NCBI GenBank assembly: GCA_903926465.1
Contig: CAIYJE010000119.1
Coordinates: 62,001 to 126,000, forward strand
Source of the DNA: an uncultured Planctomycetales bacterium
Lineage (GTDB): Bacteria; Planctomycetota; Planctomycetia; Isosphaerales; Isosphaeraceae
Reading direction: 5' to 3'
Length of the DNA stretch: 64,000 nucleotides
Shown here in pieces: positions 1 through 64,000 of the stretch (positions are counted from its first letter, which is position 1; the number at the start of each line of letters is the position of its first letter). The translations under genes were made by a program, and so were the position numbers. The notes beneath the pieces were generated by a model. It made no database searches. It worked only from the letters and a program-made list of their open reading frames with translations, and was not told the DNA's origin.

Positions 1-477
1 AGACGCTGGTCGATGGCGTGCCCGGCCTTTCCCACCTGCGGGCTGGCCGTGACCGAGAGTGAGCGAGTGATGCCCAGGCTCATGGATGATCTTGAACTCG
101 AACTCAAAAATCAGGGACTTGCGGCCGATCGGTTCACCGTACGCATGACCGGTTGCCCTAACGGTTGCGCCCGCCCCTACAACAGCGACATCGGACTGGT
201 GGGCCGTTCCGCCATCAAGACCGATGACGGCGGCAACGTGGCCGGGACGTACACCATCTTCCTGGGCGGAAGCACCCTGGGAGAGCGACTCAACGTTCTC
301 TACAAGGATTACGTTCCCTTCGACCAGATTGTGAACGAACTGCGACCGGTTCTGGAACGATTCCGAGCCGAACGACACAACGGCGAACGGCTCGGCGACT
401 TCTGCCACAGGGCCGCAATTGCCACCGGAGTTTCGGCCTCGAAGTACCTCGCTCAGGGGAGCGAGACCGTCGACTGA
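1..477 (+). CDS. cysI: Sulfite reductase hemoprotein, C-terminal part (5' end outside window)
   Basis: This is the last ~158 residues of a siroheme/[4Fe-4S] sulfite reductase, which reduces sulfite to sulfide in cytoplasmic assimilatory sulfur metabolism. The frame is open from base 1, so the gene begins upstream. Both halves of the cluster/siroheme ligand signature are visible: a C-x5-C pair in ACPAFPTCG and a C-x3-C pair in TGCPNGCARP. The remaining sequence (GLVGRS, then a FLGGS block and a C-terminal GERLGDF stretch) fits the C-terminal half of the family. Whether the electron donor is NADPH-flavoprotein or ferredoxin cannot be told from this fragment, and nitrite reductases share the fold; the ACPAFPTCG form favours sulfite reductase. 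Confidence 0.9.
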   Translation, partial: RRWSMACPAFPTCGLAVTESERVMPRLMDDLELELKNQGLAADRFTVRMTGCPNGCARPYNSDIGLVGRSAIKTDDGGNVAGTYTIFLGGSTLGERLNVLYKDYVPFDQIVNELRPVLERFRAERHNGERLGDFCHRAAIATGVSASKYLAQGSETVD

Positions 478-562
478 CCCAAGCCCGCGTATCCAGCACA
501 AACGTTAGACGTTCGCAGATCGGCCGGACGAGGCTCCCCTCGCCCGGCCGGTTGCATTTACT

Positions 563-649
563 GCGGTTCACAACGGGGTTGCCGATGCGGGATAGCCGCC
601 CTCGGCTGTCTGTTGGGGCTGTTTCTCAGTGCAACCAGTCGAGAACCGC
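563..649. repeat. MITE-like element, family 1, copy A (short form)
   Basis: The left end GCGGTTCACAACGGGGTTGC (563-582) is matched by an inverted right end at 631-649 (reverse complement GCGGTTCTCGACTGGTTGC). Between them sits one hairpin, ATAGCCGCCCTCGGCTGT (592-609), a 7-bp stem with a CCCT loop. The ends and hairpin recur at 17126-17414 and 48853-49062. There is no coding capacity. It lies between the sulfite reductase gene and parA. Confidence 0.75.
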
Positions 650-920
650 TTAAAGTACCAATCACGGGCTAACCGAGCGGGCCCATGACCCGTGCTGGGT
701 CAACCCGCCAAGCCACTCTTTCGGCCGATCGCTACAACCCGTCGCACCCCACCCGGCAAGCCGCCTGAACTCGTCATGATTCACCGAAAAGGGACCGATC
801 AATCTTTACGTACGAAGCGCGAGCCTTGAGGTTGGACCGGTGTCCTCACCGGCCTCAATCTCCCCGCTTCCCATGGACAAAACGCTGGCTGGAGTTGGCC
901 GGCCCGGGAAGGAGTCCCAG
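650..920. other. Intergenic spacer upstream of parA
   Basis: About 270 bases without a convincing gene. An in-frame GTG at 840 could extend parA upstream, but the added residues have no family match and the ATG at 921 has a far better ribosome binding site. A parA promoter probably lies here, but no clear -35/-10 pair stands out. Confidence 0.5.
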
Positions 921-1955
921 ATGCGACGGATCGCGATCCTGAACCAGAAGGGCGGCGTCGGTAAGACGACCACCACCGTAAATCTGGCGGCAGCCCTGGC
1001 CAATGAAGGCCACAAAACCCTGGTCCTGGACCTAGATCCCCAGGCTCACGCCACTCTGCACCTGGGCTTGCAGCCCGGCAGATCCGGCCCCTCGCTGTAC
1101 GACGTGCTGGCGCAAGGACTTCCTATTGCCAAGGCCAGACACAAGGTTGCACCCAACCTGTACGTTTGCGGAAGCCACATTGATCTCGCGGCCGCCGAGG
1201 TTGAGCTGATCAACACCGTGGGCCGAGAGATGATCCTGCGTGATCAGCTTGAAGCCGACGAAGAATCGTTTGATTACGTGCTGATGGATTGCTCCCCCTC
1301 ACTCGGCATTCTCTCTATCAATGCCCTGTGCGCAGCCCGAGAAGTAATCATTCCACTTCAGGCACACTTCCTCGCCCTACAGGGGCTCTCCAAGCTCCTG
1401 GAAACCATTCAACTGGTTTCCAGGCGTGTGAATCGAGACCTCAAGGTTGCCGGCGTGGTTCTTTGCCTTTATGAGTCTGGCACTCGTCTTGGCAATGAGG
1501 TTATTGAAGACCTTCAGCAATACTTCAACGGGCCACGCAAGGTGAACGCCCCGTGGGCCGATGCTCGTCTCTTCAAAACCCGCATCAGACGCAACATTCG
1601 GCTGGCGGAAAGCCCCAGCTTTGGCCAGTCCATCTTCCAGTACTCTCCAACCAGCCGGGGCGCAGAAGATTACGCGTCACTGGCGGCCGAACTTCAGTGG
1701 CGTGACCCCGCGCCGATCTGGATGGCCGACGACGATGTTGTGGCAACCACCACCGCCGCAGTTGCGGCCACCGTTCCCGCCGAAATGCCGCCCGCGAAAG
1801 TCAAAGCCAAACCTACCCCCGAGGTAACCCCTGAACCCCCGGCCGTGATTGCCAGCCCCCCTGTTAAATCTGGGTTGCCCGCCATCATCCCCGCGCCCCA
1901 CTTCGGACTTCACGCAAACAGCCACGCGATCCGAACCGACATCTCCAATAACTGA
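921..1955 (+). CDS. parA: ParA/Soj-family chromosome partitioning ATPase
   Basis: A Walker-type ATPase of the ParA/MinD family, which in chromosome segregation dimerises on DNA with ATP and is released by ParB. The deviant Walker A motif KGGVGKTT follows the N-terminal MRRIAILNQ, the A' motif is LDLDPQ, and the Walker B region is YVLMDCSPSLG. The last ~60 residues form a Pro/Ala-rich tail not typical of the family. The start is ATG 921, preceded by GGAAGGAG at 907-914; an in-frame GTG at 840 is less likely. No parB is next to it. Instead an RNase H-like gene follows after 16 bases, suggesting co-transcription. An orphan ParA used to position another cargo is also possible. Confidence 0.88.
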   Translation: MRRIAILNQKGGVGKTTTTVNLAAALANEGHKTLVLDLDPQAHATLHLGLQPGRSGPSLYDVLAQGLPIAKARHKVAPNLYVCGSHIDLAAAEVELINTVGREMILRDQLEADEESFDYVLMDCSPSLGILSINALCAAREVIIPLQAHFLALQGLSKLLETIQLVSRRVNRDLKVAGVVLCLYESGTRLGNEVIEDLQQYFNGPRKVNAPWADARLFKTRIRRNIRLAESPSFGQSIFQYSPTSRGAEDYASLAAELQWRDPAPIWMADDDVVATTTAAVAATVPAEMPPAKVKAKPTPEVTPEPPAVIASPPVKSGLPAIIPAPHFGLHANSHAIRTDISNN

Positions 1956-1971
1956 AAAAACCGAGCGGCTC

Positions 1972-2937
1972 TTGCCTCACTTCACAGACAACCGCTGGGT
2001 GGGGATCGATGAAGCTGGGTACGGACCGAACCTTGGTCCGCTGGTCATGACGGCCATCACCGCGGAAGGGCCGCTAGGCTCTCCGCGGCCCGATGTCTGG
2101 AACGACCTCGGGGCACTGACAGATCGGGCGGGCGGTAACCCCAAACGTCTCTGGATTGATGATTCCAAGCGAATCACCCAGGCCAGAGATGGCCACCAGC
2201 GGCTCCAGGCCGCAACCAGCGCCCTGCTCCACACCACGCAACGCATTCCAAGCAACAGCACCAACGCACATACCAGGCTTGCAGACATCTTGATCGGGCT
2301 CGATGCTGGCTCTCCCTCGGCTGGAGAGTGGGACCGCTGGCCCGGCGATCTCCCTGCCGCCACTCAGCCTGTCACTCCTGTGCGCCTTGAGCCACCCCTG
2401 GCGGCCTGGCGGTTCAGAGCCCCGCGTAGCACCATTCTGGGGCCGCATGCGTTCAACCAGGCGTTGGACCGGCTGGGCAACAAGGCCAGCGTTCATTTTG
2501 AAACGTTTGCTCGCCTACTGACCGCAATCTGGGCTGACTCTGCAAATTGCGCGGTAGTTGTGAATGCCGATAAGCACGGAGGAAGGCACTTCTATTACGC
2601 AGGCCTTCAGTCGATCTTCCCTGACCAGTGGATTCAACGGGGGGAAGAGGGGCCGGAACTTAGCCGGTATGTGATCCAGGGGGACGACCGAGAAATCGAG
2701 ATCCGGTTTGCCCCACGCAGCGATGCAGACAATGGTCTGGTGGCGCTGGCGTCGATGGTGAGCAAGGATCTCAGGGAGCGCTGGATGGCAGCGTTCAATC
2801 GGTTCTGGTGCAAGCAGGTTCCGGGGCTCAAACCCACGGCCGGCTATCCGGTAGACGCACGCCGATTTCGGACGGCGATCGAATCGCTGGCGGCATCACT
2901 TCAGTGCCCACCGGAAATCTGGTGGCGAAACCGCTGA
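1972..2937 (+). CDS. RNase HII-like protein (divergent RNase H fold)
   Basis: The N-terminus VGIDEAGYGPNLGPLV resembles the active-site strand of RNase HII/HIII (consensus GIDEAGRGP..GP), supplying the catalytic Asp-Glu pair. A C-terminal stretch, LASMVSKDLRERW, corresponds to the RNase HII ASI.AK..RD helix, so the fold appears complete, with a larger middle region than usual (~320 residues versus ~200-220). Glycine and tyrosine replace the Arg-Gly after DEAG, so activity on RNA/DNA hybrids or single ribonucleotides is inferred. The start is uncertain: TTG 1972 avoids overlap with parA, whereas an ATG at 1849 would overlap parA by over 100 bases. Confidence 0.7.
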   Translation: MPHFTDNRWVGIDEAGYGPNLGPLVMTAITAEGPLGSPRPDVWNDLGALTDRAGGNPKRLWIDDSKRITQARDGHQRLQAATSALLHTTQRIPSNSTNAHTRLADILIGLDAGSPSAGEWDRWPGDLPAATQPVTPVRLEPPLAAWRFRAPRSTILGPHAFNQALDRLGNKASVHFETFARLLTAIWADSANCAVVVNADKHGGRHFYYAGLQSIFPDQWIQRGEEGPELSRYVIQGDDREIEIRFAPRSDADNGLVALASMVSKDLRERWMAAFNRFWCKQVPGLKPTAGYPVDARRFRTAIESLAASLQCPPEIWWRNR

Positions 2938-3171
2938 AAGGTATATCAGGCCTAAGGCCTTTGATGCTGGCCTGCCTGCGCTGGCGTTGCAAATACTTTG
3001 AGAAGCCGAAGGGCGAGACCACCAACCCCAAAAAACGAACAGATCGAACCGACGCGTCGGCCGTGGTTGGCTGGAGTTCGCGTCGCGTCGATCCGTTGTC
3101 TGGCTTTGTCAGGCGAGCTTCCCGGTCAGCGAACTCGAACGTGTCGAGTTCCAAGGTAACCGAGATCAGGC

Positions 3172-3402
3172 TTATCGCTCGCGGTAGACGATACGACCCT
3201 TGCTGGTGTCGTAGGGTGTGAGTTCAACTTTGACACGGTCTCCAGGCACGATACGGATAAAATTCTTCCGCATCTTGCCAGCAATGTGCGCGAGCACTTT
3301 GTGACCGTGAAGTGGTCCTTCTTCAAACGCAACCATGAACTGCGTGTTCGGGAGGGCTTCGACAATGCGGCCCTCTACCACGATCGGTTCTTCTTTCGCC
3401 AC
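3172..3402 (-). CDS. infA: Translation initiation factor IF-1
   Basis: A 76-residue S1/OB-fold protein with the hallmark sequence [18 protein letters not shown], followed by [13 protein letters not shown] and GRIVYR, matching IF-1 along its length. IF-1 binds the 30S A site and helps IF-2 and IF-3 during initiation. The start is GTG 3402 ([11 protein letters not shown]), preceded by GGAGG with 5-base spacing; an in-frame TTG 18 bases upstream is not needed. The gene stands alone, away from ribosomal protein operons, convergent with the RNase H-like gene. Confidence 0.97.
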
Positions 3403-3752
3403 ACGTGCCTCCAAGAGCAACCGGAGCGGTCAGCCGGTCGGATCGGGACAGGGAGAAACCTCCCCGCGTGGCCTCGGATTCTGAACACTCGTTGGCAGTT
3501 GCCTGAACAGGTGCCCAGAAAAACTCGTTCGGTGGGACCGCACCGGGAACGATTGCAAGAATGCAGCGAGGCTACTTTAAGAGTACACCGGCAGGCGAAC
3601 TAAAGCCAGCACGATCCTCATGTTTCGTGAAAACGACACAGTCGGCATGAGCCCTTCCTGAATCATCAAGCCACCGCCGGGGAAACCTGTTTCGGCCAGA
3701 GCCTGGCCAACCTGCTAGCGGAAGGAACTTGCCACGTGCCTGGATCCTCAGA
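3403..3752. other. Intergenic spacer between infA and SMP-30 gene
   Basis: About 350 bases with no supported gene. The overlapping frames are low-complexity shadows of infA. It should contain the infA promoter, but no confident elements are visible. Confidence 0.5.
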
Positions 3753-4676
3753 TCAGGCCAGGTCCCGGAAGGGAGGCAAGACGCCGGCCACCTTCATTTC
3801 AATGGTATGCACCTGATCCACGGCTGTGATGGCGAGAGTACGCCCCTCAGCCCCGCCCCAGGCAAGGTTGGATGGACGCCTGGGTGTGGCGATAATCCCG
3901 AGTAAGCGGCCGCTGGCTTCAAGGACCCAAATTCCCTCGGCCACTGCCACGTAAAGCCGCCCTTCCCCATCGACCTTGATACCATCGGGACCACCCGGTT
4001 CGGCCGGATCAAAGGTGGCCACCACCCGGCTGGAATTGGCCAGAACCTGACCGCCAGGGGCGCAATCAAACGCCCGAACATGGTACTTGCCGGTGTCATT
4101 TACGTAGAGGACGGACTCATCGGGTGAAAGCGCCAGTCCATTCGGTTTCTCAAACTCTTCCCAGACCACCGGCTGCAGGTCGCCCGATCGGTCGAGCTGG
4201 AAAACCGCCTGATACGGAAGCTCTTTATCTTCCGGCCGGGGCACGCCGTAGGGTGGGTCCGTGAACAGTATCGATCCGTTGCGTCTGGTGATGATGTCAT
4301 TGGGGCTGTTCACGCGTGAGCCCTGAATGCGTTCAACCAGCGTTTCAGCCTGGCTACCGTCTCGGTTCATCACCGACACGCGGCGGCCATCTTGCTCGCA
4401 GAAAATAATTCGACCGTCCGGGCCAAAAGTCTGCCCGTTGGCGCCTCTAGTGTAGTCTCTAAGCGTGCGAACCGCCCCTTGAGCGCTCACCGCGTGGGTG
4501 CGATTGGCCTTGAGGTCCTGGAACAAAAGCGTGCCATCTGGCAACCAGAGCGGCCCTTCCGTGAAGGCCAGACCGGTAGCCACGGTTTTCAGTTCGCCCG
4601 CAATAAGCTGGCTCAGGCCGTTATCACGTAAGATTTTGGTCACAATCAGGCTCTCAGGCAGAGTTTCAATCGTCAA
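3753..4676 (-). CDS. SMP-30/gluconolactonase/LRE-family lactonase
   Basis: A ~307-residue six-bladed beta-propeller of the SMP-30/gluconolactonase family, which hydrolyses sugar lactones using a divalent metal. Visible family motifs are FTEGPLW (metal-binding Glu), NGQTFGPDGRIIFCE, NSPNDIITRRNGSILFTDPPYG, and EKPNGLALSPDESVLYVND (the Asn/Asp ligand region). There is no signal peptide, so it is probably cytoplasmic. The start is unclear: the longest frame begins with TTG at 4676 without a strong ribosome binding site, and a GTG lies 33 bases inside. It has no obvious operon partner, and the exact substrate cannot be inferred. Confidence 0.85.
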   Translation of the reverse strand: MTIETLPESLIVTKILRDNGLSQLIAGELKTVATGLAFTEGPLWLPDGTLLFQDLKANRTHAVSAQGAVRTLRDYTRGANGQTFGPDGRIIFCEQDGRRVSVMNRDGSQAETLVERIQGSRVNSPNDIITRRNGSILFTDPPYGVPRPEDKELPYQAVFQLDRSGDLQPVVWEEFEKPNGLALSPDESVLYVNDTGKYHVRAFDCAPGGQVLANSSRVVATFDPAEPGGPDGIKVDGEGRLYVAVAEGIWVLEASGRLLGIIATPRRPSNLAWGGAEGRTLAITAVDQVHTIEMKVAGVLPPFRDLA

Positions 4677-4932
4677 TCAACCACCAGGGGACCAGGACGC
4701 TCAAGATTCATCGTAAGGTATCGAGCCATGGCTCTGCATGGTGTAGTATGAAAGCAGAAGTGTGCTACCGATCGTTTTGAAGATGTGAGTCAGCCCTTAC
4801 GCCCTGCGATCCTCAGCCATTGCGTTCCTCCGGAGCCATGCCTCGCTTGCGAACCGGCTGGATACACGGATCGTTCCAGGTCACCCACTGAGCCCCTTTT
4901 ACGCCCCCCCGGTGATAGTGGAGTGTCATTTT

Positions 4933-6345
4933 ATGTCGGATTCCAAGGATTCTCCAGGCCGGACAAACCCCAGGGCCGAGGCGCTTTTTGAACGTGGTAA
5001 TGACGCCGCCCTGAGTGAAAATTACGCATACGCCATTGAGATGTACCGAGACGCCTGCCGCCTGGTCCCCAACAATATCCTTTACCGGCAGGCCTTGCGG
5101 GGGATCACCCGCCGACGATTCAACAACGATCCGGCCAAGGTGGGAATGCTCGCCAGCGCCAAAATTCAACCGGTGCGGCTCAAGATCCGGGCTGAAAAAG
5201 GGAAGAGCAACTGGGAAAAGGTACTCGATGCCTGTGAAGACGCGTTCCAGATCAACCCCTGGGATGCGGGAACCTCACGCGATGCGGCAGAAGCATCTGG
5301 CAAGCTTGAGTGGTGGAAACTGGCCTGCTGGTACATTGAATCTGTTTTTACACAGAGCGAGGCCGACCCAGACTTTCTCAAATTCTCAGCCGAGATTTTT
5401 GAAGGTGCCTCTCGGTTCCAAGACGCTATCAAGTGCCTGGATCGGGTCCGGAAGCTGAACCCCGCCGATGAGCAATCCAGGCGCAAGATCAATGCCCTGG
5501 AAGCCAGTGCCACCATTGCAAAATCGGGCCTTGCTCAGGCAGTTGCACAGCGTGAGGCACCGCCCAGCAGTCCCTCGGCCCCGGCTGGCGGCGTAGGATC
5601 GGCCCTGGATGAACTCAAACGACCGAGCGAATCTCCCGAGCAACGCTTGCTACGCGAAATTCAGGAAGAGCCCAAACGACCAGGGGCCTACCTTGAACTG
5701 GCCGACCTTTTGATCCAGCAAAAAAAACACGAAGACGCGGAAAAAGTGCTGGCAGCCGGCCGGAAGGCAATTCCCGACGACGAGGTAATTCGCTCAAAAC
5801 ATGTGGAAACCCAGCTCGTTCGCCTCAAGCGTGCGCTTGAGCACTGGACCAGGAAAGCGAAGCTGGAACCGGACAGCATTGAAACTGCCGAGAAGTGCCG
5901 GGCGATCCAGGAAAAATTAGACGCCTACGAACTGCACGAACGTAAAGGTCGGGTCCAGGCAGAACCGGCCAACGCCGAGTTCCGGCTGGCTTATGGAATT
6001 TGCCTGGCCAGGCTGGGCAACCATGATCAGGCCATTGCAGAGTATCAGCAGGCGCGATCGCTAGGAAATGCGACCACCCGAGTTGAAGCTCAGCATCAGT
6101 CTGGCCTGTCTTTTGAGGCGAAAGGGCTTTTGAAACTGGCCGAGCGAAGTTACCAGGAAGCGCTGAAGTTGGCAGAGCCAGACGACCTGAATCTGATCAA
6201 AACTTTGCACTACAGACTGGGTCGGGTGGCCGAGGCCCAAGGTGATCTTTTGACTGCTGAAGAGCACTATAATGAGATCGCCGCCAATGATTATGCGTTT
6301 CTTGACGTCGCAGAACGATTGCGGGCCTTGAATCAGAAGGGATGA
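4933..6345 (+). CDS. TPR-repeat protein, cytoplasmic
   Basis: A 470-residue protein built from helical tetratricopeptide-type repeats. The N-terminal unit is ALFERGNDAALSENYAYAIE, further units lie around residues 225-290, and the best ones are near the C-terminus (AEFRLAYGICLARLGNHD, GRVAEAQGDLLTAEEHY). A proline/serine-rich linker near residues 200-225 splits it in two. There is no signal peptide or membrane segment. The start is ATG 4933, preceded by TGGAG; an upstream in-frame GTG at 4912 adds only seven unconvincing residues. It is a protein-interaction scaffold of unknown partner. The rpsT promoter lies within its last codons and just beyond. Confidence 0.85.
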   Translation: MSDSKDSPGRTNPRAEALFERGNDAALSENYAYAIEMYRDACRLVPNNILYRQALRGITRRRFNNDPAKVGMLASAKIQPVRLKIRAEKGKSNWEKVLDACEDAFQINPWDAGTSRDAAEASGKLEWWKLACWYIESVFTQSEADPDFLKFSAEIFEGASRFQDAIKCLDRVRKLNPADEQSRRKINALEASATIAKSGLAQAVAQREAPPSSPSAPAGGVGSALDELKRPSESPEQRLLREIQEEPKRPGAYLELADLLIQQKKHEDAEKVLAAGRKAIPDDEVIRSKHVETQLVRLKRALEHWTRKAKLEPDSIETAEKCRAIQEKLDAYELHERKGRVQAEPANAEFRLAYGICLARLGNHDQAIAEYQQARSLGNATTRVEAQHQSGLSFEAKGLLKLAERSYQEALKLAEPDDLNLIKTLHYRLGRVAEAQGDLLTAEEHYNEIAANDYAFLDVAERLRALNQKG

Positions 6346-6357
6346 GTGTGGTATGAT
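6328..6357 (+). promoter_or_regulatory. Candidate sigma-70-type promoter for rpsT
   Basis: TTGAAT (6328-6333) and TATGAT (6352-6357) are separated by 18 bases, and TGG directly before the -10 gives an extended -10. It overlaps the end of the upstream TPR gene and leaves a leader of roughly 60 bases before the rpsT start codon. Confidence 0.55.
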
Positions 6358-6421
6358 TTTGGTTTACACCAAGCCGGCGGGATTGCCGCTTGTGTCTGCT
6401 TAGCCCCATTCAGGTTGGAAG

Positions 6422-6706
6422 ATGCCCACATCAGAATCTGCAAAGAAGAGGCTGCGCCAGAGCGAGAAGCGCCGTCTCGCGAATCGTATTGCCCGCAAGG
6501 TGATTCGCACTTTCAGCAAAAAGGCTGTCGCTGAAGCCGCTGAAGGAAAACTGGAACAAGCCGAATCTGCTTACAGAACGGCCGTTGCCAAGCTCGACAA
6601 GGCTGGTCTTCGTCGCATCCTGCACCCGAATACCGCTGACCGTCGCAAGAGTCGCCTCACTCGTGAGTACCAGGCGGCGGTTCTGACTGCTAAAGCCAAG
6701 GCCTGA
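6422..6706 (+). CDS. rpsT: 30S ribosomal protein S20
   Basis: A 94-residue, lysine/arginine-rich helical protein matching S20 end to end: the N-terminal SAKKRLRQSEKRRLANR, the central IRTFSKKAV, and the C-terminal LHPNTADRRKSRLTRE. S20 binds 16S rRNA early in 30S assembly. ATG 6422 follows GGTTGGAAG. It has its own candidate promoter at 6328-6357 and a hairpin terminator at 6714-6741, so it is probably a single-gene transcript. Confidence 0.98.
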   Translation: MPTSESAKKRLRQSEKRRLANRIARKVIRTFSKKAVAEAAEGKLEQAESAYRTAVAKLDKAGLRRILHPNTADRRKSRLTREYQAAVLTAKAKA

Positions 6707-6713
6707 CCGACTC

Positions 6714-6741
6714 GCGGCCCCGTATTCGTATCCGGGGCCGC
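6714..6741 (+). terminator. Rho-independent terminator after rpsT
   Basis: A perfect 9-bp stem, GCGGCCCCG (6714-6722) pairing with CGGGGCCGC (6733-6741), closes a 10-base loop. It begins 8 bases after the rpsT stop codon and is followed by TTGATTTT. Confidence 0.85.
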
Positions 6742-6755
6742 TTGATTTTCAGGAT

Positions 6756-7487
6756 TTGAATCCTTTTCCTCGTGCCTGTGAGCCCTGGGGCGTGTCTAGC
6801 TTCGGATCTGCTCTCCACGAGTTTCTGCCGCGACTCATCGAACAGGCCAACTTTGATATTTCAAGGTCGGCCTGTGTCGTTGTTCCTTCGTTTGAAAACT
6901 TGATTGCCGCCCTTATTGATGCCAAAGCGGGCAACGTTCAGGTACAACCTGTTCTCAAAGTTCTCAGCAATCTGGACGCCAACCAGCCTGAGCCTCTTGC
7001 AGTGCTTGAACTCTCGGAATTCACAGAAGCCTGGCCGGCTCGTTCCAAGAAACAGATGGCAACCCTTGCCGTGATACTCAAGCGGTTCGCAGCCAGCGTG
7101 GTTGCCATGGGGGGCGTTGAACGGGTTCAAGAGATGAGTGCCGAGGCCGTCAAAGAGGCCTGGATCCAGATCTCAGGACTCGGGCTGGCCACGGTTGACC
7201 AGCTCCTGTGCGTGGTCGGGCATCCCGTTTTGCCCATCGACCGGGCCACCTATCGGATCTTGGTTCGGCATGGCTGGATCAGCGAAGATGCCGGATACGA
7301 AGAAGCCCAAGATGTCATTCTCTCAGCAGCCCCTGAAGATCAGGCCACGCTTGCTGTACTGGGAGACGCGTTCTCAAAAATTGGCAAACGCTGGTGCAAG
7401 GCTTCTCTCGCTAATTGCCTGGGGTGCCCGCTGGCTCCTTGGCTACCTGATGGTGGCAAGCCTTACGGCAATTCCCTGGATGACTGA
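6756..7487 (+). CDS. HhH-GPD (endonuclease III-like) protein with incomplete Fe-S motif
   Basis: A 243-residue protein with the fold signature of the HhH-GPD DNA glycosylase superfamily. The hairpin-helix-hairpin segment ISGLGLATVDQLL precedes a PIDRATYRIL strand that carries the catalytic-type aspartate. A C-terminal C-x6-C-x2-C run (WCKASLANCLGCP) matches the first three ligands of the endonuclease III [4Fe-4S] cluster, but the fourth cysteine five residues later is absent. The catalytic lysine expected after the GxG turn is also missing. Base-excision activity is therefore doubtful, and non-catalytic or altered chemistry is possible. The start is uncertain: TTG 6756, or GTG 6792 twelve codons later. 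Confidence 0.72.
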   Translation: MNPFPRACEPWGVSSFGSALHEFLPRLIEQANFDISRSACVVVPSFENLIAALIDAKAGNVQVQPVLKVLSNLDANQPEPLAVLELSEFTEAWPARSKKQMATLAVILKRFAASVVAMGGVERVQEMSAEAVKEAWIQISGLGLATVDQLLCVVGHPVLPIDRATYRILVRHGWISEDAGYEEAQDVILSAAPEDQATLAVLGDAFSKIGKRWCKASLANCLGCPLAPWLPDGGKPYGNSLDD

Positions 7488-7649
7488 AAGGCCGTTGAAA
7501 AGCTCGGCCCGCACGTAGCGATGCAAACAAGATGCAGCCGCGGATGCCACACGCCTCATCGCTTGACGCCTGAGTGAGGGGTTCTGCCTCCTCAACGGTT
7601 TATCAGGGGTGTCGGCCAGAACCAAGCGAAGCGGCAAGGGATACATTTG
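7488..7649. other. Intergenic region flanking family-2 repeats
   Basis: No gene is supported between 7488 and 7837. Short degenerate segments around 7500-7575 resemble the family-2 repeats but are too decayed to call individually. It lies between the HhH gene and the convergent LysM gene. Confidence 0.4.
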
Positions 7650-7752
7650 CTAACGCTTCGGGCCGTGAGTATCAACCCAGAAGGTCCAATCGCTAGCGAT
7701 TCGGGTTCGTATCGGAGCAAGAATCCATCGCTCACGCGCTGGGCTCATCTTT
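7650..7752. repeat. Dispersed non-coding repeat, family 2
   Basis: It contains GCTAACGCTTCGGGCCG (7650-7666), a second related unit CGCTAGCGATTCGGGTTCG (from 7691) and CTCACGCGCTGGGCTCATC (from 7731). The stretch 7691-7752 is clearly related to the reverse complement of 48790-48850: shared blocks include CGCTAGCG, TTCGGG, ATCGGA, AAGAATC and GGGCTCATCT in the same order. There is no coding capacity. Confidence 0.65.
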
Positions 7753-7837
7753 CCGAAGTCTTGCCCAGCAAAACCCCAGCAAGCGCACCTTCAAAACTGG
7801 CGACCATCACTCGCTGAACCCGATCCGGACCAGGCGA

Positions 7838-10321
7838 TCAGCGTGCTGGTAGACGTAGCGGAGTGCCCACCGTCAGATCCGTGGGATCGTCAATCAGATC
7901 ACCGTTCAACTCCAGCAGTTCATCTTCTCTGCGGGAATCGCCCAGTTCCTGCTTGGCAATGCTGCGCAACGTTTCGTACTGCTTGACGACATGAGTCCGG
8001 GCTTTTCGCTTCTTGGGCGTGAGGTCGGCTTCTGGCGGCAGATCGTCGGTAGACTGGCCCGAGGTCCGTTTTCGGGCCACCGGCGCCTCATCCGAATCAA
8101 ATCCGTTGTCGCCGCTCACTGGCCGGGCTTTGCTCCCCGACCTGGAACTTGCAGCACGTTGACTGGCTGCCAACTCGTCCGCGGAAGAGAACAGGTCATC
8201 AGGATCCGCGCTCGCTGGTACGGAAGACTCTCGACCGGTTCTGACCGTCTGGCCGTCTCGAGGGGCCGTGCTCATCGAGTCGCTTGCTTCGGCTGGCGTT
8301 GACGCCGATCCAGAGATTCGGCCCGAACCACTCGAGCGTCTGGGCTCGCTTCCGGTGGCTCCAGAGGCCGGCTCAATGTAGCGGGGGTCCAGATCTTCGG
8401 GTGCGGGAACCCGGATCGAGGTACCGATATAAAGCTCGTCGATCCGAGGCACTCGGGCGGCATTCGCCCGCCAGAGTGCCTTGTAGAATCGACCTGACCC
8501 GTAGTAATGACGTGAAATCGTCCAGAAGTTCTCTCCCCGAGCCACCACGTGCGTGATCGGGTCGATTTTGCTGCCAACCACGCTGGAATCCGACGCCGTG
8601 CGAGAACGCGCGGCATTGTTGCCAGATCTTGACCGTTCCAGCGGCGCGAACAAGGTCGGATCGCTGGGCTCGGGAACGGTGATCGACGCCTGGGGCGGAA
8701 CCGTGTTGCTGGCAACCGCGGTAGATCCAGCCGGTGGAGACTCAAGCTTGATGGAGTTTGCCGTGGCAGACCTGGGGACCGAGGTCACCCGTTGAGGCGG
8801 CTGGTCACCCTGAATTGCCGTGGTTGACGTTGCCGCCGTCGCGGGAATGGCCGGGGCGGGCGTGGCCGCAGTCATACTGGCCGAAGCCCCGTCGGACTTC
8901 GGCGTGGAAGTCACCTTTTTCGGCGGCGAGTTTGCGTCTCGATCCAGGGCAGCTACCGTGGCCGCGGCGGTTGCGGCTCCGGTAACCGCAGCGGCAGCCA
9001 CCGCAGGCGCAGACACAACGGGTACGGGGTCTCGGGCGGGAGCAACCATCGGCGCTGGGGCTGGGGCGTCGGCCTCAACCGGGACGGGTGGTTCGTTCTC
9101 AGCCAGAATTTGTGGTTCGCTCGCCGTGGTGCTTGGCGGAGCTTGGTTTGAGAGTCCAAACGGGGAATCATCGTCCCCCTGCTCGGGCGCGGAAAGGTTC
9201 GCCGCTCGGGGATCGGCTGGGGGCTCAGAGGCAACGGCTACCGCGGGTGTGCTGGGCTCGATCGGAGCGGACACCGGAGCCGATTCTAGTTTCTCTGCCG
9301 GTGGAGACACAGGATCTTCTTTGGGCACAGCGGAAACAGCAGCTAGACCTATGAGTGCAGGTGGGTCTGCTTCGACCACGGTCTCAACTGGCGGGGGCTC
9401 GGTCTTGTCACCGAAACCGAGCGGTGTTGCCGGTTGTTCATCGATTGGGCTGGATGCAGTGGAGAACGGATCGGGCGGTTCGGTGCCTGCGGCCCCTTTC
9501 GGTTCCAGCAGAGCGGCGGCGGCCCCAACCCCTGCCGCGGCAGCTGGAGCAATCGCTTCCATTGCAGGCGGTTCGTGGGCTACTTCCGTGGGAGCACTGG
9601 AGGGTACCGGCGGCGCGTTCGCATCATTTGCAAACGGATCTTCCTTGCTCTCATCAACCTTTGACTCATTCTTTGCAACCGGCTCAGACTTCTCTGCTTC
9701 CTTGGATTCGGAGGGCTTTTTGTCTCCGTTCGCCACGGGGCCCGCAAGTGCGAGAGGAGGAACCGTCGCCGAATTGGAGCCGCCGGGCCGGAATCTGGCC
9801 ACAAACGGTGCAATCAGCAGAACCAGGCAGGAGCCGGCAATGGCCAGCTTGAACTTGCGGTTCGATCCTGCGGCTGGAATCGATTCGTCTTCCGAATCTC
9901 CGGTCGCTTCAGCCAGCAGGGCCGCTTCTTCACGAGCCTGGGCAGCCTGTTTGCCACCCTTGAGTTGTTGAGCTTTGAGAATCAGGGCTTTCAGGCCGTG
10001 CGAAACCGCCCCAGGGACTTTCTTCAAGAACGCGAGGGCCTTGTGGGCGAACGTACCCAGGTGGGTCTTGAGCCAGTCAATCACCCCAGGCAATCGCTGA
10101 GCGATGGCGTTCACGACCTGTTTCCCCAGGTGTGCGATTTTCGCCACCAGGTTGCGAACCATGGCCAGGACCGCTTGCACCAGCGATGGGCGGTCAGAAA
10201 CCAGATCCTCCGAGTCGTCGTCATCGCCCTCAAGGTCGGCGTGCGGATCAAGATCAGGCGCAGGATCACTTTGGGGGTGAGCGGCCTGATCTGAAGCGGG
10301 ATTCACTGGGTTGTGGGACAT
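7838..10321 (-). CDS. Membrane-anchored protein with two LysM domains
   Basis: An 827-residue protein. The N-terminus is acidic, followed by a helical lysine-rich region (residues ~45-125). One hydrophobic segment, FKLAIAGSCLVLLIAPFVA, lies near residue 165. A very long Pro/Ala/Glu-rich low-complexity region follows (~180-560). One LysM domain starts at HVVARGENFWTISRHYYG (~590) and a second closes the protein (HVVKQYETLRSIAKQELG, ~775). LysM domains bind N-acetylglucosamine-containing polymers, so a role at the cell envelope is likely. The start codon overlaps the end of rsmH by 19 bases, implying one transcript. In most bacteria the gene after rsmH is ftsL; the LysM protein occupies that place here. 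Confidence 0.85.
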   Translation of the reverse strand: MSHNPVNPASDQAAHPQSDPAPDLDPHADLEGDDDDSEDLVSDRPSLVQAVLAMVRNLVAKIAHLGKQVVNAIAQRLPGVIDWLKTHLGTFAHKALAFLKKVPGAVSHGLKALILKAQQLKGGKQAAQAREEAALLAEATGDSEDESIPAAGSNRKFKLAIAGSCLVLLIAPFVARFRPGGSNSATVPPLALAGPVANGDKKPSESKEAEKSEPVAKNESKVDESKEDPFANDANAPPVPSSAPTEVAHEPPAMEAIAPAAAAGVGAAAALLEPKGAAGTEPPDPFSTASSPIDEQPATPLGFGDKTEPPPVETVVEADPPALIGLAAVSAVPKEDPVSPPAEKLESAPVSAPIEPSTPAVAVASEPPADPRAANLSAPEQGDDDSPFGLSNQAPPSTTASEPQILAENEPPVPVEADAPAPAPMVAPARDPVPVVSAPAVAAAAVTGAATAAATVAALDRDANSPPKKVTSTPKSDGASASMTAATPAPAIPATAATSTTAIQGDQPPQRVTSVPRSATANSIKLESPPAGSTAVASNTVPPQASITVPEPSDPTLFAPLERSRSGNNAARSRTASDSSVVGSKIDPITHVVARGENFWTISRHYYGSGRFYKALWRANAARVPRIDELYIGTSIRVPAPEDLDPRYIEPASGATGSEPRRSSGSGRISGSASTPAEASDSMSTAPRDGQTVRTGRESSVPASADPDDLFSSADELAASQRAASSRSGSKARPVSGDNGFDSDEAPVARKRTSGQSTDDLPPEADLTPKKRKARTHVVKQYETLRSIAKQELGDSRREDELLELNGDLIDDPTDLTVGTPLRLPAR

Positions 10322-11205
10322 CGTTCAGCAACCCTCAACTTTGCGCTTCGTGCGCGGGGATTCTGGCCAACCTCGTCGGGAGACGCTGTGACCGGTTTCT
10401 TGGTGAGCACATTCCATCGTGGGTCATTGCGAAACGCGTGTTTAACGCGGCGATCTTCAAGCGAATGAAAGCTGATGATGGCGGCCCGGCCACCCGGGCG
10501 CAACCATTCCGGGAGATGGCTCAGCGTGTGGTCCAGGTGTTCGAGTTCGCGATTCACGGCAATTCGTAAAGCCTGGAACACTCGGGTCGCGGGGTCAATT
10601 GGCCCCCATTTTCCCGGAATGCTTGACCGGACCAGCGTGGCCAGCCTGCTGGTGGTGGTGATAGGCCCCTCAAACTTACGTGATTCAACGATTCGCCTCG
10701 CCACCCGGCGACTGAACCGCTCTTCACCCAGATGGAAGAAAATATCGGCAAGTTCATCGGCCGAAAGCGAGTTAACCAGGTCCGCGGCGGTGGTTTCCCC
10801 TTCAGGGTCAAACCGCATATCCAGCGGACCCTCCCGCCCAAAGCTAAATCCCCGGTGTTCCCAGGCCAACTGGTCACTGGAAAGCCCCAGGTCTAGCAAC
10901 ACACCATCCACCGCCTCAATCCCGCGTTCTTCAAGCACGTCCGCCAGATCGCTGTAAGGGGCATGCACAAGCTCGACCGGCAAGCCGCGAGTCGCCTCGG
11001 TCGCCATCCGCAGCATCTCTGGGTCTCGATCCAGACCGATCACCCGTCCACCAGGCTGCACGAGCCTGGCCAGGGCCGCGGTGTGGCCGCCGGCTCCTGC
11101 GGTTCCGTCAACCAAGATCATTCCTGGGGTCGGGTTGAGCCCGGCAAGAACCTGCTCAAGCAGTACGGGGCGATGCACAGGCTCGGGAGGCGGCAAACTC
11201 GACAC
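10303..11205 (-). CDS. rsmH: 16S rRNA (cytosine-1402-N4)-methyltransferase RsmH
   Basis: A 300-residue SAM-dependent methyltransferase that N4-methylates C1402 in the 16S rRNA P-site region. Diagnostic stretches are HRPVLLEQVL at the N-terminus, the SAM-binding DGTAGAGGHT, the acidic-loop GLDRDP, LLDLGLSSDQL, and the C-terminal FHSLEDRRVKHAF. Length is normal for the family. It is followed with a 19-base overlap by the LysM gene, and no ftsI, murE or mraY lies nearby, so the usual division/cell-wall cluster is absent here. Confidence 0.97.
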   Translation of the reverse strand: MSSLPPPEPVHRPVLLEQVLAGLNPTPGMILVDGTAGAGGHTAALARLVQPGGRVIGLDRDPEMLRMATEATRGLPVELVHAPYSDLADVLEERGIEAVDGVLLDLGLSSDQLAWEHRGFSFGREGPLDMRFDPEGETTAADLVNSLSADELADIFFHLGEERFSRRVARRIVESRKFEGPITTTSRLATLVRSSIPGKWGPIDPATRVFQALRIAVNRELEHLDHTLSHLPEWLRPGGRAAIISFHSLEDRRVKHAFRNDPRWNVLTKKPVTASPDEVGQNPRARSAKLRVAERCPTTQ

Positions 11206-11754
11206 ATCCTACTCCGAGGCTGGCAGGTCAAAACCGAATGGGCGCACCGGGTACGTAGCCGGCCGAAATACCGATTGGAGACTCTAGCCCGATCGGCCAA
11301 CCTGTCAAGGGCGACCTCTCCGCAACCAAGGGCCCGTAACCCGCCAAGCAAGCCTCACCACCCAAGGCGTGGGATGAGGAATCTCAAAAGAAACAAACAC
11401 TCACCAAATAGACACAACCACCGCAAAAGTTGACTTCCCATTCCTAACATTACCTCATGCGTGAATTTCATTTTATCAAGATTAAAACCAATCACCCAGC
11501 AAGACCTTGCGTTGACCAGACCACCCATGGACAATTCTGGGATATTCCAACATAAAAACTTACAAATAAACCCAATTCGCTTGTGAATAGAGCCGTTCCA
11601 TTTCAACTCGAACGCCGAATGGAAGGAAATCTGAGAACCGACTGTGGCACGAGACCGAAACCGAGCCTATTCCCTCTGCTGGGAAACTGATTTTTGTTCC
11701 TACTTTCCTTGATTCGCCGACCTGATCTTTTACACTCCCGTGAGAAGGCACCCG
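11206..11754. other. Divergent intergenic region, AT-richer than surroundings
   Basis: About 550 bases separating divergent rsmH and the gene at 11755. The part from about 11380 to 11600 is noticeably AT-rich for this genome and must hold promoters for both directions, but no single -35/-10 pair is convincing. A small minus-strand frame at 11355-11606 has no credible features. An AGAAGG site at 11743-11748 serves the downstream gene. Confidence 0.5.
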
Positions 11755-12720
11755 ATGCGAAAAACCATTCCCTTCAGCGTTCTGGTATTCAGTTCTCTGA
11801 TCCCTGCAGCGTACGCGCAGCAACCCAAAAGTAACCCAACCGTTCCGGTACGGCAGACAGCAACTCCTGAAGCAATAGCGGCCACGGATCATACGGCCGA
11901 TCAACGAGAAATTGAGCAACTTCTGGAAACTTTCACCAAAGCATTCAATGCGGGTGAAGCGGCTTCCGTGGCTGCAACCTTCACGCCCGACGCCCTCGTG
12001 GTGGACGAGGATGGAAATCGTGCGGAAGGGCGAGAGGCCATCGCCCAGCAATACGCCGCCGGCTTTGCAGACCGGCCAGGCGGAAAATTGACGCTCCAAA
12101 CCGAGATGCTTAGGTTCCTTGGCCCGCAGACGGCGCTTGAGGAAGGACGTTCCACGCTTGAGCCCGCCGATGGAGACCCCACGGAAACCAGCCGATTTAC
12201 AGCCATTTATGTCAAACGCGATGGCCACTGGCTCCAGGCCGCGGTTCGCGACGAGGCAGCAACCGATCTCAGCCCGCATGAACGCCTGAAAGCGCTGGAA
12301 TGGCTGGTGGGAGACTGGGTTAATGAAAGCCCAAGCGCGGTTGTTCATACCACCTGCAAATGGACCGAAGATGGCAATTTCCTGGTCCGTGACTTCACCA
12401 TGAAAAGCCAGGGCGAAGCCGTTCTCTCTGGCTCCCAGCGCATCGGCTGGGACCCCGTTCGCCGTCAGTTCAAATTCTGGGTCTTTGACTCCGAAGGAGG
12501 CTTTGGAGAAGGCTTCGGCACCCGAGACGGGAACACCATCGTTATCAAGGCGGAAGGGGTCCGGCAAGATGGCAAGCACGCCTCTGCCACCACCATTCTG
12601 ACACGCCTGGGCAAAGACCGGATGAGCTGGCAGTCGGTCCATCGGACTCTTGAAGGAAGAGCGATGGCCGGAATTGATGAGTTTGTGATTGTGCGGACAC
12701 CTCCCGCAATCTCCGAGTGA
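11755..12720 (+). CDS. Exported SnoaL-like (SgcJ/EcaC-type) domain protein
   Basis: A 321-residue protein with a signal peptide (MRKTIPFSVLVFSSLIPAAY, cleavage probably after AYAQ). Residues ~45-165 look like a SnoaL/NTF2-like domain of the SgcJ/EcaC type (IEQLLETFTKAFNAGEAASV.ATFTPDALVVDEDG). The C-terminal ~150 residues (LEWLVGDWVNES onward) look like a second, lipocalin-like beta domain. NTF2-like domains bind small ligands and the family has no single function. The start is ATG 11755 with GAGAAGG six bases upstream; a GTG at 11740 is in frame but weaker. It probably acts in the periplasm or envelope. Confidence 0.8.
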   Translation: MRKTIPFSVLVFSSLIPAAYAQQPKSNPTVPVRQTATPEAIAATDHTADQREIEQLLETFTKAFNAGEAASVAATFTPDALVVDEDGNRAEGREAIAQQYAAGFADRPGGKLTLQTEMLRFLGPQTALEEGRSTLEPADGDPTETSRFTAIYVKRDGHWLQAAVRDEAATDLSPHERLKALEWLVGDWVNESPSAVVHTTCKWTEDGNFLVRDFTMKSQGEAVLSGSQRIGWDPVRRQFKFWVFDSEGGFGEGFGTRDGNTIVIKAEGVRQDGKHASATTILTRLGKDRMSWQSVHRTLEGRAMAGIDEFVIVRTPPAISE

Positions 12721-12774
12721 TGTCCTACAGCTACCGATTGCCCTCCTTCTGACTCAAGCCACAGGAATAAAGAC

Positions 12775-14676
12775 ATGTTTCGACACCGATACGCGCTAGG
12801 ACTTGCGGCCATTCTGACAGTGCTTGGCCCCCACTTCGAGTTGCCCACGCAAGGGGCAGAAGGCCGAGGCGGCGGCGGTTCAGGCCGAGGCGGCCAGGGC
12901 TCTGGCGGGCGGAACTCGGGTGGTAGAGATTCTGGACGGTCCGGCGGTGGCAACCAGCGAGGCGGATCCCCCACCGGGCATTCCCCTTCATTTAGCCAGC
13001 CCAGATCTTCTTCAGGCATGGGTGACACAAACCGGGCTCCTGGTGGTTACCAGCAACCGTCTCAGGGAGGCCGCCCATCGAACACGCAACAACCGCAACC
13101 TAGAGAAAACCAAGGGGAACGCCCGGGTACAACAAACCCGACTCGTGCCCAGGCAACACCCAACGCAGGCGCCGCAGCCACCGGTGCCGCCGTCTCTAAC
13201 CGAAATCAACCGGGCGTTTCCAACGCAGGCGCCGCGGCCACCGGTGCCGCCGTCTCTAACCGAAACCAACCGGGCGTCTCCAACGCCGGAGCCGCAGCCA
13301 CTGGTGCCGCCGTCTCTAACCGAAATCAACCGGGCATCTCCAACGCCGGTGCCGCGGCCACCGGTGCCGCCGTCTCTAACCGAAACCAACCGGGCGTCTC
13401 CAACGCCGGAGCCGCAGCCACCGGTGCCGCCGTCTCTAACCGAAATCAACCGGGCATCTCCAACGCCGGTGCCGCGGCCACCGGCGCCGCGTATGCCAAC
13501 CGGAACCAACCGGGCATCTCCAATGCCGGTGCCGCGGCCACCGGCGCCGCGTATGCCAACCGGAATAACGAAAGCAACTATCACGCTGGCGTGGTGAATG
13601 GATACTGGAATCGGAATGCGGCTCCAGGGTGGGGCACTGCCGCTGCCGTTGGCGCAGCCGGCGTTGGGCTTGGGTACGCTGGCGGTGTAGCCGCGTGGGG
13701 AACCGGATCACCGGTCTACAACTGGGGCTATTCGGGATACAATAACCCGTATTATGCGGGAATGGGTGGAGTTGGGGCAGCTCCCGGGCAGGGCCAGCCG
13801 ATCCAGGGGGGTGCGCAAGCTCAACCCGCTTACAATTACTCTCAGCCACTCAATACCAACGCCGCACCGCCAGATCAGACAACGGCCGATCCCGCCAACA
13901 GCTTATTTGCCCAGGCGAGAGAGGCCTTCAATGCCGGTAACACAGCCGCTGCGCTTGATCTGGATCAACAAGCGATCAAGCTGATGCCCAACGACGCCAC
14001 ACTTCACGAGTTCCTGGCGTTAGTCCAGTTTGCGGAAGGGAAGTACGATCAGGCGGCAGCCGGACTGTACGCTGTGCTTTCTGTTGGGCCAGGGTGGGAC
14101 TGGACCACGCTTGTTGGCATGTATAACGACGTGGAAACGTACACCAAGCAACTCCGGGCACTTGAGGCGTTTGTCAAGCAAAACCCCAAATCCAACAGTG
14201 CCCAGTTTGTGCTGGCCTACCATTACATTACCCAAGGGCACGACAAAGCGGCCGTAAGCCATCTCAAGACGATTGTTGCGAGCCAGCCAGAAGACACACT
14301 TTCGGCCCAGCTCATCAAGCAACTTGAGCCCAGCGAAAGTGCTACCGCTCCAGCGCCAACCCCCGTGACAACCGCCCCTGTTGCGGATATGACCAAGCTC
14401 ACCGGCACATGGGTCGCCAAGGCGTTACCAGATGCCAAGATTCAACTCACCATCAAGAACGATGGTTCATTTTCCTGGTCGGCTTCCGCCCCCGGAAAGC
14501 CGCCCATCAGCATTTCCGGTCAATCGTCATTCGACGGCACGGTGCTCAGCCTCAATGGTGCCGATGCTCAAACCGGGTCGATCGCCGGCTCAATCGCCTG
14601 GAAGGATGATAACCACTTCCAGTTCCGGGCCGTCGGTGGGCCAACAGACGATCCAGGGCTAACCTTCGAGCGCTAA
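12775..14676 (+). CDS. Exported glycine-rich protein with 20-residue repeats and TPR region
   Basis: A 633-residue protein with an N-terminal signal peptide, then a Gly/Ser/Arg-rich stretch (residues ~30-120). Seven tandem 20-residue units of the NAGAAATGAAVSNRNQPG type follow (~130-266), then a Gly/Tyr-rich segment (~275-345). A TPR region lies at ~375-520 (SLFAQAREAFNAGNTAAALD, QFVLAYHYITQGHDKAAVSH), and a small beta-rich domain at the C-terminus (LTGTWVAKALPDAKIQLTIK). It may be an envelope or matrix protein whose N-terminal half is disordered. The gene follows 11755-12720 by 54 bases and may share its transcript. No specific function is recognised. Confidence 0.82.
   Translation: MFRHRYALGLAAILTVLGPHFELPTQGAEGRGGGGSGRGGQGSGGRNSGGRDSGRSGGGNQRGGSPTGHSPSFSQPRSSSGMGDTNRAPGGYQQPSQGGRPSNTQQPQPRENQGERPGTTNPTRAQATPNAGAAATGAAVSNRNQPGVSNAGAAATGAAVSNRNQPGVSNAGAAATGAAVSNRNQPGISNAGAAATGAAVSNRNQPGVSNAGAAATGAAVSNRNQPGISNAGAAATGAAYANRNQPGISNAGAAATGAAYANRNNESNYHAGVVNGYWNRNAAPGWGTAAAVGAAGVGLGYAGGVAAWGTGSPVYNWGYSGYNNPYYAGMGGVGAAPGQGQPIQGGAQAQPAYNYSQPLNTNAAPPDQTTADPANSLFAQAREAFNAGNTAAALDLDQQAIKLMPNDATLHEFLALVQFAEGKYDQAAAGLYAVLSVGPGWDWTTLVGMYNDVETYTKQLRALEAFVKQNPKSNSAQFVLAYHYITQGHDKAAVSHLKTIVASQPEDTLSAQLIKQLEPSESATAPAPTPVTTAPVADMTKLTGTWVAKALPDAKIQLTIKNDGSFSWSASAPGKPPISISGQSSFDGTVLSLNGADAQTGSIAGSIAWKDDNHFQFRAVGGPTDDPGLTFER
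13162..13572 (+). repeat. 60-base coding tandem repeat, seven units
   Basis: In-frame units start at 13162, 13222, 13282, 13342, 13402, 13462 and 13522, each encoding one 20-residue repeat. Units 1-6 are nearly identical at DNA level. Units 6-7 share a variant ending in which the VSN codons become YAN, and the last unit is incomplete. Confidence 0.93.
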
Positions 14677-14778
14677 GAAGCTGTTTCAAAACCGAGACTA
14701 GCTCCGAGTCCGCGAGGTGCCTATCTCAGGTTTGGAACTCGTCTCGAAGAAATCGGCACGGGATATCAGCTAAAAAAA

Positions 14779-14815
14779 GTGAAGGCCGAAGGTCTGCTCG
14801 ACTTTCGGCCTTCGC
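14779..14815. terminator. Bidirectional hairpin terminator between convergent genes
   Basis: GTGAAGGCCGAA (14779-14790) pairs with TTCGGCCTTCGC (14804-14815) as a 12-bp stem with one G-T pair. A run of A residues lies on the left and TTATT on the right, so it can act for both the plus-strand gene ending at 14676 and the minus-strand gene ending at 14830. Confidence 0.8.
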
Positions 14816-14829
14816 TTATTGGTGGTGGC

Positions 14830-15993
14830 TCAACTCCACTCCAGACCTAGTCCGCGTGCCCAAAGCGCTTCGTATTGCCGGGCCATGCCTTGTAGGCTGA
14901 ACTCTCGCTCCACCCGTTGCCGCCCGGCCGCGCCCAAATGCTTGTTCCGCTCAGGATCTTCGGCCGACTCCAGCAGAGCCTGAGCCAGCGCCTGTGGATT
15001 ATCAGGGGGCACCAGCCAGCCGGTCTCCCCTGCCCTCACCAGATCCACCGTTCCCTCCACGGCGGTTGCCACCACGGGCTTGCCGGCCGCCATCGCCTCC
15101 AGTACCACGTTCGGCATTCCCTCCCAGCGTGAGGGCAAAACCACAACATCTGCCCGCTGCATCAGCGCGGAAACATCGCCCCGTTGGCCAAGGAACCGAA
15201 CTGAGCCGGCAAGCTGGCCATTTTCGGACACCTGAGATTCCAAGCCCAGTCGATCGGGTCCCTCTCCAACAATCGCCAGCGACCAGTCTGGGCGTTTTTT
15301 CAGCAGAACCCGGGCTGCCTCCAGAAGCAGATCCACCCCCTTCTGGTAAGTCAAACGACCCACAAACAAGGCCAAGGGGCCAGCCGGCCGTGCGCTTAGC
15401 TCAGACCTGGATACCGGGTTGGGAAGCACGCGATCGGTATCGATCCCGTTGGGAATCACGTGCAGGCGACTGGCACGGATGCCGGCCTGTTTCACCATCC
15501 AGTCTTGGACCCCTTCCGAAACACACACCGAACCCGTTCCCAGCGCCTGGGTCAGCCACTCCAGAGTGAGGTGCCACCGCTTATCATGCTCGGCCACGCG
15601 CACCCCACCAACCACCCAGGGCCAACCGGCAAGTGGACCGGCAAGCCGGCTCGCCACGTTCGCATGAAACAGGAAACTCTGGACCAATCGGGGCCGATGT
15701 GCGCGTAATGCAGTTGCAAGCCGAAGGACCGCCCGACCTGGCTGACGGTGGTTGACTCCCAGACACAACACCGGAATTCCTGCGCTTCTTAGAGGCACCG
15801 CCAGCGGTGCCTCTGGCCCCAGCGCCACCACCATCGGGGCCCAGCGGCTCCGATCAATCCTGGTCGCCAGCTCAACCAGAATCTTCTCCGCCCCGCCCAC
15901 ATCCAGCTCGGTAATCACCAGCGTGATCGGAACCGGGGCACCCGGCCAGCTTGAAATGGGAGCCGCGTTGATCCTGGTCTGCAACGGTTGCAC
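14830..15993 (-). CDS. GT4-family glycosyltransferase
   Basis: A GT-B fold glycosyltransferase of family 4, ~388 residues. The N-terminal acceptor domain begins with TLVITELDVGGAEKILVEL. The C-terminal donor domain shows VIPNGIDTDRV, LALFVGRLTYQKGVDLLLEA, VVLPSRWEGMPNVVLEAMAAG and the E-x7-E type motif. Such enzymes build surface polysaccharides or glycolipids from nucleotide sugars. The frame remains open far upstream, opposite queA, but the conserved protein begins near 15993. I chose GTG 15993 over the TTG nine bases inside; the start is uncertain. No other polysaccharide genes adjoin it. Confidence 0.88.
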   Translation of the reverse strand: MQPLQTRINAAPISSWPGAPVPITLVITELDVGGAEKILVELATRIDRSRWAPMVVALGPEAPLAVPLRSAGIPVLCLGVNHRQPGRAVLRLATALRAHRPRLVQSFLFHANVASRLAGPLAGWPWVVGGVRVAEHDKRWHLTLEWLTQALGTGSVCVSEGVQDWMVKQAGIRASRLHVIPNGIDTDRVLPNPVSRSELSARPAGPLALFVGRLTYQKGVDLLLEAARVLLKKRPDWSLAIVGEGPDRLGLESQVSENGQLAGSVRFLGQRGDVSALMQRADVVVLPSRWEGMPNVVLEAMAAGKPVVATAVEGTVDLVRAGETGWLVPPDNPQALAQALLESAEDPERNKHLGAAGRQRVEREFSLQGMARQYEALWARGLGLEWS

Positions 15994-16071
15994 GGTTTGC
16001 CTACAATAGTAACCTTGACTCTCGCCACCGCTTAGTAACCTAACGTCTAGATCAGGCCCCTGGATACGCCC

Positions 16072-17115
16072 GTGCAGACAAGCGAGTTCGATTTCGAGCT
16101 TCCCCCTGAGTTGATCGCCCAGCACCCGACTGAGCCGCGGGACCAAGCGCGGCTGATGGTTTTGCGTCGGAACAAGGGCAAGGTTCAGCTTGAACACAGA
16201 ACCTTCGCGGATCTTCCAGAGTATCTGAATCCAGGCGACCTGCTGATCAGGAACAACAGCCGCGTGCTTCAAGCCCGGCTGCTTGGCGAACGAGAAGCGA
16301 CTGGCGGGCGCTGGGAGGGCCTGTATCTGGCCAGCCAGGGCCAGGGCCTCTGGGAAATTCTGGCAACAACCCGGGGCCGGCCCCAGCCTGGCGAATTTAT
16401 CAGGGTGGCCGAGGGACTTCGGCTGGAACTGATTGAACGGGGTGCCGAAGGGCGCTGGATTGTGCGGCCGACTCCGGAAGGCTCGGCTTTGGAACTGCTG
16501 ACACGGTTTGGTCAGATCCCGCTTCCGCCTTACATCCGCAAGGGGCGGGCCGACCAGGCAGACCTGGAGGATTACCAAACCACGTACGCCGCTGCCCCTG
16601 GATCGGTTGCGGCCCCCACCGCCGGTCTGCACTTTACCTCTGGCCTTTTTGATAAATTGGCCGAGCGCGGAGTGCAGGTGGCCGACGTTACCCTGCACGT
16701 GGGAGTTGGCACGTTCAGGCCGATTGAGGCAACCAGCATTGACCTCCATACCATGCATGCGGAATGGGCGCAGGTAACGCCGGAAACCGCGGCCGCATGG
16801 CATGCCGCACGGGCCGCCGGCAAGCGGATTGTGGCCATTGGCACAACTTCAGCCAGGACACTGGAGACGGTGGCCCAGGTGAGCCAGAGCGGCATGGAGC
16901 CTTGGCAAGGGGAAACCCGCATCTACATTCGTCCTGGGCATGTTTTTCAAGGTACGGATGCCCTGGTGACCAACTTTCACCTGCCGAAGAGCAGCTTGCT
17001 GGTTTTGGTGAGCGCGCTCGCCGGCGTAGAGGCCACGCGTGAAGCCTATGCCGAGGCGATCCGTCGCCACTATCGTTTTTACAGCTATGGCGATGCGATG
17101 CTGGTGATTGATTGA
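16072..17115 (+). CDS. queA: S-adenosylmethionine:tRNA ribosyltransferase-isomerase QueA
   Basis: It transfers and isomerises the ribose of SAM onto 7-aminomethyl-7-deazaguanine in tRNA, giving epoxyqueuosine at the wobble position. The 347-residue protein matches QueA throughout: FDFELPPELIAQHP at the start, RNNSRVLQARL, PLPPYIRKG, VAAPTAGLHFT, TLHVGVGTFRPI, HAEWAQV, and the end NFHLPKSSLLVLVSALAG. The start is GTG 16072. It is divergent from the GT4 gene, about 80 bases apart. Family-1 repeat copy B starts just after its stop codon. Confidence 0.97.
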   Translation: MQTSEFDFELPPELIAQHPTEPRDQARLMVLRRNKGKVQLEHRTFADLPEYLNPGDLLIRNNSRVLQARLLGEREATGGRWEGLYLASQGQGLWEILATTRGRPQPGEFIRVAEGLRLELIERGAEGRWIVRPTPEGSALELLTRFGQIPLPPYIRKGRADQADLEDYQTTYAAAPGSVAAPTAGLHFTSGLFDKLAERGVQVADVTLHVGVGTFRPIEATSIDLHTMHAEWAQVTPETAAAWHAARAAGKRIVAIGTTSARTLETVAQVSQSGMEPWQGETRIYIRPGHVFQGTDALVTNFHLPKSSLLVLVSALAGVEATREAYAEAIRRHYRFYSYGDAMLVID

Positions 17116-17125
17116 AGTTTTTGTA

Positions 17126-17414
17126 GCGATTCACGATTGGGTTGCCGATCTGGAACAGCCGCCCTCGGCTGTCATCTTTGTCTTCGGGCACACACGATCA
17201 GACGACAGCCGAGGGCGGCTGTGCTACATCAGATTGAACGAGGACGGAAAACAAGACGATATCCGCGCCTGGCAACCCGCGGCCAAGGCAACCAAGGCAC
17301 GAGGCAAAAGGAAATCCGACTGACCCCTTGGGGCTTTCTCTTCATCTTTGGTAGGAAAGCCGCCCTCGGCTGTCTCCTGAGTTTGATTCCAGGTACAACC
17401 CATTTGTGAACCGC
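17126..17414. repeat. MITE-like element, family 1, copy B (longest copy)
   Basis: The left end GCGATTCACGATTGGGTTGC (17126-17145) is matched by the inverted right end CAACCCATTTGTGAACCGC (17396-17414). Inside are ACAGCCGCCCTCGGCTGT (17155-17172), its reverse complement ACAGCCGAGGGCGGCTGT (17205-17222), and a third partial unit AGCCGCCCTCGGCTGTC (17358-17374). Each 18-mer can fold by itself (7-bp stem, 4-base loop) or pair with the other copy. No transposase or other gene is inside. It starts 10 bases after the queA stop. Confidence 0.8.
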
Positions 17415-17513
17415 GGTAAGCCTCTCTGCCCTCTCGTAGGTGATGCCGGCAGTTGCTACCATCAGCTTCTCAACTTGCAGTTGCCAGGTGCCGGGATCGA
17501 ACAGGAGAGCTGG

Positions 17514-18131
17514 ATGTCTGGACCGAACACCACCAGGGTGCTGGTGGTACCCACCGCCGAATTTGAGAAGCTCGGGTACTTTCAGGGTTTCAGCCCGGAC
17601 GCCGAGCGATACCTGAGCCACCTGCTCACACCCGCCTTTGCCGATTTCCGGCCCAGGTGTGAAGTTGAGGAAGACCCTTCCTACAAGCAGATCATCCCTT
17701 ACGTCATTTTCTGCTGTGGTAACCGAATCTTTCGTTACACCCGGGGGTCTAGCCAGGGCGAAGCCCGCCTGCACCGGCTGCGGTCCATTGGCGTAGGTGG
17801 TCACGTGGATGAAGCCGATGCTGATGGCCGAGCCACCTATGCAGCCTACGAGATTGCGCTCAAGCGAGAACTGGACGAAGAGGTCGCCATCGGTGCGCCT
17901 GGCACGCTCCGGCTGGTTGGCCTGATCAATGACGATCAGACCCCCGTGGGCCGGGTTCACCTGGGTGCTGTGCATATCTATGAACTGGAAGCGGAATCGG
18001 TGAGTTCCCGAGAAGACGGCCTGGCCGAAGCCGGTTTTGTCTCGTTCGCAGATCTCCAGAACTCGCCCGAAGAGCTGGAAACCTGGTCCCAGATCAGTCT
18101 AGAAGCCCTGGTGGCACTAGGCAAAGGTTAA
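17514..18131 (+). CDS. Predicted NUDIX-family phosphoesterase (COG4112-like)
   Basis: A 205-residue protein. The middle carries a NUDIX-like box, GGHVDEADADGRATYAAYEI followed by ALKRELDEEV, in which the RELDEE metal-binding core is intact. The spacing from the leading glycine is about eight residues longer than the standard GX5EX7REUXEE. Upstream VLVVPTAEFEKLGYFQGFSP and KQIIPYVIF are typical of the predicted NUDIX phosphoesterases in COG4112. The substrate is unknown, probably a nucleotide or similar diphosphate. The start is ATG 17514 with AGGAGAG four bases upstream; the frame is open further upstream, into the repeat flank. Confidence 0.82.
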   Translation: MSGPNTTRVLVVPTAEFEKLGYFQGFSPDAERYLSHLLTPAFADFRPRCEVEEDPSYKQIIPYVIFCCGNRIFRYTRGSSQGEARLHRLRSIGVGGHVDEADADGRATYAAYEIALKRELDEEVAIGAPGTLRLVGLINDDQTPVGRVHLGAVHIYELEAESVSSREDGLAEAGFVSFADLQNSPEELETWSQISLEALVALGKG

Positions 18132-18401
18132 CCAGCAACCGAGTTGTCGAACTTGCAATCCACCCGCTTCGGGATTCGCACAAACCAAGCCAGGGACCAC
18201 GGCCTGTGTTGGCCAGTGCCCCTGGCCTGGAACCTGGCTCGGAATCCCTCCCGCAAAGCCCAGCACACTGGCCCCTTGACCCGCATCAGGCCGTGGCTTC
18301 AGACTGGAACCATCGAGCGCCCACCCCAGCAACCGCTGATTCTCACACCCCAGTTTTCCATTTCGGTTCCCATGCCGCGCACTGAGAAAGTGAGGGACTT
18401 C

Positions 18402-19223
18402 ATGACCCGGCTTCCGCTTACTCTGGCCCTGTTCCTGGCCGTCAGCGTTTCTTGCCGGTTCGCATCCGCGGCCGGTTTTCCTGATAAGAATCTGGAAACC
18501 GCCGTCCGTGGGGCCCTGCACCTGGATGACAAGGTCGAACTTTCAGACGACAAGCTCAAAGATTTGTTCGTTCTGGAAGCACCCAAGAAGCAAATCAAAG
18601 ATCTTTCTGGCCTGGAAAAGTGCCCAAACCTCGCACTTTTGAACCTGGCCAAGAACGAAATCACCGGCATTGGTCCCCTTGAGAACCTGATCAACATTCA
18701 GTCCCTGGATCTCTCGGGCAATGCCATCACCGACGTGGGGCCGCTCGCCAAACTCGTGAAACTGCAGTACCTCAACCTGGCGAACAACCAGATTGAGAAG
18801 ATTGAACCCCTTGCCGGGCTCACCGCCATGTCTGCCCTGGACCTGGGCCAGAACAAGGTGGCAGACATCACCCCGGTTGGCGGCATGAAGAAGCTAGCTT
18901 CGCTTTATCTGGCCTCAAACCAGGTTGTCAATCTGGGCCCGCTCGGCGAAACGACCAGAATCTCGACCCTGGAACTGAGCGACAACCCGTTAACCGACCT
19001 GGCCCCGCTGGGCAAGCAGACCGACCTGAACTTGTTCATCATGGAACGGACCAAGGTGACCGACCTTGGACCGCTGGTTGCCTGGGCCAAGGCCGACTCG
19101 GAAGGCTCGAAGCGATTCGCGCCCTTCTTGCGGCTTTACCTGAAGGGGAACGAACTGACCGAACAGGCCAAGAACGAACAACTAGCCGCCCTGAAGGCGA
19201 TCGGCGTCCGGATCGACTTCTGA
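18402..19223 (+). CDS. Exported leucine-rich-repeat protein (internalin-like)
   Basis: A 273-residue protein with a signal peptide (MTRLPLTLALFLAVSVS, cleavage probably after ASA). About eight 22-residue leucine-rich repeats of the internalin type follow, for example LQYLNLANNQIEKIEPLAGL and LDLSGNAITDVGPLAKL. The LRR fold is a protein-binding surface and the partner is unknown. ATG 18402 has GAGGGA upstream and gives a good signal peptide. An in-frame ATG at 18372 and a longer open frame to 18144 are unlikely. A hairpin at 19232-19263 follows. Confidence 0.87.
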   Translation: MTRLPLTLALFLAVSVSCRFASAAGFPDKNLETAVRGALHLDDKVELSDDKLKDLFVLEAPKKQIKDLSGLEKCPNLALLNLAKNEITGIGPLENLINIQSLDLSGNAITDVGPLAKLVKLQYLNLANNQIEKIEPLAGLTAMSALDLGQNKVADITPVGGMKKLASLYLASNQVVNLGPLGETTRISTLELSDNPLTDLAPLGKQTDLNLFIMERTKVTDLGPLVAWAKADSEGSKRFAPFLRLYLKGNELTEQAKNEQLAALKAIGVRIDF

Positions 19224-19231
19224 GTAAACTG

Positions 19232-19263
19232 GCCGGGGGGGACTGGTAACAGCCTACCCCGGC
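19232..19263 (+). terminator. Probable terminator after LRR gene
   Basis: GCCGGGG (19232-19238) pairs with CCCCGGC (19257-19263), followed by TTGTTAT. The stem is only 7 bp with an 18-base loop, so confidence is moderate. Confidence 0.5.
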
Positions 19264-19283
19264 TTGTTATATTCATTCCACTT

Positions 19284-19366
19284 GCCGAAGTGGCGGAATG
19301 GCAGACGCGACGGACTCAAAATCCGTTCCTGGCAACAGGGTGTGGGTTCAAGTCCCTCCTTCGGTA
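19284..19366 (+). tRNA. tRNA-Leu (anticodon CAA)
   Basis: The acceptor stem GCCGAAG pairs with CTTCGGT (one G-T). The D-arm begins TGGCGGAATGGCAGACGC, typical of class II tRNA-Leu. The anticodon stem ACGGA/TCCGT encloses CTCAAAA, giving anticodon CAA. A variable arm and the T-loop TTCAAGT follow. The T-stem has one apparent mismatch (T-T). CCA is not encoded. A hairpin terminator at 19381-19420 follows. Confidence 0.95.
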
Positions 19367-19380
19367 CTGCTTCAAAAGTT

Positions 19381-19420
19381 AAAGCCGCTAAGATCTTCAT
19401 GATCCAGCGGCTTTTTCTTT
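19381..19420 (+). terminator. Rho-independent terminator after tRNA-Leu
   Basis: AAAGCCGCT (19381-19389) pairs with AGCGGCTTT (19406-19414) and is followed by a T-rich run (TTTTTCTTT). Confidence 0.9.
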
Positions 19421-19465
19421 GCGCTCATCGCCCAAGAATTTGCACAAAACCGGTTCCAATCCGGC

Positions 19466-19669
19466 TCAGTCTGCTTGCCGTCGAGGTTCCCGACCCTGTC
19501 GCAACTGGTCGTCGGCTGCCTCGTAAACCGCCATCGCCGCCTTGGCCATCAGGTGGATGGTCCGGCCCGTCGGTTGGAACGGAAGCTGCTCTGCGGCCAA
19601 CCGATCGATTCGCTCACGAATTGCTCCCTCAATCTCACGCTCAAGATCCCTCGACCAGTTTGCATGCAT
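19466..19669 (-). CDS. Small hypothetical protein
   Basis: A 67-residue charged helical protein starting MHANWSRDLEREIEGAIRER, with no signal peptide or known domain. Its composition (balanced Glu/Arg/Ala, few rare residues) looks like a real small protein, and nothing else occupies the space between tRNA-Leu and the glycosyltransferase operon. It lies just downstream of that operon on the same strand and could be its last gene. The function is unknown. Confidence 0.5.
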   Translation of the reverse strand: MHANWSRDLEREIEGAIRERIDRLAAEQLPFQPTGRTIHLMAKAAMAVYEAADDQLRQGREPRRQAD

Positions 19670-19762
19670 GGCTTGCCAATCCTATTGTTTGAATTCCGGC
19701 TCCACAGATCTGAGAACCTACGATGGCTTTCCGTTGAATGGGGCTCAGCTCAACGGCACACA

Positions 19763-21940
19763 TTATTGACCAAAAACCGGCGGCTGATTGCACCAGTGTG
19801 TCCACATAGAGCGGTAGGCCACCTCCACGTTTCTCGCGAATCGCGGCCCATCCATCAACGGCGAAGCCTGCATATCCAAGCGAAGCGTGCGTTTGAACTG
19901 GTTCAGTTTCAGGGGGTCGCCAGCCAGTTCCACCGCCGTTCGCACATAGCTCGCCTGGTCATAAGCCACCAGCTCTGGATGACCGACGTTCGATAAAATG
20001 CTCAGTCCGCCCCGGCTTACCGCAGCCAAACCCGCAAGACTGACCACCGGCACTCCCATCCACAGGGCATCACAGGTGGTGGTTCCCCCACCGTATGGAA
20101 ATGGGTCCAAGGCCACGTCTATCTGGTTGTAGCACTCAAAGTATTCCTTACCAGACAGGTACTCCACAAAGCGTACACGGTCCAGGGAAATGCCATGCGT
20201 CTCGAATGCATGATCCACTCGACTGCGATGAGAACCTCGGTGCGTGTGAAGCAACAGCCTTGAGCCTGGCACCAGACGCATCATCTGGCACCAAGCCTCA
20301 AGAACCCTGGGCCCCACCTTACAAAAGTTGTTCAGTGAGCCAAAGCAGATCGGCCCAGCGCCCCTGAAAACTCTTAGCTCCAGAGACCGTGCCAGTTCAG
20401 GCGGATCATAGCACCAGTAGGTCTCTGGCAAGACAAACGATTCTTCTGAATAAAAGGGGCGTTGCTCACCCGGTGGGTCCAGGTAGCGGTCGGTTAACCG
20501 ATAGTCCATCGCATCAAGCCCCGTGGTTCCGCAGTAGGCCAGGTAAGTCACCTGGACCGGGGAAGGCTTTCTTGCAAAGACGAGTAATCGGTTCCTGGCG
20601 CTATGCATGCTCAGGTCAACCAGGACATCAATCTGGTCAGCTCTGATCCTGGCGTCAAGCTGGCTGTCGGACAATGCCCGAACATCGCGCCAGATATCGG
20701 CTCGTGATCGACATTCATCGGTGAGTTCGTCAGGCCCGCTGACCGATGAGTAACAGACAATTTCAAACGCCTGATGGTCATGCGAAACCAGTAAGGGGAG
20801 CAAATAACGTCCAACCGGGTGCAAATAGAAATCAGGAGACACATAACCAATGCGTAGCCGACGATCTGGATCTTTGTCATTGGCGTGCGGCTTGATCTCG
20901 TGAGCCCACGATTGTGCATGTCTTTCGTTCCAGGAACGATGCTCTTCCAGGGTCGTGCCGGGTTCACCCGAGTCCATGAACAGTTTTGTGAAGAGCAGGT
21001 TACTGTGAAGCGAAGGGGATGATGGCGAATATACAAGCGCGCGTTCAAAGGTGGCAACGGCTTCTTGAATGTGCCCCTGAAGGGTCTGAACATGCCCCAG
21101 GTTATTCAAGGCATCTTGGTGATCGGGCTTGATCTTCAAGGCAAGCTGAAAATACGAAATCGCATCATCCAGTTTCCGCTGCTTGCTGTAGACATTTCCA
21201 AGACTCACAATCGCATCCAGATGATCGGGCCTTAGCTGCAAGCACAAAGAAAAACTAACAATCGCGGCGGCATCTTGACCGAGCGCGCTCAACGTTTGGC
21301 CCAGATTCAGTTGAGCATCGAGATAGTCAGGAACCAGCTCAAGAGCCCTTTGAAAGCACGGCACGGCGGTGTCCAGGTTTCCCTGGAGATTCAAGACCAC
21401 GCCCAGGTTGTTGTGAGCCGCGGCATATCCAGGCCGAAGGGAAATTGCATGACGGTAACAGAGAATGGCCTGCTCAAGCTCTCCGCGCTTCTTATAAAGA
21501 TTGCCAAGATTGTTTCGAGTCTCACTGAGGTCGGGTCTTCGTTCAACCGCCCGGAGATAGCAAGCCAAAGACTCATCAAGTTGACCCAAGTCTGATAACA
21601 CATCACCCAGATTGTGATACGCAATAGCATAATCTGGGTTGAGTTTAAGAGCTTGCCGATGCAGAGATGCGGCTCCCTGAAGATCTCCTTGATCTTTCAA
21701 CACGGAACCCAGATCACTGTAGGCTTCACAATGCGCGGGCCTGAGTTCAATAGATCGTTTGATGAGGGATTCAGCGGCCTGTAGATTTCCTTCATGTTGC
21801 GCAATCAGACCGAGAAGATGCATGGCCACAGGCTGATCGGGTTCCACCTGGAGAATCTGACGATAGATCGATGCGGATTCTGAAAGATTCCCCGATTGAT
21901 GGTATTGGATGGCCAGGGAAAGCGCTTCAGAGATCGTCAT
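19763..21940 (-). CDS. TPR / SPINDLY-type O-GlcNAc transferase-like protein (GT41)
   Basis: A ~725-residue protein. About nine TPR units (residues 1-335, for example AIAYHNLGDVLSDLGQLDES) precede a GT41 catalytic region. This shows RRLRIGYVSPDFYLHPVG (with the histidine corresponding to the catalytic-site His of OGT), VLVDLSMHSARNRLLVFARK, VTYLAYCGTTGLDAMDYRLT, FGSLNNFCKVGP (donor-binding Lys) and PYGGGTTTCDALWMGVPVV. GT41 enzymes transfer GlcNAc or another sugar to proteins, with the TPRs choosing the substrate. The start is ATG 21940 (MTISEALSLA), aligned with its paralogs; the frame is open to 21988. It is the last large gene of a four-gene operon, 96 bases after its neighbour. Its true sugar donor is unknown. 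Confidence 0.9.
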   Translation of the reverse strand: MTISEALSLAIQYHQSGNLSESASIYRQILQVEPDQPVAMHLLGLIAQHEGNLQAAESLIKRSIELRPAHCEAYSDLGSVLKDQGDLQGAASLHRQALKLNPDYAIAYHNLGDVLSDLGQLDESLACYLRAVERRPDLSETRNNLGNLYKKRGELEQAILCYRHAISLRPGYAAAHNNLGVVLNLQGNLDTAVPCFQRALELVPDYLDAQLNLGQTLSALGQDAAAIVSFSLCLQLRPDHLDAIVSLGNVYSKQRKLDDAISYFQLALKIKPDHQDALNNLGHVQTLQGHIQEAVATFERALVYSPSSPSLHSNLLFTKLFMDSGEPGTTLEEHRSWNERHAQSWAHEIKPHANDKDPDRRLRIGYVSPDFYLHPVGRYLLPLLVSHDHQAFEIVCYSSVSGPDELTDECRSRADIWRDVRALSDSQLDARIRADQIDVLVDLSMHSARNRLLVFARKPSPVQVTYLAYCGTTGLDAMDYRLTDRYLDPPGEQRPFYSEESFVLPETYWCYDPPELARSLELRVFRGAGPICFGSLNNFCKVGPRVLEAWCQMMRLVPGSRLLLHTHRGSHRSRVDHAFETHGISLDRVRFVEYLSGKEYFECYNQIDVALDPFPYGGGTTTCDALWMGVPVVSLAGLAAVSRGGLSILSNVGHPELVAYDQASYVRTAVELAGDPLKLNQFKRTLRLDMQASPLMDGPRFARNVEVAYRSMWTHWCNQPPVFGQ

Positions 21941-22036
21941 GATCAGGCATCCAGAGACACGAGTTGGTAAACGATTGGTTGACGGCACTGGGAACGACCA
22001 GCAAAAGCGCCATACTTGATCAACGGAGGCGTTGGC

Positions 22037-23866
22037 TCAGGGGCGAGCCGAATGCCATTGAGTAAGAGCCTTTGAAATACGCTCAAAGACATCGTCCCAG
22101 ACGTTTAATTTCGATTGGCGAAAGATCCGTACGCTGGGGTACCACGGAGAATCTTCACGTTCTGTGAGCCATCTCCACTCGGCTTTGAAAGAGCAAGCAA
22201 GCCAGGTGGGAACACCAAGCGCACCCGCAAGGTGCGCCGGTGCCGAGTCTATGGTCACAATCACGTCCATGAGTGACATGAGCGCAGCGGAATCTAAAAA
22301 CGGATCAGACTCCCGGCCTGGATCGTGTGGGAAACACTCCAGAGAGAGTTGATCACTTAAAGCGGAAATCTGCTCAACTCCGTGAGTCTTCTGAAAGCTG
22401 AATAATCGAATACCGGGAACGGATGCCAGTGGAATGAAAGACCGCAGTGGAATTGAGCGGTGACGATCACCCGTATGAATGGGGTTCCCTTGCCAGGCAA
22501 TCCCAACACGTAGTTCACCGGGACCGCGCTCACCCAGTTGCTCACGCCAATAATCAAGATATGCTTGAGGGGCGTGAAGGTAAGGGACAGGGAGAACCGA
22601 TGGAACATCTTCAAGTGAAATATCGAGAATACCTGGCAAGCTCATCAGAGGAGCATACACGTTAAAGTGTGGTAAGGGGTCGCCCTCGCAGATCACACGG
22701 TCTACGCCTGGAATTTCTGACAGAAGCGAAACGAGTGATTTGGGGCAGTTGAACAGTACATGAGCACCGCGCTGCTTGACCTGATTTGCAAATCGGACGA
22801 ATTGAATGGTGTCTCCCAACCCCTGTTCAGCGAGCAGCAGAATGGTCTTCTCTGTAATCGTTTCGCCGGTCCACTCGGGCTGGCTGAGTACCGGTTTCTT
22901 GACATCTTTCCTGGTCCATCGGTACCCATATTTCTGGAATCCCTCCGCATAATTTCCCACAGCCAGCAGAACTACGCTCAGGTTGAAGTGGGCATCGCCA
23001 TAGTCTGGCTTCAAGACCAAGGCCTGACGCAAGTACCCAATAGCCTCTTCAAGATTCCCCTGAACAATCAACGCATTCCCAAGGTTATTATGTGCCTCTG
23101 GAAAGTTGGGGTTCAACTCAAGGGCCTTGCGAAAACAGGAAATCGCTTGTTCCACACAATCCTGTTCCCCATAGGCAATGCCAAGATTATTGTGTGCGTC
23201 CGCGGAATCTGGATCAAACTGCAGGTAATGCCGATACACCTCAACAGATTCACGAAACTTCCCATGATCTTTCAAGGCATTTGCCAGGTGGATGACTGCC
23301 ATCCTGGAGTTTCCATCGAGCGACAATGCTTGACGGAAATAAGGGATCGCTTCCGGCAGTTTCTCCATGTGCCGTAAGGCAACACCAGCATTCAACCAAT
23401 AGCCGCTATGGCCTGGCTCTTGCTCAACCGCTTGCAGATAACAGGTCAAAGCGGCTTCGAATTGCGAATTTTCAATCAGGCAATTCCCAAGATTATTGAG
23501 CGCCGCGGCAGACCGCGGATTGATGGCCACGACCGTTTGAAATGAAGTGATCGCCGTTTCCAGATCTCCTTCAGCTCTCTGCAGATTGCCAAGCCTGAAC
23601 CAGGTATCCACGTGGTATGGCTGAACGTCCAGAATGCGTCGATAAAGCATGGCGGCTTCGCCGGAATGCCCCAGCAACTGCTTGATATCTGCGAGCATCA
23701 GCATCGCAGGAACTTCGTCAGGAAAAGCGGAAAGAACCTGCCGACAGATCTCTTGCGCCTCTTCAATCAGACCTGCTTTCAGGCGTGTGTGCGCCAGGTC
23801 TAAAGCCTGATCCACCGTCATGGGAGGGGTCACATACGTGCCGGATTGCGTCTGAGTCATGGTCAT
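22037..23866 (-). CDS. TPR protein fused to GT9-like glycosyltransferase domain
   Basis: A ~609-residue protein. TPR units fill residues ~10-325 (DSADAHNNLGIAYGEQDCVE, EAHNNLGNALIVQGNLEEAI). The C-terminal ~275 residues form a GT-B domain resembling family GT9 (ADP-heptose:LPS heptosyltransferases). Its elements are AEQGLGDTIQFVRFANQVKQ, RVGIAWQGNPIHTGDRHRSI and the donor-site strand VTIDSAPAHLAGALGVPTW. There is no signal peptide. The start codon ATG 23866 overlaps the stop of the upstream gene as ATGA, so the two are probably translationally coupled; a GTG at 23872 is also in frame. The target is presumably a protein or envelope glycan, by inference from the fusion. Confidence 0.85.
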   Translation of the reverse strand: MTMTQTQSGTYVTPPMTVDQALDLAHTRLKAGLIEEAQEICRQVLSAFPDEVPAMLMLADIKQLLGHSGEAAMLYRRILDVQPYHVDTWFRLGNLQRAEGDLETAITSFQTVVAINPRSAAALNNLGNCLIENSQFEAALTCYLQAVEQEPGHSGYWLNAGVALRHMEKLPEAIPYFRQALSLDGNSRMAVIHLANALKDHGKFRESVEVYRHYLQFDPDSADAHNNLGIAYGEQDCVEQAISCFRKALELNPNFPEAHNNLGNALIVQGNLEEAIGYLRQALVLKPDYGDAHFNLSVVLLAVGNYAEGFQKYGYRWTRKDVKKPVLSQPEWTGETITEKTILLLAEQGLGDTIQFVRFANQVKQRGAHVLFNCPKSLVSLLSEIPGVDRVICEGDPLPHFNVYAPLMSLPGILDISLEDVPSVLPVPYLHAPQAYLDYWREQLGERGPGELRVGIAWQGNPIHTGDRHRSIPLRSFIPLASVPGIRLFSFQKTHGVEQISALSDQLSLECFPHDPGRESDPFLDSAALMSLMDVIVTIDSAPAHLAGALGVPTWLACSFKAEWRWLTEREDSPWYPSVRIFRQSKLNVWDDVFERISKALTQWHSARP

Positions 23867-26800
23867 GAACACTCCCTGGCGAGCATGGTCAGTTCACGCG
23901 TAAGCCGTTCAAACAAACTCTCCCACTCCAGCAAGGCCGACTGCCTGAAAATCCGAACGCTCGGGTACCAGGGAGTCTCTTCTCGATCTCTCATCCACCG
24001 CCAATCTGCATTGAGAGGACAAAGCAACCAGGTCCGAACACCGAGCGCGCCCGCAAGATGCACCGGTGCGGAATCTACGCTGATCATCACATCCATCAGC
24101 GATAGCAGAGCCGCGGTATCCTGAAAGGAATCCACCTCATTGCCAGATTCTCGTTCCAGCCGAGTCACGCAAAGCCGATACGCGTTAGCCTCAATTTGCT
24201 CGGCACCAAAATTCCGCTGGAAGTTGATCAATCGGACACCAGGAACCGAAGCCAGCGGAATAAATTCCGAGAGGGGAATTGACCGGAAACGATCTCCCAC
24301 GTGAGCAGGGTTCCCCTGCCAGGCAATGCCTACACGAATCTCTCCGGGTTGTCTGGGGCCAAGTCGATCACGCCAGTACTCAACAAGTGGCAATTGCGGC
24401 TTCAGATAGGGCGCCGGCAACAGACATGGAATATCTTCGAGCCTCGTCTTCAAAATGGAAGGAAGACTGAGTAGCGGCACATAATAGTCAAAGGGAGGGA
24501 TGGGATCCCCTTCCGCCACAAGAATGTCCAGGCCTGGGACCTGGCTGAGCAATTTCGCCAGCGGCTTGAAACAACCCAGCAAGACCGTTGCGCCTCTGGC
24601 CTTCAACAGCGTCAAGAAACGGACGAACTGGATCGTATCTCCCAGACCAAATTCGCAACACACCAGAATCGTTTTGCCGGCGATCGATTCACCCTTCCAG
24701 ACCGGTTGCTCAAACGAGAATTGATGCGATCCCTGGAGCTTCCAGCGGTACTCAAATTCTCGAAATCCGTTGACATAATCACCCAGTGAAAGCAGAGCAT
24801 GCCCCAGATTATGGTGAGCGTCTGCTAAAGGCGTTGAACAGGCGATGGCCCGCTGGAAGCACTCAATGGCCTCTGGAACCTGTGCTTTCTCATTCAGTGA
24901 TACGCCAAGATTGTTATGAGCCGCCTGGTTCATGGGATCAAGTTCGATGGCGCGGCGAAACTGCTCGATGGCCGCATCACGCTTTCCCTGGCGCATGAAT
25001 GCGTGACCCAGAGCGCCATGGGTTCCAGAGACCCCAGGCCATCGTTCCAAGGCGCGAAGATAAATGGCCCCAGCTTCATCGTATCGACCAGCATCCATCA
25101 AGCATTCGCCAAGTCCATGATGCGCGATCGAAAGCCCAGGATCCCATTCCAACGCATTCTGAAATGCCGAAATCGCTTCAAGATTTTGACCCAACCTCCT
25201 GAGCGCAAGACCAAGATCACAGTAAACCTGAGCACGATCAGGCTGAATTGCAAGCGAACGACGGTAGAAATCCATGGCTTCACCCAAGTGTCCGGTCTGT
25301 GAAGCCACATTCCCCAGCAGATGCCATGCCTGGGAATGATCAGGACATGCACGTACCACCTGTAAACAAAGCTCACGACACCTGGCAAGCTGCCCAGTTC
25401 GCAGGTACTCGTTGGCGGTGCTCAATGACTCGGAGACCCACTCGCCGGACGAGTCACCACCGCCAGCCATTCGGGCTGAGAGTAAAGTCAGTTCCCTGAC
25501 CATACGTGCAACCACATCGTCCCACTGGTTGCGACGAGTCTGGCGGAAGATGCGAACACTGGGATACCATGGAGAATCGTCGCGACCAACCAACCAGCGC
25601 CATTCAGGATTGACCGGGCACAGCAGCCAGGCCGGTACCCCCACAGCTCCCGCAAGATGCACCGGAGCCGAATCAATTGTGACTACAACGTCCATCAGCG
25701 ACATCAAGGCCGCTGAGTCTTGAAACGAATCGACATCGGGGCGCGGGCCCTGTTCAAAACAGTCGATTTTCATTCGATCTTGCAACGGCGCAATTTGCTC
25801 GGTGCCAAGATTCTTCTGGAACGAGATCAGGCGAATGCCAGGCACCGAGGCCAACGGTACCAGGCTTGCCAGCGGGATGGAACGATAACGGTCGCGAACA
25901 TGTTTAGGGTTCCCTTGCCAGGCAATTCCAACGCGAACTTCTCCGGGCAGTCGCGGGCCGAGCCGCTGTTTCCAGTAGTGTCGATCTGTTTTCTCGGCCT
26001 GAAGATAAGGTACAGGAAGCACATCAGGAATCTGATTCAGCTTCACACCCAGGAGCGCGGGCAAGCTCATCAGAGGAGCGTAAACATCAAATGCGGGTAG
26101 TGGATCCCCCTCGGGAATCACACGGTCTACCCCGGGAACCTTGGCCAGCAGCTTCACAAGTGGCCTGACGCATGCAAACAGAACGGTTGCACCCTGCTGC
26201 TTGACCAGCGAAGCAAAGCGAATGAACTGAATAGTATCGCCTAGGCCCTGTTCACAAACCAGAAGGATCGTTTTACCAACCAGAGACTCACCACTCCACT
26301 GCGGCTGAACATGGTTCGGTCGTTTAGTCTCTGCGCGCTTCCAGCGGTAATCATACTCCCGAAAACCATCGACATAATCACCAATCGTGAGAAGCGTATC
26401 TGCCAGATTGTAGTGGGCTTCAACATAGTCGGGCTTAAGTTCTAGTGATCGTCGGAATCGCTCAATAGCACCCGCGTAATCATCGTCTGAGAGTAACGTC
26501 ATCCCCAGGTTACAGTACGCCTCTGGCGACTCTGGCTTGAGTTCCAGCACACGCTGGTAACACGCCTTGGCCTCAGAGACCCGATCTTGCTCCATCAGGG
26601 CATTACCTAGACGCAGGTACACATCAGGGTCATCAGATCCTACCTCAAGTTCCGCGCGGAAGCAGCTCTCGGCGTCCTGGAACCGCCGCTGCTCTATATA
26701 AGCTTTTCCAAGATTGGCCTGGGCTTCACGGAACCTTGGTTTCAGCTCAATCGCACGCCGGCAATACGCAACGGCTTCATCATGCCTGCCCACATCGCAT

Positions 26801-27456
26801 AGAGTTCGGCCAAGATTGTTGTAAGCATCTGCATCACCGGGCGCAAGCTCGATCCCTTTTTGAAAACAGGTAATCGCCTGCGTTTTGTCCCCTTGCTCGC
26901 TCAGGACCACACCAAGATTATTGTGCGCGGGGGCGTAATGGGGCTTCAATTCCAGGGCACGACGGTAACGGGCAATGGCGGCGTCTGGTTGGCCCTGCAT
27001 TTTCAAAAGATTGCCGAGGCTACTGTGCGATTCGGCAAGATCTGGCCGAAGCTCCAGCGCTCGTTCAAAACAGCCGAGAGCCTCTTCCAAATCTCCGCGT
27101 TCCGTCAGGGTATCGCCCATGTTGTGATGGGCAATCGTAGATCGAGGATCCAGTGTCAAAGCATGACGATAGACCTCGATGGCTTCCTCAACGCTCCCCT
27201 GCTGCCTGAGCAAGCCAGCCAGGTCGACATAAACATCGGGATAATGCGGATTCTGTGCGATGGCTCGCCGGTAGAACCGATCTGCTTCGGTAGGATTCCC
27301 TGTCTGCTGAGCGATCAAACCCAGACGGTGAGTTGCCACGGCATGGCCTGGATCTACTTGCAAAATCTGCAAATAAATCTGCTCTGCTACGGAAAGTCGT
27401 CCCGAGCAATGATGTTCGTATGCAAGCGAGAGTGCCTCTGACACGGTCATCGACAT
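23863..27456 (-). CDS. Double-module TPR / GT9-like glycosyltransferase fusion
   Basis: A ~1197-residue protein made of two complete copies of the TPR + GT9-like architecture. Module 1 has ~11 TPRs (to ~375) and a glycosyltransferase domain (~380-655; CEQGLGDTIQFIRFASLVKQ, RVGIAWQGNPKHVRDRYRSI, VTIDSAPVHLAGAVGVPAW). A short Ser/Gly linker follows. Module 2 has ~6 TPRs (~670-890) and a second domain (~905-1195; CCEFGLGDTIQFVRFLTLLK, RVGIAWQGNPAHVGDRFRSI, ISVDSAPVHLAGALGVRTW). Both modules keep the conserved motifs, so both could be active. The start is ATG 27456 with AAGGA upstream; the frame opens at 27477. It is the second gene of the operon and overlaps the next by four bases. Confidence 0.85.
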   Translation of the reverse strand: MSMTVSEALSLAYEHHCSGRLSVAEQIYLQILQVDPGHAVATHRLGLIAQQTGNPTEADRFYRRAIAQNPHYPDVYVDLAGLLRQQGSVEEAIEVYRHALTLDPRSTIAHHNMGDTLTERGDLEEALGCFERALELRPDLAESHSSLGNLLKMQGQPDAAIARYRRALELKPHYAPAHNNLGVVLSEQGDKTQAITCFQKGIELAPGDADAYNNLGRTLCDVGRHDEAVAYCRRAIELKPRFREAQANLGKAYIEQRRFQDAESCFRAELEVGSDDPDVYLRLGNALMEQDRVSEAKACYQRVLELKPESPEAYCNLGMTLLSDDDYAGAIERFRRSLELKPDYVEAHYNLADTLLTIGDYVDGFREYDYRWKRAETKRPNHVQPQWSGESLVGKTILLVCEQGLGDTIQFIRFASLVKQQGATVLFACVRPLVKLLAKVPGVDRVIPEGDPLPAFDVYAPLMSLPALLGVKLNQIPDVLPVPYLQAEKTDRHYWKQRLGPRLPGEVRVGIAWQGNPKHVRDRYRSIPLASLVPLASVPGIRLISFQKNLGTEQIAPLQDRMKIDCFEQGPRPDVDSFQDSAALMSLMDVVVTIDSAPVHLAGAVGVPAWLLCPVNPEWRWLVGRDDSPWYPSVRIFRQTRRNQWDDVVARMVRELTLLSARMAGGGDSSGEWVSESLSTANEYLRTGQLARCRELCLQVVRACPDHSQAWHLLGNVASQTGHLGEAMDFYRRSLAIQPDRAQVYCDLGLALRRLGQNLEAISAFQNALEWDPGLSIAHHGLGECLMDAGRYDEAGAIYLRALERWPGVSGTHGALGHAFMRQGKRDAAIEQFRRAIELDPMNQAAHNNLGVSLNEKAQVPEAIECFQRAIACSTPLADAHHNLGHALLSLGDYVNGFREFEYRWKLQGSHQFSFEQPVWKGESIAGKTILVCCEFGLGDTIQFVRFLTLLKARGATVLLGCFKPLAKLLSQVPGLDILVAEGDPIPPFDYYVPLLSLPSILKTRLEDIPCLLPAPYLKPQLPLVEYWRDRLGPRQPGEIRVGIAWQGNPAHVGDRFRSIPLSEFIPLASVPGVRLINFQRNFGAEQIEANAYRLCVTRLERESGNEVDSFQDTAALLSLMDVMISVDSAPVHLAGALGVRTWLLCPLNADWRWMRDREETPWYPSVRIFRQSALLEWESLFERLTRELTMLARECS

Positions 27457-27542
27457 TCCATCCTTACCTGGAGCCACAAGAGTGGTCTCTGCGTGGGGGC
27501 TGATCTTGCCATGAAATGGCCTGGCTTCAATGTGAGCAAACC

Positions 27543-30035
27543 TTATTCACTCTGTTTGGCTTCAGACCAGTTCGCCCACATCGTGCGAAACGCAGCTTCG
27601 AGATGTTTGGTGAACCGCGGCTGATCCATCACGGGCGAAGCCTGCATGGTGGCTCTTAGCGTTTGCCGTAGCCGGGCCAACCTTGGCAGGTCGTTCGCCA
27701 GTTCCACCGCAATCTGCACGTATTCCGCACGATCTTGGGCCACCAGTTCAGAATGGCCAAGGTTCGACAGGATGCTCAAACCACCTCGCCCCACACCGGT
27801 CTGGCCTGCCAGGCTCACCACCGGCACCCCCATCCAGAGCGCATCGCATGTGGTGGTTCCGCCACCATACGGAAAGGGATCGAGCGCAATATCCATGGTG
27901 TTGTAGGTGGCAAAATAGTCAGCGGCCGGTCGAAATTCCGCGAACCGAACCCGATCGGGTGAGATCCCCTGCTCAATCAGGGCCAGAATGGCTCGTTCGC
28001 GATGACTACCCGCATGCGCATGGATCAGTAACGTGGAGCCTGGAACCGCCTTCAGAATCTGGCACCACACCGAAAATGTTTCTGGTGTGACCTTACAGAA
28101 ATTGTTCAATGACCCAAAACAAACGCTTCCAGTCTCCAGGGCAGGCAGCGACTTGACCGGGGGAGCCAGCTCGGTTGGCTCATAACACCAGTACGTTTCT
28201 GGTAAATGGACAGACTTCTCGGAATAGAACGCCTGGTCCGTTCCTACCGGGTCGATGTAGGGATCGGTCAGTCGGTAATCGATCGCACTCAGTCCGGTCG
28301 TTCCACAGTACGCAAGATACGTCACCTGCACAGGAGCCGGCTTACGCGCAAACACCAGTAACCGGTTGTTTGCCATGTGCATCGTCAAATCCACGAGAAT
28401 GTCAATTTGATCATTCCGAATCAGGTCGGCCATCTGCTCATCCGTGAGACCGTTGGTTTTTTGCCAGCGATCACTTTTTGAACGACACTGGTCGGTCATT
28501 GGATCCGGGGTACGAACCGAGGAATAGCATGTCACTTCAAACTGGTTTCGGTCATGCGCAGCCAGCAAAGGCAGCATGAAACGCCCAACCGGATGCCGGT
28601 AAAAGTCTGGTGATACATAACCAATGCGAAGCCGGCGATCCGTCAAACGGTCATTCAGGTGAGGCTTCCGGAACTTTGCCAGCGGCAAGGCGTGCTGCTG
28701 GTCCCAACGCCGGTGTTCCGCAAACAGGCTTTCCTGAGTTTCTTGGTCCCTGAAGTGCTGGGTATAGAGCATGTTACTATGTAGATCACTCGAATTCGGC
28801 CTGAATTTCAAAGCCGATCGAAAGCAGTCAATTGCTTCATCCAGTCTTCCTTGATCTTTCAAGGCAATTCCCAGGTTGCTATACGCATCCGGATATTCCG
28901 GCCTGACCTCAATCGCGCGCTGGAAGCAGGAGATCATCTCATCAACTTCGCGCGTCTCCTTGCCCCCCATCCCGAGAGCGGCCCCCAGGCTGTTATAAGC
29001 CTCGGCCAGCAAAGGATCGAGCGTGATCGCCTGCCGAAGGTAAGGCACGGCGAACTCTGGTTTTCTTTGATCCAGGAAGCTGTTTCCCTGGTTCAGATAC
29101 CACTGCGCGTTTTCAGAACTCCGCTCTGTGGGTGGAGTGAGTTCCGGCCTGATCGCTGGAAGTTGCTCCTGCCGCTGAAAGGCCATTCTCAGGTTATTCT
29201 GGGCATCAACGAAATTGGGGCTGAGCTGAAGCGCTTGACGAAAACAGGCAATAGCCTCTGACAGTTTTCCTAGCTCAGTTAAGGCCACGCCAAGATTATT
29301 GTGCGCCTGGGCATAGTCGGGTTTCCGTTGAATCGCTCTACGGAACTGCTCGATCGCCTGTTCGGGCATCCCTCGGGCCACAAAAAGATTGCCCAGATTG
29401 TAATGCCCATCCACAAATCCAGGGTCAACACGAAGGGCGTTGCTGTAACTCTCAATTGCGCCTGCGGAATCGCCCAGCATCGCCAGCAGATTACCAAGAT
29501 TATTATGAATGCTGGCATCGTTGGGACTCAGCTCCACAGCACGGCGAAAACAACGGCCAGCCGGCTCAAGCTTGCCCGCGACCTGAAGCGCAGTTCCCAT
29601 CCCCGAGATCGTGATCACAGACTGGGCATCAAGCTTCAACGCGCTTTGAAAACAGGCAACGGCATCGTCTGCCTTTCCATTCTCAACAAGGGCGTACCCC
29701 AGTTGATGGTACCCCTTCAACAAGTCCGGCCTCAGTTCTACAACCCGTCGAAAATGGGAAATGGCTTCCTCTCTCTTGCCAGATTGCTTGAGGGCGGCCC
29801 CCAAGTTACTGTGTGCCTCGGCATAGTCAGGCTGAATTCCCAGCGCACGCCGGTACAGAAGTTCGGCTTCCGAAAGCTGCCCACCCTGATGCGCGATCAA
29901 GCCCAGAAGATGAATCGCTACCGCTTGATCGGGATCAACCTCCAGGACCTGCCGATAAATCTGCTCAGCAAGATTCAGCCGACCAAGCTGATGGTGCTCC
30001 ATCGCCATGGACAGTGCTTCTGAAATTGTGGCCAT
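27543..30035 (-). CDS. TPR / SPINDLY-type O-GlcNAc transferase-like protein (GT41)
   Basis: An 830-residue paralog of the protein at 19763-21940, with more TPR units: residues 1-300 and again ~315-430 after a Pro/Gln-rich interruption. The GT41 region (~465-825) has RRLRIGYVSPDFYRHPVG, ILVDLTMHMANNRLLVFARK, VTYLAYCGTTGLSAIDYRLT, FGSLNNFCKVTPE and PYGGGTTTCDALWMGVPVV. The catalytic-site histidine (in HPVG) and donor-site lysine (in FCKV) are present. It is the first gene of the four-gene minus-strand operon, starting at ATG 30035 (MATISEALSMAMEHH). It is probably cytoplasmic and modifies proteins, by analogy with OGT/SPINDLY. Substrate and donor cannot be told from sequence. Confidence 0.92.
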   Translation of the reverse strand: MATISEALSMAMEHHQLGRLNLAEQIYRQVLEVDPDQAVAIHLLGLIAHQGGQLSEAELLYRRALGIQPDYAEAHSNLGAALKQSGKREEAISHFRRVVELRPDLLKGYHQLGYALVENGKADDAVACFQSALKLDAQSVITISGMGTALQVAGKLEPAGRCFRRAVELSPNDASIHNNLGNLLAMLGDSAGAIESYSNALRVDPGFVDGHYNLGNLFVARGMPEQAIEQFRRAIQRKPDYAQAHNNLGVALTELGKLSEAIACFRQALQLSPNFVDAQNNLRMAFQRQEQLPAIRPELTPPTERSSENAQWYLNQGNSFLDQRKPEFAVPYLRQAITLDPLLAEAYNSLGAALGMGGKETREVDEMISCFQRAIEVRPEYPDAYSNLGIALKDQGRLDEAIDCFRSALKFRPNSSDLHSNMLYTQHFRDQETQESLFAEHRRWDQQHALPLAKFRKPHLNDRLTDRRLRIGYVSPDFYRHPVGRFMLPLLAAHDRNQFEVTCYSSVRTPDPMTDQCRSKSDRWQKTNGLTDEQMADLIRNDQIDILVDLTMHMANNRLLVFARKPAPVQVTYLAYCGTTGLSAIDYRLTDPYIDPVGTDQAFYSEKSVHLPETYWCYEPTELAPPVKSLPALETGSVCFGSLNNFCKVTPETFSVWCQILKAVPGSTLLIHAHAGSHRERAILALIEQGISPDRVRFAEFRPAADYFATYNTMDIALDPFPYGGGTTTCDALWMGVPVVSLAGQTGVGRGGLSILSNLGHSELVAQDRAEYVQIAVELANDLPRLARLRQTLRATMQASPVMDQPRFTKHLEAAFRTMWANWSEAKQSE

Positions 30036-30276
30036 GACAGCAAAACCAATTCTTCTCTGTGTTCAAGGGGTATGAATTCTGGCCTATAACGATACCCAAT
30101 TCCACTCATACGCGAACACACATCGTCTCTAGCCTGAACAGAACAACAGTTCCCGTTGATCTTGGCACGTCCAGATTCTCCGCTCAGGATCATCGCAAGA
30201 GAATCACACCCTGGCATTAAACCCCAGGACCGACCGGTCTGGAGTTCTTGAGAGCAGCAAACGGCATGCACCAGCG
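30036..30276. other. Promoter-side spacer of the glycosyltransferase operon
   Basis: It separates the operon start from the 3' end of the upstream pseudogene on the same strand. TTGAAC occurs near the operon start on the minus strand, but no matching -10 stands out. Bases 30272-30300 resemble half of a family-2 repeat. Confidence 0.4.
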
Positions 30277-31041
30277 TTACTCGCTAGCGATGCGGGTCAT
30301 CTTGAACTGTTCTGATGCCGAAGGAAGTTCGCTGGCCACAGAGGCCGGTCGGTCGCTGGTCGCGAAATTCGCTTGCAGGCTGTCACCGTCGATTTTGATC
30401 AAACCCAAACGTGTAAGGCCTGATAACTTTTCTGGATCGGTGTAATTGAGGTCGATATGCCAGGGGTTCGGTGCTCGATCAACGGAGAAGATCCCCTTCT
30501 CCACGCTGATTCCCCTGATCTCTTAGACATCACCCCAAATTCTCAGGATCGATACTCCCAGATCTGCGGCGGACAAGAAATTTCCTCCATACGTTATGCC
30601 TTCGAGTTCCCAGACCCCCTCCCAACCGTCCCCGGGCTTACCTTCCAGACGTTTTCAGCGCGTGGTGTTGTAATTTTCACCTCGGGCCTGATCCCAGTTG
30701 GCGGGCGGGGCGAGGTCCGAGATTGCAGCCTCGCACAAGATGAGCCGATCACCGTCCAGCTTGTAGATCCCTCGAATCGCGCCCCTGAAACCCGTGTGGG
30801 TGAATCCATCCGGGCCGTCATCCTTGGTTTGCTCAATTTTGGTTCGTGTGGTGACCGAATTCGTGATCTTGACCCGGTTACCCTCAACGTCCCAGCGGGT
30901 CTCAATGATGGATGAGAATGGACCTTGCTCGTCCCGTTTGAATTGTTGCCACTGGCCCTGAAGCGATTGGCGATCAGCCTGGGGGGGAACGGCTGGATCT
31001 TCGACAGCACAGAAAGCCAAGGAGACAAAAATGGCAACCAT
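30277..31041 (-). pseudogene. TIGR03067 two-domain exported protein, interrupted by two stop codons
   Basis: One reading frame runs from ATG 31041 to the stop at 30277, broken only by TGA (30657-30655) and TAA (30525-30523). It begins with a signal peptide (MVAIFVSLAFCAVE). Domain 1 starts SLQGQWQQFKRDEQG and contains RGIYKLDGDRLILCEA. Between the two stops domain 2 begins WEGVWELEGITYGG; beyond the TAA it has EKGIFSVDRAPNPWHIDLNY and a terminal RPAS segment. These are the LQG.W, GtFk.D..P..IDL and GIY.LdGD.L features of the planctomycete TIGR03067 domain. The frame has no shift, so inactivation looks recent, or the stops are sequence errors. The extreme 3' codons overlap a family-2-like repeat (30272-30300). 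Confidence 0.8.
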
Positions 31042-31470
31042 GATTCAGAGCTCTTGCAGCTTAAAATGGAACACTGCTTACAGCCTCGGCGGATCAGAAA
31101 TACCCGAGATTGACTTTTTTAATCTACGTCTCTCCTTCCAGCCCCCGCCACAAAATATTTTGCAGAAGTTCAATCAGATTCCAGATTTGAACCTTCAGAG
31201 CAAGGAAGCCCCAGCCTTGAAAGTGGCACAGACGATAACCACCGCTGAACAGCGGCCGAGAAAATCGGGTTTGGCAAAAACATGCGGAACAGTATCTCTT
31301 CAGCGCCAGGAGACAGGTTCCGTAAGATGTTTGAGGTTGAGCTGCTTGGACTTCTCAGAACTTGTACCGATTCGAATGTTATTCTTAGGTGATGTTCGGG
31401 TGCACATGGCTTTTGGAAAGCGATGGTCGCCTCGCGGCCTGGTCTCGTTTTCTGTCAGAGGTGGTTTTTG
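31042..31470. other. Divergent intergenic region upstream of hddC
   Basis: About 430 bases between the TIGR03067 pseudogene and hddC, AT-rich in its first third. Open frames crossing it lack any protein-like pattern. It probably contains the hddC promoter. AGAGGTGG at 31457-31464 is the hddC ribosome binding site. Confidence 0.5.
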
Positions 31471-32205
31471 ATGTCTCTTGATGTTGGTCGAGTCCGGGTG
31501 TTGCTTCTGGCGGGCGGCCTGGGCACTCGCTTACGTCCACTCACGGACCATACACCGAAGTGCCTGGTTCCGGTTGCAGGACGCCCATTGCTGGACTACT
31601 GGCTGGACCGTTTCCGCGAAGCAGGTCTCCGGGACCTGCGAATCAATACGCACCATTTGCCAGAGGCTGTCAGAGAGTACATCGATAGGGTGAACGCGAC
31701 CTCTGAGTTTCGCATGAGCGAGGCGTATGAAGCCCAGCTCCTGGGCTCGGCCGGAACGGTCATGGCAAACCGCGACCTGGCCGATGATGCAAGCGAGATT
31801 CTGATTGTTTATGCAGATAACTTCTCAAACGTTGATCTGAATGAGCTGCTTCGTTTTCATCGGAGCCACGGCGATCCCATGACCATGATGCTCTTCAGGG
31901 CTCCCCATCCGGAAAACTGCGGAATTGCCACACTCGATGCCGAGCACCGAATCATTGATTTCGTGGAGAAGCCCAAAAACCCCACGAGTGACCTCGCCAA
32001 CGCGGGCCTGTACGTTTTATCACAAGAAGCGTACAAGGAAATCGCCGATATGCAGGTCTTCGACATTGGTTTTGACGTTCTGCCACGTTTCCTGAACCGG
32101 ATGCGAGGATGGGCCTCGCCAGGGTTCCACCTGGACATTGGCACACACGAAGCCCTTGAGAAGGCTCAGACTCTCTCCACGCAACTGGAACAAGGAAAGC
32201 GTTGA
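31471..32205 (+). CDS. hddC: Sugar-1-phosphate nucleotidyltransferase, probably heptose-1-P guanylyltransferase
   Basis: A 244-residue nucleotidyltransferase with the signature VRVLLLAGGLGTRLRPLTDH at the N-terminus, the PKCLVPVAGRPLLDYWLDR motif, and the metal-site region ILIVYADNFSNVDL. Its length, and the adjacent gmhB one base later, match D-glycero-D-manno-heptose 1-phosphate guanylyltransferase (HddC), which forms GDP-heptose. A mannose- or glucose-1-phosphate nucleotidyltransferase is the alternative, and substrate cannot be fixed from motifs. The start is ATG 31471; an in-frame codon at 31423 is not supported. The stop TGA is separated from the gmhB ATG by a single base, a tight operon. 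Confidence 0.8.
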   Translation: MSLDVGRVRVLLLAGGLGTRLRPLTDHTPKCLVPVAGRPLLDYWLDRFREAGLRDLRINTHHLPEAVREYIDRVNATSEFRMSEAYEAQLLGSAGTVMANRDLADDASEILIVYADNFSNVDLNELLRFHRSHGDPMTMMLFRAPHPENCGIATLDAEHRIIDFVEKPKNPTSDLANAGLYVLSQEAYKEIADMQVFDIGFDVLPRFLNRMRGWASPGFHLDIGTHEALEKAQTLSTQLEQGKR

Positions 32206-32206
32206 A

Positions 32207-32803
32207 ATGAATCCGCGCCCGGCTGTCTTTCTCGACCGCGACGGCACCATTATTGAAGCCGTCCATTATCTGAGCGACCCCCAGGCCGTGCGGCTCATTC
32301 CTGACGTAGCCCCTGCGCTCCTGGAGCTTCAGGCCGCCGGATTTGCCTGCATTCTGATCACGAACCAGTCTGCCATCGGACGAGGCATTCTGAGCCTCGA
32401 AGGGTTTTACCGCGTTCAGGCAGAAGTCTACCGCCAGCTTTGCGAGCATGGAATTCAACTGGATGGCTGTTACTTTTGCCCAAGTGTTCCGACCTCCAGC
32501 GATCGATCGGTCCTGGACGACCCCGAGCGCAAGCCTGCGCCTGGGATGATCCTGCGGGCCTGCCGTGAGTTAAACCTCCAGGTCAATCGCTCATGGATGA
32601 TCGGTGATATGCTATCCGACGTCCTGGCGGGACGGAACGCGGGCTGCAGAGATTCTCTTTTTGTGACGTGTGGACAGGGGTCTCACGAAGACCTCACCGG
32701 CCATGACGCCAAGGTCTTTCCCAATGTCGCAACCGCAGCCAACCATATTCTGAAGATTCACCGAGCTTTTCCACATCCTGAGCCACGGCCCGATCATTCC
32801 TGA
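32207..32803 (+). CDS. gmhB: D-glycero-D-manno-heptose 1,7-bisphosphate phosphatase
   Basis: A 198-residue HAD phosphatase of the GmhB/HisB-N type. The nucleophile motif is FLDRDGTI, motif II is ILITNQSAIGRG, a zinc-binding Cys region lies in GCYFCPSVP, the Lys is in ERKPAPGM, and the terminal motif is WMIGDMLSDVLAG. GmhB removes the C7 phosphate of heptose 1,7-bisphosphate, the step directly before nucleotide activation. AAGGAAAG precedes ATG 32207. Coupling to hddC gives two consecutive steps of activated-heptose synthesis. GmhA and the heptose kinase are not in this window. The second cysteine pair of the zinc loop is not obvious (V/P/T replaces it). Confidence 0.87.
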   Translation: MNPRPAVFLDRDGTIIEAVHYLSDPQAVRLIPDVAPALLELQAAGFACILITNQSAIGRGILSLEGFYRVQAEVYRQLCEHGIQLDGCYFCPSVPTSSDRSVLDDPERKPAPGMILRACRELNLQVNRSWMIGDMLSDVLAGRNAGCRDSLFVTCGQGSHEDLTGHDAKVFPNVATAANHILKIHRAFPHPEPRPDHS

Positions 32804-32812
32804 TCGGGGCCG
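32786..32812 (+). terminator. Possible hairpin at the end of gmhB
   Basis: CGGCCCGATCA (32787-32797) can pair with TGATCGGGGCCG (32801-32812) with one bulged base, overlapping the stop codon. No T-run follows, so a terminator role is tentative. Confidence 0.4.
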
Positions 32813-33000
32813 CGGCAATCTGAATTCCACTCGTGATATCGAGATCGAGTTGTAACCAGCGACCCTTCACTGCGGTTCAAAATGCTCGAAGGGAGTAGAC
32901 CCCATGGCTCAACTTCACGGGGCTGCGGACTGTTGTCATAATACGTTCCCGGCCGGTCGCACTCACTGAGACACCGGTTTTCCCTTGTGAAAGTCAGATC

Positions 33001-33804
33001 ATGAGCATCCGCCTGAACGACATGAAAGGATTCGCGTTTGACCTGGATGGCACCATCTGGTCGGGCGAGGCGTTGCTCCCGGGCGCGATCGAACTTGTGG
33101 CGGCCCTCCGAAACGCCGGCCGCAAGGTGGTGTTCGTTTCCAACAACTCGCGGAAACCTTCGACCGAGCTGAGCAAGAAACTCACCCAGATGGGGATCCC
33201 CACTGAGCCCTCGGAAGTAGTTGCGGCCGTGGAGATTGCCGGTGAGGCCGTGCACCGTGAACTGGGGCCGGTCAATGTGCTGGTCCTGGGCACTACCGAA
33301 CTGCATCGCGTGCTGGAACGGGCCGGCCACCGTGTGCTGGCGATGGAGGAGTGGGAACACTCTCAGGCGGTGGTTGTCGGCGTGGACCCTGAGTTTAATT
33401 ACGCAAGTCTCAAGTATGCGGCGTCCGCCGTGCATCAAGGGGCCAAACTGTTCGCGGTGAACCTGGACGCCCGCTTTCCCGTCGGCCCCAACCGCTATGA
33501 GCCAGGCTGTGGCGCACTGGCCGAGGCGGTGGCGGTGGCCGGCGGATCCCGGCCCATCGGCATCGGCAAGCCTGGACATCCTCTTTTCGAGATGGCCCTG
33601 ATGCGTCTGCAATGCCAACCCGCTGAGGCGGTGATGGTTGGCGATAGCGCGAGCGCGGATATTGCGGGGGCCGCCGCGGTTCGTATGCGTACCGCCTGGA
33701 TCCAGAACAACGCCGAGCCCAACGTACTCATTTCTCCAGACTGGAGCGCGCCTGATCCGGCAAGGCTCCTGGAACTCTGGCAAACAGACCTATTCCAGGG
33801 CTGA
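33001..33804 (+). CDS. HAD-IIA family phosphatase (NagD/phosphoglycolate phosphatase-like)
   Basis: A 267-residue HAD-superfamily subfamily IIA hydrolase. The nucleophile motif is FAFDLDGTIWSGE, motif II is VVFVSNNSRKP, a C2 cap lies between, the lysine motif is GIGKPGHPLF, and the acidic motif is MVGDSASADIAGA. NagD-like members dephosphorylate sugar phosphates or nucleotides. ATG 33001 gives the conserved start; an internal ATG at 33022 is also possible. It lies ~200 bases after gmhB and could be in the same transcript, though it has no required role in heptose synthesis. The substrate is not determined. Confidence 0.88.
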   Translation: MSIRLNDMKGFAFDLDGTIWSGEALLPGAIELVAALRNAGRKVVFVSNNSRKPSTELSKKLTQMGIPTEPSEVVAAVEIAGEAVHRELGPVNVLVLGTTELHRVLERAGHRVLAMEEWEHSQAVVVGVDPEFNYASLKYAASAVHQGAKLFAVNLDARFPVGPNRYEPGCGALAEAVAVAGGSRPIGIGKPGHPLFEMALMRLQCQPAEAVMVGDSASADIAGAAAVRMRTAWIQNNAEPNVLISPDWSAPDPARLLELWQTDLFQG

Positions 33805-33817
33805 CCCGGCTGAAATC

Positions 33818-35482
33818 TCAATCCAGGTCGCGGTCTTGCACCCTGTGAATTTCATGCAGCAGCCTGAGCAGCAAAAGCACAGCTCCGGCCACGCCAAGTG
33901 CCCCCAGTACGACCAGGATGGTACTCAAGCCACCGGTTCCGCTCTGGCTCAGTAACAAACTGGACGAAACCAGTAACGCCGATGTGAGCAACCCAACCAC
34001 CAACCGGTTCACCGTGGCTTCAAGCTGACGGTGAACGTGGTGGATCTCCAGCGTGCCGGTGCGCATCCGATCCAGCAGCGAGGTGAGCTCCGAGGGCAAC
34101 TGCATAAAGAGCCGGTCCCACTCGCGGGCCGCTCGCTCCGCCTTGCGTCTCCAGCGTGCCGGCAGCAGGCGACGGGTCACAGCTTGCCCCTGGTACTGTT
34201 CCATCAGCTCGGCCAGATTGAAGCCAGGCTCCAGCCTTCTTGACGTTCCCTCAAGCATGATCAGGGTCTTGATCAGTAGCGACGCGTTGGGCGGCAGCAC
34301 AATCCGAAACCGGTGCACAATGTCAATCACCCGTTCCAGGGTGCCACCCAGGTCGAAATGGCTCAACGTTTGCCCACTCACATCGTCGGCCAGTTCCGCC
34401 AGTTCTACTCGCAGGGCAGCCTCATCCAGATCTGGCGGCGCAGAGGCCAGGCGTAATACCGCGGCCGTCATGGCCGAAGGATCGTTCCGCACCACCGCCA
34501 GCAGGAATTCCTCGAAATCCTCACGGTAATTCTCATCCAATCGACCCACCATCCCGCAGTCGATCACCCCCAGTACCCCACCTTCCATCAACACAAAGTT
34601 TCCAGGGTGAGGATCGGCATGGTAGAACCCATCACGAAAAATCATATCCAGATACATCAGGCCTGCTTGCCGGGTGAACTCCTGAAGGTTCACGCCCGAC
34701 TCTTTCAAGCCTTTCAAGTCTGAGCCATGAATTCCACCCAGGAACTCCATGGTCAAAATTGTTCGCGTGCAGTGATCCGCAAAGACCGAGGGGAATCGTA
34801 CGCCTGGATTGTCCGCGAACTGCCTTTGAAAATGTTCGAGGTTTCGCTTCTCGGCCAAAAAATCCAGCTCCTTGGTCAGCGTCCGCCGGAACTGGCGGAT
34901 GAGTGCCACGGGCTGATAGGGGCGAACCGCCGGCACATGGTTCTGGGCAAGTTCAGCCAGGGCAGCCAGCAGGTCCAGGTCGCACCGCACCCGTTCCTGA
35001 ATCTGGGCGTGCTGCACCTTCACAACCACAGCTTGACCATCCAAAAGACGAGCACGATGCACCTGGGCAATCGATGCCGAGGCAATCGGCTGGTCATCAA
35101 ATTCCGCAAACAGCACGTCAATCGGCGCGCCCAGTTCCTGCTCGATGCTCGCCACGATAATTTCTGCCGAATCCGCGATGTTCCCTTCCTGAAGCTTGGC
35201 CAACTCATGCACAAGTTCCGCGTTTAGCAAATCGCCGCGCGTGCTGAGCATCTGGCCAAACTTGATGAAGGTTGGACCGAGCTCCGAAAGCGCCATCCGG
35301 AGCCGAACCTCAAAAGGTTCGCCCCGGATGGTCTGGCCATCAACCGACACCAGCCGTCTCTGAATCCAGCGCGAAGGGAGGCCCGCTAGCAGATCGGCAA
35401 GCCCGTACTTTCCCAACACACCGAGAATCTCGGTCAGCCGCCGCGCGTTCTTTTCAAGTCGGATCAGCGACGACAGACGCAT
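33818..35482 (-). CDS. ABC1/AarF/UbiB-family atypical kinase
   Basis: A ~554-residue UbiB-like protein, a membrane-associated atypical kinase/ATPase linked to isoprenoid quinone synthesis. It has the KxGQ-type motif FIKFGQMLSTRGD, the alanine-rich loop ASASIAQVHRARL, the ATP-contacting lysine in VVVKVQHAQI, the catalytic loop FYHADPHPGNFVLM and the metal-binding DCGMVG. The C-terminus has two hydrophobic segments (LVVGLLTSALLVSSSLLL and TILVVLGALGVAGAVLLLL). ATG 35482 is chosen over a TTG one codon upstream. It follows the alanine-rich gene by 45 bases, so both are likely co-transcribed. It is convergent with the HAD gene. Confidence 0.92.
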   Translation of the reverse strand: MRLSSLIRLEKNARRLTEILGVLGKYGLADLLAGLPSRWIQRRLVSVDGQTIRGEPFEVRLRMALSELGPTFIKFGQMLSTRGDLLNAELVHELAKLQEGNIADSAEIIVASIEQELGAPIDVLFAEFDDQPIASASIAQVHRARLLDGQAVVVKVQHAQIQERVRCDLDLLAALAELAQNHVPAVRPYQPVALIRQFRRTLTKELDFLAEKRNLEHFQRQFADNPGVRFPSVFADHCTRTILTMEFLGGIHGSDLKGLKESGVNLQEFTRQAGLMYLDMIFRDGFYHADPHPGNFVLMEGGVLGVIDCGMVGRLDENYREDFEEFLLAVVRNDPSAMTAAVLRLASAPPDLDEAALRVELAELADDVSGQTLSHFDLGGTLERVIDIVHRFRIVLPPNASLLIKTLIMLEGTSRRLEPGFNLAELMEQYQGQAVTRRLLPARWRRKAERAAREWDRLFMQLPSELTSLLDRMRTGTLEIHHVHRQLEATVNRLVVGLLTSALLVSSSLLLSQSGTGGLSTILVVLGALGVAGAVLLLLRLLHEIHRVQDRDLD

Positions 35483-35527
35483 CAAGGGTGCTTTCGCCAG
35501 AGATCAGTGGATGAAGCCTGGGCCAGC

Positions 35528-36172
35528 TCAGGAACGGTTGAGCCGATCTCCAACCCCGCTCAAGAATTCGCCCATCAAAGTGAATAACGAGCCTGCGCTC
35601 TTGCGAACGGCCTCGCTCCCCGCGTGCGCGGCAGTGGTGGCACTATCAACCGGATGCTCGCGAACAGCCTCCACGGCAGCGGACAGGGCGGGCCGAAGCC
35701 GATCTGCGGCCGCGCTGGCATGCTCGCTCAATCGGCTAAGTTCTTCCGAACTCGTGGCACTGAGCTTCTTGACGCCGTCACTGATGGTCTCGGCATAAAG
35801 GCGGGAAAGGGTCTCCAGGTCGGCACGCATTTTCTGGAGGTCGGTTTCCGCAAACGCCTTGCCGTGCGAACGCGCTTCCTCTACCGCAAGCCGAGCGGTC
35901 AACGCGGCATTGGAAAACCCCTGTCCAAGGCCTTGAATGACCTCTTTCAGCAGATCGGCGCGATCTGAACCCTCTTCCGTCTTCACCGCATCCACGGCAC
36001 CCGTCACGGCCCCCCTGGCCACATCCACCAGGTCTTCGCCAGCATCCTGGGCCTGGGCCGCAGCTCGGCCGATCAGCCCCGCCACCCGATCAGCAACACC
36101 CACTCCGCTCCTGACAATTTCCTCAACGGCCGCCTGCACCGAACGATCGGACTGACTGGCATTCTGGTTCAT
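35528..36172 (-). CDS. Alanine-rich amphipathic-helix protein of unknown function
   Basis: A 214-residue protein rich in Ala, Glu, Val, Ser and Asp with no cysteine, signal peptide or membrane segment. Almost the whole length is predicted amphipathic helix (EEARSHGKAFAETDLQKMRA and similar), resembling phasins, apolipoproteins or LEA-type proteins in composition. I recognise no family. It lies 45 bases upstream of the UbiB-like gene on the same strand, so it may act at a lipid surface with it. That is inference from composition and neighbourhood only. Confidence 0.75.
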   Translation of the reverse strand: MNQNASQSDRSVQAAVEEIVRSGVGVADRVAGLIGRAAAQAQDAGEDLVDVARGAVTGAVDAVKTEEGSDRADLLKEVIQGLGQGFSNAALTARLAVEEARSHGKAFAETDLQKMRADLETLSRLYAETISDGVKKLSATSSEELSRLSEHASAAADRLRPALSAAVEAVREHPVDSATTAAHAGSEAVRKSAGSLFTLMGEFLSGVGDRLNRS

Positions 36173-36449
36173 GGCTCAACTCCGTGAAGATTGGTTGTAC
36201 CCGGGACTTCGCACTTCATAGTATTCGATCCCGGCAAACGAAAAACCAGATTTACCAACTGCACGAAAATCGGAAATCTCGTCTCACCCGCGTTTCCCAC
36301 GCGTTTTGGGCCGGCTTTCAGCTTCATTGGTCGACTTCACAAGGAAGTTCGGTTCCACTTCAGATACCGCTAGCCTGAAATCTCCGCTAAAATTCCTGAA
36401 TCAAGTGGTCAGCGAGAGCCAGACCTCAAAGAATTTCAGGAGTGTTTGA

Positions 36450-38024
36450 ATGACGCCGCATGAGCTGTGGACCCGATTCCGAAGCCACTATTGTTCGGTT
36501 CCTTCGCTGGGCCTCTCTCTGGATATCAGCCGGATTGCCTTCGAAGAGTCATTCTTTGAGCAGATGGAACCGAAGCTCAAGGCTGCTTATGCCGCCATGG
36601 ATGCGCTTGAGGCAGGACAGATTGCCAACCCCAGCGAACAACGGATGGTTGGGCATTACTGGCTCAGGGCTCCCGAACTGGCCCCTAAGCCCGAGCTGAG
36701 CCAGGAAATCACCATGACCATCGATGCGGCACGCCAGTTTGCGGCCGATGTGCATGCCGGCACCGTTGCTCCGGCAGAGGGAGCCCGGTTCACCAGGGTC
36801 CTCTCGATTGGGATCGGTGGATCCGCTCTGGGGCCGCTCTTTGTCTCTCAGGCCTTGGGTGACCCAGACACAGACAAGATGCAGCTCCATTTCATTGATA
36901 ACACCGATCCCGAAGGAATCGACCTGGCGTTGCGGTCACTGGGAGAAGGACTCAAAGAGACCCTGGTTCTGGTCCTCTCCAAGAGCGGTGGAACCCCAGA
37001 GACCCGGAACGGCATGCTGCTAGTGGCCGACGCTTTCCGGCGCGCAGGGCTGGAATTCACCAAACATGCCGTGGCAATCACCATGCCCGGCTCCAAGCTA
37101 GACAAGCAAGCAGAGTCTGAAGGCTGGCTGCGCCGGTTCCCGATGTATGACTGGGTTGGGGGCCGCACCAGTGAAACCTCCGCAGTTGGGCTGATCCCCG
37201 GTTTCCTGCAGGGAATTGATATGGACGCCGTGCTTGCCGGTGCTCGAGAGTGTGACGCGGTGACCCGCCGTCACCAGACCCGGCACAACCCGGCGGCGCT
37301 CATGGCCCTGATGTGGTACAAGGCCTCAGACGGTCGGGGTGCCAAAGACCTGGTTGTGCTGCCCTACAAAGATCGCCTGTTGCTGTTCAGCCGCTACCTC
37401 CAGCAACTCATCATGGAGTCTCTTGGCAAACAACTGGACCTTCAGGGGAACCGGGTCGACCAGGGCCTGGCCGTTTACGGCAACAAGGGCTCAACAGACC
37501 AGCACGCCTACGTTCAGCAGCTTCGTGACGGAGTGAACAACTTCTTTGTCACCTTCATCCGCGTCCTCGAATCGGGTGGCGAGTGGTTACTGGTTGAGGC
37601 CGACATCACGGCCGGTGACTACCTGCACGGCTTCCTGCTGGGCACCCGGTCTGCGCTCCATGAGAACAATCGCCAGTCGATGACGATTACCGTGCTGCGT
37701 GTGGATGGGCGCACCGTTGGGGCGTTGATTGCGCTCTTTGAACGCGCGGTGGGCCTGTATGCCAGCCTTATCGGCATTAATGCGTATGACCAACCGGGTG
37801 TGGAGGCCGGTAAGAAAGCCGCCGCCACGGTGCTGACACTTCAGAAGCGGGTTGCAGGCGCGCTTGGGGTACAGCCACAAACCGCCGAAGAAATTGCGAG
37901 ATCACTGGGCGAGGTCCAGGAAACGGAAATGATCTTCTTGATCCTTGAGCACCTGGCCGCCAATGGCGACGCCAATAGCTCTAACGACGTTGATCCGGGG
38001 ATCCGGACCTTCGTCGCTGCTTGA
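36450..38024 (+). CDS. pgi: Glucose-6-phosphate isomerase
   Basis: A 524-residue phosphoglucose isomerase, interconverting glucose 6-phosphate and fructose 6-phosphate in glycolysis/gluconeogenesis. Family motifs visible are [18 protein letters not shown] (substrate phosphate loop), [13 protein letters not shown], the active-site region [19 protein letters not shown], and the [13 protein letters not shown] segment carrying the catalytic His. The CAGGAG site eight bases before ATG 36450 is good. The C-terminal ~50 residues (QKRVAGALG onward) are the extension typical of the longer bacterial form. No sugar-metabolism partner adjoins; a DinB gene follows. Confidence 0.97.
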
Positions 38025-38098
38025 TCGACCTCTAAACCCTTCCATACCCGTTGTCGTTCCGTTTAGCCCAGATCGGAATGACCAGAGGATCAAACTCC

Positions 38099-38590
38099 GT
38101 GAGCCAACTCCTGATCGATCGCTATGCCTTGGGTGGGGAACTGCTCACCTATGCCGCCCAGGGACTCTCTCCCGAACAGCTAACGGCCCGTAGCGGGCCA
38201 GGTGCCTGGAGTATCCTGGAACTAGTGGTTCATCTGGCCGATAGCGACCTGGTAGGCGCGGACCGTATGAAACGGGTGATCGCCGAAGAAAACCCGGTTT
38301 TGCGTGCCTATGACCAGGACGCCTGGGTCAAACGGCTTCAGTATCAAGAAGCCTCCCTGGAAGATGCGATTCTACTGTTCGTTACCAACCGGCGCCGGAT
38401 GAGCAGCTTGCTGCGAACGCTGGCACCCGAAGACTTTGCTCGCTCTGGCGAACACACGGAAAAGGGGCGACAAACGCTGGCGCATCTGGTGACTGGATAT
38501 ACCCATCACCTGGATTACCACCTCCGGTTCCTGTACGCCAAGCGCAGCACTTTGAGCGTTTCTCTCTACCCCCGATATGCTGAGGATTGA
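38099..38590 (+). CDS. DinB-family (YfiT-like) putative metal-dependent protein
   Basis: A ~163-residue four-helix protein of the DinB/YfiT superfamily. The motif WSILELVVHLADSDLVGADR holds the first metal-binding histidine, and HHLDYHLRF near the C-terminus supplies others, the usual three-His layout. Family members include thiol-S-transferases (bacillithiol, mycothiol) and uncharacterised stress proteins; the specific reaction is unknown. The start is GTG 38099 with AGAGGA upstream; ATG 38078 is also in frame. It follows pgi by about 75 bases on the same strand. Confidence 0.8.
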   Translation: MSQLLIDRYALGGELLTYAAQGLSPEQLTARSGPGAWSILELVVHLADSDLVGADRMKRVIAEENPVLRAYDQDAWVKRLQYQEASLEDAILLFVTNRRRMSSLLRTLAPEDFARSGEHTEKGRQTLAHLVTGYTHHLDYHLRFLYAKRSTLSVSLYPRYAED

Positions 38591-38625
38591 GCTCAAGGCC
38601 CTCAGCATCATTCGATCGATCGGTT

Positions 38626-39282
38626 TCAGGCGGGCTCAGCCGAATCTTCAAGCGGCTGAGTCCAGTTCCAAACCGCGTTGGTAATGGAATCGATCTCAGC
38701 CATTGCACCCATCCCCACGTCTCCACAGGCAAGTTTCTTTGACTGAGGCGGCACAAGAACCAGCGATGGGGCGTGACAGGCAAAGGTTTCCGCAACTTCG
38801 GCCAGGGTCCAGCAGGCTGGCGCAGCCGACAGGCTCCGGTCCTCTAGAAGCTGAGCCAGATGACGACGGGTCACCGGGCTCTCCCACATGCGGGTATTCA
38901 TCGCCGGGGCAAGCACCACCGGACGATCAAAGTCCCAGGCCCGAAAGACACAGCTCAGTAAATTGTCACTCAACCCGAGCGCAAATTTCGCCAGGGTATG
39001 GGCATCGAGCGGAGCCACCACCAGGATATCGGCCCAGCTCCGCAGGTCGATGTGCAACACACGATCGCCGCGTGTGTAGCCGCCAACCGGCCATTCGTCG
39101 GCATCTTGGTGAACAGCCACCACGGCCGCCATTTGCGAAACGTTCATTAAATCCACGAAATAACGGGCCGACTCCGTCAGAACCAGCTTGATTTCATGCC
39201 CTGCGGCCCCCAGGCTTGCCACCAGTTCAGGAGCCCGAATTGCGGCAACAGAGCCGGTGATGCCAACCAGTACGCGTGACAT
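38626..39282 (-). CDS. Flavoprotein, CoaC-like phosphopantothenoylcysteine decarboxylase
   Basis: A 218-residue FMN-binding HFCD-type flavoprotein. The N-terminal FMN loop is LVGITGSVAAIRAPELV, the HIDLRSWADILVVAPLDAHT block carries the catalytic-type histidine, and APAMNTRMWESP is the PxMNxxMW substrate-binding motif of phosphopantothenoylcysteine decarboxylases. It may therefore perform the decarboxylation step of coenzyme A synthesis, but it lacks the fused CoaB domain found in most bacteria, as in stand-alone HAL3/Dfp-N types. A related decarboxylase role (EpiD/MrsD-like) is less likely because no peptide-modification genes surround it. It lies downstream of the small gene at 39320-39553. 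Confidence 0.83.
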   Translation of the reverse strand: MSRVLVGITGSVAAIRAPELVASLGAAGHEIKLVLTESARYFVDLMNVSQMAAVVAVHQDADEWPVGGYTRGDRVLHIDLRSWADILVVAPLDAHTLAKFALGLSDNLLSCVFRAWDFDRPVVLAPAMNTRMWESPVTRRHLAQLLEDRSLSAAPACWTLAEVAETFACHAPSLVLVPPQSKKLACGDVGMGAMAEIDSITNAVWNWTQPLEDSAEPA

Positions 39283-39319
39283 CCGCAGGGCTCCAGGGGG
39301 AGATAGCCAAGCTGCCGGT

Positions 39320-39553
39320 TCAACGCGCCTCGGCAGAGAGCGGCTTCACTACATCATTGACAGATGTGACCAGGCGGTTCCACAGGTTTTTCTGGAGTCT
39401 GCGATACTCGGGGCGTGTAAGAAACAAACGGTCGTGGGCCCGCTCGGCAACCAAGTTCACAATGGCTCGCAGGTCCATCTCAATGAGCTCCGCCACATCC
39501 GATAGCTCGTCCGTTAACTCAAGAGGTAAAAAGGGTGATTCGCCTGCCGACAT
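39320..39553 (-). CDS. Small conserved-looking hypothetical protein
   Basis: A 77-residue acidic protein starting MSAGESPFLPLELTDELSDV and ending with a helical basic region (RPEYRRLQKNLWNRLVTSVN). It has no signal peptide or membrane segment. It ends 37 bases before the CoaC-like gene on the same strand, with no terminator between, so it is probably the first gene of a two-gene operon. Function is unknown; a small omega-like or adaptor protein is a guess without sequence proof. Confidence 0.68.
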   Translation of the reverse strand: MSAGESPFLPLELTDELSDVAELIEMDLRAIVNLVAERAHDRLFLTRPEYRRLQKNLWNRLVTSVNDVVKPLSAEAR

Positions 39554-39718
39554 GACTTCCCTCCCTGGGTGTCGCTGATCCTTGAAAGATTTTGTGGAAG
39601 GAGAGAAGTTACTGGCCTGCCGGGGTCAGGTCAAGCGGCTACTCTGGCCGCTCACCAACCAAGTCTCTGCTTCTGTACGGGGGTTTACGCTCCCTTGATC
39701 AAGTCCAGCGTGAGCGAC

Positions 39719-39755
39719 CATTGCAAAGCCGGCCCGGTCGGCCGGCTTTGCAATG
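39719..39755. terminator. Perfect hairpin between converging or adjacent genes
   Basis: CATTGCAAAGCCGGCC (39719-39734) pairs over all 16 bases with GGCCGGCTTTGCAATG (39740-39755) around a 5-base loop. It lies just past the 3' end of the minus-strand gene at 39768. There is no T-run on either side. Confidence 0.7.
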
Positions 39756-39767
39756 GTAGAACCTCAC

Positions 39768-41267
39768 TTAGAATTCGACCTTGTACTTGGTCACGAGTTG
39801 GCGACGAACTTCGCCGATCGAGGTCTGAAGTTGTTTCCATCGTCCGTCAAGATCAACACTGAGTGCTGCGTTGCTTGTGGTTTTGGCACTCCGGTTATCG
39901 ATGCCCGATAAACCATTGTAATAGCCGTTGTACGAACCGTTGACACTACTGGCGACCTGGTAGGCACGGTTCTTGTTTGAGTAATTCACCCCGAAGGCCA
40001 TCTCGCGGAGAGAATAGCTGACCTTACCACCCCACTCAAGCAGGTCAGTATCAACATTCAGGATTGGCAGTTCATCGATTTCGCCAGCCGTTCGATCGAA
40101 CCACATTCGCATAGTGTTAAACGACTGATTTTTCTGCGACTTGAGCTTGTTCACCAGATCGACAATCGACCGATAGTAGCGCTGAGAGGCTTTCACCACG
40201 TCGGTCTCGGTTGGATTTTCGGGCTTAACTGCTGGCGCTCCCTGGACGGGATCTGGCGTGGAAGAATACTTCTCATCAATTCCATCTAGATGTGGAATGG
40301 TAAGAAACCTTGCAATTCTCGTGGTATCGTCTGCGTCCAATCGACCGGTCAAGGTGATGGCGTTTCGCTCGGTTGATGCTTGCCAGGTTGCCATATCTTC
40401 AATGTGAGCACCCACACCATCGAGCGTCTGGAGCACAATTTCCTTGGCGATAGGAGCAGCGTATGTGATGTCTCCATCGAACTCAACCCGAACCGTTCCC
40501 GTGATCGTTTGGGCGACATCTATCTGGAAGAGAGCCGAACTCACACCCGCCAGTCTGGCCCCAAGAAGCTTGGGATCCAGTCGATACTTTTCAACATCTT
40601 CCAGTGATTTCGTCCAACGTTCTGCTTCCGTAGGAGAGATTGCGTCTTTCAGGTTGATCGCGATAACGATTGGCGAACCGGCGTTCGCTCGTGCGACCGC
40701 TCGATCGTACCAACCGGCAGGAAACAGGCGAGGCTTGGTGATCGTGTTCTTGATCCAGCGTGACAACCCTTGGCGGTCATCCGTGGCAACAAAACCAACA
40801 ATCCGTGGATCGAATCGAAACAAATAAAGACCACGAGGTGTCCAGGCAACGTTTTCCGTCTCGATCTGATCGACGTAGCCCCCCTCGCGGGACGCGAGCA
40901 CACTCAAGGAAGGGGCAGCCCCACGGGTCTGTACCATCCCCACCTTCCATCGGTCTTCCAGAGTTTTGAAATCGACCGAGGCCGACATCGCCACCTTGGA
41001 GGCGTTGGCGGAAGCACCCAGCACGCCGTATGGTTTGTCGATCATCTGCTCTCGCCAGTGCTCGCTTTTACCCATCGGGCTATCGAGCAGTGTGTCAACA
41101 TCAATCAAGGCGATCGCATTGCACTGTTCAGGAATGCGTTTGAGCAAATCTTCAAATTTGTCAGCCGCGGTTACGGCCGAAGCCACCATGCCAAGCATAG
41201 CGAAGCCAAGCAGACCACGCAGCAGCCACCGGGAAGTCATCCGAGCGCGGGCAGATCGCCTTTTCAT
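39768..41267 (-). CDS. Exported hypothetical protein
   Basis: A ~499-residue protein with a signal peptide (twin-basic start MKRRSARARM, hydrophobic LLGFAMLGMVASAVTA). The mature part has no recognised domain. It begins FEDLLKRIPEQCNAIALIDV, resembling planctomycete proteins that mention a per-protein efficacy check at the envelope but without proven function, and ends with a Tyr/Asn/Gly-rich segment (SVNGSYNGYYNGLSG) before an amphipathic tail. ATG 41267 has CAGGAA upstream. It follows the FadL-like gene by 31 bases, so the two are one transcript and both are probably envelope proteins. Confidence 0.75.
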   Translation of the reverse strand: MKRRSARARMTSRWLLRGLLGFAMLGMVASAVTAADKFEDLLKRIPEQCNAIALIDVDTLLDSPMGKSEHWREQMIDKPYGVLGASANASKVAMSASVDFKTLEDRWKVGMVQTRGAAPSLSVLASREGGYVDQIETENVAWTPRGLYLFRFDPRIVGFVATDDRQGLSRWIKNTITKPRLFPAGWYDRAVARANAGSPIVIAINLKDAISPTEAERWTKSLEDVEKYRLDPKLLGARLAGVSSALFQIDVAQTITGTVRVEFDGDITYAAPIAKEIVLQTLDGVGAHIEDMATWQASTERNAITLTGRLDADDTTRIARFLTIPHLDGIDEKYSSTPDPVQGAPAVKPENPTETDVVKASQRYYRSIVDLVNKLKSQKNQSFNTMRMWFDRTAGEIDELPILNVDTDLLEWGGKVSYSLREMAFGVNYSNKNRAYQVASSVNGSYNGYYNGLSGIDNRSAKTTSNAALSVDLDGRWKQLQTSIGEVRRQLVTKYKVEF

Positions 41268-41298
41268 GGTCCAGATTCCTGAAAAGAAGAGAGTGTTC

Positions 41299-42681
41299 TT
41301 AGGGCGCGGACTCAGTTCCGGCCACATGGCTAGGCGCGGCCAACGCCACGGTATCTGTTGGACGACTGCCGGGAGACTTCCTCTTCACGCCGAATTGGAG
41401 CGTTACACCAAATACAAGGGAATCCACCTGAGCATCCAACCGGGTCGAAGTTCCCGGAAGCTGCGCAATGGGCCCTTCGATCGCATTTCGAAATCCATGA
41501 ACCCACGCGGCCGATGCCATCACATTTTCCGTGAGTCTGTAAGATCCGCCCATCGAGAGCGTATTGGTGATAATTCCAGGTGCCTGAATGTTCTCCAAGG
41601 TCTGCGTGGAGTTGATAGGGTTCGTGTTATAGAGATAGCCGCCCCGCATGGTCAGCCTGTCGGTAAGCTGATACTGCAGACCGGTGGCGACTGCAAACAC
41701 CCCTTTCCAGTTCAATCCACCGTCTCGAACTGAATCGCCTAGCAACGGTGTATTGGCATAATCAATGTAACGAAGGTCCATATCAACGAGCAAGCGTTCG
41801 ATGCCCTTGTAAGCGACACCCCACGAGTACACGGCAGGCAAGCCCATTTGCATGGCAATCGAACGTGACGAAAGGTCCGGATTGTTGGCGTTATACTTGA
41901 CCTTTCCCATCCAACCGGGGCTACGGTATGAAAAACCGAGGTTCCAGGCTTCGTTCACGTTATAAACCATGCCCAGTTCGAACCCTGCCCCCCAGACCGG
42001 CCGCGCATTCGTTCCTGCTGGGAATGTCGGAACCCCGAACTGGTCCCTTGGACCGGGCGCGAAGAATGCCGGCGTCAGGGTCGCCTGGCCGGTATAGATC
42101 TGAGGCGCGAAGCCGACCGCCAATCGGTCGGTCACCTGCACAGAGACCATTGGCTTAATTTGCAAGAACGCGATGTTGGAAAAGACTGGCCCAACTCCGA
42201 AGAAATTCGGCGGATGACGAGGCCCAAGGACCGGCGTGGTGTAACTCCCCGCGAAATTCACACCGCCACCGGCAACCCCGAACAACCCCACGCCGAACGT
42301 GACCGGAGAATCGGGCGCCAGCTTCCACGAGGCACCCACAGCCGGGCTACTGGCCACACCACTATCACTCCTCGAAGTTCCGTAACGGTTGGTCGGCGGC
42401 AATAACCCACCGATGGCACCCGCCCGCTGGGCCGACGAAAAATGAATACTTGGAATAATCAGCGAAGCACCAATCAGGGCCTCGTCTTGTTCCAGCCCAC
42501 TCAATGTGGCCGGATTCCAGTAACTCGAACCAAAGTCTACCGAAGCCGCCGTTGAGGCCCCAGCCATCGACTGGTTAATTGGGCCAGCACCCGGCGCGAT
42601 GATCCCTTGCGCCCCTGCGGCCGGCGATAATGCAATACAAACCAAAGCGACCAGAACCAGACTTTTCAGATCACTAACCAT
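41299..42681 (-). CDS. FadL/OmpP1-like outer-membrane beta-barrel protein
   Basis: A ~460-residue exported protein. After the signal peptide (VSDLKSLVLVALVCIALSPA, cleavage probably after AGAQ) comes the FadL-type start GIIAPGAGPINQSMAGASTA and a region with YWNPATL, the hallmark of FadL/OmpP1/TodX transporters. The remainder alternates beta-strand stretches rich in Gly, Tyr and Trp, ending in a beta-strand (VFGVTLQFGV) and a short Pro/Ala tail. Such barrels carry hydrophobic compounds across the outer membrane, consistent with a diderm cell. The start is ATG 42681 with GGGAG upstream; it is followed in operon by 39768-41267. Confidence 0.83.
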   Translation of the reverse strand: MVSDLKSLVLVALVCIALSPAAGAQGIIAPGAGPINQSMAGASTAASVDFGSSYWNPATLSGLEQDEALIGASLIIPSIHFSSAQRAGAIGGLLPPTNRYGTSRSDSGVASSPAVGASWKLAPDSPVTFGVGLFGVAGGGVNFAGSYTTPVLGPRHPPNFFGVGPVFSNIAFLQIKPMVSVQVTDRLAVGFAPQIYTGQATLTPAFFAPGPRDQFGVPTFPAGTNARPVWGAGFELGMVYNVNEAWNLGFSYRSPGWMGKVKYNANNPDLSSRSIAMQMGLPAVYSWGVAYKGIERLLVDMDLRYIDYANTPLLGDSVRDGGLNWKGVFAVATGLQYQLTDRLTMRGGYLYNTNPINSTQTLENIQAPGIITNTLSMGGSYRLTENVMASAAWVHGFRNAIEGPIAQLPGTSTRLDAQVDSLVFGVTLQFGVKRKSPGSRPTDTVALAAPSHVAGTESAP

Positions 42682-42865
42682 TGCGTGAACTCCCACCCAA
42701 TTAAGCTCCAACAACCCCCTTTTTCATCGGCCGATATAACCCGCACATTCAGTTTTTCCCCGTCAATCCTTAGCCGCTACCGTCTTGCTTCAACCGCTAC
42801 AACCGTAAAAACCCAACATTGCAACCATCGGGAATCGACAAACCTGGCCGCTTCCCCCAAACCCC

Positions 42866-43765
42866 TCAGAACAACATTGGTTCCGGCGGACGCTTCGCGG
42901 CTGGCCCGAGCGCTTCCTGCACCAGTTCCACCAGTCGAGGTCCGTCAATCAGCTCGATTGGGTGATCGGCTGCAAACTTCTCGGCGGCCAGGGTGAAGGT
43001 TCGCGTGGTGACGTAAAACCCTTTGTGACAACGGGTATGGTGGATGGTCCCAAGAAACTTCTGCAACTCGGGCGAACCGATCACCCCGCGGCTGAAGTAT
43101 TTGCACTGAACCACACCCAGCAGGCCGGCCCGCGAGACCCGGAGGTCGGCCCCCTCATCTCCCGTGCCACCCACACGGTCCACCTCATAGCCCAGGGCCT
43201 CGAATACTTCAGCCACAAACTCCTCGAACCCCTCGGGGGTGAGAGAGCCCAGTTGTGCCAGTTTCAGTTCCGCCCGACGGGCCTGATCTCGCTGGCGTTC
43301 CGTGCGTTCCCGGCTGCTAATCACTTGAAGTTTGACCCCAGCCAGCCGGCTGACCCACTCTGGCAAATGATCACCAGAAAACCGTTCCAGGAACCGCTCC
43401 ACCTTGTAAAGCGTGTTTTCAATCGTGTTATCCAGGCGAGATCGCTCTGCGCGGGTGAGGGAATTCTGGAACCTGCGAAACACCGCATATTCCAGGTGAT
43501 CCAGGGCCCCCTCCAGCTCAAACGGGGTTCGCAGTACGGGACTATCTTCCTGATAGGGTGCCGCGGTAAAAAGGCTACCCTGATGTGGCGTGCTGGCTTG
43601 CCGAATTTCAGGTTCATCCGCAGCCACTGCCCCGGTGAACTGGCAGAGGTTTGAGCGGGCCCAGGCTTCTAGCATGGCAACCACCTGCGCAGCACACCGG
43701 GGGCCTGGGCAGCCTGGCTCGTTACTGGATTCCTCAGACAATTGCGAACCCTTACCTTCAGCCAT
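42866..43765 (-). CDS. Mrr-type restriction endonuclease domain protein
   Basis: A 299-residue protein whose C-terminal half is a PD-(D/E)XK nuclease of the Mrr_cat type. GFEEFVAEVFEALGYEVDRV starts the domain, the catalytic Asp is in GDEGADLRV, VVQCKY supplies the Q-x-K pair, and the ending is GFYVTTRTFTLAAEKFAA. The N-terminal ~150 residues are helical and unlike known DNA-recognition modules, with a few cysteines near the start (EPGCPGPRC). Mrr-type enzymes cut modified DNA, and no methyltransferase or helicase is nearby, so this may be a lone type IV-like enzyme or a repair/recombination nuclease. It is divergent from ispD. Confidence 0.83.
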   Translation of the reverse strand: MAEGKGSQLSEESSNEPGCPGPRCAAQVVAMLEAWARSNLCQFTGAVAADEPEIRQASTPHQGSLFTAAPYQEDSPVLRTPFELEGALDHLEYAVFRRFQNSLTRAERSRLDNTIENTLYKVERFLERFSGDHLPEWVSRLAGVKLQVISSRERTERQRDQARRAELKLAQLGSLTPEGFEEFVAEVFEALGYEVDRVGGTGDEGADLRVSRAGLLGVVQCKYFSRGVIGSPELQKFLGTIHHTRCHKGFYVTTRTFTLAAEKFAADHPIELIDGPRLVELVQEALGPAAKRPPEPMLF

Positions 43766-43920
43766 CCCTGTTGCTCCTCAAAGTGGTGCGTGCTCGTCTG
43801 ACTTTGACCGTTCCTGGCCGCCGTTTCAAGCGGCCAATTGACGTGAACGCAGGCCGGCTACCAGAATCGAGCCACAGCCAGGCTCGTTTCCCATCCTCTC
43901 AAGCTGATCTGGTACCAGGC

Positions 43921-44616
43921 ATGAGCTTATTTGCGGTGATCATCCCGGCGGCCGGCCGCTCCACCCGATTTGGTGACCCGAGAACCAAGAAAATCTTTGC
44001 CGACCTTGATGGCCGCCCGGTCTGGCTACGGTCGGTTGAAGCGTTCAGTGAACGAACGGACGTGGCCCAGATCATTCTGGCGATCTCACCCGAGGATCGA
44101 CCGATCTTCGAAGAGCGACACCAGGACCTGGTATCTCGACTCAAACTGACCTTGGTGGATGGAGGTCACGAACGGGTGGACTCGGTGGCAGCCGCCCTGA
44201 CGGCGGCCAGACCAGAGTGCCAGTTCATTGCGGTTCATGATGCCGCTCGGCCATGCGTGGAATCTGGGCTGATCAACCGGGTCTTTGCCGCGGCTCGTGA
44301 GTACGGGGCTGCCATTCCCGGGCTGGCCGTGACCGACACTCTGAAGCGTGCCAATAGTGAAGGGCGAATTGTGGAAACCGTGCCCAGAGCCAGCCTGTAC
44401 GGCGTGCAGACTCCGCAGGCCTTCCGTAGAGACTGGCTCGACCTGGCTTACGCAGGCCGGGCGAACCTACCTGGGATTACAGACGACGCCCAGCTTCTGG
44501 AAGCCGCCGGGTTCCCTTGCCAGATTGTGGAAGGGTCTAGCTTCAACCTAAAAATCACCAGGGGCGAGGATCTCCCCCTGGCTCGGCTCCTGCGCCAGGC
44601 TATGCAAGCGGACTGA
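43921..44616 (+). CDS. ispD: 2-C-methyl-D-erythritol 4-phosphate cytidylyltransferase
   Basis: A 231-residue IspD, which makes 4-diphosphocytidyl-methylerythritol in the MEP isoprenoid pathway. CTP-binding IPAAGRSTRFG is at the start, with FIAVHDAARPCVESGLINRV, AIPGLAVTDTLKR, the GVQTPQAFRRD segment and the ITDDAQLLEAAGFPCQIVEG ending all in place. The start is ATG 43921; the frame is open upstream without protein-like sequence. The usual partner ispF is not adjacent, and a convergent SGNH gene ends 10 bases away. Confidence 0.95.
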   Translation: MSLFAVIIPAAGRSTRFGDPRTKKIFADLDGRPVWLRSVEAFSERTDVAQIILAISPEDRPIFEERHQDLVSRLKLTLVDGGHERVDSVAAALTAARPECQFIAVHDAARPCVESGLINRVFAAAREYGAAIPGLAVTDTLKRANSEGRIVETVPRASLYGVQTPQAFRRDWLDLAYAGRANLPGITDDAQLLEAAGFPCQIVEGSSFNLKITRGEDLPLARLLRQAMQAD

Positions 44617-44626
44617 GTCTTCCGCG

Positions 44627-45334
44627 TTACCGAAAGCACGGATTCAAGCACTCGGCGAAGCGTTCGTACCCTTCGTCACTCAGGTGCAAGAAATCGGGCA
44701 TCAGCGTGGCCGGTATTCGCCCAGTTGCGTTGAGAAAGGCTTGGCCGAAGTCCAGGTAAAAGACGGAACGGTCATCTTTGAGCGTTTTCAACAATGCATT
44801 CGTCGCCGGTACGCGTGGGTCTGGCTCCTGACTTTCGGCCTTCAATCGCGATAAGCCGCGAGGCAAGAGGCCCAGCAGAAGCACTTCAGACTTCGGGAGT
44901 TGCCTGCGCACCGAGGCAACCACTTTGCCTACGCCCACTGCAATATCGGCCGGCGAATCTCCCATCGACAGGTTGTTGGTGCCAATCAAAATGATCACAG
45001 TTTCTGGCCTGAGCTGCCCGATTTCGCCGTTCTCAATGCGATACAGCAGATGCTGAGTCCCATCTCCACCGATACCGAAATGAGCTGCATTTCGAGAGGC
45101 AAAGTGGGTTTGCCAGGCCGGATGATTACCCCACCCCTGGGTGATGGAGTCGCCCAGAAAGAGGAGCAAGCACGACCCGGTTCGTGCTTGCTCGGAATAG
45201 AGATCATGAAGCCGGACCCACTCGGGTTCGTCACGCGGAACCGCCCGATCGGTAACCCGGCTTGGTCCGCAACCGGATGCCGCCAGCGGGCCGATCATCA
45301 ACATCATCCACAATAATCGGTCCATCGCTTTCAT
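44627..45334 (-). CDS. SGNH/GDSL-family lipoprotein hydrolase
   Basis: A 235-residue protein with a lipoprotein signal (lipobox LAASGC near residue 22). It has the SGNH blocks: FLGDSITQGWG (nucleophile Ser), FGIGGDGTQHLLYR (Gly), GTNNLSMGD (Asn), and PDFLHLSDEGY carrying the catalytic Asp and His. The pattern is closest to platelet-activating-factor acetylhydrolase-like esterases acting on acyl or acetyl groups of envelope molecules. Its ATG overlaps the stop of the upstream nitroreductase gene as ATGA, indicating translational coupling. Confidence 0.9.
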   Translation of the reverse strand: MKAMDRLLWMMLMIGPLAASGCGPSRVTDRAVPRDEPEWVRLHDLYSEQARTGSCLLLFLGDSITQGWGNHPAWQTHFASRNAAHFGIGGDGTQHLLYRIENGEIGQLRPETVIILIGTNNLSMGDSPADIAVGVGKVVASVRRQLPKSEVLLLGLLPRGLSRLKAESQEPDPRVPATNALLKTLKDDRSVFYLDFGQAFLNATGRIPATLMPDFLHLSDEGYERFAECLNPCFR

Positions 45335-46053
45335 GCTTCTGGGGCCTGATGTTCGGGCTGCCCGCCCCCGCAGTCCCAGGGCTGTCCAAAATGATCGGCA
45401 AAGCAGAGATCCTCAAGCCGGGGAGTCCATCCGGGCCCCTGCCCCGGTTGCAGGTGGCCCAGGGCCAACATGGCTGCAATTTCGTGATCGTCCGGAATTC
45501 CAAGGGCCTCCCTGAGCCGAGCATGATCAAAGTCGGCCACCAGCCGCGCACAGAGGCCCGCCTCGGCGGCCCCAATCATGAGAGCGCCAGCCGTGAGCAT
45601 GGCGTGCCTGACGGCCCAGAAGGCCTGGCCAAGCCAGCGTCCAGGAGCCCGACTGGCCAGCGCCGAGAGCCGGCGGGCAGATTCAGGACTTAACTCACCG
45701 GCTTCGATCGCTTGCCGGTTGGCCTGTTCTCCAACAATCCTCTCGGGGACCAGGTCGGCCAGCACCACAATCAAGGCCGGTGCTTCAGTCACCAGTTTTT
45801 GCCCAAAGGCAGCCGCCGCCACCCGTACCCGTGCCTCTGGCCCACGCACAATAATCCAGCGCCCCGTGGCTAATCCATGCTCTGCCGGCATCCGTAAGGC
45901 CAGGTCGGCCAGACGGTCAAGAAGGGAGGCGGAAATCAAGGTTTCCGGCCGCCAGCCACTCGCCCGGGCATTTGCCAGAACCTTGATGGCATGAGCCAGA
46001 TCTTTGAGTTCGTGCTCGGCCTGCAAAGCAGCGGAAGTGTCACGATCTTTCAT
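45331..46053 (-). CDS. Nitroreductase-family FMN oxidoreductase
   Basis: A 240-residue protein with nitroreductase-like features: the N-terminal SASLLDRLADLALRMPAEHG (in place of the R.S.R.F region), FMN-binding GRWIIVRGP, the APALIVVLADL strand, an AVRHAMLTAGALMIGAAEAG helix, and the ALGIPDDHEIAAMLALGH substrate loop. Such enzymes use NAD(P)H and FMN to reduce nitro-compounds or quinones, or in some lineages to fragment FMN. The conserved arginine of the N-terminal motif is not obvious, so the assignment rests on the middle and C-terminal parts. It is the first gene of a coupled pair with the SGNH lipoprotein. Confidence 0.78.
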   Translation of the reverse strand: MKDRDTSAALQAEHELKDLAHAIKVLANARASGWRPETLISASLLDRLADLALRMPAEHGLATGRWIIVRGPEARVRVAAAAFGQKLVTEAPALIVVLADLVPERIVGEQANRQAIEAGELSPESARRLSALASRAPGRWLGQAFWAVRHAMLTAGALMIGAAEAGLCARLVADFDHARLREALGIPDDHEIAAMLALGHLQPGQGPGWTPRLEDLCFADHFGQPWDCGGGQPEHQAPEA

Positions 46054-46201
46054 GGCTCACTCGATAGGGACATGACAGAGCACGCTTTTGTCGCATATCA
46101 TCCTACAAGTGCCAGAGCCAGACCAGCCCCGTTTGAACCGAGCCAACGCTGGCTCCGGACCCACCGGTTCAACGTGCGATCTCATCAGGAGAGTCCTCTC
46201 A

Positions 46202-46843
46202 ATGTCACGTCCACGGAAATTTTGGTCCTCCTTGGCTCTGAGCGCCATGGGCCTACTGTTCACCACCGCACCGATCCAGGCCAACCCACCAGTTGAAGAC
46301 AAGTGGATTTCCTTGTTCGACGGTAAGACCCTGGACGGCTGGGAAGTGGTGGGCGGTGGCGACCAGACCAAGTGGGAAGTTCGCGATGGAGCCCTGCAGG
46401 GTTCCGGCAATGCCTCGATGCTGGTCAACACCAAGGGCCCTTACAAGAACTTCCGGTACAAGGCCGAGATCAAGATCAACGACAAGGGAAACTCGGGCCA
46501 GTACTTCCGCGCCACCCGCAAACCGGGTTTCACCGATGGCTATGAAGCCCAGATCAACGCCACCCACACCGACCCGATCAAGACCGGCTCGGTTTATACC
46601 CGGGTGCACGTTTACAAGGCTCCCCACAAGGCCGACGAGTGGTTCACCCAGGAAGTGGAATGCCGCACCGGAGATTACCGGGGCAAGCAGGTCACCTTCA
46701 TCAAGATTTCCGTCAATGGCGAGGTTCTGTATGAACTGAATGACTTCGAGAATCAGTTCAAAGAAGGTTATTTTGCCTTCCAGCAGCACGACCCAGGTAG
46801 CAAGGTTTCCATCCGCAAGGTCGAGGTTCTGCCGCTGCCCTGA
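46202..46843 (+). CDS. Exported DUF1080 (3-keto-disaccharide hydrolase-like) protein
   Basis: A ~213-residue exported protein. The signal peptide MSRPRKFWSSLALSAMGLLF ends near IQANPP, and one DUF1080 domain follows: WISLFDGKTLDGWEVVGGG, GALQGSGNASMLVNTK, GNSGQYFRATRKPGF, and SVNGEVLYELNDFEN. The beta-jellyroll domain is very abundant in planctomycetes, and some members hydrolyse 3-ketoglycosides. ATG 46202 follows AGGAGAG. A hairpin at 46879-46915 ends the transcript. Confidence 0.92.
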   Translation: MSRPRKFWSSLALSAMGLLFTTAPIQANPPVEDKWISLFDGKTLDGWEVVGGGDQTKWEVRDGALQGSGNASMLVNTKGPYKNFRYKAEIKINDKGNSGQYFRATRKPGFTDGYEAQINATHTDPIKTGSVYTRVHVYKAPHKADEWFTQEVECRTGDYRGKQVTFIKISVNGEVLYELNDFENQFKEGYFAFQQHDPGSKVSIRKVEVLPLP

Positions 46844-46878
46844 TTAAGGCCAACCTGAAACCTGACCCGTTGATCAAT

Positions 46879-46915
46879 GGCCGTTGCGTTCCGGTTTCCC
46901 CGGGATGCAACGGCC
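46879..46915 (+). terminator. Hairpin terminator after the DUF1080 gene
   Basis: GGCCGTTGC (46879-46887) pairs with GCAACGGCC (46907-46915); the loop can form a further CCGG stem. AATTCAATTT follows. Confidence 0.75.
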
Positions 46916-47044
46916 AATTCAATTTGGACCCGGAACACACTGGAGATTCACTGTCCAGGCTGTCAAAATAACCGCTTCTTCAAAAACTCTTCATTCACAC
47001 AGACGTCTCTCCCACGGTCTTAACTCCCTGCTCAGGACGATCGT

Positions 47045-48616
47045 ATGCCGAATCTGTTTGTTCGTAAGTCGATCGCCAGCCTCAAGGCCGAGGCCGCCTC
47101 GTCCGAAACCGAGCACGGGCTCAAACGGACCCTCTCGGCCTGGAACCTGGTGCTCCTGGGCATCGGTGCCATCATCGGCGCGGGTTTCTTTGTGCTCACC
47201 GGTAATGCCGCCGCGGAAAACGCAGGACCGGCCATCGCACTCTCCTTCATCATCGGTGGCATCGCCTGCGGATTTGCAGGTCTCTGCTATGCCGAGATGG
47301 CCAGTACCGTACCCATTGCAGGCTCGGCCTACACGTATGCCTACGCGACCATGGGCGAATTCATTGCCTGGCTGATCGGCTGGGACCTGATTCTGGAATA
47401 CATGGTGGGAGCCACCACCGTGGCCGTGGGCTGGTCTGGTTACGTCTGTAGCTTTCTGCACGACTGGGGGATCGACCTCCCCGCTCAGTTCACGCAATCG
47501 CCCGGCACCAAGCTGATCAGAATTCCAGACGCAATCGCCGACCAGCTCAGAATCCGACATGGCTGGCAACCGCTCGACGCGGTTACGGCGTTACTCACCA
47601 AGAGTGGAATTGACTTCTCGTCGTTTGACCAGGTGGCGGCAATCATTAACGCGCCGGCGATGTTCATCGTGGCGCTGGTCACGGTGCTGCTAGTGGTTGG
47701 TATTCAAGAATCCGCCTCGGTGAACAACGTTATTGTGTTCATCAAGGTGGCCATCGTTCTGCTATTCATTGCCGTAGGCGTTTGGTACGTAAAACGCGAA
47801 AACCTGATGGCCGATGGCTTCATTCCACCCCAAGACCCAGACAACTTCTTCAAATACGGCTGGGGCGGCATCTTCCGTGGTGCCGGCATGGTCTTCTTTG
47901 CCTACATCGGGTTCGATGCCGTATCCACAACCGCTCAGGAAGCCAAGAACCCCCAGCGCGATATGCCGATCGGGATTCTGGGCTCACTCGTTGTCTGCAC
48001 CCTGCTCTACGTGATCGCTTCACTGGTCATGACCGGAGTGGTGAACTACAAACTTCTGAACGTGCCAGACCCGGTGGCCGTGGCCATCGACGCCATGGGC
48101 CTCAAGTGGCTCTCGGGCATTGTAAAACTCGGAGCGATCGCGGGTCTCACCTCGGTGATCCTGGTCATGCTTCTCAGCCAGCCCCGTATCTTCTTCGCCA
48201 TGGCCAAAGATGGCCTGCTGCCGGCCGTTGTTTCTAAAATCCATCCCAAGTTCCGGACCCCGTGGATTACCACCATCATCACCGGGATCTTGGTCATGAT
48301 TGCAGCCGGTATCGTACCGATCTCCATCGCCGGAGAGTTGACTTCTATCGGTACACTCTTCGCCTTCGCCGTGGTCTCTGCGGGCGTGCTCTACCTTCGC
48401 ATTACACAGCCCGAAGTCGAACGGCCATTCAAAACTCCAATGGTGTGGTTCACGGCACCAATGGGTGTCCTCTCCTCACTTGCACTCATGGCCACCCTGC
48501 CGCCCGACACCTGGATCCGACTCATCGTTTGGATGATCATCGGACTGGTGATCTACTTCGTTTATGGTGCCAAGCACAGCGTGCTCGGAAACCGGCCTCA
48601 GAACGCCGGCCACTGA
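47045..48616 (+). CDS. APC-family amino-acid permease (cationic amino-acid transporter type)
   Basis: A 523-residue inner-membrane transporter with about twelve hydrophobic segments. The N-terminal segment LSAWNLVLLGIGAIIGAGFF has the unwound GxGxIIGAG helix typical of the amino acid-polyamine-organocation superfamily. GSAYTYAYATMGEFIAWLIG and FFAYIGFDAVSTTAQEAKNP place it in the cationic amino acid transporter-like subgroup, which imports amino acids with ion coupling or by exchange. ATG 47045 has AGGA upstream. A perfect hairpin at 48645-48685 follows. Confidence 0.92.
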   Translation: MPNLFVRKSIASLKAEAASSETEHGLKRTLSAWNLVLLGIGAIIGAGFFVLTGNAAAENAGPAIALSFIIGGIACGFAGLCYAEMASTVPIAGSAYTYAYATMGEFIAWLIGWDLILEYMVGATTVAVGWSGYVCSFLHDWGIDLPAQFTQSPGTKLIRIPDAIADQLRIRHGWQPLDAVTALLTKSGIDFSSFDQVAAIINAPAMFIVALVTVLLVVGIQESASVNNVIVFIKVAIVLLFIAVGVWYVKRENLMADGFIPPQDPDNFFKYGWGGIFRGAGMVFFAYIGFDAVSTTAQEAKNPQRDMPIGILGSLVVCTLLYVIASLVMTGVVNYKLLNVPDPVAVAIDAMGLKWLSGIVKLGAIAGLTSVILVMLLSQPRIFFAMAKDGLLPAVVSKIHPKFRTPWITTIITGILVMIAAGIVPISIAGELTSIGTLFAFAVVSAGVLYLRITQPEVERPFKTPMVWFTAPMGVLSSLALMATLPPDTWIRLIVWMIIGLVIYFVYGAKHSVLGNRPQNAGH

Positions 48617-48644
48617 GCCACCCTGTTACCTTGATATCCAATCA

Positions 48645-48685
48645 CCAAGAGGCGTGCAACGGGTCTTCCGTTGCACGCCTCTTGG
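48645..48685 (+). terminator. Strong perfect hairpin after the permease gene
   Basis: CCAAGAGGCGTGCAACGG (48645-48662) and CCGTTGCACGCCTCTTGG (48668-48685) form an uninterrupted 18-bp stem with a 5-base loop, 28 bases after the stop codon. No T-run follows. Confidence 0.75.
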
Positions 48686-48789
48686 CTAATCTGAAACCAA
48701 GAAACATCCGTCTGTTCTTTTCCTCAGTTGCCCAAACACGTCCGTTTTAAAGGTGCGAGTCTTGGGGGTTTTGCTGCGCAAAACGCTTG

Positions 48790-48850
48790 AAAGATGAGCC
48801 CGACGCGCTAACGAGCGATTCTTTTCCGATCCGAGCCCGAAGCGCTAGCT
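48790..48850. repeat. Dispersed non-coding repeat, family 2
   Basis: It contains AAAGATGAGCCCGACGCGCT at its start and CCGAGCCCGAAGCGCTAGC at its end (48831-48849). Read on the opposite strand it matches 7691-7752 in the same order of blocks. Family-1 copy C begins three bases later, so the two elements are adjacent. Confidence 0.65.
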
Positions 48851-48852
48851 AC

Positions 48853-49062
48853 AGCGGTTCACGATTGGGTTGCACACGAAAGGATTTGCTTGGTGTCACG
48901 CCTCAGTGTCTTGATCTTCGTTCGATGTAGGACAGCCGCCCTCGGCTGTCATCTTCGTAACGGCCCAGGAATCCAGAGACAGCCGAGGGCGGCTGTCTTA
49001 CATTCGGAAAAGGAACACCAGGAAAGGCGGTTGCTCTGAGTGCAACGCAAATGTTAACCGCT
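48853..49062. repeat. MITE-like element, family 1, copy C
   Basis: The left end GCGGTTCACGATTGGGTTGC (48854-48873) pairs with the inverted right end at 49042-49061 (reverse complement GCGGTTAACATTTGCGTTGC). Inside are ACAGCCGCCCTCGGCTGT (48932-48949) and its reverse complement (48979-48996). It is intergenic between the permease gene and cstA, with no coding capacity. Confidence 0.8.
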
Positions 49063-49236
49063 ATAGTGGACCTCTTGCGGCTTCTCGTTATTCGTCGGGC
49101 CGAAACCTCCGACAAACGCTCAGGCAAGCAGAATCGCTCGCTCACACATCCCTATTTCAGACGTCTCGCCGATCAAATCTGCAAAATTCAGGGGATGAGC
49201 GTGCCAAGCCCCCCCTGCACAAAAGAATTCAAACCG
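49063..49236. other. Spacer downstream of cstA
   Basis: About 170 bases between the family-1 element and the 3' end of cstA. No gene or clear terminator is visible. Confidence 0.4.
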
Positions 49237-51396
49237 TCAGGCGGCAGGCCGTTCCCGGCTCACCCCGTACGCTGGGCCAAATTCCTTCGTCCTCAGTACG
49301 CGGATCCAGCGATTGACGGCCGACGTTAACAGCACAACCACGCAAGCCAGCAGCATCAGGGTCAGGCCAATGTTGAGCCAGCCTTTGACCGGCTCACCCC
49401 CCTGCACCCACTTGCCGTAATAGGTGCGAGTGATCTCCAGGTACGCCGCAGTGCAGGTGGTGCATGCAACGAACGCGGCTGGAAGCAGGGTCAGCAATGC
49501 GTAGCGGCCTCGACCGGCGTTGATCAGAGCAGACGTGACGATGATCAGGGCGATCAGGGCCAGCAACTGGTTTGCCATCCCGAACATGGGCCAGATGGTG
49601 GCCACCGAGTTCGTCAGAATGAAGTAGGCCCACGCAAACACTATCAGACCAGTTGCCAGCATCGAGGCTGGTAACCAGTCCAGGTTCCCCAGCGGTTTCC
49701 AGAACCGACCCAGGAACTCCTGGAGCATGAACCGGCCGATCCGAGTGCCGGCGTCGATTGTGGTCAGAATAAAAAGCGCCTCGAACATGATGGCAAAGTG
49801 ATACCAGTACTTGATCAGCCATGAGGCACCCGGGATGGCGTCGGTCAGAATGCGTGCCATACCCACCGCCAGCGTGACCGCACCACCGGTGCGCCCGCGG
49901 AGTGATTCACCCACTTCTTCTTCCATCTCCACCAGCGAGCTGCCCATATCGCCGTGCGGTTCATGATTCAGCAGCGGCTCAAGTTTTCGGGCGTAGTCTG
50001 GCTGCTGGGCAAGGTCGATATTGATCTCGTAATACATCGAGGACGGAAGCGAGGCCGCGGCAATCAGGGCCACAATTCCAACCAGCCCTTCAATTAACAT
50101 GGCGCCATAACCAATCGCCCGGGCATCCTTCTCTCGATTGATCATCTTGGGCGTGGTCCCAGACGAGACCAGTGAGTGGAACCCGGAGATTGCCCCGCAC
50201 ATGATGCAAATGAAGACATACGGGAAGATTGGCCCCTTGAAGTAAGGGCCGCCGCCCCCGGCAAACACAGGGTTCACCATGGGCGCTTTAAGCGTGGGGT
50301 TGGCCAGAATCACCCCGGCCACCAGCAGGATGATGGTTCCAATCTTCAGGAAGCTGGAAAGGTAATCACGCGGGCACAGCAGGAGCCAGACCGGCAAGAT
50401 GGCGGCAATGAAACCGTAAATCGCAATGGCGTAGGTGGTTTGGGTGGCCGACCAGCTAAACCAGGGGGCCAGAGCCGAGCCGGGGATCCAGGCCCCCATA
50501 AAGGTGGCCGCCAAGACGGCAATAGCCCCCAAAATCGACGCTTCCACTACCCTGCCACGGCGGAGTTTATACATGTACAGTCCCACCAGCAGCGCGATCG
50601 GAATGGTACAAGCAATGGTGAAGGTTCCCCAGGAACTGCCGGGAACCAAGCGCTTGGCACCGGCCGGCAGCGTGAGCGTGGTTCGGTCCTCACCGTTCTC
50701 AACCTGAACCGTTCCGGTTGTCACTCGGTCTGTACCGGGCACTCGCAAGGTGAAGCCTTCGCTCAGATGATGCGTCTGGGCTTGATCCTTGGGATTGAAG
50801 CGGAAGTCAGAGCCGGGAGGAATGGCGTAGGTTCGCTTCTGGGTAGGAACATCCAGCGAAGTCTGGACCGAAGCCCCCCTGGACAGCACCAGGGTGGAAT
50901 TCACAGGCAAAGGAACTTCTTCACCCCCAAGCGCCTTCACCACCACAATCCCCAGACCGGCCAGTGCAATCACGATCACATACAGAATGGCAATAACCGT
51001 GGCACCAGACGCAACCGGACCAATTTCCTCACGCGCCAGCTTGGCCAGGCTAAACCCATCGCGCCGGGTGGAAAGAGACAGCACCAAAAAATCCTGGACC
51101 GCACCGGCCAGGCAAACCCCAATAACCAGCCAGATCAGGCCGGGCAAGTACCCGAACTGGATGGCCAGAACCGGGCCAATCAGCGGGCCAGCGCCAGAAA
51201 TTGCCGCAAAGTGGTGGCCAAACAGCACCCAGCGATTCGTGGGATCGTAGTTCTGGCCGTCGTGCAAGCGGTGGGCCGGGGTAACTCGTGCATCATCGAG
51301 CCCCACCAACCGAGTGGCCAGAAATTCGCTGTAATATCGATATGCAATGGCAAGAACCGCCAGCACGGCGATCATTACCCACATGGCCTGGATCAT
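49237..51396 (-). CDS. cstA: CstA-family transporter with an inserted domain
   Basis: A ~719-residue multi-pass inner-membrane protein of the carbon-starvation CstA family (pyruvate/peptide uptake). Hallmarks are GHHFAAISGAGPLIGPVLAI, the start FLATRLVGLDDARVTPAHRL, GFHSLVSSGTTPKMI and FEALFILTTIDAGTRIGRFM. After the conserved VVVKALGG (residue ~150) about 95 hydrophilic residues (to KRLVPGSSWGTF) intervene where E. coli CstA goes straight on to a WGTY segment; the insert is beta-rich and presumably extracytoplasmic. The start is ATG 51396; the frame is open to 51450. No BtsS/BtsR-type regulator adjoins. Confidence 0.93.
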   Translation of the reverse strand: MIQAMWVMIAVLAVLAIAYRYYSEFLATRLVGLDDARVTPAHRLHDGQNYDPTNRWVLFGHHFAAISGAGPLIGPVLAIQFGYLPGLIWLVIGVCLAGAVQDFLVLSLSTRRDGFSLAKLAREEIGPVASGATVIAILYVIVIALAGLGIVVVKALGGEEVPLPVNSTLVLSRGASVQTSLDVPTQKRTYAIPPGSDFRFNPKDQAQTHHLSEGFTLRVPGTDRVTTGTVQVENGEDRTTLTLPAGAKRLVPGSSWGTFTIACTIPIALLVGLYMYKLRRGRVVEASILGAIAVLAATFMGAWIPGSALAPWFSWSATQTTYAIAIYGFIAAILPVWLLLCPRDYLSSFLKIGTIILLVAGVILANPTLKAPMVNPVFAGGGGPYFKGPIFPYVFICIMCGAISGFHSLVSSGTTPKMINREKDARAIGYGAMLIEGLVGIVALIAAASLPSSMYYEINIDLAQQPDYARKLEPLLNHEPHGDMGSSLVEMEEEVGESLRGRTGGAVTLAVGMARILTDAIPGASWLIKYWYHFAIMFEALFILTTIDAGTRIGRFMLQEFLGRFWKPLGNLDWLPASMLATGLIVFAWAYFILTNSVATIWPMFGMANQLLALIALIIVTSALINAGRGRYALLTLLPAAFVACTTCTAAYLEITRTYYGKWVQGGEPVKGWLNIGLTLMLLACVVVLLTSAVNRWIRVLRTKEFGPAYGVSRERPAA

Positions 51397-51476
51397 CGGC
51401 GAATCAACTCGAAAAGCGATTGGGAGCGTACAGGAACATCGGCGTAGCACCTACTCTACGCCACCGACCCGCCGGG

Positions 51477-52343
51477 TCAACCCATCGCAACCGTGCGGCA
51501 GCCCGCCAGCAGCCCGTCGATGGTCATCGGACCGCTGGCATCGAACAGGCAAAACGTGGGGTTAGGTTCGGTTCCGTCCAGAATGAGCTGCCGATGATTG
51601 GCCTTCCGGAACCCTTCGTCGCAAGGCTGATGCCCGGTCACAAACAGGTCGGCTTCCATCAATTCCGCAAACCGATCGGCCGTCTCTGGGCTCGAATCTC
51701 GTCCCCAGGTCAGGGCATAAACCGTGCCGCCTCGTTTCAAACTTTCCTCGGGCCAAGATTCCCCGGCCAGCGCAGCCAGGTCTAACTTTTCGAGGTCGCG
51801 TCCGTCGGGGATTGTGTGACAGACCAGAACCCGATTCGGTAACCGGATTGCCACCGGGAGCGCGGAGAACAGCTCGCGATAGGCTTCTGTGAACTCGGGG
51901 GCCCGCTCACCGGCATCGGCTTCCACACCCCTTGCAAAGAGGCCGTTGAGCGCAAATCCGTTCTTGCTGATCGACCGCCCCGTGAACTCCGAAAGTTCAT
52001 GGTTCCCCAGCAAGTAATGCACCCGCTCTGGATACTGGCACTTCAAGGCACAAACCAGGTCAATCAGCCGGTGCGACCTGTCGATCTCCCCTTCGTCAGG
52101 GTTCACCCGGGTGTCATGCGCCAGTTCCTGAACGATCAGGTGCCGTCGGGGATTGGCATCCAGCGCACAAAGCTTGAGCACCCGCATCAAGACATCGACG
52201 TGCCCGTGCAGGTCTCCAATCACAACGACATCCGAGATCGATCCAGTCGCAATCGTGATCAACGAACCGGCACGCCCCGGGGTCTTTCGAAAAAGTGCCG
52301 AAGCGTGCCGGATGGTAACAAGCCGTTTTGTCGGGTCGAGCAT
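51477..52343 (-). CDS. Metallophosphoesterase (PPP-like protein phosphatase fold)
   Basis: A 288-residue calcineurin-like phosphoesterase. Metal-binding motifs are VVVIGDLHGHVDVL, a downstream acidic region, LLGNHELSEF, CHTIPDG and VTGHQPCDEG, in the order of the bacterial PPP-like serine/threonine or diadenosine-tetraphosphate phosphatases. No membrane anchor or signal peptide is present. It acts on an unknown phosphoester, perhaps a phosphoprotein. The frame starts at ATG 52343; it is minus-strand like its neighbour cstA, with an 80-base gap. Confidence 0.85.
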   Translation of the reverse strand: MLDPTKRLVTIRHASALFRKTPGRAGSLITIATGSISDVVVIGDLHGHVDVLMRVLKLCALDANPRRHLIVQELAHDTRVNPDEGEIDRSHRLIDLVCALKCQYPERVHYLLGNHELSEFTGRSISKNGFALNGLFARGVEADAGERAPEFTEAYRELFSALPVAIRLPNRVLVCHTIPDGRDLEKLDLAALAGESWPEESLKRGGTVYALTWGRDSSPETADRFAELMEADLFVTGHQPCDEGFRKANHRQLILDGTEPNPTFCLFDASGPMTIDGLLAGCRTVAMG

Positions 52344-52481
52344 GGCATGGCTTTCGAGGGTCGCGCTTCGGCCTGTTCTTGAACAGCCGTTGAACGTGGT
52401 CTACCTCATCACCCTACCAGACCTTTATCATTTGCAAAGCCCCAGGCCAAACAGGCCTGGAACCCGCGGTGCCCAGATCCA

Positions 52482-53555
52482 TCAGAGCTGAGGCTGGGCT
52501 CCAACCGGAGGACCATCGGGCGGAGGCCCACCAGGACCGCCGCCGGGAGGACGACCAAACCCGCCACCAGGCCGGAAGCCGCCGGGAGGACCCTGCCGCT
52601 TGTGCTGGTCGTGGCATTCTTTGCAAGACGTTGAGAGGCCACTAAGAGCGGCCACGGTGGCATCTTTATCCTTGGCCTCGGCCGACTTGTCGAGTTCGGC
52701 GGCAAGCGCTGTGAATTCCGTGGAGAGCTTGGTCCAAGACTCTTTTTCGCCGCGCGGCGGATCATAGGTGCCAGACTCGGTCGCCAGGCGCAGGTATTCC
52801 TTGGCCTGGGGCTGGATCTTCTCCCACTCTGGGGCATCAACCTTGGCTGCCGCTTCAAGAGACTTCTGCAGCGAGTTCGGCCCCTCGCCAATCTTCTCCA
52901 TCAGGCCATGAAGTGGCGAAGGTCCACGTCGGCCGCCAGGGCCGCCGGGACCACCAGGTGCCCCTGGGTATCCTGCAGAATATCCGCCTGGCCCACCCGG
53001 GCCGCCACGACCGAAGCCCCGGGGATGGCCTTCCATCTTGTGCACATCATGGCACCCCTTGCAGGAGGTAGAAAGTCCACTGAGAGCGGCCAGGCCGGCA
53101 TCTTTATCTTTGGCTTGAGCGGCGGAATCGAGATCCGTGGCCAGCGCCGTGAACTCGTTGCCAAGCTTGGTCCAAGATTCCTTATCACCATGGGGCGGTT
53201 CTGCTTTGCCAGACTCGGTGGCAAGCTGCACGTACTCTTTCGTCTGAGCCTGGATACTCTCCCAGGCTGGAGCATCGGCCTTGAATGCGGCCTCAAGCAC
53301 TTTTTGCAGTGCGTTCGGCCCTTCACCAATCTTCTCCATCGCCCTGTGAAGCGCTGAAGGACCACGGCCCCCACCTGGGCCGCCGGGACCACCCGGATAA
53401 CCTGAGCCTTCTGGGCCAACCGCCCCTGGACCACCACCTGGCCCTCGTCCGGCTTGATTATTCCCCGGGTTGGCACCGGAGGGTGCAGGCCCATTGGATG
53501 CACCCGGAAGTGGTGGCTGGGTATCCTGGCCGCAGCCAGCCCCGACCAGCACCAT
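52482..53555 (-). CDS. Duplicated c-type heme (cytochrome c-prime-like) exported protein; signal peptide interrupted
   Basis: A Gly/Pro-rich protein with two near-identical domains (residues ~65-175 and ~210-325). Each is helical (ALHRAMEKIGEGPNALQKVL / PLHGLMEKIGEGPNSLQKSL) and ends in one heme-binding CxxCH (CKGCH, CKECH), as in cytochrome c-prime or c556-like proteins. Glycine-rich linkers flank them. As written it starts at ATG 53555, giving MVLVGAGCGQ, too short to be an export signal. Reading upstream in frame gives ATG 53603, MQLTLR, a TGA (53585-53583), then TPGLSACLAMVLVGAGC, a good lipoprotein signal with one stop in it. So the annotated start may be an artefact of a nonsense mutation or error. 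Confidence 0.75.
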   Translation of the reverse strand: MVLVGAGCGQDTQPPLPGASNGPAPSGANPGNNQAGRGPGGGPGAVGPEGSGYPGGPGGPGGGRGPSALHRAMEKIGEGPNALQKVLEAAFKADAPAWESIQAQTKEYVQLATESGKAEPPHGDKESWTKLGNEFTALATDLDSAAQAKDKDAGLAALSGLSTSCKGCHDVHKMEGHPRGFGRGGPGGPGGYSAGYPGAPGGPGGPGGRRGPSPLHGLMEKIGEGPNSLQKSLEAAAKVDAPEWEKIQPQAKEYLRLATESGTYDPPRGEKESWTKLSTEFTALAAELDKSAEAKDKDATVAALSGLSTSCKECHDQHKRQGPPGGFRPGGGFGRPPGGGPGGPPPDGPPVGAQPQL

Positions 53556-53898
53556 TGCCAGGCAGGCAGAGAGCCCCGGTGTTCAGCGTAACGTCAATTG
53601 CATGGGCGGAGGTTCCTCTAGAATCGAGTCACCGGTTGAGAAGTGGGAGCATTTCAAAATACGCGGCGCAAGACGCGTTTGGTAGAAGTAGCGTCAAGCG
53701 ATTTTGAACTGGCCACTCTCTCGTGTTGATTCTGATGACTCGCCTGAAACCCCAGATGCCGATTTACATTGAACGGATTCGGATTTCAACGGTTGACGGA
53801 TCAGCCTGAAATCCGCCTGAACAATATCAACCCAAAAGATCCAACGCCCGGACACAGCCGGCCGAACCTGGATTCCTTCCTGAACATCCACCGGCGCT

Positions 53899-55800
53899 TC
53901 AGGAGTTGAGTTCCATCGACTCGTCCCAATGCTCGTAAAGCTGCGGGATCTGCTCTTTGAGCTGATCGAAACGGGCCTGGGCAGAGCGTGCCGTTTCGGC
54001 ATTCTTCCAGGTGGCGGGGTCGGCAAGTGAGGCTTCCACGGCGGCCAGTTCGGCTTCACGCTCGCCAATTTCACGTTCGAGATCGGCCGCTTTGCGATAC
54101 GGGAATTTTCGCTTCTTGGACTTTGCCTTCTCCGCGACGGCAGCAGCCGGCCGGCCCCCCTGTGTTGCTGCTGACGTTGGCTTGCTGCTGGCCTCTGCCT
54201 CTTGCTTGGTCAGGTACTGATAGGTGGCGTAATCTCCTTCGATCACCCGGACCTTGCCATCGGCCACAAGGAACAAGCGATCGGCCACCTGATTCAGGAA
54301 ATAACGGTCGTGGCTCACCACCAGAACTGTCCCCTCGAACTCTCGGATCGAGCGTTCGAGCGCAGCACATGACCAGATGTCGAGGTGGTTTGTGGGCTCG
54401 TCCATCACCAGCAGGTTCGCACCGGTGGCTGCCAGCCTGGCCAGTGCGGCTTTCCCCTTTTCGCCGCCGGAAAGTTGCCCCAACGTCCGGAACACCTGAT
54501 CCGCCGTCAGCCCAAACCGGGCGAGCAGTTCACGCGTATCTTGCTCCACCCATTCTGCATCATCGTCAGGAGCCACAGCACGCAAAAGTTGAGTATTGGG
54601 CGGCAGTGAGTCCAGCCCTTGGTCGTAGTAACCCACCTGTACCCGGTGACCCAGCCGCACGGAGCCGGAATCTACCTGAAGGAACCCGATGAGGATTTTC
54701 ATCAGGGTCGTTTTACCGGCCCCGTTGGGACCAATTACCCCCACGCACTGGCCGCGCTGCACGGAAAGGGTGACGTTTGAGAACAGGGGGCGATCGAACC
54801 CCTTGGAGACCTTGTCTGCCTCAATCACCACGTCGCCCGAGCGATCAACCTCTGGAAACCCCATGATCGGCTCACCGATCTCACGCATGGATTCAACCAT
54901 CTCGATGCGTGCCAGCTTCTTCTCACGATCCTTCGCCTGCTTGGCCCGCTGACCGGCGGCATACTTGATAATGTACGCCTTGAGATCATCCACCGCGGCC
55001 GCCTGTTTCTCCTTGGCCCGCTCCAGCACCTTGGCTTTTTCTTGTCTCAGCTTCCAGTACTGGGTGAAGTTCCCTGGGTAGGTGGTCAGGCCGCCAAAAT
55101 GCAATTCCCAGACCTTGGTCACCACCGAGTCCAGAAACTGACGGTCATGGCTTACCACCACCTGGGCTACCGGCTGCCGGCTCAGGTACGCCTCCAACCA
55201 TTCCGTGGTCTCAAGGTCCAGGTGGTTCGAGGGTTCATCCAGCAGCATCAGGTCCGGACTCTCAAGCAGGAGCTTGGCGAGCATCAGGCGAGACTGCTGC
55301 CCCCCTGAAAAGGTCCGGGCCGGCCGAGTAAAATCGTCGGTTTTGAATTTTAGACCGAGCAAAACCTCTTCGATTCTATGATCAAGCGTATAGGCATCGC
55401 GATGTTCGAGCTGGTCCTGAACCTGGGTATATCTGCGTGTGGCTCGCTCACGATCAGCATCGTCTTCGGCCTCAGCCACTTCGTGTGCGGCCTCTTCAAG
55501 CTCGCGCTGAAGATCGAGCAAGGAGGCCACGCCTGATCGCGCAACCTCCATCAACGTCTCTTCAGGACCGAAATCAGGCTGCTGACGCAACAAGCTCACA
55601 CGAATGCCCGGCCGCACCGAAAGATGGCCGTAGTCTGGCTGATCCAGGCCAGCAAGAATCTTGACCAGCGTCGACTTTCCCGCGCCATTCGGGCCCACCA
55701 GGCCAATCCGATCGCCGGCCCGGACCTCAAATGACAGTTCCTCGAATACGGGGTCTCCGGAATACTGCCGACCCAGGCCTGTTGCAGAGAGAAGAATCAT
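53899..55800 (-). CDS. ABC-F family ATPase
   Basis: A ~633-residue protein with two ABC ATPase domains and no membrane segments, the ABC-F architecture of ribosome-associated factors (Uup/EttA type). Domain 1 has GLVGPNGAGKSTLVKIL, the signature FSGGQQSRLMLAKLL and LMLLDEPSNHLDLE; domain 2 has GVIGPNGAGKTTLMKIL, LSGGEKGKAALARLA and LLVMDEPTNHLDIW. The interdomain linker is charged and helical, and the C-terminal ~90 residues form a Lys/Glu coiled-coil as in Uup. The start is ATG 55800. It follows uvrC by 31 bases, so both are probably one transcript. Between its 3' end and the heme gene (53604-53898) no gene is seen. Confidence 0.93.
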   Translation of the reverse strand: MILLSATGLGRQYSGDPVFEELSFEVRAGDRIGLVGPNGAGKSTLVKILAGLDQPDYGHLSVRPGIRVSLLRQQPDFGPEETLMEVARSGVASLLDLQRELEEAAHEVAEAEDDADRERATRRYTQVQDQLEHRDAYTLDHRIEEVLLGLKFKTDDFTRPARTFSGGQQSRLMLAKLLLESPDLMLLDEPSNHLDLETTEWLEAYLSRQPVAQVVVSHDRQFLDSVVTKVWELHFGGLTTYPGNFTQYWKLRQEKAKVLERAKEKQAAAVDDLKAYIIKYAAGQRAKQAKDREKKLARIEMVESMREIGEPIMGFPEVDRSGDVVIEADKVSKGFDRPLFSNVTLSVQRGQCVGVIGPNGAGKTTLMKILIGFLQVDSGSVRLGHRVQVGYYDQGLDSLPPNTQLLRAVAPDDDAEWVEQDTRELLARFGLTADQVFRTLGQLSGGEKGKAALARLAATGANLLVMDEPTNHLDIWSCAALERSIREFEGTVLVVSHDRYFLNQVADRLFLVADGKVRVIEGDYATYQYLTKQEAEASSKPTSAATQGGRPAAAVAEKAKSKKRKFPYRKAADLEREIGEREAELAAVEASLADPATWKNAETARSAQARFDQLKEQIPQLYEHWDESMELNS

Positions 55801-55831
55801 GAATAGCCAAGCCGCCTTCAAGCTCAATCTG

Positions 55832-57163
55832 TCAGTCGTCCCCGAACGTTCGCTTTGATCGTAGCAGATGATGGTAATGCTGGGCGAATCGGTGTGCCTC
55901 ATCCCGAACATACTGAAGTAGCCGAAGCGCATACGAGCGACGTGCCAAACGGATCGATTCAGACTGACCGGGAAGAAAAATCTCCTCTTCCTGCTTGGCT
56001 AGCGAGATCAAGCACGGCGGCTGAAAATCCTGCACCCGAAAGGCATCCAGAGCGGCGTTCAGTTGCCCCTTGCCTCCGTCGATCAAGAAAATGTCCGGCG
56101 GCGCTTCGTCTCGCTCCCGCAACCCCTGCACCCGGCGTGCAATCACTTCCCGAATCGAGGCGTAATCGTCGATCCCTTCAACGCTCTGAATCTTGTAACG
56201 ACGGTACCCGGGCTTGAACGGAAGCCCATCAATGAACGAAACCAGTGAGCCTACCGTCTCGGTGCCGCCCAGATGCGCGATGTCGACCCCCTGAATGGTC
56301 CTGGGCAATTTCTCGAGCTTCAAAACTTTCTGAAGTGCTCGCAGGCCACGCTTGGGGTCTTGGTAAAAGACCTCAGGCTGAGCATGCTTGGCCAGGTCGC
56401 CCCGCAGGCTCAAATTGCGTAACGCTTTCAATTCGTCGCGAAGTCGAGCTGCCTTCTCAAACTGGGTGGCGCGGGCCGCCTCTTTCATCTCATCTTCAAT
56501 TTCCCTCAGCACCGCGTCTTTCTTCCCATCAAGGAACAATCGGAGCCGCCGAATACTAGTCCGGTACGTCTCTTTATCAATTCGCAAATTACAAGGCGCG
56601 GAGCACTGCTCAATGGAATGGAGCAGGCAAGGACGAAACCACCGCCAGCGTGGATCGTCCTCATCAATATCCAGTGAACAGGTTCGAAACTGGAAGATTT
56701 TCTGGAGCACCTGCATCGCCCCACGCAGGCTTTTAGCACGCGGAAACGGCCCGTACAGTTTCACACCTTGGTCACGCGGTTGCCTGGTAAACTCCACCCT
56801 GGGAAAGTCTTCCGAGGTTGTAATCTGGAGATAGGGGAACGACTTGTCGTCCTTCAGGTCGGCGTTGTTCTTCGGCTGAATATCCTTGATCAGCCGGGCC
56901 TCCATCAGCAAGGCATCCACCTCGCTTTCGGCCTCCACAAAATCAATATCCACAACCTCGCCAATCCAGTCGCGAATCCGGGCATCGAGTTCCGCGGCCT
57001 TGTGGAAATAGCTGGAGGCCCGTGCGCGAAGATTCTTGGCCTTCCCCACATACACAACACGACCCTGGGCGTCTTTCATCAGATAGACGCCCGGGGTCGT
57101 CGGAAATTTCCGAACCCTCTCTGAAGGACGAACTGGCAAGACGGGATCCACTTCCTCAGACAT
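55832..57163 (-). CDS. uvrC: UvrC-like excinuclease subunit lacking the C-terminal HhH domain
   Basis: A ~443-residue protein. The N-terminal GIY-YIG nuclease (TTPGVYLMKDAQGRVVYVGK), a UVR helical segment (EDEMKEAARATQFEKAARLR) and the RNase H-like endonuclease domain are all present. The last carries the catalytic Asp in GVDIAHLGG, the DDYASIREVI motif, PDIFLIDGGKGQL and RDEAHRFAQHYH. Ordinary UvrC is about 600 residues with a terminal helix-hairpin-helix DNA-binding domain, which is absent: the protein stops at the end of the nuclease domain. It would make the dual incisions in nucleotide excision repair. ATG 57163 is chosen over TTG 57166. Confidence 0.9.
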   Translation of the reverse strand: MSEEVDPVLPVRPSERVRKFPTTPGVYLMKDAQGRVVYVGKAKNLRARASSYFHKAAELDARIRDWIGEVVDIDFVEAESEVDALLMEARLIKDIQPKNNADLKDDKSFPYLQITTSEDFPRVEFTRQPRDQGVKLYGPFPRAKSLRGAMQVLQKIFQFRTCSLDIDEDDPRWRWFRPCLLHSIEQCSAPCNLRIDKETYRTSIRRLRLFLDGKKDAVLREIEDEMKEAARATQFEKAARLRDELKALRNLSLRGDLAKHAQPEVFYQDPKRGLRALQKVLKLEKLPRTIQGVDIAHLGGTETVGSLVSFIDGLPFKPGYRRYKIQSVEGIDDYASIREVIARRVQGLRERDEAPPDIFLIDGGKGQLNAALDAFRVQDFQPPCLISLAKQEEEIFLPGQSESIRLARRSYALRLLQYVRDEAHRFAQHYHHLLRSKRTFGDD

Positions 57164-57238
57164 CAAACCCGCGCCTTCCTGAACGCCACACCGGCTTCCT
57201 GCAATAACTTGCCTTTACTACTCATGATAGGCAAGTCG

Positions 57239-59083
57239 TCAATCACCAAATTCAACCAACGCCGTGGCAATGTAATGATCCAGGTCCGCGCTCATCTGGT
57301 CGAGCCTGGCAATGGTCTGCGTCTTCACGGCCTCCAGGCGGGCCGGATCATTGCCTCCCGAGGTGTCGCTACGGGAAAACAGGTAGAGCTTCATCTTGGG
57401 TTCGGTACCGGAGGGACGAACCGCAAACCGGCACCCCTCGGAGGCCAGTTCAAAGATCAGCAGGTCTGAGGTGGGCTCTGGCATCAACTCGATCGAGCCG
57501 TCCGCACGCCGAATTTGATGATCTTGGTAGTCTTTGACTTCCAGCACCGAAAGACCACCGATGCTCAGCGGTGGAACCTCGCGGAAGGCTTTCATGAGCG
57601 CCTTGATCTTGTCCTGACCAGTACGCCCTTCAAACACCTTGTTCAGCTGCCGCTCTGCAAAGTGGCCGACGTCGGTATAAAGCCCGTCAAGATATTCAAG
57701 CACGGTCTGCTTGCGGTCTTTGAGCGTGGCCACCAGTTCCGCGAACAGCATGCCGGCAACCGCGGCATCTTTGTCCCGAACGTGATCCCCCTTGAGGTAG
57801 CCGTGAGACTCCTCAAAGCCGAACAGGAATCCGGCCGGGCCATTTTCGTCGATCGCTTTGCCAATCCACTTGAAGCCGACCAGCAGATTATCGACAACCC
57901 GCACCCCTTCACGCCTGGCGATCGCCTTGGACATCTGGCCGGTGACCAGCGTTGTCACCAGGTAATGGTCACTCCGCAACTTGCCTTGCGCCTGCGTTTC
58001 CTTGATGACAAATGCGGCCAGCAAGGCACCAATCTGATTGCCGTTCAGCGTTACCCATTCTCCACTGGAATCCCGGCCCAGCGGCACACCCACTCCAATC
58101 CGGTCTGCGTCCGGATCACTGGCCAGCACCAGATCAGCGCCCATCGACCGGGCCTCGGCAATGGCGGCGTCTAGCACCCTGGGAATCTCTGGGTTGGAAA
58201 CATGCCCCGGAACATTGGGAAAATCTCCATCCAGCGTACTCTGGGCCGCGAGCATCTTCACCCGACTGAACCCATCGGCCTTGAGCGCGGCCGCCACCGA
58301 GGTTTCTCCCACTCCGTGGAGCGGTGTAAAAACAATGGAGATATCACGGGCTCGAGAAACCGACTGGCTGACCACGGCAGTCAGGTAGCCACGGTCAATT
58401 TCAGCCCCCACCAGACGAATTTTCCCAGCCTGAACCGAGGCTGCAAAATCGGCTTCGGGAATCTCACGGTCAGACGAGGCCTTCACGCAGTCAATAATGC
58501 CCCCATCATCGGGCGGTACAACCTGGTTCCCATGGGCATCGTAACACTTGAAACCGTTATCAGCCGGTTGATTATGTGATGCTGTGATCATAATACCCGC
58601 GTCACACTTGAGCTCACGCACTGCGAATGAAAGCAGTGGTGTAGATCTGGGCGCGTCCAGCAGGTAAACCTGAAACTCGGCGGCCACAAGCACCCGGGCG
58701 CAGATTTCGGCAAACTCTCGTGAGTTGTGCCGGGTGTCATACGCAATGACACACGAGAGACTGGCGGCCTGTCCCTTGGCTGATCGCACGTAATCTGCCA
58801 ACCCACGCGCACTTTCACCAAGGGTCCGGGCGTTCAAGACATTCGTGCCAACCGGGTACATCCGCCCCCGCCGACCTCCGGTCCCGAACTCGATCACCGT
58901 ATAGAAAGCTTCGTCCAGCTCCTTCCACCGAGCCTGGTCGATTTCCGCTTTCAAGCTGGCCAGATACGCCCGATAAGGGGGCTCCTCAAGCCAGCGGCAG
59001 ATTGCCTGAGCCGCAGAGCTGGAAACCTTGCCGGCCGTTAACGCGTCCTCGACCAGCTTCCGGTAGTCCTGAGCCATAGTCAT
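57239..59083 (-). CDS. Phosphohexomutase (phosphoglucomutase/phosphomannomutase family)
   Basis: A ~614-residue alpha-D-phosphohexomutase. The N-terminal FGTGGRRGRM loop precedes the catalytic phosphoserine in GIMITASHNQPADNGF. The metal-binding loop is DPDADRIGV, the sugar-binding motif FGFEESHGYLKGD, and the phosphate-binding loop FAVRPSGTEPKMKL. Such enzymes interconvert sugar 1- and 6-phosphates (glucose, mannose, or glucosamine); length suggests the longer PGM/PMM type. The start is ATG 59083 or 59077, both with GGAGAGGCGG just upstream. It is probably co-directional with uvrC and the ABC-F gene, 75 bases upstream of uvrC. Confidence 0.94.
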   Translation of the reverse strand: MTMAQDYRKLVEDALTAGKVSSSAAQAICRWLEEPPYRAYLASLKAEIDQARWKELDEAFYTVIEFGTGGRRGRMYPVGTNVLNARTLGESARGLADYVRSAKGQAASLSCVIAYDTRHNSREFAEICARVLVAAEFQVYLLDAPRSTPLLSFAVRELKCDAGIMITASHNQPADNGFKCYDAHGNQVVPPDDGGIIDCVKASSDREIPEADFAASVQAGKIRLVGAEIDRGYLTAVVSQSVSRARDISIVFTPLHGVGETSVAAALKADGFSRVKMLAAQSTLDGDFPNVPGHVSNPEIPRVLDAAIAEARSMGADLVLASDPDADRIGVGVPLGRDSSGEWVTLNGNQIGALLAAFVIKETQAQGKLRSDHYLVTTLVTGQMSKAIARREGVRVVDNLLVGFKWIGKAIDENGPAGFLFGFEESHGYLKGDHVRDKDAAVAGMLFAELVATLKDRKQTVLEYLDGLYTDVGHFAERQLNKVFEGRTGQDKIKALMKAFREVPPLSIGGLSVLEVKDYQDHQIRRADGSIELMPEPTSDLLIFELASEGCRFAVRPSGTEPKMKLYLFSRSDTSGGNDPARLEAVKTQTIARLDQMSADLDHYIATALVEFGD

Positions 59084-59668
59084 CCGCCTCTCCCCAGTTG
59101 TTTCTTCAGGTCGCGCCTCAAGCCACGACTCAAGGCTAGTTCCCAATCACCTGCTCGCGGAATTCGGTGCGGGCCAAGCTAATCCCGCATCGTACCCGAA
59201 CGCAAGCCCGGCATAACCCAGACAAGCCGCTTGACCACACAAAGCCCCGACCAAATCCAAGCATGTCGGTTGCCACAAGTCTGGACTTTAAAGAAAGTTC
59301 GGTAATTTCAACGTTGAAAAAATGCACCAGGCTTGTAACTTACTACCCAGCCGGCCAGCCCTCCATTCCACCCAGCCGGCACAGTCATTCAATCCCAACT
59401 GACCCATCGGACCCACAATTCACCATAAGGCCATGATCAATAATATCTTATGACGTTTTTCACAAGTTTCGCACAACGAGCCACCGGGTTTGGCACAGGG
59501 GTTGCTCTCTCTAGTTACCCGTCACGCCGGTCTGGACCACACAGCTTACGGCACACGACCTGTCCGGTGTGACAACCCTGACCCGCGACCCAAGCGGGCT
59601 GCAACACGGATGATTGACGCCCCCGGGCGAAACCATAATCGAGACCTGACACTAGGGAGGGTAAAACG
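59084..59668. other. Divergent intergenic region upstream of the CAP gene
   Basis: About 585 bases between the phosphohexomutase gene and the CAP-domain gene. Open frames here lack protein-like patterns. An AT-rich stretch near 59432-59460 is a likely promoter area for the plus-strand gene, but I cannot define -35/-10 boxes with confidence. GGGAGGG at 59656-59662 is the ribosome binding site of that gene. Confidence 0.45.
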
Positions 59669-60778
59669 ATGGCTCAGCGAACAACCCAACGAATCAGCTT
59701 CCGAGTAGAGACCCTCGAAACCCGGGAACTGCTCTCGACCGTCTCCGCCCCTCCCGTTTCAGTGGCCGCTCCCACGGCCGAACTCCAGTACGCTCTGGAA
59801 CTGACCAACGCCGTGCGGACCAACCCCGGTGCCGGCTTCAACCAGATCACCGCCAATATTTCCCCTTCAACCCAGCAGACGCTTGACTACTACGGTGTCA
59901 ACCTTCAGCAAGAGAAGCAGTCGATCTCTGGGATGCAGGCTCGCCAGCCGCTGGCCTGGAACACACAGCTCGCTCAAGCTGCTCAGTCTCACAGCCAAGA
60001 TATGGCCGTGAACGGCTACCAGTCCCACACCGGCAGCAACGGCTCATCCTCCAATGACCGCATGACCAGCGCGGGTTACACCGGTGCCATCCGCACCGCT
60101 GAAAACGCCTATGCTTACGGTGAGTCAATCGACCAGAACCTGCAGGCCTTCCTGCTTGACTGGGGCGTTCCCGACCACGGTCACCTGAACAACATGCTGG
60201 AGCCCGCCAATAGCGGTTCAAACTCCTTCAAAGAAGTGGGCATCGGCATCGTAAACGCCAATCGCTCTGGGTTTGGTACCGTTATGACCCAGGACTTTGG
60301 TGTTCGTGCCAATCAGTCTGCCGAACTGGTTGGTGTGGCTTTTGTTGACAAGAATAACGACCACGCCTACTCGATCGGCGAAGGTCAGGGCGGAGTGGTG
60401 ATTCAGGCCACCGCTCAAGACGGAACCGTTCAGGCTGTGCAGACCGCTGGCCCTGGTGGTTACCAGATCCCGCTTCAGCCCGGCACTTATCAGATTCGAG
60501 CCTTCCAGGGCAACAACCTGATTCTCAACCGCACCATTCAGATCAAAGATCAAAACCAGAAGCTGGATGTGGTGCTCGGCGAGTCCTCTCCCGTAGTCTC
60601 CCCCACCAGCCCGGTGACCCAGGCTCAGCTGCCAATCGCTACCGTGGCTCCCGCACCTGCCCCTGTTGTCGCCATCTCAAGGACGGCCACGGTCATCTCG
60701 AACATGACCCCTGCCGCCACCTCCACCCAGACCCCAGGCTTCTCCTGGAACACCTGGCGGACGGTTCCGATGGCCTGA
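59669..60778 (+). CDS. LEPR-XLL-type exported CAP/SCP-domain protein
   Basis: A 369-residue protein whose N-terminus (FRVETLETRELLS) is a LEPR-XLL-type motif, the planctomycete sorting sequence found at the start of many giant exported proteins. A CAP/SCP domain follows (ELTNAVRTNPGAGFNQITAN, LAWNTQLAQAAQSHSQDMAV, GYQSHTG and ENAYAYGES carrying the conserved His/Glu). Residues ~220-310 look like an SdrD-B/CnaB-type beta domain (GVAFVDKNNDHAYSIGEGQG), and the C-terminus is a Pro/Thr/Ala tail. The CAP fold has roles from lipid binding to peptidase-like activity. ATG 59669; terminator at 60801-60863. Confidence 0.87.
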   Translation: MAQRTTQRISFRVETLETRELLSTVSAPPVSVAAPTAELQYALELTNAVRTNPGAGFNQITANISPSTQQTLDYYGVNLQQEKQSISGMQARQPLAWNTQLAQAAQSHSQDMAVNGYQSHTGSNGSSSNDRMTSAGYTGAIRTAENAYAYGESIDQNLQAFLLDWGVPDHGHLNNMLEPANSGSNSFKEVGIGIVNANRSGFGTVMTQDFGVRANQSAELVGVAFVDKNNDHAYSIGEGQGGVVIQATAQDGTVQAVQTAGPGGYQIPLQPGTYQIRAFQGNNLILNRTIQIKDQNQKLDVVLGESSPVVSPTSPVTQAQLPIATVAPAPAPVVAISRTATVISNMTPAATSTQTPGFSWNTWRTVPMA

Positions 60779-60800
60779 GCCGGGACTCGGAGCTAACTGC

Positions 60801-60863
60801 AAACCAACGAACAGACCCCGCCCGACCGCAATCTTGCGATCTGGCGGGGTCTGCTCGTTTGTA
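60801..60863 (+). terminator. Hairpin terminator after the CAP-domain gene
   Basis: CAGACCCCGCC (60813-60823) pairs with GGCGGGGTCTG (60844-60854); flanking CAAAC/GTTTG and ACGA/TCGT extend the stem. Confidence 0.8.
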
Positions 60864-61087
60864 GAACTTGGCAAACGTTACAAACACCCGGAACCAGAAA
60901 TTCCCACTCTGAAATCCAAAACCCTCCTGGCCGAATTCCAGATCGCCCGTTTCCGACCAGTCCTGCGGCGAGTTCCCAGAATGACACGCCGTCCACGCCA
61001 GATCTTCCTCTCAACTTCATGACGCCAGCAGAGGTCAGGCAGTAAGATAGAATCTCTGCCTCGACACCCCCGCCCTGGAAATCCTCA

Positions 61088-62218
61088 ATGCGTGTCTGTC
61101 TCGTCACCGAGACCTACTTTCCCCAGGTCAATGGAGTGTCTCGCACTCTCGGGCAACTGACACGTGTACTCATGGAGCACGGGGATGAAGTTCAGATCAT
61201 CCAGCCACGCTACAAAACGCGCCCAGAGCACGAACAAACGATTACCGTGCGGGCCATCAATCCGCCGTTCTATCGCGAGCTTTATCTTCCACTGCCTCCC
61301 TTCCAGGCGGTCAGGCGTGGGATTGATGAATTCAAGCCCGACATCGTCCATGTGGCCACCGAGGCCACCCTGGGCTTGGCGGTCCTGAAGCATTGCCAGA
61401 GGCAAAAGCTACCGGTGGTTTCCAGCTTCCACACCAATTTCGATCAATACTCCGATCACTACCGAGTGGGCTGGTTTGGTCCACTCGTCTGGCGCTACCT
61501 GCGCTGGTTTCATAACGGAACAAGGCAGACGTATGTTCCGTCCATGGCCACCATCTCGGAACTCAGTGACCGTGGGTTTGAACGGCTGGTCCTCTGGCCT
61601 CGCGGTGTCGATGGCCATACCTTTCGGCCCGACCGGCCCCGCAGGGAAGCCATTCGCACGGCACTCGGAGTCAAACCTGACCAGGTTCTGGTTGGGCATG
61701 TGAGCCGGCTGGCCTATGAAAAGAACGTCTCATTCCTGGGTCAGGCGCTGGCCGGCCTGGAATCTCAATTGCCCGATCAGGTCCGTGTCCTGATTGTGGG
61801 AGATGGACCAGCCCGTGCGGAACTGGAACAAACGCTGGGCCCTCAGGCGAATTTTGTCGGGTACCGGACTGGTGAAGAACTTGCCGACTACTACTCTGCC
61901 TGCGACCTGTTCGCGTTCGCCAGCCTTACGGAAACGTTTGGCAACGTGATCCTGGAAGCCATGGCATCCGGACTACCTGTGGTCGCCATACGCAAAGGCG
62001 GCCCCGGAGACCTGATCCAGGAGGGAAAAAACGGGCTCCTGGTTGAACCCTCGGAGCCGGCCACCGTCATGAGCGATCGCCTGGCGAGTCTGGTAGTAAA
62101 CAACCAGAAGCGAATCTTCATGTCCGCCCAAGCCAGAAACTTCGCGCTCTCTCAGTCTTGGGATACCATCATGACCGCGCTCCGAAACGAGTATGCTACC
62201 AGCATCAACGCCAGTTGA
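61088..62218 (+). CDS. GT4-family glycosyltransferase
   Basis: A 376-residue GT4 glycosyltransferase. The N-terminal MRVCLVTETYFPQVNGVSRT and the SSFHTNFDQYSDHYRVGW region are typical of the alpha-mannosyltransferase/sulfoquinovosyl (SQD2, MgtA-like) branch. The donor-site half has LVGHVSRLAYEKNVSFLGQAL, FASLTETFGNVILEAMASGLP and GLLVEPSE. It probably transfers mannose or glucose from a nucleotide donor to a glycolipid; the acceptor is unknown. Its last 14 bases overlap the 3' end of the convergent minus-strand gene at 62205. Confidence 0.9.
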   Translation: MRVCLVTETYFPQVNGVSRTLGQLTRVLMEHGDEVQIIQPRYKTRPEHEQTITVRAINPPFYRELYLPLPPFQAVRRGIDEFKPDIVHVATEATLGLAVLKHCQRQKLPVVSSFHTNFDQYSDHYRVGWFGPLVWRYLRWFHNGTRQTYVPSMATISELSDRGFERLVLWPRGVDGHTFRPDRPRREAIRTALGVKPDQVLVGHVSRLAYEKNVSFLGQALAGLESQLPDQVRVLIVGDGPARAELEQTLGPQANFVGYRTGEELADYYSACDLFAFASLTETFGNVILEAMASGLPVVAIRKGGPGDLIQEGKNGLLVEPSEPATVMSDRLASLVVNNQKRIFMSAQARNFALSQSWDTIMTALRNEYATSINAS

Positions 62219-63017
62219 GCCTGCGTTCCGCACAGCCGTTCAGGCCTCCGCTTGACTCCGGTTTTCGACTGAGTAACAGGGCAGCCAGCCCGTTGGGTTT
62301 GAAGCTGGAATACTGAACGCTGGGCATTGAGTTCCGGCTGGCAGATTTCTCGTCGATCAAGATGCTGATTGCCTCGGCCTGAATTTTACCGAACCGTGAA
62401 GAGGCCAGCAGGTCGGCGGCGGCCGCCACACGCCCCCGGGTGCGAACCACCTGGTCCAGGTACTTCCGCATCGCTGCGTCTGGTGCGCCTGAAGGATCGA
62501 GCAGCATCTTGTAGAGACCGGTAATGAACCGGTTGTTGGTAGTGCCGCCAGAGACCAGTGTTCGGGTAACCTTGTGGAACTCCGCACCGCCCAGCAGTGC
62601 CGAGAGAACCTGAACCTGGGTCTTGCCCGCAGCCAGTTGTTTGAGCATATGTCGCTGCTCGTGGGCCGAGGCCGGCCGGCCCAGGAACTGCTGGTACCAG
62701 CCTTGTACCTGAAGCGTGCGGGCCTCGTCGGATCCCAGCAAGAGCTGAGCCACACGCAGCCGAGAGCTTCCCTTTTGGTCCAGCTCGGCCGTCCAATATT
62801 GAAGCTCAGCCGACGATGCCGATCGGTTCAAGACCTGCTGGAAGAGGGTTACAATATAACGCTCGCTATTACTCAGATTCGTCACATCCAGGCCTACCGG
62901 ATTTTCCATGGAACCGGTGAATGCGCTCAGGCTGTTAGCCCCGTGAACCATAACACGCGAGATCGCCTTGTAGTCGATTCGTTCCTTGAGGCCCTGGACT
63001 ATACCACTTAGGCCCAA
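62205..63017 (-). CDS. DUF4214-domain protein (likely the 3' part of a larger gene)
   Basis: A ~270-residue segment with two DUF4214-type modules: ERYIVTLFQQVLNRSASSAE / LQYWTAELDQKG and QVQGWYQQFLGRPASAHEQR with SALLGGAEF. DUF4214 modules commonly lie at the C-terminus of bacterial extracellular adhesin-like proteins. The open frame begins at TTG 63017 inside the end of the lectin-like fragment (63008-63523), which is in a different frame, so it may be the second half of a gene broken by a frameshift. There is no signal peptide of its own. C-terminal residues are Ser/Arg/Leu-rich without further domains. Confidence 0.7.
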   Translation of the reverse strand: MGLSGIVQGLKERIDYKAISRVMVHGANSLSAFTGSMENPVGLDVTNLSNSERYIVTLFQQVLNRSASSAELQYWTAELDQKGSSRLRVAQLLLGSDEARTLQVQGWYQQFLGRPASAHEQRHMLKQLAAGKTQVQVLSALLGGAEFHKVTRTLVSGGTTNNRFITGLYKMLLDPSGAPDAAMRKYLDQVVRTRGRVAAAADLLASSRFGKIQAEAISILIDEKSASRNSMPSVQYSSFKPNGLAALLLSRKPESSGGLNGCAERRLNWR

Positions 63018-63523
63018 ACATACTGGCCACCGGCACTCACATCGAGCGCATTCTGTCCGGTGCCGCCGTTGAGCGTGATCCGCGGCCCAACCCGACAGGG
63101 TAGCGCGATATTGAACTGGTTGCTACCGCTCCCCCATTGCACCAAGACTGTGGCGGGCTTGAGGTGGTTGGCCACGTTCACCGGCGTTGCACCGGCGGCG
63201 GTGAACCCCACGTATCCTGTCGAACTTCCCAGGAGCGTGGCCAAGTTCACGTTGGAGAACGTTCTGGAATAGTTAGCACCGTTGAATCCTAGATAGGCAA
63301 ATGATTCCCCGACACTACTCTGCAAATTAATCCCCGTGTTAACAGCCTGATAAGTGGCACCTGTTTTGGTATCGTTCAAGAACTCGACCAGCGTCTGCGC
63401 GGAGGAATTGTATGTAAGCTGTACCGCGATTGGGTCGCCACTAGCCAGAAACACGCCAATCGCACCCAGGCCAATAGACCCCTTCCACCTGTCAATCTCC
63501 TTGCTGGTCGAGCTAACGTTCAA
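63008..63523 (-). CDS. L-type-lectin-like fragment, 5' truncated
   Basis: A ~171-residue fragment resembling the second half of a bacterial L-type (legume-like) lectin domain: LTYNSSAQTLVEFLNDTKTG, GESFAYLGFNGANYSRTFSN and GSSTGYVGFTAAGA, followed by the beta-rich LNGGTGQNALDVSAGG. The first half of the domain and any signal peptide are missing. The frame is open upstream only to an in-frame TGA at 63589-63587, without an ATG or GTG, and the only internal start is TTG 63523. It may be a decayed gene or a fragment separated by mutation from the DUF4214 part downstream. It would bind carbohydrate if functional. Confidence 0.55.
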   Translation of the reverse strand: MNVSSTSKEIDRWKGSIGLGAIGVFLASGDPIAVQLTYNSSAQTLVEFLNDTKTGATYQAVNTGINLQSSVGESFAYLGFNGANYSRTFSNVNLATLLGSSTGYVGFTAAGATPVNVANHLKPATVLVQWGSGSNQFNIALPCRVGPRITLNGGTGQNALDVSAGGQYVWA

Positions 63524-64000
63524 GGCACCTTGGTTGACTGAGCCGGCCGTGTTAACACTCGTAACCTCCCATGGCGAGTATTCGCCGGATCAAGGAGGTT
63601 GATCGTTGGGGAGACAAGCGAAAAGCACGCCCGGAATGGCCTGGCAGCCAGTAGGCTCAGATGTCAAATATCGCAGTACGAGCCTGGCCCTGATTCTTCA
63701 CCGAATCAGCAGTGATGCACATCGGACAGTCTCAAATCATCGAGATTTATGGTCGTGAGCTTTGAAACTGTCAACGCAAATGCATGCCACAAAGCATGGA
63801 TGCATTTTCAGAATAATAAAGGTTTATCGCTTCAGACCTACATCCCCTGAAGTTCAACCGAACTCGGAGCAAAACATGCTAACGCAGACCGTTATTTTTG
63901 CGTGTCATAGCAGGCCACAAGTACGTTCATGCCTGGCGATGAATACCTTGGGTCAAACCACTCGGCTAACAAATCAATGGCCAGACCGCGCATCGTCCGG
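63524..64000. other. Region upstream of the lectin-like fragment, to window end
   Basis: No gene is supported over ~480 bases. The distal part (63740-63850) is AT-rich, and a candidate minus-strand promoter is at 63746-63774. The in-frame region 63524-63590 continues the fragment's reading frame up to a stop. Confidence 0.45.
63746..63774 (-). promoter_or_regulatory. Candidate minus-strand promoter
   Basis: On the minus strand TTGACA (63774-63769) is a perfect -35, and CATAAA (63751-63746) lies 17 bases on as a weak -10. It points toward the lectin-like fragment, about 220 bases away. Confidence 0.4.

Follow-up and report, generated by a model that had tools for sequence, protein, structure and literature searches.

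A TPR-linked operon of GT41 and GT9-fold glycosyltransferases in an Isosphaeraceae planctomycete, probably for cytoplasmic protein glycosylation

Positions 19763 to 30035 of the window (the whole 64,000-nucleotide stretch of DNA analyzed here, from an uncultured Planctomycetales bacterium of the family Isosphaeraceae) carry glycosyltransferases of two families, GT41 and GT9-like (GT9L), behind the same kind of TPR scaffold in one operon. What would such a set glycosylate, and would its enzymes act together? We think it probable (roughly 0.6) that the four genes serve TPR-guided O-glycosylation of protein in the cytoplasm, in the working manner of FlmG and SPINDLY, and that the acceptor is a protein other than flagellin. 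By this mechanism, the TPR arrays with their common N-terminal cap would hold a single acceptor protein, or a few such proteins, in the cytoplasm; the two GT41 and three GT9-fold domains would transfer sugars to it from nucleotide-sugar donors, modifying multiple Ser/Thr residues or building up one short glycan step by step; and the glycosylated acceptor would then be exported to the cell surface. We infer a protein acceptor, a cytoplasmic site, and sequential action, and, as an earlier note on this DNA had proposed, the addition of more than one sugar to proteins of this bacterium.

Five catalytic domains on TPR arrays

The region contains four minus-strand open reading frames (ORFs) of 741, 611, 1204, and 830 aa, numbered here genes 1 to 4 by coordinate and transcribed in the order gene 4 (GT41), gene 3 (double GT9-like), gene 2 (GT9-like), and gene 1 (GT41). 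In total they encode five catalytic domains, two SPINDLY-like GT41 and three GT9-fold, each behind a TPR array. Gene 4, the first in the operon (27543 to 30035; 830 aa), was assigned from its ORF, Pfam, and phmmer; its TPR array (about aa 5 to 440; 28716 to 30023; placed by Pfam and identity comparison) includes the cap common to genes 1, 3, and 4 and precedes a GT41 domain delimited by alignment with SPINDLY (aa 462 to 830; 27546 to 28652). Gene 3 (23863 to 27477; 1204 aa) has the layout TPR-GT9L-TPR-GT9L by ORF and Pfam, with array 1 at 26383 to 27438 and array 2 at 24778 to 25440, the limits of both being approximate; its two GT9-like domains (25471 to 26376 and 23866 to 24777, respectively) were placed by motif alignment, which for the first included the modeled domain described below. 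Gene 2 (22037 to 23872; 611 aa) couples a TPR array to one GT9-like domain (22040 to 22951, from the AlphaFold model), and gene 1, the last in the operon (19763 to 21988; 741 aa), couples one to a GT41 domain (19766 to 20878, from alignment with that of gene 4); both gene assignments rest on ORF and Pfam. The likely start of gene 1 is an internal ATG at 21940.

The earlier note had described four minus-strand genes with gaps under 100 bases and one ATGA overlap, in the order GT41, double GT9-like, GT9-like, GT41, all with TPR arrays; the ORFs lie at exactly these coordinates, and Pfam and the ORFs agree on the domain order. The gap between genes 4 and 3 is 65 bp and that between genes 2 and 1 about 96 bp, counted from the likely gene 1 ATG, while the middle pair, genes 3 and 2, overlaps as ATGA; such spacing implies co-expression. 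No terminator-like site lies within the intergenic gaps (11 in the region, versus a shuffle mean of 12.3). Immediately past the end of the operon, a gene on the other strand (18144 to 19223) encodes a leucine-rich-repeat protein with an apparent signal peptide inside a long N terminus.

The assignment of genes 1 and 4 to GT41 holds: their Glyco_transf_41 scores (155 and 190 bits, respectively) are well over the Pfam cutoff of 25, and equivalents of SPINDLY K665 and H495 are present. The two domains are 62% identical, and among solved structures plant SPINDLY (SPY; phmmer with gene 4, 1.4e-141) is the nearest. Aligned with SPY, gene 4 keeps the equivalents of D491, H495, K665, and Y744; K648 of gene 4 corresponds to K665, the H495 counterpart is also a histidine, and both are kept in gene 1 as well. 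In SPINDLY, K665 is the catalytic/phosphate-binding lysine and H495 an active-site histidine (PMC9715652, PMC10027727). From the SPY GDP-fucose-binding set (S496, K689, Y744, T747, and E752), Y744 alone is kept here. S496 is replaced by P, T747 by G, and E752 by D, and K689, the guanine-contacting lysine, is replaced by H in these GT41 domains; H728 is also changed, to Y. The K689A mutation abolishes SPY activity (PMC10027727). Because these donor-binding residues are replaced, we do not predict that GDP-fucose is used.

The three GT9-like domains are 56 to 63% identical to the first of them, and gene 3 matches Glyco_transf_9 (PF01075) at 39.9 bits (Pfam cutoff, 22). Structure modeling was needed because sequence searches of the PDB gave no firm match for them: plain phmmer found nothing at an E value of 1, and a GT9L profile found a sole match, 3tov, at 0.06. 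AlphaFold, given a 29-sequence alignment, modeled the gene 2 domain with a pLDDT of 89.3 and a pTM of 0.89. By VIA-align, the closest structures to this model are 3tov, a GT9 structure (Z = 18.9), WaaF (17.5), WaaC (16.8), and TibC (16.3); plant NDH subunits follow at Z = 14.6 to 15.3, and the remaining structures are at about 12 or less. The model thus supports the GT9-like assignment of the earlier note, predicting a GT9 fold of the GT-B type that is closest to heptosyltransferases. All three domains keep the GLGD Asp, an invariant Arg-Ser motif, and DSAxxHLAG (D47, R165, D235, and H240 in each), and hhalign places D235..H240 on the corresponding motif of WaaC and WaaF. From established knowledge of WaaC, we take the GLGD Asp to be the catalytic base and the D...H motif to line the donor side. 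A loss of the donor site, which the earlier note would have read as evidence against a shared pathway, was not what we found: the donor motifs are intact and the fold is that of GT9. Judged by alignment, all five catalytic domains of the operon appear intact at key donor-site residues.

The earlier note also had two glycosyltransferase folds on the same kind of TPR scaffold, and this agrees with our comparison of the N termini. Pfam finds TPRs in all four genes; a count of the Asn ladder in them, being TPR-consensus-like, we set aside. Over the N-terminal ~120 aa, gene 3 (GT9L) is 48 to 49% identical to genes 1 and 4 (GT41), which are themselves 47% identical; the remaining GT41 paralogues in the host, except for a copy on contig 55, are mostly 33 to 42% identical to the operon caps. 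At about 34% identity to the other three, the N terminus of gene 2 is more distant. What the cap tracks is membership of the operon, along with the contig-55 copy, rather than catalytic family, and the shared N terminus exceeds generic TPR similarity. This pattern points to a scaffold that was exchanged between, or has a common origin across, the two catalytic types. The claim that three proteins share their very N terminus stands for genes 1, 3, and 4, with a correction of where it begins: the longest ORFs of genes 1 and 3 have 9 to 16 extra residues, so the common segment starts at an internal ATG in both.

Order not conserved in relatives, pairing recurrent in other phyla

The operon order is not conserved in related genomes, where the earlier note had proposed to search for it; by that note's own criterion this outcome speaks against a shared pathway. 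GT9L occurs in 34 and GT41 in 25 of 99 relatives at the stringency used, and none of the same-contig pairs in these 99 genomes are adjacent, a count in which contig breaks could hide cases. Nor do GT41 and GT9L occur together at any of 40 fetched relative loci; in complete relative genomes they are at least about 70 kb apart, and Singulisphaera acidiphila, a cultured member of the family, has both but unlinked. A single-protein scan of genome contigs gave no match. Within the family, GT9L is present in about 20 of 44 other members. The host genome has seven GT41 genes; GT9L was not found near the five outside the operon. The nearest GT9L by sequence (locus L081; 60% identity) consists of three tandem genes without GT41, on a contig that ends there. 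We built separate trees for the two catalytic domains. In the GT9L tree, the three window domains and those of L081 form a six-row clade (100/100); in the GT41 tree, genes 1 and 4 group with the contig-55 copy in a clade (100/99) confined to the host genome. Taken with the unconserved order, these clades identify the operon as a lineage-specific assembly.

The same order and clades, together with the number of GT41 genes, also fit a lineage-specific expansion of two TPR-glycosyltransferase families that came to lie side by side by local duplication, leaving four separate protein glycosyltransferases with separate substrates and no single machine. We consider this possible but doubtful, as the implied co-expression of the four genes speaks against it, as do a cap common to two catalytic types that are not close paralogues and the independent GT41/GT9L clusters and fusions in other phyla.

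TPR-GT9L genes are very common (at least 587 matches in a pattern scan of named genomes; GT9L in 92 of 240 alphaproteobacteria), and many of their proteins contain multiple modules: five in Microcoleus, for instance, and eight in Telmatospirillum. Mixed GT41/GT9L clusters make up 7 of the 80 best GT9L loci from other phyla, and at two of these seven both types are fused in a single polypeptide: a 2310-aa GT9L-GT9L-GT41-GT41 protein encoded directly beside a flagellin gene in a Geobacteraceae MAG (L107:8921-18893; WSYB01000017.1) and a 1130-aa GT41-GT9L protein in an alphaproteobacterium (L117). A third mixed locus, from Bryobacteraceae (L127), has the gene order GT9L, GT9L, GT41, GT41. Since the GT41 domains of the mixed clusters do not form one clade, the two types were probably brought together on more than one occasion; that the two types are fused or clustered in other phyla makes a joint function plausible.

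A flagellin gene lies within about 4 kb of 4 of the 7 mixed loci, compared with 4 of 73 GT9L-only loci (Fisher P = 0.0014, for lineages that are not independent and flanks that differ in length); the association of mixed loci with flagellin is thus suggestive. TPR, GT9L, and flagellin occur together at five loci (L069, L107, L111, L116, and L155), and in a flagellated relative within the class (G092) a triple GT9L protein adjoins flagellin. Flagellin was absent from the fetched stretches of all 16 alphaproteobacterial GT9L loci, and we rejected identification of FlmG by synteny in that class, no flagellin being detectable there.

These neighborhoods bear on whether the operon might instead build or modify a polysaccharide or an LPS-like lipid, with the TPRs docking the enzymes to a membrane complex. 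LPS is the substrate of the GT9-fold enzymes WaaC and WaaF, polysaccharide-type genes (GT2, GT4, and methyltransferase) surround some of the GT9L genes in other phyla, and a heptose-nucleotide-like gene pair lies near the operon; however, the SPINDLY/OGT-type layout of TPRs plus GT41 is known for protein acceptors, and mixed clusters elsewhere are often beside flagellin, as are TPR-GT9L genes at the five loci just listed. We regard a polysaccharide or lipid product as quite improbable.

Several other loci deserve mention. On plasmid p1 of Caballeronia grimmiae (L162:1-8888), a GT9L-bearing protein annotated as ShlB/FhaC is encoded near a filamentous haemagglutinin gene, a possible case of adhesin glycosylation and of misannotation. 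Filamentous cyanobacteria (L115, L118, L129, L133, L136, L144, L148, and L152) have a five-module TPR-GT9L gene apparently beside conserved UbiA-type prenyltransferase and methyltransferase genes. The TPR-GT9L genes of MAGs labeled Reyranella (L086) and Rhizobium (L088) closely resemble each other, and the contigs that bear them are alike, suggesting a wrong label on one of the two bins.

Acceptor and donor

We found no flagellin (PF00669) in 45 Isosphaeraceae genomes (the host and 44 family members), whereas it is present in 43 of the 54 genomes from elsewhere in the class. As the family has no detectable flagellin, the acceptor in Isosphaeraceae must be something else, and the operon is probably a flagellin-type protein-decorating kit that acts on a different protein. 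We rejected flagellin as the acceptor in the host, which has none detectable although flhA is present. Host FlhA is a strong match (746 bits; G000:C12, L232:11035-13221), a flagellar export gene kept without the filament protein. By analogy with the Caballeronia locus and its FHA-type adhesin, other exported surface proteins are plausible acceptors. Neither a recognizable acceptor gene nor an adhesin gene lies beside the operon, and we saw no recurrent partner next to the GT9L and GT41 loci of the family (DUF1559 and T2SSE appear twice each among 90 neighbors). Observations that count against a protein-glycosylation set are the unconserved order (at L081 as well), the lack of an acceptor gene beside the operon and of a recurrent partner in relatives, the lack of flagellin in the family, and the polysaccharide-type neighbors of some GT9L genes.

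Nucleotide-activated heptose is the classic donor for GT9 enzymes. Divergent from the operon, on the plus strand, are genes for a sugar-1-phosphate nucleotidyltransferase (31423 to 32205), whose best scores are ManC-, MurU-, and HddC-like with none over cutoff, and for a GmhB-like HAD phosphatase (32207 to 32803), a profile match under the equivalog cutoff. At a second locus (L234:5996-9838; G000:C172), HddA-, HddC-, GmhA-, and GmhB-like genes are packed closely together with one for a transaldolase. The cell may therefore make nucleotide-activated heptose, although none of the heptose-nucleotide-like enzymes at either locus scores over a curated equivalog cutoff. In relatives, the nucleotidyltransferase and GmhB-like phosphatase are fused into one protein (L235:6073-7392, L236, L237, L238, and L240), often followed by an NAD-dependent epimerase. 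The divergent pair is a possible donor supply for the operon; we did not accept it as a proven one, since its position by the TPR-glycosyltransferase operon is not conserved.

In a more specific form of the protein-glycosylation reading, the sugar moved by the GT9L modules would be heptose, its donor GDP- or ADP-heptose made by this pair, and protein would be heptosylated as it is by TibC. Their fold similarity to heptosyltransferases (Z = 16 to 19) extends to TibC, which modifies protein, and both the fusion of the pair in relatives and the second locus are consistent with heptose supply. The GT9 fold alone does not reveal the donor, however, no enzyme exceeds its equivalog cutoff, and the neighbors of the fused pair in relatives are epimerase and GT4 genes rather than TPR-glycosyltransferases. 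Heptose transfer in this form seems to us unlikely.

Comparison with known systems

The closest described system is the cytoplasmic, TPR-guided glycosylation of flagellin by FlmG in Caulobacter, because mixed GT41/GT9L clusters, including fusions, exist elsewhere and 4 of 7 are beside flagellin. FlmG of Caulobacter crescentus (CCNA_01524) has 596 aa, with TPRs at 1 to 313 and the glycosyltransferase domain at 309 to 596, and binding of flagellin by its TPRs and transfer by its glycosyltransferase domain, in the cytoplasm, have been shown experimentally (PMC7591256). Genes 1, 2, and 4 share its layout of N-terminal TPRs and a C-terminal GT-B domain, of which gene 3 is a tandem; gene 2 also matches it in size (611 versus 596 aa), a comparison by layout only. 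In several phyla, GT9L-type genes adjoin a flagellin gene. FlmG is a single gene with one glycosyltransferase domain, a pseudaminic acid donor, and flagellin acceptors, whereas the operon has five such domains of two types in a genome without flagellin. In light of FlmG and of the common multi-module TPR-GT9 proteins, the earlier statement that this is not a described system was too strong; the literature we searched contained no paper on GT41 in planctomycetes or on TPR clusters that mix GT41 with GT9.

Other systems match parts of the operon. SPINDLY and OGT share the TPR array, the GT41 domain, and the equivalents of K665 and H495, but the SPINDLY donor residues are replaced here and GT41 is paired with GT9-fold enzymes. 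WaaC, WaaF, and TibC share the fold and the GxGD and DSxxxH motifs at low sequence identity (12 to 17%), but the LPS enzymes are free-standing and TibC is an iron-containing dodecamer, whereas a TPR array is attached here. HMW1C, a GT41-type glycosyltransferase of adhesins, is not known to have a canonical long TPR array. It resembles the proposed set in glycosylating protein in the cytoplasm before export, and a GT9L gene elsewhere adjoins an FHA-type adhesin gene. It differs in that its reaction is N-glycosylation of one adhesin (PMC3012730); no adhesin gene is near the operon.

A bolder form of the protein-glycosylation reading is a cytoplasmic glycan assembly line, in which one GT41 would start a Ser/Thr sugar on a surface protein other than flagellin, the three modules of the GT9 type, perhaps adding heptose, would extend it, and the second GT41 would cap or branch it, all on the same TPR-held polypeptide and without a lipid carrier or oligosaccharyltransferase; the operon would then be an exapted flagellin-glycosylation kit that outlived its flagellin. 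We hold this to be a long shot.

What surprises most in these findings is less the operon itself than that unrelated bacteria have repeatedly paired and fused GT41 and GT9 modules, in many cases next to flagellin: two glycosyltransferase folds are linked to one protein-gripping scaffold, and the fusions in other phyla show that the pairing recurs. The flagellin neighborhoods offer an experimental entry point, in particular the single 2310-aa Geobacteraceae enzyme beside its probable substrate. Relative to FlmG and SPINDLY, the planctomycete operon would add more modules and a non-flagellin acceptor. If the planctomycete enzymes do act on another protein, bacterial TPR-guided cytoplasmic O-glycosylation would extend beyond flagella, and the scaffold could help to engineer protein glycans without recourse to lipid carriers.
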